This document shows positions 1 to 39,861 of a stretch of DNA of 39,861 nucleotides, piece by piece. Both the position numbers and the translations under genes were made by a program. How positions within the stretch are numbered: position 1 is the first letter of the stretch; the number at the start of each line of letters is the position of its first letter. Location: assembly GCA_027314605.1 (NCBI GenBank), contig DAHVAM010000004.1, forward strand, positions 1 through 39,861. Reading direction: 5' to 3'. The notes beneath the pieces are model-generated. The model did no database searches, had not been told where the DNA came from, and was given only the letters and a program-made list of their open reading frames with translations. Source of the stretch: Microcaldota archaeon (GTDB lineage Archaea > Micrarchaeota > Micrarchaeia > Micrarchaeales > CABMGC01).

Positions 1-207
1 ATTGTCTTCTATGAATATCTCTGATCCTTTCTGTATTCCTCCCAGCTTGTCTAGTTTTATCTGCTCTCCCTCAAAGGTAAACACTCTATGTCCTGTGTCC
101 TTCTCTATAATGTACCCTTCCTTGTCCACGGCCTTATTAAGCAATTCGAGGATAAAACCTTTAGAAGCACTGTCAAACACTATAACTGGATCTTCTCCAT
201 CTGCCAT
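1..207 (-). CDS. Hypothetical protein, partial (C-terminus off the left edge)
   Basis: Minus-strand reading MADGEDPVIVFDSASKGFILELLNKAVDKEGYIIEKDTGHRVFTFEGEQIKLDKLGGIQKGSEIFIEDN is open to the edge; GGTGAT SD-like sequence just upstream; the plus-strand ORF looks spurious. Confidence 0.65.
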   Translation of the reverse strand, partial: MADGEDPVIVFDSASKGFILELLNKAVDKEGYIIEKDTGHRVFTFEGEQIKLDKLGGIQKGSEIFIEDN

Positions 208-331
208 CGCTATCACCTAGTATATCAAAAGGTAAGGCTTAAAGCTCTTTCATACGCCCTGTCAGCCTTAAGTAATATTGTGGATTAAAGTATAAGAATG
301 CTCCCTAAAGGTTCTCTTTTATATGACAACT

Positions 332-526
332 TCATACCTCCAGGACTTCAATCAGAAGCCCTCCGGGTCCTGCGTCGCTCCATTTCAGGACCGCGCCCTT
401 TTCTATTTTCTTCCAGCGGCACATCTCGCGTGGTATTGTTACAATGCGCTGCGTGCCGTTCAGCACCATGGCTCTGGTAAGGTCTTTTGAGAGCCTGTTA
501 TGCTTCCTTTTGCCCCAGCCAGACAT
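332..526 (-). CDS. AbrB/SpoVT-like DNA-binding protein (small)
   Basis: 64 aa with swapped-hairpin-like pattern RIVTIPREMCRWKKIEKGAVLKW; TATA-like sequences upstream on the minus strand. Confidence 0.5.
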   Translation of the reverse strand: MSGWGKRKHNRLSKDLTRAMVLNGTQRIVTIPREMCRWKKIEKGAVLKWSDAGPGGLLIEVLEV

Positions 527-692
527 GAGAAAAGGATTATAAATTGGCTCTATTTATAGATAGTGGATACCATGTCTAAAAAAGCAATTAGACATGTAAC
601 ACGGCAGTCTACTGCTCTCCCCTGCAATAAGCTTAAAGCACAATGCGATTCAGAACGTAATGTTTAATAATCTCTGAAAGTAAGTTCATGCT

Positions 693-1592
693 ATGAACAA
701 ATCGCTAACGCATTACCTCGAATTTTCAATGTACACCAATCCTGGGCTTTACAAAAATCTTCTTAGAGAGAATTTGCCAGACGATGTGAGAAAGATAGGG
801 GATCTAGTCAGAAGAAACATAATACACAGGACAACTCTTGCCGCTGGAAATACCGGTACAAATTCAGATAAGAGATTCGGCGATATGAACAAAGTCCCGT
901 GGTATAGGCAACCAGAGGATGACATTCTGGTTACTGCCTCTGCAATGCTCGCCGAATTGTACCGGAGAGATAGCAGAGGCTTTGTAGAAAATAGAAAAGA
1001 AGAAGATAAGTTGATTCTGACTTGCAGGTTTGTCTCCATATTGATGGCTTCGATACTAAAATCAAAAGATATTCCGGCAAGAGTTAGATCTGGAAATGCC
1101 TCATATTTCGAGATGCGCGGGAAGTTAAAAGGAGTAAGCGCAGACCATTGGATTAATCAGTATTGGAATGACAAAGAAAATAGGTGGGTCAATATCGATG
1201 TTGATGGAAGTTGGAGTCTCAATGAAAAATTTGATCCCTACGATGTTCCTTCTGGCAGATTCGATTTTCCGGCAGATGCATGGTTGAATATAAGGGAGGG
1301 AAAAGATGATCCAAATAGATTTTGGAATGCAAAACCAGAAAGAGGCAGTATGGTTGTCCTCTGGAGCCTATTCTATGACTTCCATTCTCTGATGAACAAT
1401 GAAATAAATTATATACAAGGGCCTGCTCCTACAAGATACGGCGTATTTGAGAAGCTAACAGAGAAGGAACTAAAAGAAATAGATGGATTAGCCCGTTTAA
1501 TGAGGGATCCTGATAAGAATTTTGAAAAATTGGAAAAAATTTGGGAAACAAATAAACAATTTAGGTTATTGAGAGGCGGACTATTGGGCTAA
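693..1592 (+). CDS. Transglutaminase-like domain protein
   Basis: 299 aa; Cys-His-Asp core pattern LTCRFVSILMASILKSKDIPARVRSG...ADHWINQYW...RWVNIDVD; AT-richer than neighbours. Confidence 0.65.
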   Translation: MNKSLTHYLEFSMYTNPGLYKNLLRENLPDDVRKIGDLVRRNIIHRTTLAAGNTGTNSDKRFGDMNKVPWYRQPEDDILVTASAMLAELYRRDSRGFVENRKEEDKLILTCRFVSILMASILKSKDIPARVRSGNASYFEMRGKLKGVSADHWINQYWNDKENRWVNIDVDGSWSLNEKFDPYDVPSGRFDFPADAWLNIREGKDDPNRFWNAKPERGSMVVLWSLFYDFHSLMNNEINYIQGPAPTRYGVFEKLTEKELKEIDGLARLMRDPDKNFEKLEKIWETNKQFRLLRGGLLG

Positions 1593-1655
1593 TCGCACAT
1601 ATGTCATGGTTCTTACTTAGGCTTAGCGAATACCGCTGCACTCCGGTTCAACTGA

Positions 1656-2171
1656 TCAGAGCCTTGGGAGCGGATATGTCCCGCCGGCCACTTTCGCTTC
1701 GATGTCCTTTGCAATCCCGATGAGTAGCTTTTCTACTTCGGGATCGAAATTCTTTGGGTGCATGCCCGAGTATATGCGAATCAGGCTGTTGCCGAGATTC
1801 GCCACTTCTTGTATGTCTTCGTCGCGGCCTGACATTCCCTCTATCCTAAGTGTGTCTGTCTGGCCAACTTGGCTGTTATATTTGACCACGGTTCCGTTTT
1901 CCCTAACTGCCATTTCAAAATATACGGGCCCGTCCATGTGGTCTCCCAGGTGTTTCGCCATAATCCCCTTAATTTTCTCAAAGTCCAGTTTTTCGCGTAC
2001 AAAGAAGAGGACTGCGGAGGAGACGTTTTCAATTCCGTCTATCGTTCTGGTCGTTTTCCTTACAATCGAAATTGAATTGGGGCTCTCGTTCAGCAGTTTT
2101 TCATCTGGCCTCAGTTTCCTATCAAAGACGCTAATTGGATTTTGCCTGAATTTCATTGCAGTCCCATCCAT
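1656..2171 (-). CDS. Hypothetical protein (171 aa)
   Basis: Long ORF with globular composition; preferred over the antisense ORF 1702-2208, which is low-complexity Ser/Phe-rich. Confidence 0.55.
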   Translation of the reverse strand: MDGTAMKFRQNPISVFDRKLRPDEKLLNESPNSISIVRKTTRTIDGIENVSSAVLFFVREKLDFEKIKGIMAKHLGDHMDGPVYFEMAVRENGTVVKYNSQVGQTDTLRIEGMSGRDEDIQEVANLGNSLIRIYSGMHPKNFDPEVEKLLIGIAKDIEAKVAGGTYPLPRL

Positions 2172-2233
2172 TCATTTACCATATCTATCTGGCTTATCAG
2201 ATATTTAGCAATTCGCTAATTCTGCTTGAATTG

Positions 2234-3493
2234 TTAGTTTTTTAGATGCAGGACGCTCCTTACCTTGGCTACCGAATCAACCAGTATGTCTATCTCCTCA
2301 GGCTTGTTGTACAGGTAGAAGCTCGCCCTCGCGACTGCAGGTTCTCTCAGAACTGTGTTCACCAGAGGCATGGCGCAGTGATGGCCTGCCCTTATGGCTA
2401 TGCCCTCGCTGTTCAATATCGTTGAAACGTCGTGAGGGTGTGCTCCTTCTATGTTGAAAGAGACGACGCCCGCCCTGTTGAAAGCGGCCATTCCCTTGAG
2501 GCCAATCCCATAAATCTTGACTCCCCTTGTCTCTTCAAGCCTCTTCAATGCATACCTTGTGAGCTCGGTCTCATGGGCCCTTACGTTTTTCATCCCGACT
2601 TTATTCAGGTAATCTATTGCTGCTCCAAGGCCTATCCCTCCTTCGGTGTTCGATGTTCCGGCCTCGAATTTCCAAGGCAGCTCATTCCATGTGGATTCCT
2701 TGAAGGAGACGCTCCTTATCATGTCGCCGCCGCCGTAAACCGGGGGCATTTCTTCGAGCATCGCCTCTTTTCCGTAGAGCACGCCCAGACCCGCAGGCCC
2801 GAGCATCTTGTGGCCCGAGAAGGCCATAAAATCGCAATCTATGTCCTTCACGTCGACAGGCATGTGGGGGACCGACTGCGCCGCGTCTATGAGCGTTCTT
2901 GCCCCGGCCTTGCGTGACAGTCTTGTAATCTCCTTCGCGTCATTTACTGTTCCCAGGACATTTGATACATGGGTGAAGGAGACCAGTTTCGGATTAGCCT
3001 CAAGTTTTTCCCTGTAATCGTCCATGTCGATTGTGAAATCACTTTTCATTCTGATGTATTCGACTTTGGCGCCTTTCCTTTTTGCAAGGAGTTGCCATGG
3101 GACTATGTTGCTGTGGTGTTCCATCTCTGTCGCCAGTATGGTATCGCCCCTGCCGACATTTCCTTCGGCCCATGACAGCGCAACGAGGTTTATCGCATCA
3201 GTGGTGTTTTTGCAATAGACGATCTCCCTGTAGGAATCAGCATTGATGAAGTTGGCAACAGCTTCCTTCGACTTGGTGTAGGCCTCAGTCGCCTTGACAG
3301 AGATGTCATAGAGACCGCGATGTATGTTTGCATTATAGGTTCTGTAATATTCTGAGATGGCATTTATGACGCCGCCGGGCTTCTGGGAGGTAGCGGCGCT
3401 GTCAAGGTATACTAGCCGCTTTCCATTAGACGTTGTGCTCAGTATGGGGAAATCCTTCCTTGTTTTCTCTACGTCGATTTTAGGCATTCGCAT
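2234..3493 (-). CDS. sufS: Cysteine desulfurase SufS
   Basis: PLP Lys motif FSGHKMLGPAGLGVLYG and catalytic Cys RAGHHCAMPLV; last gene of the suf cluster. Confidence 0.95.
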   Translation of the reverse strand: MRMPKIDVEKTRKDFPILSTTSNGKRLVYLDSAATSQKPGGVINAISEYYRTYNANIHRGLYDISVKATEAYTKSKEAVANFINADSYREIVYCKNTTDAINLVALSWAEGNVGRGDTILATEMEHHSNIVPWQLLAKRKGAKVEYIRMKSDFTIDMDDYREKLEANPKLVSFTHVSNVLGTVNDAKEITRLSRKAGARTLIDAAQSVPHMPVDVKDIDCDFMAFSGHKMLGPAGLGVLYGKEAMLEEMPPVYGGGDMIRSVSFKESTWNELPWKFEAGTSNTEGGIGLGAAIDYLNKVGMKNVRAHETELTRYALKRLEETRGVKIYGIGLKGMAAFNRAGVVSFNIEGAHPHDVSTILNSEGIAIRAGHHCAMPLVNTVLREPAVARASFYLYNKPEEIDILVDSVAKVRSVLHLKN

Positions 3494-4217
3494 AACCGCT
3501 CTTTTCTATCTCGTGGATTAGCTCCTTGCCGCCTTCCTTGACTATCTTGCCGTCTTTCATCACGTGTATGAAGTTGGGCTCCATGTATTCCAGTATTCTG
3601 CTGTAGTGCGTTATGACCAGCATTCCCATCTTTCTCTCCTTTCTCATCTTCTCGACATTGTTCGCGACGACCCTCACGGCATCGATATCCAACCCTGAGT
3701 CAGGCTCGTCCAGGATCGCGATCTTGGGCTTGAGCAGGTGCATCTGCAGTATCTCGACCTTCTTCTTCTCCCCTCCGGAGAAGCCGTGGTTGAGCGATCT
3801 GCCTATAATCTCCTCCTTGAGCGACAGGTCCTTTGAAGTGGTCTTTATGTCGTTCATGAACTCCTTGTAGTTGAGCGCCTCATTCGTGACTGCGCCCCTT
3901 GCGCTGTTGAGGAAATTGAGCAGCCCGAGCCCTTCTATCTCCACAGGATTCTGGAACTGGAGGAAGATTCCAAGCTTCGCACGCTCGTCCACCTTCATGT
4001 CCTTTATGCTCTTGCCATCGGCGAGTATGTCGCCTGCGGTGATCTTCAGTTGGGGATGGCCCATGATGGCCTTTGCAAGGGTTGTCTTGCCCGAGCCGTT
4101 CGGCCCCATTATGACGTGCAGCTCTCCGTCCTTTACGGTAAGGTTGACTCCCTTGACAACTTCCTTTTCGTTTATGCTTATGTGCAGATCCTTTATCTCT
4201 AGTTTCATAGTTATCAC
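3480..4217 (-). CDS. sufC: Fe-S assembly ATPase SufC
   Basis: Walker A GPNGSGKTTLAKAIMGHP, signature FSGGEKKK, Walker B IAILDEPDSGLDIDA. Confidence 0.96.
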   Translation of the reverse strand: MITMKLEIKDLHISINEKEVVKGVNLTVKDGELHVIMGPNGSGKTTLAKAIMGHPQLKITAGDILADGKSIKDMKVDERAKLGIFLQFQNPVEIEGLGLLNFLNSARGAVTNEALNYKEFMNDIKTTSKDLSLKEEIIGRSLNHGFSGGEKKKVEILQMHLLKPKIAILDEPDSGLDIDAVRVVANNVEKMRKERKMGMLVITHYSRILEYMEPNFIHVMKDGKIVKEGGKELIHEIEKSGYANA

Positions 4218-5452
4218 TTGCTTGCCGTGAGCCAGACTCCCTTCGGGCTTATGTCCTTTATTGCTCCGAACTCCGCTCCGTCTATCCTGCTTAGCATGAT
4301 CGATGAGGCTATCTCCTTCGCGTGGGCATTGCCTATATTTGATAGGTATTTAGATATAAAAGAGGCTACGAACATCTTCCTTGCCGATGCCTCATCTATG
4401 CCCCTTGAGGAGATGTAGAAAAGCGCCTCCTTGTCTATCGGCGATGTGGCTGCGCTGTGTGTTGCAGAAACCTGGTCGCTGTAGTCTATGGACATGTCAG
4501 GCAGCGCGTCCATGTGCGCCCTTTCGTTAAGTATGATGCCTCTCTGATTTATGTTTGAAAATGCGGCCTTCGCATATTTCTCTATCTTCGCATAGCCCTT
4601 GAGCTGGCATAGGGAACTTCCATCCAGTATGGCTCCTGTATTCAGCTTTGTCCTGCTGCCTTCGACAGAGTTCAACATGTGCGTGTTTACGTCAAACCTC
4701 TGCTCCTTAGTGCCGTAGATTATCTCTGTCACTTCGATCTCGCTCTCCAGACCTTTTGCGTCTAAGAAATTCACGGATTTTGTGGTCTTAGACCCGTTGT
4801 ATACGAAATTGGCATTCAGCTTGGCCTTCTCGCCTATGCTTCCTTTTGACAGGTGCATCAGGACTGACCTGTCATTCCCGTCGTTTAGGAGAGCAAATTC
4901 AAGATGAGACCCTTTCTCCAAGGAAAATTCCTGCAGCGGAGCGGCCACAGAGCCGTTCGCGGTAGATGAGAACACCTGGAAGACATCAAGCTTTGATTCT
5001 TCGCCCAGGTTGAAAATGCATTCGAAGAATAGGTGCGAATCGTTGATGAACAGCATGTTGAGCTTTTCCTTCGCGCCTTTCTGTATGTCTATCATTATCG
5101 CATCGCGCGAGTTCGCATTTATGAAGGCGGCTAACTTGTTTTCGGAGTTCTTGTATATCTTCCTGTCAAGAAGCTCCCCCAGCTCCGACATCCTCCTTAT
5201 CTTCACAAAGCCTGACTGGTTTTTTACGAACGAGTTTGAGAATATGACGTCGAACTTTAACCCCGTTTTCCCCTCTATGGCCCTAGAAAGCGCCTCCACC
5301 TCTCTCTGGGCGCCTGATGCCCTTGCAGATATTAGCTCCTCCTCGCTTGGCAGAGGGATGTCGGTGTGGTACTTCTTGTAGAGCTCGTTCGTCTCGTCAG
5401 GAAGCAGTGAGTATTGTTCAATTGCGTCTTTTCTGAACTCTTGGTAATCCAA
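4214..5452 (-). CDS. sufD: SufB/SufD-family scaffold, SufD position
   Basis: C-terminal SufBD pattern (MDALPDMSIDYSDQVSATHSAATSPIDKEALFYISSRGIDEASARKMFVASFI); overlaps sufC by 4 nt. Confidence 0.9.
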   Translation of the reverse strand: MDYQEFRKDAIEQYSLLPDETNELYKKYHTDIPLPSEEELISARASGAQREVEALSRAIEGKTGLKFDVIFSNSFVKNQSGFVKIRRMSELGELLDRKIYKNSENKLAAFINANSRDAIMIDIQKGAKEKLNMLFINDSHLFFECIFNLGEESKLDVFQVFSSTANGSVAAPLQEFSLEKGSHLEFALLNDGNDRSVLMHLSKGSIGEKAKLNANFVYNGSKTTKSVNFLDAKGLESEIEVTEIIYGTKEQRFDVNTHMLNSVEGSRTKLNTGAILDGSSLCQLKGYAKIEKYAKAAFSNINQRGIILNERAHMDALPDMSIDYSDQVSATHSAATSPIDKEALFYISSRGIDEASARKMFVASFISKYLSNIGNAHAKEIASSIMLSRIDGAEFGAIKDISPKGVWLTASK

Positions 5453-5467
5453 GGAAACACCTGTCGT

Positions 5468-6910
5468 TTAGCCGACGCCTCCGCTCGTGTCAAGCTTTAT
5501 TAGCCTCTTCAGCTCCAGCGAGTACTCCATGGGCAGGATCTTCGTCAGGTCCTCTATGAAGCCGAGGACTATCATCGCCACCGCATCATCCTCCGAAATG
5601 CCTCTGGACATCAGATAGAATATCTCGTCGTCGCTTATCTTTCCAATCTTGGCCTCGTGGCTGATTATCGCATCGCTTCTGTTGATCTGGTTGTACGGGT
5701 AAGTGTTTGTCTTGGCAAAGCCGTCAAGCAGCAGAGCGTCGCATGACACATGTGATTTTGCGTTCTCAGCGTTCTTTGCAATGTGCAATAGCCCCCTAAA
5801 TGTGCTTACACCGCTCCCCTTTGAGACGCTTTTCGAAATTATCTTTGAGGTAGTGTCCGGAGCAAGGTGATATATCTTACCTCCCGAGTCCTGCACCTGT
5901 CCTTCTCCTGCAAGCGCTATGGAGAGAACCTCCCCGCTGGCGCCCCTGCCCTTGAGGTATATTGAGGGATATTTCATGTTCACCTTGCTGCCTATATTCG
6001 CGTCGATCCACTCGACTCTCGCATTCTCCTCGACATGCGCCCTCTGGGTCACTAGATTGTAAACGTTCTTCGACCAATTCTGGATTGTCACATATCTTAT
6101 GTGGGCTCCTTTCAGCGCAACGAGCTCCACTATTGCCGAATGTAATGAGTTTGTCGCATACACCGGCGCAGTGCAGCCCTCTATGTAGGTCACATCCGCT
6201 CCTTCATCGGCTATTATCAGCGTCCTTTCAAATTGCCCTGACTTTTCTGCATTTATTCTGAAGTATGCGTTGAGAGGCATCGTCGCCTTTACGCCTTTTG
6301 GGATGTATATGAAGGAACCGCCCGACCACACAGCGGTGTTCAAAGCTGCAAACTTGTTGTCTGTCGGAGGGATTATTGTTCCGAAATATTTCTTCATGAG
6401 CTCAGGATACTTCTTGACTGCTGTATCTGTGTCTGTGAATATTATCCCCTGCTTCTCCAGCTCCTTGTTCACGTGCGAATATACTACCGAGGAATCGAAC
6501 TGCGCCTCTGCGCCTGCGAAGAACTTCGCCTCCGCTTCCGGCACTCCTAGCTTTTCGAAAGTCCTCTTTATGTCTGCAGGAACGTCATCCCACTTGTTTG
6601 CCTCCTTCGCCTTCGGCTGCCTGTAATAATAAATGTCATCATACTCTATGCCGCTCAGGTCTGCTCCCCATCGCGGCGTCGGCTTGCTCATGAAGACTTT
6701 GTATCCCGTGAGTCTCTTCTCAAGCATCCATTCCGGCTCTCCCTTGATCTTCGATATCTTCCTTACTGTCTCTTCGTCTATGCCCTTGTGGAAATCCTCG
6801 TATTCGACCTTCTCGCTGAAGCCGTACCGCTCCTTGTACTCTTCGGAGCCCACCATCTTTTCCACTTGCTTGTCAACCATGCCCTTCACTTGATCTTGGA
6901 GAAACTGCAT
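5468..6910 (-). CDS. sufB: Fe-S assembly protein SufB
   Basis: 480 aa; EGCTAPVYATNSLHSAIVELVALKGAHIRYVTIQNWSKNVYNLVTQRA and SHEAKIGKISDDEIFYLMSRGISEDDA. Confidence 0.96.
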   Translation of the reverse strand: MQFLQDQVKGMVDKQVEKMVGSEEYKERYGFSEKVEYEDFHKGIDEETVRKISKIKGEPEWMLEKRLTGYKVFMSKPTPRWGADLSGIEYDDIYYYRQPKAKEANKWDDVPADIKRTFEKLGVPEAEAKFFAGAEAQFDSSVVYSHVNKELEKQGIIFTDTDTAVKKYPELMKKYFGTIIPPTDNKFAALNTAVWSGGSFIYIPKGVKATMPLNAYFRINAEKSGQFERTLIIADEGADVTYIEGCTAPVYATNSLHSAIVELVALKGAHIRYVTIQNWSKNVYNLVTQRAHVEENARVEWIDANIGSKVNMKYPSIYLKGRGASGEVLSIALAGEGQVQDSGGKIYHLAPDTTSKIISKSVSKGSGVSTFRGLLHIAKNAENAKSHVSCDALLLDGFAKTNTYPYNQINRSDAIISHEAKIGKISDDEIFYLMSRGISEDDAVAMIVLGFIEDLTKILPMEYSLELKRLIKLDTSGGVG

Positions 6911-7209
6911 TCAAAGCTGTTCAGCATGCCGCATATAGTGCAGAGGTACTTGTTGACCATCTCGGGCTTCCCGTTCGCAATCATGGCAGCATACTCCTCT
7001 ATTATCTTCCTGTCCATCTTCTCCGCTATCTCCTTTATTCTTGCAGAGTACTTTCCGTTGACATACTTGCTTATGGCTGCCTGGGTTATCCCCAAGTATC
7101 TGGAGATCGTCTCCTCCCTGATGTTGTATTTCTTCTTGAGCTCAAGGATGAGCGCGGCTCTCGCTGCCGGTACCATTTCCTTGTATGCCTTCTCGTAGCC
7201 GCTGATCAT
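6886..7209 (-). CDS. HTH (XRE-like) transcriptional regulator with C-terminal Cys cluster, first gene of the suf operon
   Basis: Helix-turn-helix NIREETISRYLGITQAAISKYVNGKYSARIKEIAEKM; Cys motif YLCTICGMLNSFECS (C-x2-C-x7-C); overlaps the sufB start by 25 nt. Confidence 0.8.
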   Translation of the reverse strand: MISGYEKAYKEMVPAARAALILELKKKYNIREETISRYLGITQAAISKYVNGKYSARIKEIAEKMDRKIIEEYAAMIANGKPEMVNKYLCTICGMLNSFECSFSKIK

Positions 7210-7213
7210 TTCC

Positions 7214-7228
7214 TATAACCCAGTTATA
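7214..7228. promoter_or_regulatory. Candidate operator: perfect inverted repeat TATAAC-CCA-GTTATA at the suf operon start
   Basis: Lies between the regulator ATG (7209) and a TATA-like TTTATATAG (~7244-7252), overlapping the expected start site. Confidence 0.5.
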
Positions 7229-7289
7229 ATTAAGGCTTCTAAAGGTTTATATAGGGCACTTACGTTGTTTATGTATCATTGTGTTGCAG

Positions 7290-7502
7290 ATGGAAGCAAA
7301 GATGCAAAATAAGGTTCCGGCCTTCTCAGGGGCAAGGGTGACCGAGAGCTTTTTCAGTCTCGCCAGGGATGTCACAACCGTGACCACCGCCGCTGCCATA
7401 ATGGTAAGCATGAGCATCGCCTTGGCAGGCGCCGCGTTCGCCGCCCCATTCGCATTATACGGGGAAGGCAATAAGGCATTCCGTACTGCCAAAAGGGACT
7501 GA
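7290..7502 (+). CDS. Small single-TM protein (hypothetical)
   Basis: ~70 aa with one hydrophobic segment (TTAAAIMVSMSIALAGAAFAAPFALYG); start ambiguous (7281 or 7290). Confidence 0.4.
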   Translation: MEAKMQNKVPAFSGARVTESFFSLARDVTTVTTAAAIMVSMSIALAGAAFAAPFALYGEGNKAFRTAKRD

Positions 7503-7562
7503 ATCTCCAGCAACTTCCCAAGCTGGAAAAGACTATATATTTTGGATGAGAGTTAACTCCGA

Positions 7563-9878
7563 GTGGTTCTCTTGATCAATTCTATAGAGCTTACAAACTG
7601 GAAGACTCACGGCTCTACGAAGCTCTCTTTCTCCAGGGGCACCAACATTCTCATAGGCCATATGGGCGCGGGGAAGAGCTCCATAATGGATGCCATATCC
7701 TTCGGGCTTTTCGGCACCTTCCCTGCGATAAAGAACAGGAGAGTAAATGTAAATGACCTGATACGGAACAGGCCGGACCAGAAGAAGAGCGCCAAGATAA
7801 GGCTTTCCTTCGACGTAGGGGAAGATTCCTATATAGTGGAAAGGGAGATCAGTTTGGAAGGGGCCGGAAAGGCAACCCTCCAGAAGAACGGAACCTACGT
7901 CCAGTCCCAGCCGCAAAGGGTTACCGAAGAGGTGGAGAAGGCCCTTGCCATGGACTACGACCTTTTTTCGAGGGCAGTCTACTCGGAGCAGAACCGGCTC
8001 GATTACTTTCTTGAGCTCCAGTCTAGGGAGAGAAAGAAGCAGATGGACAATCTGCTCGGCCTTGACAAGTTTGCAACTGCGCAGGAGAATACCACCAGCC
8101 TGATAAACAAGATAAAGGAGATGACTGAAGAAGGCAAGAAGGCCGCGGAGAGCTTCGACATCGAGATGCATAAGAGTCAGATGGCGGCGCTCGAAGAAGA
8201 GAGAAGAGCCGGCCTGAAGGATATTGACGGAATAGCGCTGAGCATAGGGAGACTAAGGGAAGATCACAAGAAGATACAGGGCAACCTGAAGAAGATGAAG
8301 GAGGACTACAACAGAAAAATTGCAGTGGAGAAGGAGATTGCGGAATTGAAAAGCAAAACGGAGATCCTATCAAAGGAGATATCCAAGATAGACTCTGAGA
8401 AATTGGGAAATCTGGGAGGGGTAAAGAAGGAACTGGAATCCTGCGAATCGGAGGCAAACAAGGCAAAGGCAAAAGGAAAGGAACTGATGTTAGAGGCGCA
8501 GAGCGCGCAGACAAGGCTCGGCAAAATACAGAATGAGATATCCTCCGTGGAGAAAGACTTACTCGAGAGGAAGAAACTCGACGAGAGCCTTAAGGGAAAG
8601 GACAAGGAAAAACTTGCGCAGGACCTCGAGATGCATAAAAGGGAGATAGAAAAGATAGAAGGGGAGGTAGCCTCGGCAACAGCGCAGAAGAACGATGCAG
8701 AAAAATGGATTAAGGAGCTCGAAAGGCATGTGGGAAAATGCCCGGTCTGCGAGAGGGATCTCGACCAGCGGATGAGGGAAGAGTTGCTGAGGGCGAAGAA
8801 GGAATCCGCCGCAAGCTCGTCAAACAAGGCAAAATCCCTGCAGGAGATTCAGAAGGCCAAGAAGGCCGATGCGGAAAGGCTGAGCGCTTTGATCAATGAA
8901 CTGCATCTGGTCCAGGAAAGACTGAAACGCTACCAAAATCTCGACGAGAGGAGAACGAAAGCTGAAGAGGAGCTGAAGAAGGCAGAAGGGGAGAGCGCCA
9001 GGCTGAAGGAAGAGGTTGAGAGAATAAATGACGCGACGGAGGCATTGAATAGAAAACTGTCGGAATTGAAGACTGCAAGGAATGCGCTTGAAAGGAAAGA
9101 ACTTCACCTCTCGGAGAAGGCAAAGGCCGAAGAAGGCATATCGAAGAAGCAGGAGGAGTTCAAAGGGATAAAGATAGACGAGAAGAGCCTAGACGAGTTG
9201 CAGAGGCAGTTCACCGAGATCTCCTCAGGGATAAGCAAGAACGAGGCGACGCTTGAAGGGCTCAGCAAGGCGCTGGATGAAAAGGCGGCGAGGATCGAGG
9301 AGAAGAGAAGGGACATAGAGAAGATAGAACGGCTTTACAACGACATAAAATACAAGAAAGTCGTAGCCGACAATCTCGTAAAATTCAATAACTCGCTGCA
9401 GGAGACCCAGGCCCATCTGAGGAACAGGCTTGTGGGCTCGATAAACGGCATAATGGAAGAGATATGGCCGGAGCTTTATCCTTATGGCGACTACTCCGGA
9501 GTTGAACTGAGCGCCACTGAATCGGATTACATCCTGAGGATATGCACCTATAGGGAGGGCAAGGAGTCGTGGGAGGATGTCGACACCATAGCGAGCGGCG
9601 GCGAGAGGAGCGTAGCATGCCTTGCCCTGAGGGTGGCCTTCGCGATGGTGCTTGTGCCAAACCTCAAGTGGCTGATACTCGACGAGCCCACGCACAATAT
9701 AGACAGGCAGGGAATAGGGAGGTTTGTCAATGTATTCAATGAGAAGCTGCCGCAGATAGTGGGGCAGATATTCATAATAACGCACGACGAGCAGCTGAAG
9801 CAGGTCTCCAACGGCAAGGTCTACATGCTCGGAAGGGACAAAACGAAGAATGAGGAAACGTCTGCAATCCCGATGTAA
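7563..9878 (+). CDS. rad50: Rad50-like SMC-family ATPase with zinc hook
   Basis: Walker A IGHMGAGKSSIMDAISFGLFG, long coiled coils around CPVCERDL, Walker B WLILDEPTHNID; GTG start. Confidence 0.88.
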   Translation: MVLLINSIELTNWKTHGSTKLSFSRGTNILIGHMGAGKSSIMDAISFGLFGTFPAIKNRRVNVNDLIRNRPDQKKSAKIRLSFDVGEDSYIVEREISLEGAGKATLQKNGTYVQSQPQRVTEEVEKALAMDYDLFSRAVYSEQNRLDYFLELQSRERKKQMDNLLGLDKFATAQENTTSLINKIKEMTEEGKKAAESFDIEMHKSQMAALEEERRAGLKDIDGIALSIGRLREDHKKIQGNLKKMKEDYNRKIAVEKEIAELKSKTEILSKEISKIDSEKLGNLGGVKKELESCESEANKAKAKGKELMLEAQSAQTRLGKIQNEISSVEKDLLERKKLDESLKGKDKEKLAQDLEMHKREIEKIEGEVASATAQKNDAEKWIKELERHVGKCPVCERDLDQRMREELLRAKKESAASSSNKAKSLQEIQKAKKADAERLSALINELHLVQERLKRYQNLDERRTKAEEELKKAEGESARLKEEVERINDATEALNRKLSELKTARNALERKELHLSEKAKAEEGISKKQEEFKGIKIDEKSLDELQRQFTEISSGISKNEATLEGLSKALDEKAARIEEKRRDIEKIERLYNDIKYKKVVADNLVKFNNSLQETQAHLRNRLVGSINGIMEEIWPELYPYGDYSGVELSATESDYILRICTYREGKESWEDVDTIASGGERSVACLALRVAFAMVLVPNLKWLILDEPTHNIDRQGIGRFVNVFNEKLPQIVGQIFIITHDEQLKQVSNGKVYMLGRDKTKNEETSAIPM

Positions 9879-9942
9879 GGTTATTGGGTTTTAATATCTT
9901 CGTCTATCTGGTTTTGATGAAAGGCAGGAGGCCGCGCTGCCC

Positions 9943-10989
9943 TTAGATTATATCCAGGCCTGACCTGTTCCTCTCGTCTTCCCTTTTATCCATGCCCAGG
10001 ATCGATGCGCCTGTGACTCCGGTGAATATTCCTATGACCTCGACTTTTCCAGAGAAGTCAGGATCCATCCTCGCCCACGTGACGCTCGAGTCCGGCGAGA
10101 CAGTCTCAGTCAACTTCGATCCTATCTGGTTTGCGTCCCCGAGTGTCAAGTCTGGCCCGCCGGTTATGTGCAATAACACTCCCTTCGCATTCTTGTAGTC
10201 GACATCAAGCAGCTTGTTGTTGAGTGTGCTGTCCACCACCTCCTGGATCTTGTCGTGGCCGCGGCCTTCCCCCACGCTTATCATCGATACTCCGCCTGTC
10301 TTCATTATGTTCCTTATGTCTGCGAAATCGAGGTTTATCATGCTCGGCTGAGTTATGGTCTCGGTTATTCCGCGCACAGCCTTCGCCGTTATCTCGTCTG
10401 CAAGCTTGAATGTCTGCTCTATCGGAAGGTTCGGATAGAGGCTCACCAGCTTCTGGTTGTCTATCACTATCAGGGTGTCTATGTTCTCCCTCAGTTTCTC
10501 GATTCCCTTCTTTGCTGTCGCAAGCCTTGACCGTTCCAGAGAGAAAGGTATTGTGACTATGCCTACAACTGTCGCACCCGCGTCCTTTGCCGCCCTAGCG
10601 ACAACCGGAGCCGCTCCCGTCCCGGTTCCTCCTCCCATCCCCGCTGTCAGGAAGACCAGGTTCTTGTCTGCCAGCATTTGCTCTATGCTGGCTCTCGACA
10701 GCTCGGCCGCCTTCTCCCCTATCTCCGGAAATCCGCCGGCCCCTAGCCCTCTTGTTATCTCCCTTCCCAGCATTACCCTTCTTATTCTCGGGTCAAGCAT
10801 CTCGAGCTGTTTTCCGTCGGTGTTGAACGCGTAGAGCTCTGCTCCCTTGATATCCATCGTACAGAGCCTGTGCACGGTGTTGTTCCCGCCGCCGCCTACT
10901 CCTACAACAGCTATCTTGGGCTTGAAAAGATCAGGATCATCCCAGACATTCTGCCTTTGCGTTGTCTCGCTTCCGTACACGGTCCGCAC
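9943..10989 (-). CDS. ftsZ: Cell division protein FtsZ
   Basis: GTP-binding motif TAGMGGGTGTGAAPV; VVGVGGGGNNTVHRL. Confidence 0.96.
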   Translation of the reverse strand: MRTVYGSETTQRQNVWDDPDLFKPKIAVVGVGGGGNNTVHRLCTMDIKGAELYAFNTDGKQLEMLDPRIRRVMLGREITRGLGAGGFPEIGEKAAELSRASIEQMLADKNLVFLTAGMGGGTGTGAAPVVARAAKDAGATVVGIVTIPFSLERSRLATAKKGIEKLRENIDTLIVIDNQKLVSLYPNLPIEQTFKLADEITAKAVRGITETITQPSMINLDFADIRNIMKTGGVSMISVGEGRGHDKIQEVVDSTLNNKLLDVDYKNAKGVLLHITGGPDLTLGDANQIGSKLTETVSPDSSVTWARMDPDFSGKVEVIGIFTGVTGASILGMDKREDERNRSGLDII

Positions 10990-11037
10990 CTGTTTTCTAT
11001 TGCACGATAAGGATAAAATACCTTTCTGCCATAAGGA

Positions 11038-11472
11038 ATGAATGCTGATAAGATGGAGGTATCAACAAAAACAAGGCTTTCCCACGGCGGACCGAGATAC
11101 ACTGACGTTAGCGAACTGAAGAAACTGCCCCACTCGGAGCACGTGAAGAGGGTAGGGTTCATGCTGCACAGGAGCAACATGGACATCATAGGGTACTACG
11201 TAAAGGAGCTCAAGCTGACGAACACCGACAAGGCGGCCCTCAGGAAGGATGTCATGGGGAGGATAGGGCACGACATGAGAAGCGCCGAAAGGAAGCCTGA
11301 CAAGTACATGGACGTCATCAAGGCGATAGAGATATTCGGCCTCGATGACAGGACTGTCGGCGCGCTTGCCCCGGCCCTGCGCCCCGCGGCAGATGAACTG
11401 AGGAAGAAGGGCAGGGGAGGAGAGGCAGAGATAATAGAGAACTGCCTAAGAGACCACGGAATTGAGGTCTAG
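11038..11472 (+). CDS. Hypothetical protein (144 aa)
   Basis: Charged, globular composition; divergent from ftsZ; 3' end overlaps the truD 3' end by 27 nt. Confidence 0.65.
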   Translation: MNADKMEVSTKTRLSHGGPRYTDVSELKKLPHSEHVKRVGFMLHRSNMDIIGYYVKELKLTNTDKAALRKDVMGRIGHDMRSAERKPDKYMDVIKAIEIFGLDDRTVGALAPALRPAADELRKKGRGGEAEIIENCLRDHGIEV

Positions 11473-12681
11473 CTCATCTGCCTTTGTTATCTCGTTTAGG
11501 AAGATGGTGGCATAGGAGCCTGAGGGAATCGAGAACTTCAGCTCTGCATCCTCTCCCGCAACGGAGTAAGAGAAATCCTTGAACGGCGAGAGCAGCTGGC
11601 GGAAAGAGCCTCTCATGCTCAACTCTGGCATGCTTCGTATCTTGAACGATTCCTTCGTTATGCCAAACCTCTCCAGTATCTCCTTCTCGTATTCGCTTAT
11701 GTGCTCGTCCTTTGTCTCGTAGCCTATAAGCGCGCCTGCCGGAAACCCGCCGTCCTTTCCCGCATGAAGGTCTTCTATGTTGGGGAATCCGTAAAAATTC
11801 CTGCCGCAATGCAGGTCAGAGTCGAAATCATGGTCCTTGACCCTGTCTTCAAGCGCGATGTTGAATACGGCGTCCTCCACTGCGTGTATGAACATTATGG
11901 CAATGCCCCGCTGTATCTCCCGCACGGCGTTTGCAAAGTTCCTATACCTTGCAAGATGGTCTATCATCGTCCTCTCGAAGCGCAGGTGCCTTGGAAAATA
12001 CTCGAGAGCTTTCTGAAAATCCATCTCCTCCTTGAGCCTCTTCCTCGCTTCGGTTGCCTCCGGGTCTGTCTCATTGCTGCTATCCGTCAGGAATATCATG
12101 ACCGCTTCCTCGGGATTGTTGTTCAGCAAGGCCATTCCTATCTTGAAGTTGTTGAGCCTGTAGCCGAACCTCTGCCTGTCGAAATAGTTCGGGAAGAGGC
12201 CATCGAGCTCCTCTATCACTCCTTGTATGTTCCCGGCGCGGCTGACATTTCTCACTGTGATCTCGAATCCGTTGCCTAGGTTGCTCCCAAGCCCAATGCC
12301 ATCGCTCTTCCATGCGCCGTTTATGCTGATGTCCTTTATCTGTACGGCCTCGGCGCTGGAAGGCTCTATCCCATAGATGCAGGCAAGCTGCACTGAAACA
12401 GATCTCCTGTCCTTCACTCCTGCATAGCTTATCGACTTCCTCCCCCGCCCGGTCCGCTTGGCTATCTCCAGCATCGCCCTGACAGTGTCCCAGTTCCTCT
12501 TCTCAAGCACGAACGTGGTGAACTTGCCCTCTGTCGGCGCAGGCTCTCCGAGTCCCTCGCCAGTGTATCTTTTACCCAATTCCAGCGTAATGCCTTTTGA
12601 AGTTATCTCTTTTACTATGAAGTCCTCAGGCTCCTTCTTTACCTCCCCGCCTGTTCCTGCCTGCCTTGATATGGTGAGCAT
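11446..12681 (-). CDS. truD: tRNA pseudouridine(13) synthase TruD
   Basis: GVKDRRSVSVQ catalytic region, NYFDRQRFGYRLNNFKIGMALL motif. Confidence 0.92.
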   Translation of the reverse strand: MLTISRQAGTGGEVKKEPEDFIVKEITSKGITLELGKRYTGEGLGEPAPTEGKFTTFVLEKRNWDTVRAMLEIAKRTGRGRKSISYAGVKDRRSVSVQLACIYGIEPSSAEAVQIKDISINGAWKSDGIGLGSNLGNGFEITVRNVSRAGNIQGVIEELDGLFPNYFDRQRFGYRLNNFKIGMALLNNNPEEAVMIFLTDSSNETDPEATEARKRLKEEMDFQKALEYFPRHLRFERTMIDHLARYRNFANAVREIQRGIAIMFIHAVEDAVFNIALEDRVKDHDFDSDLHCGRNFYGFPNIEDLHAGKDGGFPAGALIGYETKDEHISEYEKEILERFGITKESFKIRSMPELSMRGSFRQLLSPFKDFSYSVAGEDAELKFSIPSGSYATIFLNEITKADELDLNSVVS

Positions 12682-12718
12682 GATAATCGCATATAAACCT
12701 TCCCATTCGATTATATAT

Positions 12719-13540
12719 GTGGTAGCGTTAAAAGAGGACTCCCTGGTCGAGAGGCTGGTCTACAGGCTGATAAAGAAGCATGTGGCAGGCACTACAATGA
12801 ACTCTGCGATAGAAAGGGCGCAGGAGTTCAACAAGGAGCGCGTCCTTGCATCTATAATGTTCCTTAGCGGCGTCTCGGACAACAAGTCCAAGGCGAGGTA
12901 CGTCACTACAACTTACACTGAATTGATAAGGAGGATCTCGAGGTTTGGCCTTAAGGCGAGCGTCCATGTGCCGATAGGGCAGATAGGAGGCGCCATGGAC
13001 AGCGAGATAGCCACCGAGAACCTCATGGAGATAATCAACACGGGAAACAAGTGCGGGGTGTTCGTCTGGGCAGCGTTCAGCGGGGACGACAACGAGGCGT
13101 CTGTCGCGAAGAGATTCAAGCATGCCAAGGGATTCGGGATTGCGGCGCCGCATGGCAAGGCTGAGGAAGTGGTAGACAAATGGCATGCGAAAGCCGTGAA
13201 GATACTCTTCGATTCGAAGGAAAAGGTGGAAAGCGCTCGCGCGCTGCGTGAGATCGATCACATACTGAAGAACACGAAGACCCTGATACTCTCATCGCCT
13301 CCTGAGCAGCTCCTCAGGAGCCTTGGAAACTCGAAATACAGGAAGTCGATGGTCCTGGAATTCGGGCTGGGATACAGCAACAGGAAAATAATGAAGCTTG
13401 TGAACAGCGGTTTCCTGGCGAGCGTCAACCTCCCGTTCGGGAAGGATTGGACGTATTACGCCATGGACATAGTCCCCGAGGGCAAGACGCATTTCATAGT
13501 AGGGAACCTACTGAAGGAAGAGGAGAGGCAGGTAGCTTAG
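12719..13540 (+). CDS. Divergent proline dehydrogenase (PRODH)-like protein
   Basis: N-terminal helix KKHVAGTTMNSAIERAQEFNKERVLASIMFL and C-terminal MVLEFGLGY...ASVNLPFGKDWTYYAMDIVPEG resemble PRODH; start inferred as a leaderless GTG ~25 nt after CATATAAACC. Confidence 0.6.
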   Translation: MVALKEDSLVERLVYRLIKKHVAGTTMNSAIERAQEFNKERVLASIMFLSGVSDNKSKARYVTTTYTELIRRISRFGLKASVHVPIGQIGGAMDSEIATENLMEIINTGNKCGVFVWAAFSGDDNEASVAKRFKHAKGFGIAAPHGKAEEVVDKWHAKAVKILFDSKEKVESARALREIDHILKNTKTLILSSPPEQLLRSLGNSKYRKSMVLEFGLGYSNRKIMKLVNSGFLASVNLPFGKDWTYYAMDIVPEGKTHFIVGNLLKEEERQVA

Positions 13541-14512
13541 ATGCCTACGAAAAAGAAGGAAATCATACTGGTAACCGGCGGAGCCGGCAGGCTCGGCAGG
13601 CACATAGTCGCGAGGCTTGTGGGAGACGGCTACGAGGTGAGGGTGCTGGTCCAGAACCGCGATGACGCCGCGCGGATAACGTCAGGCGCGATTCCCTACC
13701 TGGGGGACATCGCCGATGAGGGCGCCGTTGAAAAAGCCTGCAGCGGCGTAACGACGATCATACACCTTGCCGCCATAGTGAGCCAGTACAGGACAGGATC
13801 ACGGGAGATCCTGAGGACAAACGCGCTCGGGACGAGGAGGCTGGCTAGGGTCGCGAAGCGCGCCGGAGCCAGGAAAATAATATTCGCCAGCACGGTGAAT
13901 GTCTATGGGAGGGCAAGGAAGGGCAAACTTGACGAGAAGTCCGAACCGAAGCCGACAGACACGTACGGGCAGAGCAAGAGGCTCGCCGAGAAGGAAATCA
14001 TGGGCTCAGGGCTCGACTACACTATATTCAGGATGGCAACGATATACGGCCCCGGGTTCGAGGGCTCGTTCCTCAAGATATTCAAATCGATAAAGGAAGG
14101 CAAGGCATATGTGGTCGGAAGAGGCGACAACCGCCTCGCGCTGGTGCACATAAACGACGTCGTGAACGCATTCGAGCTGGCTCTGCAGAAGAAGAGGGAG
14201 AGCAAAAACAAGATATACAACATATCTGACGGCAGGGAATACACCCAGAAGGGACTGTTTGAGATGGCTGCGAAGATGCTTGGAGTGCCAAAGCCGACAA
14301 GGCACATAAGCCCGATCCTGGTGCACATAGTGGCGAAGGCAAAGGGGCTTGACACCGACGAGATAAGGTTCATAACCAGCGACAGGAGCATAGACATCTC
14401 GAAGGCGAGGAAGGAGCTCGGGTTCAGGCCCAAGGAGACGGCTGAGAGAGGCGCCTCCTATCTGCTTAATAAATTAGACTCTCCTTATCAGAAGGAGATG
14501 GTGCGCGCATGA
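13541..14512 (+). CDS. NAD-dependent epimerase/dehydratase (extended SDR)
   Basis: ILVTGGAGRLGRHIVARL glycine-rich motif, DTYGQSKRLAEK (YxxxK). Confidence 0.92.
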   Translation: MPTKKKEIILVTGGAGRLGRHIVARLVGDGYEVRVLVQNRDDAARITSGAIPYLGDIADEGAVEKACSGVTTIIHLAAIVSQYRTGSREILRTNALGTRRLARVAKRAGARKIIFASTVNVYGRARKGKLDEKSEPKPTDTYGQSKRLAEKEIMGSGLDYTIFRMATIYGPGFEGSFLKIFKSIKEGKAYVVGRGDNRLALVHINDVVNAFELALQKKRESKNKIYNISDGREYTQKGLFEMAAKMLGVPKPTRHISPILVHIVAKAKGLDTDEIRFITSDRSIDISKARKELGFRPKETAERGASYLLNKLDSPYQKEMVRA

Positions 14513-15291
14513 AGATAGGAAAGGTGGAAAAATACATACACGAGCGGCTCGCCGAGAGGGGAGCGCTGCTCTTTGTGCTGATAGACCCGGTGGATTACCC
14601 GAACCCCGATACTGCGGTGAAAACCGCGTGCAGCGCCGCCGAAGGAGGCGCCGAGGCGGTGCTCATCGGAGGAAGCACAGGAGCGCAGGGCGAGCTCCTC
14701 GAGAACGTGACCAAGTCAATAGGGGACAAGGTGGACGTGCCGGTGATACTCTTTCCGGGGAACATAGCGACAGTGACAAGGTACGCTGACGCTGTGTACT
14801 TCATGTCGCTGCTCAACGCCAGGAATCCCTACTGGATAACGCAGGCGCAGATGCTCTCGGCGCCTGTAGTCAAAGCCCTGAACATAGAGCCGCTGCCCGT
14901 CGGATACATAGTAGTGCAGCCTGGAGGAACTGTGGGATGGGTCGGCGACGCTAACATGGTACCAAGGGAAAAGCCGAAAATAGCAGGCGCCTTGGCGCTT
15001 GCGGGGGAATACCTGGGGAACAGGATAATAGTCACCGATGCGGGTTCCAATCCGCAGCTGCAGGGATATTCGGGCGTGCCGCTGGAGATGATAAGGGAAG
15101 TGAAGAAGGCGGTCTCGGTGCCCTACATAGTGGCCGGAGGGATAAAGACTGTGGACGACGCGAGGAACGTCATAAGGAGCGGAGGCGACATAATCCAGAT
15201 AGGCACTGCGATAGAGAAGTCTGGAAACCCTAAAGCAAACGCGGCGCTATTCTCAAAGGCGCTGAAGGAAGAGGGCAAGAAGAAGCAGTAG
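14509..15291 (+). CDS. Geranylgeranylglyceryl phosphate synthase family
   Basis: LIDPVDYP...GGAEAVLIGGSTG...GYIVVQPGGTVGWVGDA...IVAGGIKTVDDARNVIRSGGDIIQIGTAIEK. Confidence 0.93.
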   Translation: MKIGKVEKYIHERLAERGALLFVLIDPVDYPNPDTAVKTACSAAEGGAEAVLIGGSTGAQGELLENVTKSIGDKVDVPVILFPGNIATVTRYADAVYFMSLLNARNPYWITQAQMLSAPVVKALNIEPLPVGYIVVQPGGTVGWVGDANMVPREKPKIAGALALAGEYLGNRIIVTDAGSNPQLQGYSGVPLEMIREVKKAVSVPYIVAGGIKTVDDARNVIRSGGDIIQIGTAIEKSGNPKANAALFSKALKEEGKKKQ

Positions 15292-15346
15292 GCCTGGCGT
15301 CCCACTCTCGCAAAAGCTTAAGATTCTACCACGACCAGTATAATCC

Positions 15347-16456
15347 ATGCGTGAAATCACATCGATAGAGATAGGCAGGGCAGTCGAGGAGCTGAGAGAC
15401 AGGCTCACCGGAAGCAGACTCAGGAAATTCTACGATCTTGGGGAAGGCTCATTCAGGTTTCTTTTCTACAAAAAGGAAGGCAGCGCACACGTCTACTGCA
15501 AGCTCCTGAGGACATTCAACGAGACAAAGTTCACAGAGGGCGCCGAAGGAGCCACGACGTTTGCGATGGGCATAAGGAAGAGGCTTGAGAACTCCACCCT
15601 CACCTCCATATTGCAATACGATTCCGACAGGATGATAGTGCTTGAATTCGGCAAAGACAACTACAGGCTTGTAATCGAGATGTTCGGAAAGGGGAACATG
15701 GTGCTCACCACTCTGGACGGCAAGATAGAGCTCTGCTACAAGGTGATAAGATACAGGGACAGGACTGTCGCCCCTGGCAATTCCTACGAGCTTCCGAAGA
15801 GCGGGGCAGTGCCTTTAGGCGAAGTGGACCTTGAAAAGGCAGGGGAGATAGTCAGAGCGGCTCCGACCGATAAGAAGCTCATACGGTATTTGTCTGACAG
15901 GATAAACGTCGGTCCGCTGTACCTTGAGGACATCATAATCAGGAGCGGCCTGGATCCGGGAGGCATTCTGGACAACAGGGAGCATGACGAGGCGCTGGCA
16001 GAGAATATAGTCGGCTTCTTCAGGAGGATCAGCGAAGAAAAACCAAGAATCTACAGGGAGAACGGCCTGCCAAAGGACTATGCAATAGCCAGCGTGGCGA
16101 GATACGAGGGTGTCGATCACGTTGAATACGATACCCTTAACGAGCTCCTTGACGAGCTTTTCATAAATGAGAGAAGCGAGGTGTTCGACAAGGAAAACAA
16201 TGAGCAGAAGGAGAGGATAATCTCGAACATAGAGGCGCAGAAGCAACTTGCAGTGAGCACGGTCAGCGAGTCCTCCTATTATTCCAGGGCGGGAAACAAG
16301 ATATTCGAGAACATGCAGATGATAAACAGCATAATAGCCTATCTGCAGAAGAACAAGAACGCAAAGCTCGACGAAGTAAGAAAGGCATTCGGGGGAATAA
16401 AGATAAAGGAATTGGATCTAAAGAATAAGATTGTCAATATAGACTTGGAAGATTGA
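15347..16456 (+). CDS. NFACT/RqcH-like protein (N-terminal and coiled-coil portion only)
   Basis: NFACT-N-like start with DR motif in QYDSDRMIVLEFGKDNYRLVIEMFGKGNMVLTT; ends at 369 aa right before RNase Z. Confidence 0.75.
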   Translation: MREITSIEIGRAVEELRDRLTGSRLRKFYDLGEGSFRFLFYKKEGSAHVYCKLLRTFNETKFTEGAEGATTFAMGIRKRLENSTLTSILQYDSDRMIVLEFGKDNYRLVIEMFGKGNMVLTTLDGKIELCYKVIRYRDRTVAPGNSYELPKSGAVPLGEVDLEKAGEIVRAAPTDKKLIRYLSDRINVGPLYLEDIIIRSGLDPGGILDNREHDEALAENIVGFFRRISEEKPRIYRENGLPKDYAIASVARYEGVDHVEYDTLNELLDELFINERSEVFDKENNEQKERIISNIEAQKQLAVSTVSESSYYSRAGNKIFENMQMINSIIAYLQKNKNAKLDEVRKAFGGIKIKELDLKNKIVNIDLED

Positions 16457-17347
16457 ATGATGGAGATAACAGTGCTGGGCTCATCGGGATCCGCGCCTGC
16501 CAAGGGCAGGCACATGCCAGCCGTAGCGCTGAAGCGAGAGGGCGACATATTTCTATTTGACTGCGGGGAGGGCACTCAGATGCAGATGATAGAATATGGG
16601 CTAAACTCCTACAGGGTAAAAGCAATCTTCATCGGGCATGCGCACGGAGACCACATCATAGGGATTGCAGGGCTGATAAGGACATTGGCGCTGAACAACA
16701 GGAAGGAAACCCTCCAGATATTTGTCCCAAGGGGTCAGGAGAAGGTAATCAGGAGCCTTATCCTCTTTGACAAGGCAATAGTGGGCTATGGTGTCGAGGT
16801 AAACGGCATAGAATCCGGGATTGTCTATAAGGGAAGGGGCTTCTCTGTCAGAGCCTTCAGGCTCGACCATACGATTAAAACACTCGGATACGTCTTCAAG
16901 GAGGACGATAAAAGGAATTTCATAAAGGAGAAGAGTGCAAGGCTGGGTCTGGAGGGCGAGATGTTCAGAAACCTCCAGAAGAACGGCCAGATAAAGGTAA
17001 ATGGAAAGAGGATCTCATTGGCAAGTGTCACGACAATGCGCCCCGGAAAGAAGATAGTATACGCGGCTGACACAAGGCCGTCCAGATTCACAGTCACCGC
17101 TGCAAGGAACGCAGACCTCCTGATTCACGAGTCGTCATATACCGAAGATGTCAAAGACCTGGCAATATCGAGGAAGCATTCCACTGCGAGGGAAGCCGCA
17201 ACAATAGCCAAGAAGGCCGGCGCCAGGAAGCTTGTTCTTCTCCATATTAGCACAAGGTATAAGACAACCGCGCCGCTAATAAAAGAAGCGAGCCAAGTAT
17301 TCAAGGACACAGTTGTCGCGAAGGACGGTTATACAATACAGATTTAG
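16457..17347 (+). CDS. rnz: Ribonuclease Z
   Basis: MBL motif FIGHAHGDHIIGIAGL; LFDCGEGTQMQM; GLNSYRVKAIFI; C-terminal VLLHISTRY. Confidence 0.93.
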   Translation: MMEITVLGSSGSAPAKGRHMPAVALKREGDIFLFDCGEGTQMQMIEYGLNSYRVKAIFIGHAHGDHIIGIAGLIRTLALNNRKETLQIFVPRGQEKVIRSLILFDKAIVGYGVEVNGIESGIVYKGRGFSVRAFRLDHTIKTLGYVFKEDDKRNFIKEKSARLGLEGEMFRNLQKNGQIKVNGKRISLASVTTMRPGKKIVYAADTRPSRFTVTAARNADLLIHESSYTEDVKDLAISRKHSTAREAATIAKKAGARKLVLLHISTRYKTTAPLIKEASQVFKDTVVAKDGYTIQI

Positions 17348-17418
17348 GAGGGTATCGTCTAGTGGTAGGACGACAGATTGACATTCTGTAAGCAGGAGTT
17401 CGATTCTCCTTACCCTCA
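17348..17418 (+). tRNA. tRNA-Val (anticodon GAC)
   Basis: 71-nt cloverleaf: GAGGGTA/TACCCTC acceptor; ACAGA-TTGACAT-TCTGT anticodon arm; AGGAG-TTCGATT-CTCCT T arm; no encoded CCA. Confidence 0.95.
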
Positions 17419-17563
17419 TACGCAAGTATTTACTATCATTTGCAGGTACCGAATCGTATTCATGCTTCTTTATAAAGGTAGGTAGGTTTTTAGATGAGAA
17501 AAACCATAACAATATCGTGATAAAACGGTAGAAAAGATTGTTGCGGATCTAGGAGACAAGTCG

Positions 17564-18340
17564 TTGAAAGCTAGATTTTCATTAGCACACGACGCATATA
17601 CGCAATTAGGCAAAATATTCAACACTCCAGTAGTTATAGGTAGTACGGCAGTTGGCTTATATGGCCAACGCCAAGGATTGCAGGTTACATTTAGGGACTT
17701 GGATATGGTGGTAAATGAGATACCCAGAAAGGATCTTCTTTTGCCTTCTAATTTTTCTAACATTGTAACTGTTTCAGATTACCAAATTACCATGCAGTTT
17801 CATAGTTCAAGTTCTCCTGGACAAACTCTTGATATAGATATATTTCATCCAGATAAAAGACCTAACAGTATTGTTAGCCGACCCACAATGCTTTGTGGTT
17901 TTCTGGCTTCCTCCGAGGAGGTTGAGGTTGAAAGGATGGGGAAGAGAAATCTAGTACAAGCAGGTTTTCTAGGTACTCCATTCTACGAAATAAAGGAAAA
18001 AGCAAATACAATTAGTCTAGATGGCATAGCCTTCAAAGTCGTAGATCCAATAATTTTGGCTGTCATGAAGTATATCTCTTATGAATATGGTAATCTCGAA
18101 CCAGAAAAGAAAGAAAGGGAAATTAAAGATGTGGAACTGCTATTAAAAGTAACTTGCGGCGGATCTAAAGTTGATTTTGGGTATTTGTTAAGAGCTTTTG
18201 TAAGAAGAGGTAGAGTGTATGGGGGAATGTCTACCAACCAAGGTGCAAAAAGATTTTTAGGCGGTATGAACTTTGGGAATCCTGAATTAAATGAAGAATT
18301 GAATAAGTTTACCTCTTTTGGAATATTAATGAGGATATGA
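17564..18340 (+). CDS. Nucleotidyltransferase-like protein (AbiEii/MNT-type fold)
   Basis: VIGSTAVGLYGQRQGLQVTFRDLDMVV and TLDIDIFHPD (GS...DxD, DxD); AT-rich, downstream of a tRNA. Confidence 0.55.
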   Translation: MKARFSLAHDAYTQLGKIFNTPVVIGSTAVGLYGQRQGLQVTFRDLDMVVNEIPRKDLLLPSNFSNIVTVSDYQITMQFHSSSSPGQTLDIDIFHPDKRPNSIVSRPTMLCGFLASSEEVEVERMGKRNLVQAGFLGTPFYEIKEKANTISLDGIAFKVVDPIILAVMKYISYEYGNLEPEKKEREIKDVELLLKVTCGGSKVDFGYLLRAFVRRGRVYGGMSTNQGAKRFLGGMNFGNPELNEELNKFTSFGILMRI

Positions 18341-18395
18341 TCTTGTTTCAAAAGGCCTCTCAGAGCGATTTATCCTGAATCTATAAATGATTAGC

Positions 18396-18462
18396 ATTCA
18401 ATATGAAAAGCCAAATCGAACTTTAAGACCTGATGACCTTACCCTCACCAGGATAATTTTAA
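18396..18462 (+). repeat. Repeat family copy R1 (diverged)
   Basis: ATTCAATATGAAAAGCCAAATCGAACTTTAAGACCTGATGACCTTACCCTCACCAGG aligns with R3. Confidence 0.55.
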
Positions 18463-18511
18463 GATGATAAAGAATTAGGTTAGGTTTAATTAGATTTCCT
18501 GACCTGATTGT

Positions 18512-19017
18512 TCATTTCAGAGTTTTTTCAAAAATGTTACTGGGTAATCCTCTGTATTTCGACTTTCCTACTATTTTGTAACCTCTCTTCCCATAAATGC
18601 CTATGGGGTTCTGATTAACCGCGTCAAATCGTATGTATCTTATCCTTCTTTCCTTGGATCTCTCTTCCACAAATCTTAAGCGTTTTGTTCTGCCCCTTCT
18701 CCGTGATGTTCTGGCAGTACGCCCAAAGCGCTTATGTGCGTAGCTTCGGCGTCCCTTTCTTTCCATTTAGCTCTTTCCATTGTTTTCTTGCCCAAAAAGG
18801 ATAAGGTATCTACTGTGACCGTTCCGACAGGAATTTTGCGATCATAGACAATGTATATCTCTCTTTCATTGATTCTTTTCAATATCAATTCTTTTGCATT
18901 TTTCATTTTACAGCGATTCCAATTGTTCATTCCCTGTACCGAAAGTCAGTTGGCACAGGTTGATAAGATATGCAATATAGCATCAGCATCTCTAGGTTTT
19001 GCCTTTCTTATATTCAT
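18512..19017 (-). pseudogene. GNAT N-acetyltransferase pseudogene (internal TGA plus frameshift)
   Basis: Joined reading MNIRKAKPRDADAILHILSTCAN*LSVQGMNNWNRC...HISALGVLPEHHGEGAEQ/(frameshift)/KRLRFVEERSKERRIRYIRFDAVNQNPIGIYGKRGYKIVGKSKYRGLPSNIFEKTLK. Confidence 0.8.
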
Positions 19018-19067
19018 TTTAATTCATCTTTATCCTAAATTTGAGTGGAAAGTTCTATAATGTTTAC

Positions 19068-19123
19068 ATTCGCATCGAAAATCAATCGGCCTTTAGGCTT
19101 TGATGAAGTCAGAAAGGTTTAAA
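19068..19123 (+). repeat. Repeat family copy R2
   Basis: ATTCGCATCGAAAATCAATCGGCCTTTA (28 nt) identical to R3; hairpin ATCAA-TC-GGCC-TTTA-GGCT-TTGAT. Confidence 0.85.
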
Positions 19124-19148
19124 ATCTCGAATGTGTAATATATAATTG

Positions 19149-19370
19149 ATGAGCGAGATGCAGAAGCAGCAGATGCTGGAAAGGCAGCTTAACACTAAAC
19201 TTGACAGGATCACAAAGATGCTGGGCGCAGTGCTTGAGAGGATGGATGAGTCCGAACCGGACAAGAAGCTTATCAAGAAGATAGCGAAGGAGTGGAAGGG
19301 AATCGATTCTGGAAGGACGAAGATACATCATTACAAGAATCTGGCTGAGTTCGAGAGAGTCATAAGCTGA
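19149..19370 (+). CDS. Putative antitoxin of a RelBE-like pair
   Basis: Small charged protein 8 nt upstream of a RelE-like toxin. Confidence 0.6.
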   Translation: MSEMQKQQMLERQLNTKLDRITKMLGAVLERMDESEPDKKLIKKIAKEWKGIDSGRTKIHHYKNLAEFERVIS

Positions 19371-19378
19371 CTGATTCT

Positions 19379-19630
19379 ATGGCATACAAACCTGCCTTCA
19401 CTGAGAAGATGCAGGAGGAGCTTAAAAACAGAAAAGGACGAGACAGGGCAACCTATGAACAAGCGATGAAGAAGATAGCGCAGATCCTGGAAAATCCCAA
19501 GATAGGCAAACCCATGCGTGCGCCGCTCACAGGGATACGCAGGTTTCATGTGGGTTCTTTGGTTATAACATACAGAATAGATGAACAGGCTCATGAAGTC
19601 ATCTTCACAGCATTTGAGCATCATGAGTGA
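19379..19630 (+). CDS. RelE/ParE-superfamily toxin-like protein
   Basis: PKIGKPMRAPLTGIRRFHVGSLVITYRIDEQAHEVIFTAFEHH pattern. Confidence 0.8.
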   Translation: MAYKPAFTEKMQEELKNRKGRDRATYEQAMKKIAQILENPKIGKPMRAPLTGIRRFHVGSLVITYRIDEQAHEVIFTAFEHHE

Positions 19631-19682
19631 TCAGGTAAAAGCAAAAAGATTGTTTGCCTATAATTACACTATCGATGCCATT

Positions 19683-19745
19683 ATTCGCATCGAAAATCAA
19701 TCGGCCTTTAAGGCTGGATGACCTTACTCTCATTGGGTTTTAACG
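19683..19745 (+). repeat. Repeat family copy R3
   Basis: ATTCGCATCGAAAATCAATCGGCCTTTAAGGCTGGATGACCTTACTCTCATTGGGTTTTAA; hairpin CGGCCT-TTA-AGGCTG. Confidence 0.85.
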
Positions 19746-19869
19746 TCGTAAGCGTCTGCTAAAAAGTTGCCAGCATGAATATCCTGTCGACTAAGCGACA
19801 GAACCCTCAATAGAAAATTCTATTAATGTGAATATCCATTTATTCCATCAAGATTTGTAGAGGAAGTTA

Positions 19870-21087
19870 ATGCCAAAAGTTCTCATCATAGGCGCGGGAG
19901 GCGTCGGTAGGGTAGTAGCGCACAAATGCGCACAGGTTTCTGAAGTATTCACGGATATAATGCTGGCAAGCCACAATGTCTCAAAATGCGAGAAGATCCG
20001 CGATGAGATAAGGCAGAAGACAGGCAGGGAGATACAGGTTGCAGAAGTGAATGCGGAAGATGTGCCAAAACTCGCTGCTTTAATCAAGGAATACAAGCCC
20101 TATCTTGTTATCAACGTTGCTCTTCCCTACCAAGACCTTACGATAATGGACGCATGCCTTGAGGCAGGCGCAAACTATCTTGACACCGCAAACTATGAAC
20201 CTCAGGACGTCGCGCATTTCGAGTACAGCTGGCAGTGGGCCTACCATGACAAATTCAAGCAGAAAGGCCTGATGGCCGTCTTGGGGTGCGGATTTGACCC
20301 AGGCGTGTCAAATGTGTTCTGCGCTTATGCTCAAAAGCACCTCTTTGACGAGATAAATTACATAGATATTCTGGATTGCAACGCTGGAAGCCATGGCCAT
20401 CCATTCGCAACGAACTTCAATCCCGAGATTAATATCCGCGAAGTAACGCAGGCTGTAAGGCACTGGGACAATGGCGAATGGAAAGAAACCCCGGCAATCC
20501 TTGACCAGAAGAGCGTTCATTTCAGCTTCGACTACCCTGTCGTGGGACAAAAGGACAGCTATCTCCTGTATCATGAGGAACTCGAATCACTGGCAAAAAA
20601 CATTAGGGGCCTGAAAAGAATAAGGTTCTGGATGACTTTCTCGGAGAATTACCTCACGCATCTCAGAGTGCTGCAGAATGTAGGGATGACTCGCATAGAC
20701 GAGGTTGACTATGACGGCACAAAGGTAGTTCCAATAAGATTCCTCAAGGCCCTGCTCCCGGATCCTGCGACCCTTGGTACAAATTACACGGGAAAGACCG
20801 TAATAGGGAATGTGATGACAGGGATTAAGGACGGGAAGAAGAGATCAGTGTACATATACAACATATGCGATCACGCAGAAGCCTTCAAGGAGGTAGGGGC
20901 ACAGGCAATATCGTATACCACGGGGGTCCCTGCGATGATAGGCGCCATGCTCATGGCAAAAGGGATTTGGAAAGGCTCCGGAGTGTTCAATATCGAGCAG
21001 TTGGATCCTGACGAATTCATGGACGCATTAAACAAATACGGCCTCCCATGGAAGCAGGAAGAATTCAATGGCAATTTGCCGCAATAG
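19870..21087 (+). CDS. Saccharopine dehydrogenase-family enzyme, likely carboxynorspermidine (carboxyspermidine) dehydrogenase
   Basis: MPKVLIIGAGGVGRVVAHKCAQ; ANYEPQDVAHFEYSWQWAYHDKFKQKGLMAVLGCGFDPGVSNVFCAYA; adjacent to nspC. Confidence 0.88.
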   Translation: MPKVLIIGAGGVGRVVAHKCAQVSEVFTDIMLASHNVSKCEKIRDEIRQKTGREIQVAEVNAEDVPKLAALIKEYKPYLVINVALPYQDLTIMDACLEAGANYLDTANYEPQDVAHFEYSWQWAYHDKFKQKGLMAVLGCGFDPGVSNVFCAYAQKHLFDEINYIDILDCNAGSHGHPFATNFNPEINIREVTQAVRHWDNGEWKETPAILDQKSVHFSFDYPVVGQKDSYLLYHEELESLAKNIRGLKRIRFWMTFSENYLTHLRVLQNVGMTRIDEVDYDGTKVVPIRFLKALLPDPATLGTNYTGKTVIGNVMTGIKDGKKRSVYIYNICDHAEAFKEVGAQAISYTTGVPAMIGAMLMAKGIWKGSGVFNIEQLDPDEFMDALNKYGLPWKQEEFNGNLPQ

Positions 21088-21106
21088 TGGTTAATTGGCC
21101 AACAAC

Positions 21107-22345
21107 ATGGATAAAAAACAGGTTTCACACTACCTTAGCGATATAGCAAGGGAAGCTGCCAGGAATGCAGCGGCTGCTGATTTCTCCAAGGAGATAATTG
21201 ACAAGGTCATGGATACACCGTGCTTCCTGATAAGCGAAGCGCCGCTAAGAAGAAACCTCGAAATACTGGCGCATGTTAAAAAGAAGACAGGCGCGAAAAT
21301 ACTCATGGCCTTAAAGGCATTTGCAATGCCTATGGCATTTCCCATAATAAAAGAGTACCTTGATGGCATATGCGCCAGCGGGCCGATGGAGGCACAGTTG
21401 GGCCGAGAATTCTTCGGAAAGGAGGTACATACATTCGGCCCTGCATATTCCGAAGAAGACATGAAAAAGCTGCTAAAATACTCCGACGCGATAATATTCA
21501 ACTCAGTTGCGCAATGGAAAAGATATCGGGGAATGATAGCGAAGAGCAAGAGAAAAATAGAAGTCGGGCTAAGGCTGAATCCAAAATACTCGGAAATCAA
21601 AGCAGATCTGTACAATCCGGCATTGCCCGGTGCAGGGATGGGGATAATTCCAGAGGAACTGAAAGGAGAAGATCTTGAAGGGGTAGACGGACTGCATTTC
21701 CACGCACTCTGCGAGAACAATGCTGGCACCCTTGTGCATGTCCTTGATCATTTTGAGAAACTCTACGGGAAGTACATACCAAAAATGAAATGGGTGAATT
21801 TCGGCGGAGGACACCACATAACAAGGGTCGATTACGATGTAGATCTGCTGATAAACACAATCAACGCCTTTAAGGAAAAGCACGGAGTGGAAGTGCATCT
21901 CGAACCAGGGGAAACCATTTCGCTGAATTCAGGAGTTTTGGTATCCACTGTCCTTGATGTGATGTATAGAAAAGAGGACGGCAGGGAAGGAATAGCCGTG
22001 CTCGACGCTTCAGCGCACAATCACATGCCAGATGTTATAAAGATGCCTTATAAGCCTGACATAATCGGCGCCGGAGAGCCAGGCGAAACAAAGCACACCT
22101 ACAGGCTGAGGGGACCTACATGCGTATCTATGGACATCATAGGGGAGTACTCCTTTCCAAAAGCGCTCAAACCCGGCGATAGGATAGTTTTGCTGGACAT
22201 GGCATTGTACACCTTCGTGCAGGCAACAACGTTCAATGGCATCAAACTCCCCTCGCTCGCATTTTACGACGCAAAGACCGGCAGGGTAGAGATAGCTGGG
22301 GATTTCGGATACGAGGACTACAAGAGCAGACTCTCCAACCGCTGA
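21107..22345 (+). CDS. nspC: Carboxynorspermidine decarboxylase
   Basis: PLP Lys ILMALKAFAMP; HFHALCENN; NFGGGHHITRVDYD; LEPGE; possible upstream TTG start at 21095. Confidence 0.92.
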   Translation: MDKKQVSHYLSDIAREAARNAAAADFSKEIIDKVMDTPCFLISEAPLRRNLEILAHVKKKTGAKILMALKAFAMPMAFPIIKEYLDGICASGPMEAQLGREFFGKEVHTFGPAYSEEDMKKLLKYSDAIIFNSVAQWKRYRGMIAKSKRKIEVGLRLNPKYSEIKADLYNPALPGAGMGIIPEELKGEDLEGVDGLHFHALCENNAGTLVHVLDHFEKLYGKYIPKMKWVNFGGGHHITRVDYDVDLLINTINAFKEKHGVEVHLEPGETISLNSGVLVSTVLDVMYRKEDGREGIAVLDASAHNHMPDVIKMPYKPDIIGAGEPGETKHTYRLRGPTCVSMDIIGEYSFPKALKPGDRIVLLDMALYTFVQATTFNGIKLPSLAFYDAKTGRVEIAGDFGYEDYKSRLSNR

Positions 22346-22350
22346 TTCTT

Positions 22351-23046
22351 ATGGCGGCAGACAAAACATTTGAAGGGAAAGCGGCAAAAAAATACCACCT
22401 GTTCGCCGAAAACTCCTTTAGTTGGAGATATATCGAGATGCCTGCGCTTGACAAATGCCTCCCCGACCTCCACGGCAAGAAATTTTCTGTCTTGGACGCA
22501 GGCTGCGGTCAAGGCAGGGTTATAAGCTACTTGATCTCAAAAGGAGTCAGGCCGCAGATGATTGTAGGGGTCGACAGGAGCAAGACCCTGCTTGACCTGG
22601 CGAAAAAGAGATTTCCAGATGTCAAATTTTTCAGATCAGGGCTGAACGATTTCAACTACAGACCAGCCTCTTTCAATCTGATTGTCTCCATAATGGTCTT
22701 GGATTTCTTCAACGAGGAGAAGATCAAACTACTCCTGAAGCGTTTTTACGGGCTTCTGAAGCAAGATGGCAGACTACTCTTCATAGTCGCCCATCCTGTG
22801 AGGCTAAACACTGGAAACTTGGGTCTTTATCACGATCGCAGCGTAATAATGCAAACAATGCCATGGGGCGACAGTGGCGAGATTTACAAGAGAACCACCA
22901 GTGATTTTGTTAATGCCACAATCGCCGCAGGTTTCATAATAGAACGAGTGGACGAGCCCGAAATAACACCAGAGGGCAAAAAACATAAGGCGGAATACAT
23001 GAAATACCTGGGCCCTTCCCGTTTGCTTGTCAAGGCAAGAAAGTAG
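22351..23046 (+). CDS. Class I SAM-dependent methyltransferase
   Basis: VLDAGCGQGRVISYL motif I and downstream MTase pattern; 5 nt after nspC. Confidence 0.85.
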   Translation: MAADKTFEGKAAKKYHLFAENSFSWRYIEMPALDKCLPDLHGKKFSVLDAGCGQGRVISYLISKGVRPQMIVGVDRSKTLLDLAKKRFPDVKFFRSGLNDFNYRPASFNLIVSIMVLDFFNEEKIKLLLKRFYGLLKQDGRLLFIVAHPVRLNTGNLGLYHDRSVIMQTMPWGDSGEIYKRTTSDFVNATIAAGFIIERVDEPEITPEGKKHKAEYMKYLGPSRLLVKARK

Positions 23047-24099
23047 CTATCCCAGATATCCTCTGATCTTCAAAAGTTCAGCATTCAACACGGCCGCGCC
23101 TGCGGCTCCCCTCATGACATTGTGCCCAAGCACCACGAACTTGTAGTCCAGGATACCGCACTTCCTGAGCCTTCCAACCACCGACGCCATTCCTCCCTCA
23201 ATATTTGCGTCAAGTTTTGGCTGCGGCCTGTTCTCGCCTTCCAGGTACACTATAGGCCTCTTTGGCGCAGAGGGCAATTTCATGTCCGCCAAGGGGTTGA
23301 ACTTCCCGAAAGAGGAAATTATATCCTCCTTGTCTGCATTCTCCGAGAGCTTGACGCTTACGCATTCCGTATGCCCGTACCTGACCGCCACCCTGTTGCA
23401 CTGAGCGCTGATTGCAAAGTCTGCCTCCTTTATCCTGTCCCCTGAAAGCCTTCCCATGATCTTCAAGGGCTCAGTCTCCAGCTTCTCTTCTTCCTCGCGT
23501 ATGAAAGGCACAACATTGTCTATCATGTCCATTGAAGGAACTCCCGGGTATCCTGCGCCGCTCACCGCCTGCATCGTTGTGACCATGACTTTCTCCAATC
23601 CGAATTTGTCCAGAAGAGGCTTCAGCGCTATGCACATGTGTATCGTTGAGCAGTTGGGGTCTGTGACGATGAAGCCCTTCCACTTCCTGTTCCTCTGCTG
23701 CGCCTTTATGAGATCAACATGGTCTGCGTTTATCTCCGGTATCAGCAATGGGATATCCCTGTCCATCCTATGGCTCTTTGCATTGCTCGATACTGCATAG
23801 CCTTTTCCTGCAAATGCCCTTTCTACCTCAAGAGCGACGCTGGAATCAAGCGCCGATAGGACGATCTCGCAATCCAGATCAGGCTTGCACTCCTTCAGCT
23901 TTAGCCTTCTCGCATATTCTGGCATCTCCTGGCTGATGTTCCACCTGTTTGCCATCGCCTCCTCGTAAAGCTTTCCTGCGGATTTTTCAGATGCAGCAAC
24001 CTCCGTTACCTCGAACCACGGATGCTTCTCCAGCAGCTGTATTATGCTCTGTCCAACCATGCCGGTTGCCCCCAAAATCCCTACGGATATCTTTGCCAT
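23047..24099 (-). CDS. asd: Aspartate-semialdehyde dehydrogenase
   Basis: VGILGATGMVGQSIIQLL; TDPNCSTIHMCIALKPL active Cys; QAVSGAGYPGVPSMDMIDN. Confidence 0.95.
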   Translation of the reverse strand: MAKISVGILGATGMVGQSIIQLLEKHPWFEVTEVAASEKSAGKLYEEAMANRWNISQEMPEYARRLKLKECKPDLDCEIVLSALDSSVALEVERAFAGKGYAVSSNAKSHRMDRDIPLLIPEINADHVDLIKAQQRNRKWKGFIVTDPNCSTIHMCIALKPLLDKFGLEKVMVTTMQAVSGAGYPGVPSMDMIDNVVPFIREEEEKLETEPLKIMGRLSGDRIKEADFAISAQCNRVAVRYGHTECVSVKLSENADKEDIISSFGKFNPLADMKLPSAPKRPIVYLEGENRPQPKLDANIEGGMASVVGRLRKCGILDYKFVVLGHNVMRGAAGAAVLNAELLKIRGYLG

Positions 24100-24101
24100 C
24101 G

Positions 24102-25442
24102 CTACCTACCAAAAAATTCATCATGAAGAAGCCTTATCGCTCTCTCCGCATCCTCTTCCTTTACTATGAAGCTCTGGCTAATCCCAGAGCTCCCGCAAGA
24201 CATCGCTTCCACCCGCATGTCATCCATAGATGAAAGCGTTCTGCCAGATATTCCCGGCATCGAGGTGAGCGATTTCCCTACAACCGAAACCTTTGCCATC
24301 CCTCCCCTGACACTGGTCTTTCCTATCTTTTTCAAATCCTCCGAGGCGGCTGCGATGTCCTTGCTTCCGTTCACTATCACCATGACCCCTGCCCTCGATG
24401 TAGATGTCATGTCTACTGGTATCCCGTGCTTTCTAAACACATCAAAGACCTGCTGTGCAAAATCCCCGGTTGAAACTGTCTTCGGATTCTGTACATTTAT
24501 TACCGACATCCTCTCCTTGTGGGTTATCGACGCTACGCGCTTCCCTTCTTCGATATCCTTCTTTATCACTGTGCCTGATTGGCTGGGGTCCAGCGCATTG
24601 AGTATTCTTACCGTGATGTTGCTTTTTACAGCGGGTTGTATGCCTTTCGGATGAAGGGTGTCCGCACCAAGGAATTCCAATTCTGATTCCTCGTCAAAGG
24701 ATATCTCCCGTATGTTCTTCGCGCCGCCGACTATCCTGGGATCCGCTGTCATTATCCCATTGACGTTTGTCCATATCTGTATCTCTTCCGCGCATATCGC
24801 TGCGCCTATTATGCATGCCGTATAATCGCTGCCCCCCCTGCCAAGCGTGGTTATATTGCCTTCCTTGTCCCTCCCTACGAATCCTGTGATGACCGGAATT
24901 CCAGAGATACCCTCAAGTGATTTCCTAATTCTGGTGTATGTATACGGCAAAACATCCGCGCCTCCAAAATTGGAATCGGTGATCATCCCTACGTCATATG
25001 CGTCATATGCATTCGCCTCCATTCCTGCGGCATTCATATGGGCAGCGATGATTCTGACTGACATCCTTTCTCCAAGTGACATGACACGGTCAAGGTTCTT
25101 GGGAGTCAAAACCCCCTCTCCTGATATTTTTTCGGTCAGTCCTCGGAGTTCCTCAATCTGGGCGCCTATTATCGAATTGGCCAGCCCGAGCGCTTTGATT
25201 ACGCTGTAATGCCTTCCTATTATTCTTTCGGCAACGGCATCGCTGTTTTTCCTAGACATTGCCGCATTGGCTAGGCCTATGAGCTCGTCAGTGATTCCGC
25301 CAAGTCCGGAGACGACGATGACGGGCTTCCTGCTGGCCTGCGATCTAACTATGTTCGCGACATTCTTTATTCTCTCAGAATTAGCAACGGAGCTCCCTCC
25401 AAACTTCATTACTAGCATATGTTCTCCTTGTACTGTTTTCAC
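24102..25442 (-). CDS. Aspartate kinase with C-terminal ACT region
   Basis: MKFGGSSVANSERI; TTLGRGGSDYTACIIG; C-terminal ACT-like repeats. Confidence 0.94.
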   Translation of the reverse strand: MKTVQGEHMLVMKFGGSSVANSERIKNVANIVRSQASRKPVIVVSGLGGITDELIGLANAAMSRKNSDAVAERIIGRHYSVIKALGLANSIIGAQIEELRGLTEKISGEGVLTPKNLDRVMSLGERMSVRIIAAHMNAAGMEANAYDAYDVGMITDSNFGGADVLPYTYTRIRKSLEGISGIPVITGFVGRDKEGNITTLGRGGSDYTACIIGAAICAEEIQIWTNVNGIMTADPRIVGGAKNIREISFDEESELEFLGADTLHPKGIQPAVKSNITVRILNALDPSQSGTVIKKDIEEGKRVASITHKERMSVINVQNPKTVSTGDFAQQVFDVFRKHGIPVDMTSTSRAGVMVIVNGSKDIAAASEDLKKIGKTSVRGGMAKVSVVGKSLTSMPGISGRTLSSMDDMRVEAMSCGSSGISQSFIVKEEDAERAIRLLHDEFFGR

Positions 25443-25553
25443 GCAGGACCTCTATAATCATGGCTTGATTTCATAGTAGGGGAAGAAAAGATATTTCAAT
25501 ATATTGTACCGCTTCTTTACTTTCCATCGCAGATTTCTCTGTGCAAAAGAAAC

Positions 25554-25698
25554 ATGCTGCCGGTTCAGGCAATCGGACGCGAAAGAATTGCAGGGTGCTC
25601 ATGCAGTCATCGTCTCACCCCTGCAGTTGGCGTAGACCACTCCCAGACGCGGCGAACAGGGTTCTCCTGGCCTTCCCCCGAGGCGCACACCGCAGCAT
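25554..25698. ncRNA. Candidate structured ncRNA (family and strand unknown)
   Basis: Closing stem ATGCTGC(C)GGT...ACCGCAGCAT; inner 12-bp hairpin AATTGCAGGGTG/CACCCCTGCAGTT; CAGG/CCTG and GCCT/AGGC hairpins; T-rich tract after the 3' end on +. Confidence 0.4.
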
Positions 25699-25704
25699 TC
25701 ATTT

Positions 25705-26916
25705 CTATTTTTTAATCGTTATTTTCTTTTTGTAATAATCCGCGAACAGGCTGACTATGCGCTCCTCGCTTGAATTTATGGATTTTTTAGCGCTCTCCAT
25801 CTCATCATGCATCTTCTTGATGTCGGTCTCTGCCCTTGCCGCATTCTCCTTCGCCTTTTTCACCTCGTCAAGCGTCGCCTCGATCACTCTGGCCTCATTC
25901 TCCACAATGCGTTCCCTCTCCCGCAGCTCGCGGAGTGTGCTTATCTCATTGTACAGGTTGTATTCGACGAGAGTCGAGACTGCCCTCAATGCGCCTTCGT
26001 TGTTCTTTGTTTCTATGCTCCCCTTCTCTATGTTGCCCTTCATCTCCTTCACCAGCTCCATGAACCTTAGGTAGTCCTCCTCGTTCCTTATGGCGCCAAC
26101 AGGGTCTTCAACGAATGCGCTAATCTTCGCCTTTCCGAGCGAAAGATGGTCGTGCTTTCTCGCCGCCCTGTCCAGCGGCGCTGTCAGCAGGCGTATCTTG
26201 CTTGAAAGTCTTGACACTTCCTCTGACATCCTCGCGGCCTCGCGCCTTTTTTCCCCCAGGTCTGCCTGCAGCTTCGATTCCAAGTTGTTTTCTCCAGCAG
26301 CGTTTCCAGGTTTGCCTGTGGCCAGCACCTCCAAGCTCCCATCCAGGATGTCCAGCTCATCGGCGAGCAACTTCAATCGTGTTATCTCTGTTATCAATGA
26401 TTCGTACTGCCTAAAGTCTCTGGACTTCGCATCTATCTCGCGTTTCAGCTCGTCCCTCGACCTCTCCATGAGCGAGAATGACCTTTTGGAAGATCCCAGG
26501 TGGTTGGAATAACTGTAGAGCACAGTCCTGAAGCCCGCGTTAGTCCTGAGCATCTCCTCAATGGATCCGTTTATGTTTCCCAAGATCGACCAGTATTTCT
26601 CATACGATGTCTTTCCGGCCCCTCCCTGCAGCTCAATAGTTTCAGCTATGTGTCTTATGTTCTTCGCGTAGAGCGCCTTCTGGCTTTTGATCGTGCTGAT
26701 GCTTGCAAAATAAAGATCCTCGACATATGGCTCAGCCTCAAGCCTCTCAAGATCATCGCAGGCAGAAATAAATTCCGATCTCGCTCTGGCAAATCTTTCC
26801 ACTGCCGCGATCGCGCTAGCATCGAAATTCCCTATCTTCTTCTCGAATAAACGTCCAGCGAGTCCTTCCAACGAGTCTACGGCAACCTCCTCCGTTTTCT
26901 CCCTTCCAAAGAGCAT
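25705..26916 (-). CDS. Coiled-coil protein, hypothetical
   Basis: 403 aa, extended heptad-like charged segments. Confidence 0.75.
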   Translation of the reverse strand: MLFGREKTEEVAVDSLEGLAGRLFEKKIGNFDASAIAAVERFARARSEFISACDDLERLEAEPYVEDLYFASISTIKSQKALYAKNIRHIAETIELQGGAGKTSYEKYWSILGNINGSIEEMLRTNAGFRTVLYSYSNHLGSSKRSFSLMERSRDELKREIDAKSRDFRQYESLITEITRLKLLADELDILDGSLEVLATGKPGNAAGENNLESKLQADLGEKRREAARMSEEVSRLSSKIRLLTAPLDRAARKHDHLSLGKAKISAFVEDPVGAIRNEEDYLRFMELVKEMKGNIEKGSIETKNNEGALRAVSTLVEYNLYNEISTLRELRERERIVENEARVIEATLDEVKKAKENAARAETDIKKMHDEMESAKKSINSSEERIVSLFADYYKKKITIKK

Positions 26917-27176
26917 GCAATTCCTTAGGATATTTGCCCATGCATATGTTTATTCCTTGCCCTAAAACAGAGGCTAACCGGATTGGCGAAGTTGGCCATG
27001 CGCTGCATTGAAGAGATTTTTCACCACGGGGCATCCTTCCCAACCCTCAGATCAACAATACCTCCGGCATGACGGCGCCGCAGGCCCGGCGAATACGCCC
27101 ATCTGTTTGCGCTTTCCAATGGCCTGCGTGCAAAACGTATTTAAGGTGCGGCGTGCAAGCAGTTAGTGGCGATAGG

Positions 27177-27656
27177 GTGTTTTTCCATAGGCGCAGGCGC
27201 AGCGCATCCCAGGTGCTTGCCGACGGACTGAGATCTGCGCCAGGCGCTCTGAAGGAATCGTCCAGGCTTTTCCTGAAGGCTCTCAGCAACAAGTACATCG
27301 CCTTCACGTTCATCTCCGTGGTGCTCGTGGTGGGCTACCTACTGTTTCCCGCTCTTTGGAAGTACATCTTTACGGCCCTGATAAGCTACTTTGCGGCGAC
27401 GCTCGTGCTCAGGCACTCGCTCGACAGGGGACTTTTCAGGGCAAAGCACTTCGGCAAATCGGCGATCTCCGAGGGGCATACCTTCATGATATTCATATTC
27501 GCCATCATATTCGCCACGATCTTCAGCGACTGGCTCGCGGGATACATAGCAAGCCTCTCCATACTGAATCCGCAAAGCAACAGGTTACTCATAATCTCAA
27601 TACAGACTCTGGTAATACTGGGCCTGATATTCCTTGACCTCGAATTCGAGCTATGA
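27177..27656 (+). CDS. Membrane protein, hypothetical
   Basis: Several hydrophobic segments ([64 protein letters not shown]); start uncertain (27069-27177). Confidence 0.65.
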
Positions 27657-27715
27657 ACCCTCACTGCGTCAGGATTTCAGATAGGCTTAAGAACTCTTCA
27701 ATTCCCGTTATATCC

Positions 27716-28090
27716 ATGGCGATGAACAAGCTAACTCCTGAAGAGGAGAGAATCATAGTGCGGAAAGGCACTGAAATGCCATTTTCTGGGGAGTACGACC
27801 AGAACTTCAGGAAAGGAATCTATGTCTGCAGGAGATGCGAAGCGCCGCTCTACCGATCCGATGACAAGTTTGATGCGCACTGCGGATGGCCCAGCTTCGA
27901 CCAGGAGATAAAAGGCGCTGTCAAGAGGCTTCCGGATCCTGACGGCGTGAGAACCGAGATAGAATGCTCGAGATGCGGGGCGCATCTTGGGCACGTGTTT
28001 GAAGGTGAAGGGCTCACCGAGAAGAACACACGGCACTGCGTCAACTCCATATCCCTTAAGTTCATCCCCGACAAGAAGGAGAAGAAATGA
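27716..28090 (+). CDS. msrB: Peptide-methionine (R)-S-oxide reductase MsrB
   Basis: Zn Cys pairs CRRC and [11 protein letters not shown], catalytic [11 protein letters not shown]. Confidence 0.95.
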
Positions 28091-28605
28091 AAAGCAGCAT
28101 AGTAGTAGGCGAGGGCTGTTTCTGGTGCACCGAGGCCGTATTCAAAATGTTTCCCGGGGTGCTAAGCGTCACATCCGGATACGCCGGAGGCCACCTCGCG
28201 GATCCCACTTACGAACAGGTATGCAATGGCGACACAGGCCATGCCGAGGTCCTGAAGATAGAATACGAGAGCGGAAAAATATCCCTCCGCAAAATCCTGG
28301 AGATATTCTTCGCGTCGCACGATCCGACTTCCCTGAACAGGCAGGGCGCCGATGTTGGCACGCAGTATCGTTCAATCATCCTGTACAATGGCGAGAACGA
28401 GAGGAAGGCCGCAGAGGAGGCGGCGAAAGACGCGCAGAGGGATTTCGACAAGCCCATTGTCACTGAGATCAAGAAGCTCGACAGGTTTTACCCTGCAGAG
28501 GATTATCACAAGGATTTCTATGAAAAGAACCCTAAGCAGCCGTACTGCGTTTTTGTCATAAGGCCTAAGCTTACAAAGATCAAGAAGGAGTTTGGACCGA
28601 CATGA
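28087..28605 (+). CDS. msrA: Peptide-methionine (S)-S-oxide reductase MsrA
   Basis: [12 protein letters not shown] catalytic motif; [16 protein letters not shown]; overlaps msrB by 4 nt. Confidence 0.96.
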
Positions 28606-28781
28606 CCCTGCTGCGCGCATATCCTGAAGCCCGGGAGTCAGCAAAGACAGTGTCTGACTGGGCATAATCTGTATCTGCCCCAAGTGAAATTCCATCATTG
28701 CTGCTGATGGGCAATGTAGCCATAAGTTACGGGAGGCATATCAATGTTTAAAAGATTATATGGCATAAAACCTATGTTTGG

Positions 28782-29141
28782 ATGACGAGCGAGTTGCTGA
28801 TAATAGGCATAACCCTGCTTGCTGCGATAGTCGCGGCCCTTGCGCAGTATCTATTCAAGAGGTCTGTTCCTACATTTGACTTCAACAGGGTGCACATGCG
28901 CAACCTTCTGCTGAACAAGGGTCTCTGGGCAGGAGGCATGGCATACCTCATAAGCCTTGTGATTTATCTGAAGGCTCTTGGCTCGGGCCAGCTCTCCTTC
29001 GTCTATCCGACGTTCGCGAGCACCTTCATCTTCATAGCGCTGATATCGCACTTCGTGCTCCGCGAGAAGCTCAGTATGGGAAGGATAGCTGGGATAGGGC
29101 TTGTTGTCCTTGGGATAGTGATAGTCGCATTGACTTATTGA
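28782..29141 (+). CDS. SMR/EamA half-size transporter subunit 1
   Basis: 119 aa, 4 predicted TM; FVYPTFASTFIFIALISHFVLREKLS. Confidence 0.8.
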   Translation: MTSELLIIGITLLAAIVAALAQYLFKRSVPTFDFNRVHMRNLLLNKGLWAGGMAYLISLVIYLKALGSGQLSFVYPTFASTFIFIALISHFVLREKLSMGRIAGIGLVVLGIVIVALTY

Positions 29142-29148
29142 TGATTCT

Positions 29149-29478
29149 ATGGCGATTGCGCACAGCAAAAAGGCGATGCTCGTGATACTCCTTCTGAGCA
29201 CATTCCTGGGCAGCCTGGGCCAGCTCTTCTTCAAGATAGGCATCTCGCACTCGCTTCTCTACCTTGCGGCCGGCCTGGTGGTCTATGGCATTTCCACACT
29301 GATATACCTCTACATACTCGGCAGGAGCCACCTCAGCTGGACCTACGGCGTCGGAGGGCTTAGTTACATATTCGCGAGCGTGCTGGCGTTCCTCTTCCTG
29401 GGGGAGCAGATAACATACCTCAGGTGGCTGGGGGTGTTCGTGATAGCGATAGGCACAGCGCTTGTAGGATTAAGCTGA
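29149..29478 (+). CDS. SMR/EamA half-size transporter subunit 2
   Basis: 109 aa, 4 predicted TM; WTYGVGGLSYIFASVLAFLFLGEQIT; 7 nt after subunit 1. Confidence 0.8.
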   Translation: MAIAHSKKAMLVILLLSTFLGSLGQLFFKIGISHSLLYLAAGLVVYGISTLIYLYILGRSHLSWTYGVGGLSYIFASVLAFLFLGEQITYLRWLGVFVIAIGTALVGLS

Positions 29479-29496
29479 GTCTATTATAATCGCTTA

Positions 29497-29543
29497 GCGG
29501 GAAAACCCGCGGCCTTCAGTCGTTGGGGATGCCACTTAGTTAA
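29497..29543 (+). mobile_element. Candidate solo IS200/IS605-type right-end / omega-RNA-like hairpin remnant
   Basis: GCGGGAAAACCCGCGGCCTTCAGTCGTTGGGGATGCC; hairpin CCCGCGGC-CTTCA-GTCGTTGGG; no tnpB/tnpA nearby. Confidence 0.4.
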
Positions 29544-30432
29544 GCTTCGCGTGCTCCTTGTTGAGATACTTTATCAGTTCCATGTAGATCTCTGTCTTGA
29601 TTCTGGCCCTGCTCAACTCGTCCATCTTCATGTGGATCGTCACAACGTAAAGGTCTTTGGATAAGTACTCTATGTCGATCGTATACTGGTCTATCTTCCC
29701 CTTGTTCTTTGACACCACGGCCTTTATCTTCCTCTCCAGGTCTGTGAACCTTATCCTTATGTCTACATTGAACTGCACTTTTGTCAGGTGCTCCTTCGCC
29801 CTGTGGTAGTTTATCACGAGGGCCTGCGCGACAATGTTGTTGGGCACAAGCATGGGAAGGCGCTCGTCGTTCGTTATCTCCGTATAGAGGACCCCTATGC
29901 TCATTATCGTGCCTGAGAAGCCTGGTATGAATTTGTCATGCGGGTAGGAAGGGGGTATCAGGTTGTATTGCCATGTGTGTATTATGACCCTGTCTCCAGG
30001 CTCGAATGCCTTGCTTGAGAGCAGGTATACGCCCGAGATGAAGTTCGAGAGCGTCGACTGTGCGGCAAGACCTAGGACTATGCCTAGGAACCCTGCGCTG
30101 ACAAGTATGCCTGTCACATTTACGTGAAGCTCTGCGAGTATCACTATCACGAGAAAGCAGTATGCGATTATCCTGAAGAGGTTTCTCAGAGGCCCTGCTT
30201 CCTCAAGGGCTATCCTCCTGGCGAAATAGAAATAGACAACTGCGCCCATAACCTCTATTATCGCGATTCCGACAAGCGCTGAGGCGATGATGTTGTCCAT
30301 CCCCTGTCCCGTTATCCTGAAGTGGAGCAGCACGGCGTAGAGCGCGATCACGACCAACGCAAGGATTATTATGACATCGATGAGCCTCCTTCTAAAGACT
30401 CCATCCTTGCGTTCCAGGTCGCCGCCTTTCAC
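29536..30432 (-). CDS. MscS-family mechanosensitive ion channel
   Basis: TM helices then GFLGIVLGLAAQSTLSNFISGVYLLSSKAFEPGDRVII. Confidence 0.93.
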   Translation of the reverse strand: MKGGDLERKDGVFRRRLIDVIIILALVVIALYAVLLHFRITGQGMDNIIASALVGIAIIEVMGAVVYFYFARRIALEEAGPLRNLFRIIAYCFLVIVILAELHVNVTGILVSAGFLGIVLGLAAQSTLSNFISGVYLLSSKAFEPGDRVIIHTWQYNLIPPSYPHDKFIPGFSGTIMSIGVLYTEITNDERLPMLVPNNIVAQALVINYHRAKEHLTKVQFNVDIRIRFTDLERKIKAVVSKNKGKIDQYTIDIEYLSKDLYVVTIHMKMDELSRARIKTEIYMELIKYLNKEHAKLN

Positions 30433-30687
30433 AAAATCAGAAATTCTCCTATTGCAAAGTTCTTATAGCTTTCGGGAAGCCCCATATCTGGGAATTTGAC
30501 ATTCGAACTCGACAGGCCTGGCTTTATTCCATGTGGATGGAAGTCAGAAGATATTTTCGTCAGAAAGATGTCTTTATGATTTCGTTATCTGACATGTACT
30601 TGTTTGTTTTATGCCTATTTGTCAACTTCCTATCCTAACTCATCCATAGCAGAAAGCTTTATAAATCTAGATATTTATATACAAGGA

Positions 30688-30737
30688 TGCGTTTAGAGTA
30701 ATCTATTTATCTTCCCCACCCTCTAAACGCTTTTTTT
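30688..30737 (+). ncRNA. Candidate ~50-nt small RNA with own promoter and hairpin/T-run terminator
   Basis: GCGTTTAGAG(30689-30698)/CTCTAAACGC(30721-30730) perfect 10-bp IR then T7; AAAGC-TTTATAAA BRE/TATA at ~30653-30665, 23-26 nt upstream. Confidence 0.55.
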
Positions 30738-30837
30738 ATTTACGCCTGCCAGCTCCAGCTCTCCGTTTCATCCAACGCTTCCCTAAGCGTATGGGCATCT
30801 ATTTAAATGTTAAACCATCAATTTATGCTGGATAATA

Positions 30838-32766
30838 ATGAAGAAATTCAATTCTACCGACGACATAAAAATACCTGACAAGATGATAGACCAAGTGATA
30901 GGTCAGGATAAGGCGGTTGCAATTACCAAAAAGGCAGCTGCCCAGCACAGGAACGTGCTCCTGATCGGTGAGCCTGGTGTCGGAAAGACAATGCTTGCGC
31001 AAGGGATGGCAGAGCTTCTCGAGAATGCCGACCTGGAGGATGTCCTTGTATTCAAGAATCCTAATGACGAGAACAGGCCGCTAATAAAGGTACTGCAGAC
31101 CTATCCTGAGAAGGAGAAGATCGATCCATCGAAGCCAGTCCCTGACGGCCAGGGCAGGCAGATGATACAAAAGGAGAAGATGAAAAACAGGACTGACGCT
31201 GGCAAGGCGAGGAGCAATATAATTCCTATAGTAACCATAATTGTCGCAATACTCCTTGTCGTTTCACTGATGAACCTGATACACGGCTACGAAATATTCG
31301 TAATGGCCGCACTGGTACTTGGGATATTGATATTTGGCTCCGTGGCGCTGTTCGTCAGCGGATTCAGGCGAGTGGGGGGCATACTTCCAGGGATGTTCGA
31401 GACCGGCGAACCAAAGCTCATTGTCGACAATACCGGACTGATGCACGCTCCTTTCGTCGATGCGACAGGAGCAAAGGCCGGCGCGCTTTTCGGAGACGTC
31501 AGGCACGACCCGTTGCAATCCGGAGGCCTCGGGACTCCTCCGCACCTTAGGGTCGAGAGCGGGGCTATCCACAGGGCAAACAAAGGAGTGCTATTCATAG
31601 ATGAAGTTGCGGATCTTGATGCTAAATCGCAGCAGGAGCTTCTGACTGCGATGCAGGAAAAAAAATATCCAATAACCGGGCAGAGCGAGATGAGTTCAGG
31701 GGCGCTTGTCAGGACAGACGGCGTCCCGTGCGACTTCCTTCTCGTTGCTGCAGGAAACCTCCCAGACATGCAGAAGATGCATCCTGCACTAAGGTCGAGG
31801 ATAAGGGGATACGGCTACGAGGTCTACATGGAATCATCGATGCCTGACACTGAGCAGAACAGGGAGAGGATAATAAGGTTCATCGCGCAGGAGGTCAAGA
31901 AAGACAAGAAGATACCTCCGTTCAGCTACGACGCGTGCATGGCGCTGGTCGAAGAGGCAAAGAGGCGGAGCGGAAGGAAGAACAGGCTTACGCTGATACT
32001 TAGGGATCTTGGAGGAATAATTAGAGCTGCAGGAGATATTGCGCGAGAGAAAGGAAGAAAGATAGTGGCAGAAGAGGATGTATACGACAGTTTCAAGGTT
32101 ACAAAACCGTTGGAAGCGCAGTTTGTAGAGCAGTCGCTTGATTACAGGAAGGATTACCAGATATTCAAGAGTGAGGGTTATGCCATAGGAAGGGTCAACG
32201 GCCTGGCTGTCGTCGGCTCATCGTATCTGTCTGCAGGAATAATACTTCCAATAGTCGCTGAGGTGACCCCGGCTTCGTCAAGGACCGAAGGCAAGCTGAT
32301 AGCGACAGGAAAGCTGGGCAGTATAGCCAAAGAGGCTGTCAAGAACATAAACGCCGTGATAAAGAAGCATATGAACAGGGACATGGCGAGCTACGACGTC
32401 CATGTGCAGTTCCTACAGACATACGAAGGAGTCGAGGGAGACAGCGCAAGCATATCGGTTGCCGTGGCAGTGATATCTGCGCTGGAGGGCATACCGATAG
32501 ACCAGGAGGTGGCGCTGACAGGATCTCTCTCGGTGCGCGGCGAGGTGCTCCCGGTGGGCGGCGTGAACAACAAGGTCCTTGCGGCCATAGAAGCGGGGAT
32601 GAAGATAGTCATAATACCCGCAGGCAACGGCCAGGATATAAATATAGACAAGAAGGAATTAAAGAAAATAAAGATAGTGCAGGCGAAGAACATAGCAGAC
32701 GTGCTCGCCGTCGCCCTAAAGAAGAGCCCTAGGAGTGACGCGCTCACAAAGAAGATGAGAAGATAA
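30838..32766 (+). CDS. lonB: Archaeal LonB membrane-associated ATP-dependent protease
   Basis: Walker [11 protein letters not shown], inserted TM pair, Ser-Lys dyad [17 protein letters not shown]...[11 protein letters not shown]. Confidence 0.96.
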
Positions 32767-32864
32767 ATAACAAGCGATTCCAGGGAGAAGGCGCCACTTA
32801 TCATGGAGAGCGCCGCTGTCTCAAATGCACCTGAGAATAAGAAAAAGTAGAATGGGAGACAACA

Positions 32865-33971
32865 ATGGCGGAATCCAAGGCGGCAAAACCCGAGAAGAAG
32901 ATAGAGAATCTGGGGGAAGAGATAGTAACGGAAATCAGGACGGGAACTGCGCCAAAGTTCATCACGCTGAGCAGGACGCGGTCAAATGTCCTTTTCGACT
33001 CCAAGAAAGGATATCTCAAGCTCGGCGAGAACAAGGAGGAGAGGAACTTCGTAAACGTCTCGCAGTCGAAGAGGTTCATGCAGACGATAGCGATAGCCTC
33101 CAAATGCCACAGATTCATCAGGGAGAACCTCCATACGACCATACGAGGCCTCTTCTACCAGCTCAAGTTCTCGCTCGGCGAGGACATCGATGAGAACGTC
33201 TTCAGCGAGCAGGCGGAGTCCAATCCGCTGATCGAGGACCTTGAAGTATCGCTAGGGCTCAAGAGAGAGGAGATGAATCTCAACGCCAACAGGAAAGGGG
33301 TTCTCGCCGGAAACATGAAGATCATAGACACGTTCGGAAACGAGAAGATAGAGATAGACTGCACGAAGCAGGGAAGGAGCGGCTGGGCCATACCGAGCGA
33401 TGTAGACAACGACATAGAATTCGTAAACGTAAAGGCAAAGTACGTCCTTGTGGTGGAGAAGGATGCCCTCTGGCAGAGACTCAACGAGGACCTTTTCTGG
33501 AAGAAGGAGAACTGCATACTCATCACGCCGCAGGGCCAGGCCGCCAGGGGAACCAGGAGGCTGATAAAGAAGCTCTCAGATAAAGGCCTTCCCGTATACG
33601 TCTTCACTGACTCTGATGCGTGGGGATGGTACATCTATTGGACGATAAAGACGGGGAGCATCAATCTGGCATACATAGGTGCCGATGTCGCCACGCCAGA
33701 TGCCAAGTTCCTCGGAGTGACGATGTCTGATCTCGACAAATACGAGTTCCTCAACAAGCTTACCATAAACGCCTCGGAGATAGACATCAAGAGGGCGCAG
33801 GAGATGCTCAATTATGAGTGGATAGGAAAGTACAAGGAGTGGAAGGTCGAACTGGAGCGCATGATAAAATCGAAGAAGAAGCTCGAGCAGGATGCCCTGC
33901 AGGGCCCAAGGCTGACATTCGTCGACGATTACATAAGGGATAAAATCAAGAACAAGGAATATCTCCCGTAG
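32865..33971 (+). CDS. top6A: DNA topoisomerase VI subunit A
   Basis: Catalytic Tyr region TTIRGLFYQLKFSLGED; Toprim VLVVEKDALWQRL...PVYVFTDSDAWGWYIYWTIKTGS. Confidence 0.94.
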   Translation: MAESKAAKPEKKIENLGEEIVTEIRTGTAPKFITLSRTRSNVLFDSKKGYLKLGENKEERNFVNVSQSKRFMQTIAIASKCHRFIRENLHTTIRGLFYQLKFSLGEDIDENVFSEQAESNPLIEDLEVSLGLKREEMNLNANRKGVLAGNMKIIDTFGNEKIEIDCTKQGRSGWAIPSDVDNDIEFVNVKAKYVLVVEKDALWQRLNEDLFWKKENCILITPQGQAARGTRRLIKKLSDKGLPVYVFTDSDAWGWYIYWTIKTGSINLAYIGADVATPDAKFLGVTMSDLDKYEFLNKLTINASEIDIKRAQEMLNYEWIGKYKEWKVELERMIKSKKKLEQDALQGPRLTFVDDYIRDKIKNKEYLP

Positions 33972-34105
33972 CCGTGTCCTTTCCCAGTTGATGCGCCTCG
34001 CTCAGGCGGCGCGCACGCTGGCTGCCGAATCCACAGCGGGTTCGCCGGTTAAGCACTGCGGCGTCTCGTCTCTCCGAATGTTCAATTACTAAATGCCTAT
34101 TCCTC

Positions 34106-34459
34106 TCATGCCGCCCTGTTCCCGCCTACGCAGCCGAATATGTCTGCCTCCGTCGCAGCCGGCGCATTCTGATTCGCAGCCATCGACTTGGCCTCCCCTC
34201 GCAGGAGCCTCAGGCAATGATGTATTCCTGTCCTTATGCCACTTGCAAGCACGAGATCCACGCCTGTGCCCACAGCCGTGCTGATGATCTCCTTGGCGAG
34301 ATCCTGGCTTGCCTTCTCCCTAAGGAGATGCCCGAAGGCCATCTCCATTCCCGATGCTACGAGAATGCCCAGCCCTACTCCTACCACCACATCCTCGTCA
34401 CGCCGCAGAAGGCGCATGACCCTCCACGTACTCCCCTGCCGCTCCATGCGACCCTCCAT
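34106..34459 (-). CDS. Hypothetical protein
   Basis: 117 aa; TATA-like CTTAAATAG upstream on the minus strand. Confidence 0.45.
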   Translation of the reverse strand: MEGRMERQGSTWRVMRLLRRDEDVVVGVGLGILVASGMEMAFGHLLREKASQDLAKEIISTAVGTGVDLVLASGIRTGIHHCLRLLRGEAKSMAANQNAPAATEADIFGCVGGNRAA

Positions 34460-34644
34460 ACTACCACCGATTCTATATGGTGTTCCTTGCTATTTAAGCA
34501 TTGTCTGCAAGATCCTCAGGTTTAAGCCCTCTTCGTCGTCGCGGCACTGCAGTTGCTGCAAAAAAAAAGCCCAAGGGAAGAACCCGGAGGCTGGAAAGAA
34601 GCGGCGCGGATGCAAACTCAGGAGCAGGGGCAGCGAGGAGTGCT

Positions 34645-34887
34645 TTAATGGTATCCTGATCTTCTTTCGAGGGTAAGCTTTCGCGCAACAATCTTCAAAT
34701 CATCAGTTCTGCTTGTAAGGCTCTGTTCGTCGTTCATTCTCGAGTCAAAGATGTTCTTTATCTCCAGCGCCCAAAAACCTACCGCACCGGCAATAATCGT
34801 CGCTGCCAAAACTTTCACGATAGGGCCTGGCCTCTGTGGTTCAGGCTCCTCCCTTCTCTCTCTAAATCCAGTTCCATCGAAAGGCAT
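34645..34887 (-). CDS. Small single-TM protein, hypothetical
   Basis: MPFDGTGFRERREEPEPQRPGPIVKVLAATIIAGAVGFWALEI...; starts 4 nt after the RFC stop. Confidence 0.6.
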   Translation of the reverse strand: MPFDGTGFRERREEPEPQRPGPIVKVLAATIIAGAVGFWALEIKNIFDSRMNDEQSLTSRTDDLKIVARKLTLERRSGYH

Positions 34888-34891
34888 GGGA

Positions 34892-35869
34892 TCACTTCGA
34901 ATCTTTAAGGAGTGCAAAATTCGCGAGCATGGCTTCAAGCTGTATCCTGTCATTCGCTCCTTCGACAATCCTGAAGTTGCACTCGCCTATGCTGCTTATG
35001 AGTTTCAGCTTCATCCTGTCTTCAATGTCAAGGTTCAGCGCCTCCCTGTAGCACTGGACGAGAATGTCCTCGCCGCTCATTCCGTAGACAAGCACAAGCG
35101 TGTTCAATTCGTTCCTCGCCTTCTCGAAATCACCAGACAACGCGTATCTCAGCATAGCGACAATCTCCTTTGGCCGCGCCCTTGCCGCAATGTCGTATAC
35201 TGCGCTCTCCTCTATCTTGTTTCCCGAGACCGCGGCGCTCTGCAGCGTGTTTGTAAGCCTCCTGAGGTCTCCCTCGCTGACATAGAGCAGCGCCTCTGTC
35301 GCCTTGTTCGATATGTCCAATCCCTCCTTCTCGGCCACTCTTTTTATGTAGGAGACCATCTCCTCCTCCTTCAATGGCTTGAACCTGAAGACTACGCACC
35401 TGCTCTGTATCGGATCTATTATCTTGCTGGAGTAGTTTGCGCTCATTATGAATCTGGTTGTGGCAGAATACTTTTCCATTGTCCTCCTAAGCGCGTGCTG
35501 CGCCTCCGCTGTAAGCGCGTCCGCCTCGTCGAGGAAGACTATCTTTATCGTGCCGCTGTCCATTGAGATTGTCCTTGCGAACTCCTTGACCTTCCCTCGG
35601 ACCACGTCAATCCCCCTGCTGTCGCTTGCGTTTAACTCCAAAAATGATTCGTTGATCCGCTTTCCGTAGAGCTCCCTTGCCATCGCCATTGCGCAGGTCG
35701 TCTTGCCTACTCCCGCAGGTCCAGCGAATATCATGTTCGGGAAGTTCCTCGCCTTTACGAAGTCCTTGAGCTTCGCCACTATGGCTCCCTGTCCTATGAC
35801 CTCGTCAAGCGCCTGAGGCCTGTACTTCTCGGCCCATGAGGTGTCTATTATGTCCATAGAATCAAGCAA
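34892..35869 (-). CDS. rfcS: Replication factor C small subunit
   Basis: WAEKYRPQALDEVIGQ, GPAGVGKTTCAMAMARELYG, FLDEADALTAEAQHALRRTME; start may be the internal ATG at 35857. Confidence 0.95.
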   Translation of the reverse strand: MLDSMDIIDTSWAEKYRPQALDEVIGQGAIVAKLKDFVKARNFPNMIFAGPAGVGKTTCAMAMARELYGKRINESFLELNASDSRGIDVVRGKVKEFARTISMDSGTIKIVFLDEADALTAEAQHALRRTMEKYSATTRFIMSANYSSKIIDPIQSRCVVFRFKPLKEEEMVSYIKRVAEKEGLDISNKATEALLYVSEGDLRRLTNTLQSAAVSGNKIEESAVYDIAARARPKEIVAMLRYALSGDFEKARNELNTLVLVYGMSGEDILVQCYREALNLDIEDRMKLKLISSIGECNFRIVEGANDRIQLEAMLANFALLKDSK

Positions 35870-35993
35870 TAGTTATTGCAGTGCAAAGGCTTTATTTATT
35901 GCCCTGCGCGCTCTTCCTGCTCCCGCTGCCCGTACGGCCCGAGACTCTGGGCCTGTACGCAAGCTATATATCCGAGGCAGGCGTCATAAAAGC

Positions 35994-36419
35994 ATGTCAT
36001 CTGCGAGAAACTGCACATTCTGCGACATAATCGAAGGGAAAGCCGAGGCATTGGCTGTTTATGAGGATTTGTCTGTAAAGGCAATAGCCGATGCAAATCC
36101 CGTCGCCCCGGGGCACATTCTAATAATTCCGAAGACGCACTACGAAGCAATATTCGACATGCCTGAAGATGAATTTCTGGAGACCGCCTCGGCGGCAAAG
36201 AAACTTGCAGGCATATTCAAATCGAAACTGAATGTCGACGGATTGAATTTCTTCAATGCCTCGGGGAGTGCGGCCCAGCAGTCTGTCTTACATTTCCATA
36301 TCCATATGATACCCAGGTATGCTGAAGACGGCATCGATCTGGACTTTCATGGAAATCCGAAGCTAAAAGCTGAAAGCTGGAAGGTCCTAAAGTGCATAGC
36401 AGAACATCCCAAACCCTGA
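35994..36419 (+). CDS. HIT-family hydrolase
   Basis: NCTFCDIIEGKAEA; histidine triad VLHFHIHMIPRY. Confidence 0.93.
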   Translation: MSSARNCTFCDIIEGKAEALAVYEDLSVKAIADANPVAPGHILIIPKTHYEAIFDMPEDEFLETASAAKKLAGIFKSKLNVDGLNFFNASGSAAQQSVLHFHIHMIPRYAEDGIDLDFHGNPKLKAESWKVLKCIAEHPKP

Positions 36420-36483
36420 AGCCCCTGCGGTATGTCTGTCGATGTCAGTGAGAAGCAGGGTCATCTGGGCTTTGAATTATGGA

Positions 36484-36556
36484 TAGCCCTGCCCAGATTC
36501 GAACTGGGGTTACCGGGTTCAGAGCCCGATGTCCTTGACCGCTAGACTACAGGGCT
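36484..36556 (-). tRNA. tRNA-Gln (anticodon CTG)
   Basis: AGCCCTG/CAGGGCT acceptor; anticodon arm TCGGG-CTCTGAA-CCCGG; T arm CCCAG-TTCGAAT-CTGGG; no encoded CCA. Confidence 0.95.
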
Positions 36557-36635
36557 ATGTCTGGGCTATCGTTTTATATCTTTAGCGAGATACTTTATAA
36601 GTATTTCTGAAAACAAGAATCCCTAGCGTGAATGA

Positions 36636-37379
36636 ATGTACCGCATGACTCCCGTAAATCAGGAGATACAGGATATGCTGATTGCCGACGTAGCGCTAGC
36701 GATAGCCTTCAGCATCCTTCTCAGCGGAGCGGGAAGCGCGCCGGCATCTTCGCTGCAGGGGTGCACTCTGCCAAGCGGCATAATGGCCGCGCTCTGCAGC
36801 AATTCCTTCCTCTTCTATCTCCCGATAGCCCTTGTCGCAGTGACCTTTTCATTCATACTCCATGAGTATATGCACAAGCGGGTAGCGCAGCGCTACGGCG
36901 CCATAGCCGCATTCCAGAGGTCTGACATGGGGATACTCATAGCGCTGGTCACCAGTTTCCTGGGATTCCTGATGGCGCTTCCAGGCGCCACGATGATCTA
37001 CACGAACACCTTCACGAAGAAGCAGGACGGCATAACCTCCCTCGCAGGCCCGATGACAAACTTCGCAGTCTTTGCTTTCTTTCTCGTGATCTCGCTGCTG
37101 CTCCCTGCAAGCTACCATGCCGGATACATTGGCGCAATAATCGGCACGACCTTTTTCATCTCGCTCTGGCTCGCATTCGTGAACATGCTTCCTATCTACC
37201 CCCTTGACGGCAGCAAGGTGCTCAGGTGGAACAAGCCGCTCTACGCGCTTGTCCTGATAATAATAGCAGGGCTTCTCTTCGTATTTGAGGGATTCGCCAT
37301 CCTGGAGAGCATCGCGATAGTGCTTGTGCTTTCTATAGTCATGTCGATGTTCTCAAGAAGCGCACTCTTCTTCAGATAA
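36636..37379 (+). CDS. M50-family (site-2 protease-like) membrane metalloprotease
   Basis: FILHEYMHKRVAQRYGA (HExxH) and NMLPIYPLDGSKVLRW (LDG). Confidence 0.88.
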   Translation: MYRMTPVNQEIQDMLIADVALAIAFSILLSGAGSAPASSLQGCTLPSGIMAALCSNSFLFYLPIALVAVTFSFILHEYMHKRVAQRYGAIAAFQRSDMGILIALVTSFLGFLMALPGATMIYTNTFTKKQDGITSLAGPMTNFAVFAFFLVISLLLPASYHAGYIGAIIGTTFFISLWLAFVNMLPIYPLDGSKVLRWNKPLYALVLIIIAGLLFVFEGFAILESIAIVLVLSIVMSMFSRSALFFR

Positions 37380-37435
37380 TTCGACAGTAGCCATGGCTCT
37401 AGGGCTCTTTTAAAAAGGTTCAGCGACACCAGACT

Positions 37436-37621
37436 ATGGATGATATGGTGAAGATGACAAGACAAAAAGTGGAGCTGGAAAACAGTACATTCAAGCCTTG
37501 GACAGATAAAAGCAAGGAAGGCGTCACAGGGGCTGTTGATCCGAAGATAGGCGAGGCAGTCAAGGCAGCTCTCAGAAAAGGGGCCGAAAGGGTCCGCATC
37601 GGCCGGATTGTGGACATGTAG
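37436..37621 (+). CDS. Small hypothetical protein (61 aa)
   Basis: Short ORF between M50 and the next operon, charged globular composition. Confidence 0.45.
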   Translation: MDDMVKMTRQKVELENSTFKPWTDKSKEGVTGAVDPKIGEAVKAALRKGAERVRIGRIVDM

Positions 37622-37677
37622 TCAAACTGAAAAGCAATCTTTAAGTAGGAGAAAAGACACTTTAATTCTCAGATAAA

Positions 37678-38268
37678 ATGGCGATTATCCATAAAGCCGG
37701 GCATGAGCCTGCGGCGCAGGACAGCAATGTCCTTTCGCCCATAATGCGCCTGTTCAGGGGCCGTTCGCATGAAGAAAAGGCTGAGCTCAGCCCAAGGCAG
37801 ACGAAGGAAAAGGTCGGCCAGATAGCCAAGAATGTGGATGCCCTGCGAAAGGCACATCCGGACATCGCCGACAGGTTTGTAAGGGAGGTATTACAGGTCG
37901 AGGCGCTGCTGGTCTCGCTCTCCGTCTCCAATACCATGGCCACGCTCCTGACAGACCCATATCCTGGAACTGATATCCGCGAAGACACCCTTTCGAGGGC
38001 GCTCGGAACTGTGCTTCTTTACAAGGAGTCCCCTGGTGCAATGAGAATCGTCGCAAGGATGATCAGCATAAACAAGATGAAGGCTATAGAAAGCCTCTCC
38101 GACCCTGCAACTGTCAAGGCCGTATTCAACAAGCTCGGCTCGGTAATCAAATCCCAGGGGGAAGGCAACGAGATAGACTGGCAGGCATACCAGGCGGCGA
38201 TGGACGCAATCCACACCAGGCTGGCAAATGTCATGATAGGGGAGCTCTTCAGGGAAAGGGGCCAATAG
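37678..38268 (+). CDS. Hypothetical protein (196 aa)
   Basis: 8 nt upstream of the kinase-like gene; no recognised motif. Confidence 0.7.
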   Translation: MAIIHKAGHEPAAQDSNVLSPIMRLFRGRSHEEKAELSPRQTKEKVGQIAKNVDALRKAHPDIADRFVREVLQVEALLVSLSVSNTMATLLTDPYPGTDIREDTLSRALGTVLLYKESPGAMRIVARMISINKMKAIESLSDPATVKAVFNKLGSVIKSQGEGNEIDWQAYQAAMDAIHTRLANVMIGELFRERGQ

Positions 38269-38276
38269 GTTTTCGG

Positions 38277-39089
38277 ATGTCAGGCGCATTCAAGATAAGC
38301 AGCCAGAAGGGCGACCTTCCGGTGCCCAAGAAGCAGCTTGCCGAGATATTTTCAAGCTATTCGGCTGAAACGAACGAGACTGTTCTCAGGGAGCTGAGAT
38401 CGCTCGGGATCTTCATGAAGGTCGATGACGAGAACGGCAGAGGCCAGGCCCGAAACCCAAAGTGGCTCATGGCTTATCAGTTCGGATGGCTGGCAAAGGC
38501 GCACTCCATAGTCCCGAGCAACATCCCCAGGCCGATGGTCTTGTTCGAAGCCGGCCAGAGGGTAGGATACCTCACCGAGTTTCTGCACATGGACTATCTC
38601 ATGGACGGGAAGCTAAGCTGCATGCAGTTTTACGAAAAGATAATCGCCCAGTTCCCTGAAGTCCTCGGCGCCCTCCACGGCTCGCGGATGACGCACAACG
38701 ACCTCATGGGCAACTCCTTCGTAAGGAGGGACTTGGGAGAACTGATACTTATAGATCCGATGCATTCGGCCGGAGACGGAGCCTCGCTCAAGACAAGGAA
38801 AGGCTGGGACACATGGTGCATGGAATTCATATTCGAGAGGCTTGACAACTATGTCGCCGTCAACTCAAGGAGGGTGGCAGCTGAGATAACCTTCTGGCAC
38901 CTCATAACCGGAGGCCTCACAGGCAGCGCGAAAAAGCTCCTTGGAGCTGAGGCGATAAGGAAGGCAGTCGCCAAGGATCTCAATGGCATGGAAAACACCC
39001 ACGTTGACACAAAAAAAGCGGCGCTCCTTGTAGGGAACAACGAGATAGGAAAGCTCGAGATAATGCTGCAGGAAAGCCAGAGGAAATAG
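38277..39089 (+). CDS. Divergent protein kinase / phosphotransferase-fold protein
   Basis: Catalytic-loop-like LHGSRMTHNDLMGNSFVRRDLGELILIDP (HxDxxxxN then DFG-position IDP). Confidence 0.65.
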   Translation: MSGAFKISSQKGDLPVPKKQLAEIFSSYSAETNETVLRELRSLGIFMKVDDENGRGQARNPKWLMAYQFGWLAKAHSIVPSNIPRPMVLFEAGQRVGYLTEFLHMDYLMDGKLSCMQFYEKIIAQFPEVLGALHGSRMTHNDLMGNSFVRRDLGELILIDPMHSAGDGASLKTRKGWDTWCMEFIFERLDNYVAVNSRRVAAEITFWHLITGGLTGSAKKLLGAEAIRKAVAKDLNGMENTHVDTKKAALLVGNNEIGKLEIMLQESQRK

Positions 39090-39159
39090 CCGGCTCGGGC
39101 CTGCATACCTTTTTATTCTTTTGCATTCTATTCGGTATCAAAAAGACAAAGTGAATACA

Positions 39160-39861
39160 ATGGGATATGTCGATGAATTGAGATTCATGTGGAATCTCCT
39201 CTGGAATCCGGGGAAATACGCAAAGAGGCAGCTAGACTTCGGCGGAGCCGTAAAGCTCTACTACATGCTTGCCGTACTGCCTTTCATAGCGTATGTGGTG
39301 TTGGGAAGCCTTGCTGTAGCGTTTGGCTATCCTTCGCACCAATACGGAGGCAACACTCTCTTCAGCTTCTTGTACATGGCGTCATCTTCGCTCTCGTACA
39401 TCTCAGTGCTGTGGGGAGGAATACTTCTCTTCTTTGTGGTATTGCCTCTTGGCATTGCGATAGACGCGCTGATATACCAGCTCATCGCGAAGGTCTTCCT
39501 GAACTCGTGGAAGGGCAACTACGACAGGACGTTCACTGCACTGGTATACGGCCTCTTTCCGTTGCTCTTGCTGCTCTGGCTTAGCGTACTGCCGCTCTTC
39601 AACTCGCTCTTCGTGATAATCGCGCCAATATGGAGCATTGTCTTGATAGTGATTGGGCTCTCCATGCAGCAGAAGGTCACGAGGCTCAACGCCATGCTAT
39701 TGATGGCGGCGAAGTCATTCTTCGTGCTTCTCTTCTTCGTGCTCTTGGGAGTATCGGTCTTCTCGACACTCGGCTTCTTCCTTAGCCACATAATTCCTGT
39801 TACAAGCATCGGGCCTCTGAGCAATCTGACGAGCGGATGGATAGGCACGCATGGAGGAGTA
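39160..39861 (+). CDS. Yip1-like multi-pass membrane protein, partial
   Basis: Open to the right edge: MGYVDELRFMWNLLWNPGKYAKRQLDFGGAVKLYYMLAVLPFIAYVVLG...; typical Yip1-type N-terminus. Confidence 0.7.
   Translation, partial: MGYVDELRFMWNLLWNPGKYAKRQLDFGGAVKLYYMLAVLPFIAYVVLGSLAVAFGYPSHQYGGNTLFSFLYMASSSLSYISVLWGGILLFFVVLPLGIAIDALIYQLIAKVFLNSWKGNYDRTFTALVYGLFPLLLLLWLSVLPLFNSLFVIIAPIWSIVLIVIGLSMQQKVTRLNAMLLMAAKSFFVLLFFVLLGVSVFSTLGFFLSHIIPVTSIGPLSNLTSGWIGTHGGV

Follow-up and report, generated by a model that had tools for sequence, protein, structure and literature searches.

A probable hairpin RNA gene upstream of lonB in Micrarchaeota and a second hairpin with the same UCCCCAC loop

The window, the whole stretch of 39,861 nucleotides analysed here, belongs to a Micrarchaeota MAG of 758 kb that is 85% complete (G000). 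Positions 30433-30837 hold no credible ORF, as the first-pass annotation had noted. They separate the mechanosensitive-channel gene mscS (29536-30432, minus strand), which is transcribed away from the gap, from the plus-strand genes lonB-topoVIA, which begin at 30838 with the lonB ATG. The same annotation had placed in this gap a BRE/TATA-like element followed by a perfect 10-bp stem with a C-rich loop of 22 nt, and all of these are seen at base level on the plus strand. The promoter element AAAGCTTTATAAA (30653-30665) has its TATA end 23 nt before the stem, whose 5' strand GCGTTTAGAG (30689-30698) pairs with the 3' strand CTCTAAACGC (30721-30730). The loop read from the window sequence (30699-30720) is composed of a U/A-rich 5' part (30699-30710), variable by pairwise identity, and of a C-rich part CTTCCCCACC (30711-30720), conserved by the same measure and having a core TCCCCAC found also on the other stems of its paralogues. 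A run of seven T (30731-30737) comes next and is the likely site of termination or 3' end. A second TATA-like box, TATTTAAA (30800-30807), lies ~30 nt ahead of the lonB ATG, which suggests that lonB has a putative promoter of its own. The tiny ORF ATGCGTTTAGAGTAA, whose ATG is not conserved among homologues, was dismissed as a chance occurrence. We designate the hairpin RNA gene at 30689-30730 RNA-1.

The predicted folding energy of the hairpin is -12.6 kcal/mol (z = -4.7), and none of 200 shuffles folded as well. That the hairpin is not due to chance is argued more strongly by its conservation, which we rate above the folding z as proof. An Rfam 15 search of the window returned two tRNAs only and no family at the hairpin, a permissive Rfam search gave nothing near any gathering threshold, and a literature search found no paper on RNA-1. 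As a side observation, the SRP RNA of the archaeal genome G007 (L270, 7785-8042) passes the threshold of Rfam's model for the large SRP RNA of bacteria.

Of 60 relatives searched at the DNA level, about 22 gave the hairpin as their top match, with 72-98% identity, and anchoring on lonB in named genomes yielded 39 distinct sequences. With covariance model R1, 61 of the 79 genomes in the same Micrarchaeota family each had one copy and no more, a count that sets aside the palindromic echo on the minus strand; many of the genomes lacking a match are just 55-85% complete. Model R2, applied to the phylum (301 genomes), recovered the same 61 and seven more in a sister family, 68 hits in all, and none in families beyond these two. 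In the other genomes of the sister family, the region before lonB was searched for diverged copies and had none, and the viral contigs searched for RNA-1 gave no match. One sister-family locus (L294, in G146, C17:10482-10572) has arms GCUUUAGAA..UUCUAAAUGC, the loop CCUUUCCCAC and a TATA at the usual distance, and is a probable, strongly diverged RNA-1.

The first-pass annotation had asked whether the stem is conserved in syntenic relatives, and it is. Pairwise identity among 54 non-redundant homologues averages 0.97 in both stem strands, 0.94 in the last nine bases of the loop and 0.52 in its first eight nucleotides; it is 0.36 for the tail, 0.32 for the spacer and as low as 0.26 for the upstream sequence. 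RNAalifold recovers the identical 10 pairs with the loop open, and 99.8% of the alignment cells in the stem are paired. Compensatory changes occur at two pairs: in four sequences pair 2 is U-A in place of C-G, and in one sequence pair 4 is C-G in place of U-A. Both shuffles and slid controls have fewer such changes than the real stem alignment. Three adjacent ones are found in the family member of G023, detected with the promoter-plus-hairpin model R3, whose stem reads AUAUUUAGAG / CUCUAAAUAU and whose loop, with the 5' part nearly gone, is cut to ~10 nt and still reads AUUCCCCAC. These changes support the predicted RNA fold. The covariation is real but thin, six of the 10 pairs being invariant in alignment A2, and the constraint on the stem sequence is greater than pairing needs. 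The hairpin is 42 nt long in the window and 36-53 nt across species, with a spacer between the arms that ranges from ~10 nt (G023) and 16 nt (G012) up to 33 nt. The loci of these two short forms, L202 and L296, are natural loop-shortened versions of RNA-1, with a 16-nt loop in G012 and a ~10-nt loop in G023, and on their account UUCCCCAC was defined as the minimal loop.

Of 61 distinct homologues, 93% have a TATA, called as a match of at least 6/8 to TTTATAAA, whose end lies 20-31 nt before the stem; by the same measure it is found in 49% of the tRNA genes of the family and in 24% of shuffles. The promoter consensus is GAAANTTTATAAA and its TATA-to-stem distance peaks at 23-25 nt. Archaeal transcription generally starts ~22-27 nt past the TATA, so that the RNA would begin within a few nucleotides of the stem, in the window within a few nucleotides of 30689. 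That RNA-1 is transcribed, and where its transcript starts and ends, we infer from this geometry and from the tail, which is in general rich in pyrimidines. The T7 run, which the first-pass annotation took for a terminator, is present in the window species but is not a family feature, since a run of at least five T within 15 nt past the stem occurs in only 16 of 61 homologues. The conservation, the compensatory changes and the fixed TATA spacing lend strong support to the proposal of a small RNA of ~50 nt with its own archaeal promoter, and RNA-1 is very probably a genuine ncRNA gene. The sequences themselves show its identity as a gene and its structure, the geometry of its promoter, the single copy per genome, the common descent and the shared loop.

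The weaker matches of model R3 were hairpins with different stems and an identical loop. A strict scan blind to the stem sequence (stem of at least 9 bp, TCCCCAY in the loop) of two near-complete genomes yielded four UCCCCAY hairpins, every one with a TATA at 25-26 nt, and no hairpin with TATA for any of ten control motifs. The four are RNA-1 and a second hairpin RNA, RNA-2, in each of the two genomes. The RNA-2 stem, GUGUUAAGG/CCUUAACAC, is unrelated to that of RNA-1, and UCCCCACC is retained in all 12 RNA-2 sequences, drawn from both families. Genus g11 has RNA-2, and RNA-1 was not found there. All six genomes of the window's genus have RNA-2 in the form of a ~90-nt three-way junction that joins an outer stem GGAGGACUA/UAGUCCUCC to two hairpins, the first of which has the loop UUUUAUCCCCACCCAAAUCCC, a form whose homology to RNA-2 elsewhere is drawn from the loop only. 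The three-way junction of G000 itself lies on the minus strand of contig 9 at ~8500-8640 (L334, L330); its single-sequence fold differs in the inner hairpin, which the other five sequences and the consensus show. The claim of a class of such RNAs is based on the strict criteria because a relaxed scan, taking hairpins enclosed in the MFE structure, could not tell the motif from controls, and because in the sister family the class pattern taken by itself does not outnumber its reversed control. Sister-family members were accepted only when hairpin and TATA were both seen. On these criteria, hairpin RNAs with different stems and a common UCCCCAC loop point to one putative shared partner. Genus g6 has two further types of promoter-driven hairpin (L309, L343, L344, L345 and L308, L311); their loops are (G)GUCCCCACC or ACUCCCCACA and the stems are unrelated to those of RNA-1 and RNA-2.

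The neighbourhood of RNA-1 is strongly biased towards lonB. The 80 lonB-anchored loci contain 35 copies, of which 34 lie upstream in the same orientation as lonB, mostly at a distance of 100-250 nt, and one, in G001 (L014), is inverted. Carriers of RNA-1 cluster in the LonB tree (0/500 label shuffles as low), a pattern consistent with common descent plus several losses or moves, and since RNA-1 is found next to lonB in both families, this position is likely to be ancestral. In several genera RNA-1 is located elsewhere, with the next gene in opposite orientation in at least seven loci, as judged from ORFs called by simple rules. RNA-1 is thus a predicted free-standing RNA gene. The orientation bias and the position shared by both families would also fit a leader or attenuator that acts on lonB in cis, such as a sensor in its 5' UTR, but RNA-1 is not always directly upstream of the same gene and co-oriented with it. 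The displaced copies and their opposite neighbours, the inverted copy of G001, the TATA that lonB has for itself in the window and the RNA-2 of G007, ~20 nt from the stop codon of a convergent gene, make this role very unlikely. A double-stranded DNA element, that is a palindromic binding site or a site of replication or segregation, would account for one copy per genome and an invariant inverted repeat. It is highly improbable for sites whose arm spacer varies as widely as seen here and whose arms change in a compensatory way, with a conserved loop that is one-sided, a promoter at fixed distance and paralogues with unrelated arms that have only the loop in common. The hairpin and T7 of the window also have the appearance of a mere transcription terminator, a reading that is barely credible with a T run not conserved among homologues, a highly conserved loop, a promoter directly upstream and no upstream gene reading in, mscS pointing away in the window. 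The conserved loop and the promoter already refute termination as the sole function, and T5 or longer occurs in just 16/61.

The loop could instead act through base-pairing, UCCCCAC pairing as an antisense regulator with G-rich stretches of one or a few mRNAs. In Gram-positive bacteria, C-rich loops with a UCCC motif have been proven to bind the targets of the sRNAs RNAIII, RsaE, SprD, FsrA and LhrC, and LhrC shows that multicopy sRNAs with a common loop of this kind exist (PMC4132741). The first-pass annotation had proposed pairing with GGTGGGG-like Shine-Dalgarno sequences, which the counts here do not support: within -60 to +30 of the start this word occurs in 0 of 818 ORFs of G007 and in 3 of 822 of G033, GTGGGG and GGTGGG rank low at starts among their own permutations, and neither GGTGGGG nor GTGGGG is enriched at start codons. 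GGGGA is slightly more frequent at starts and ranks first among its five permutations, which speaks for pairing. SD motifs are rare in these genomes, and the 16S 3' end, GATCACCTC(A/G), corresponds to an SD different from GGTGGGG. Both GTGGGGA and GGTGGGG are absent from the 16S of five and the 23S of three genomes of the family. No intergenic complement of the loop is conserved between two relatives, and the complement of the extended 18-nt loop of RNA-2, sought in six genomes of the genus, was found only on the antisense strand of RNA-2. With no conserved complement in rRNA, in intergenic DNA or to the extended loop, we consider an antisense role unlikely. Two candidate targets were set aside: among a handful of coding-gene complements conserved in G007 and G033, the best, at the conserved KWG motif of a seryl-tRNA-synthetase-like protein, was judged a coding coincidence, and an 11-nt complement in G007, on the opposite strand from an apparent intron-containing tRNA, was not seen at the matching place in G033. 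In passing, the rRNA genes of G033 are unlinked, with 16S at 607044 and 23S at 368578 of contig 1.

We favour, with a probability of about one half, the explanation that the stem of RNA-1 displays UCCCCAC to a shared trans-acting partner, most likely an RNA-binding protein. A shared partner would explain why stems change with pairing kept while the loop stays fixed, and why unrelated stems carry this loop behind the same promoter geometry. The BRE/TATA promoter would start the transcript at ~30686-30690, and the RNA would fold as one hairpin ending in a pyrimidine-rich tail. The stem would then be a clamp that keeps UUCCCCAC single-stranded, and the C-rich loop, as the conserved functional part, would be bound by a partner that also binds RNA-2. 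A protein is favoured over an antisense target, the second most likely reading, because no RNA partner was found. Since the protein is deduced mainly from this missing RNA target, pairing that is short, imperfect or within coding regions may be involved. We infer further that the partner would be a sequence-specific protein and the RNAs a small RNP or a sponge for it. It may read the RNA-1 stem too, a near-invariant stem being needless for a pure clamp, and the strongly preferred position near lonB may point to a connection with that gene. Tentatively, RNA-1 and RNA-2 could be the founders of an undescribed class of Micrarchaeota RNPs in which stems are free and the UCCCCAC loop is fixed by one essential partner, elaborated in the window's genus to the ~90-nt three-way junction.

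DPANN archaea live on other archaea and have genomes of ~1 Mb; to our knowledge, their regulatory RNA is hardly known. RNA-1 and its loop-sharing paralogue offer a defined bait for the RNA-binding partner, and covariance models R1-R3 can be matched at once to existing mine-drainage metatranscriptomes. Hairpin RNAs with C-rich loops are already known, and RNA-1 is a member of none of the families considered. It is like the archaeal box C/D and H/ACA guide sRNAs in being a small archaeal RNA with its own promoter and unlike them in a loop without complement in 16S or 23S; alignments A1-A3 show no C/D boxes, ACA end or K-turn. With the Firmicutes sRNAs RNAIII, RsaE, SprD, FsrA and LhrC, whose C-rich UCCC loops bind their targets (PMC4132741), it has in common that they are small structured RNAs, some multicopy, with a C-rich single-stranded motif. 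It differs from them in its archaeal BRE/TATA promoter and single ~45-nt hairpin, with no sequence homology found, and in start regions that lack the complement and any enrichment of the G-rich motif, whereas the Firmicutes RNAs bind G-rich SD sequences. Compared with the CsrB/RsmZ sponges, in which GGA-loop hairpins bind CsrA, RNA-1 carries UCCCCAC in its loop and one motif per RNA. The likeness to these sponges, as an analogy and not as membership, is that several RNAs are proposed to show a loop motif to one RNA-binding protein.
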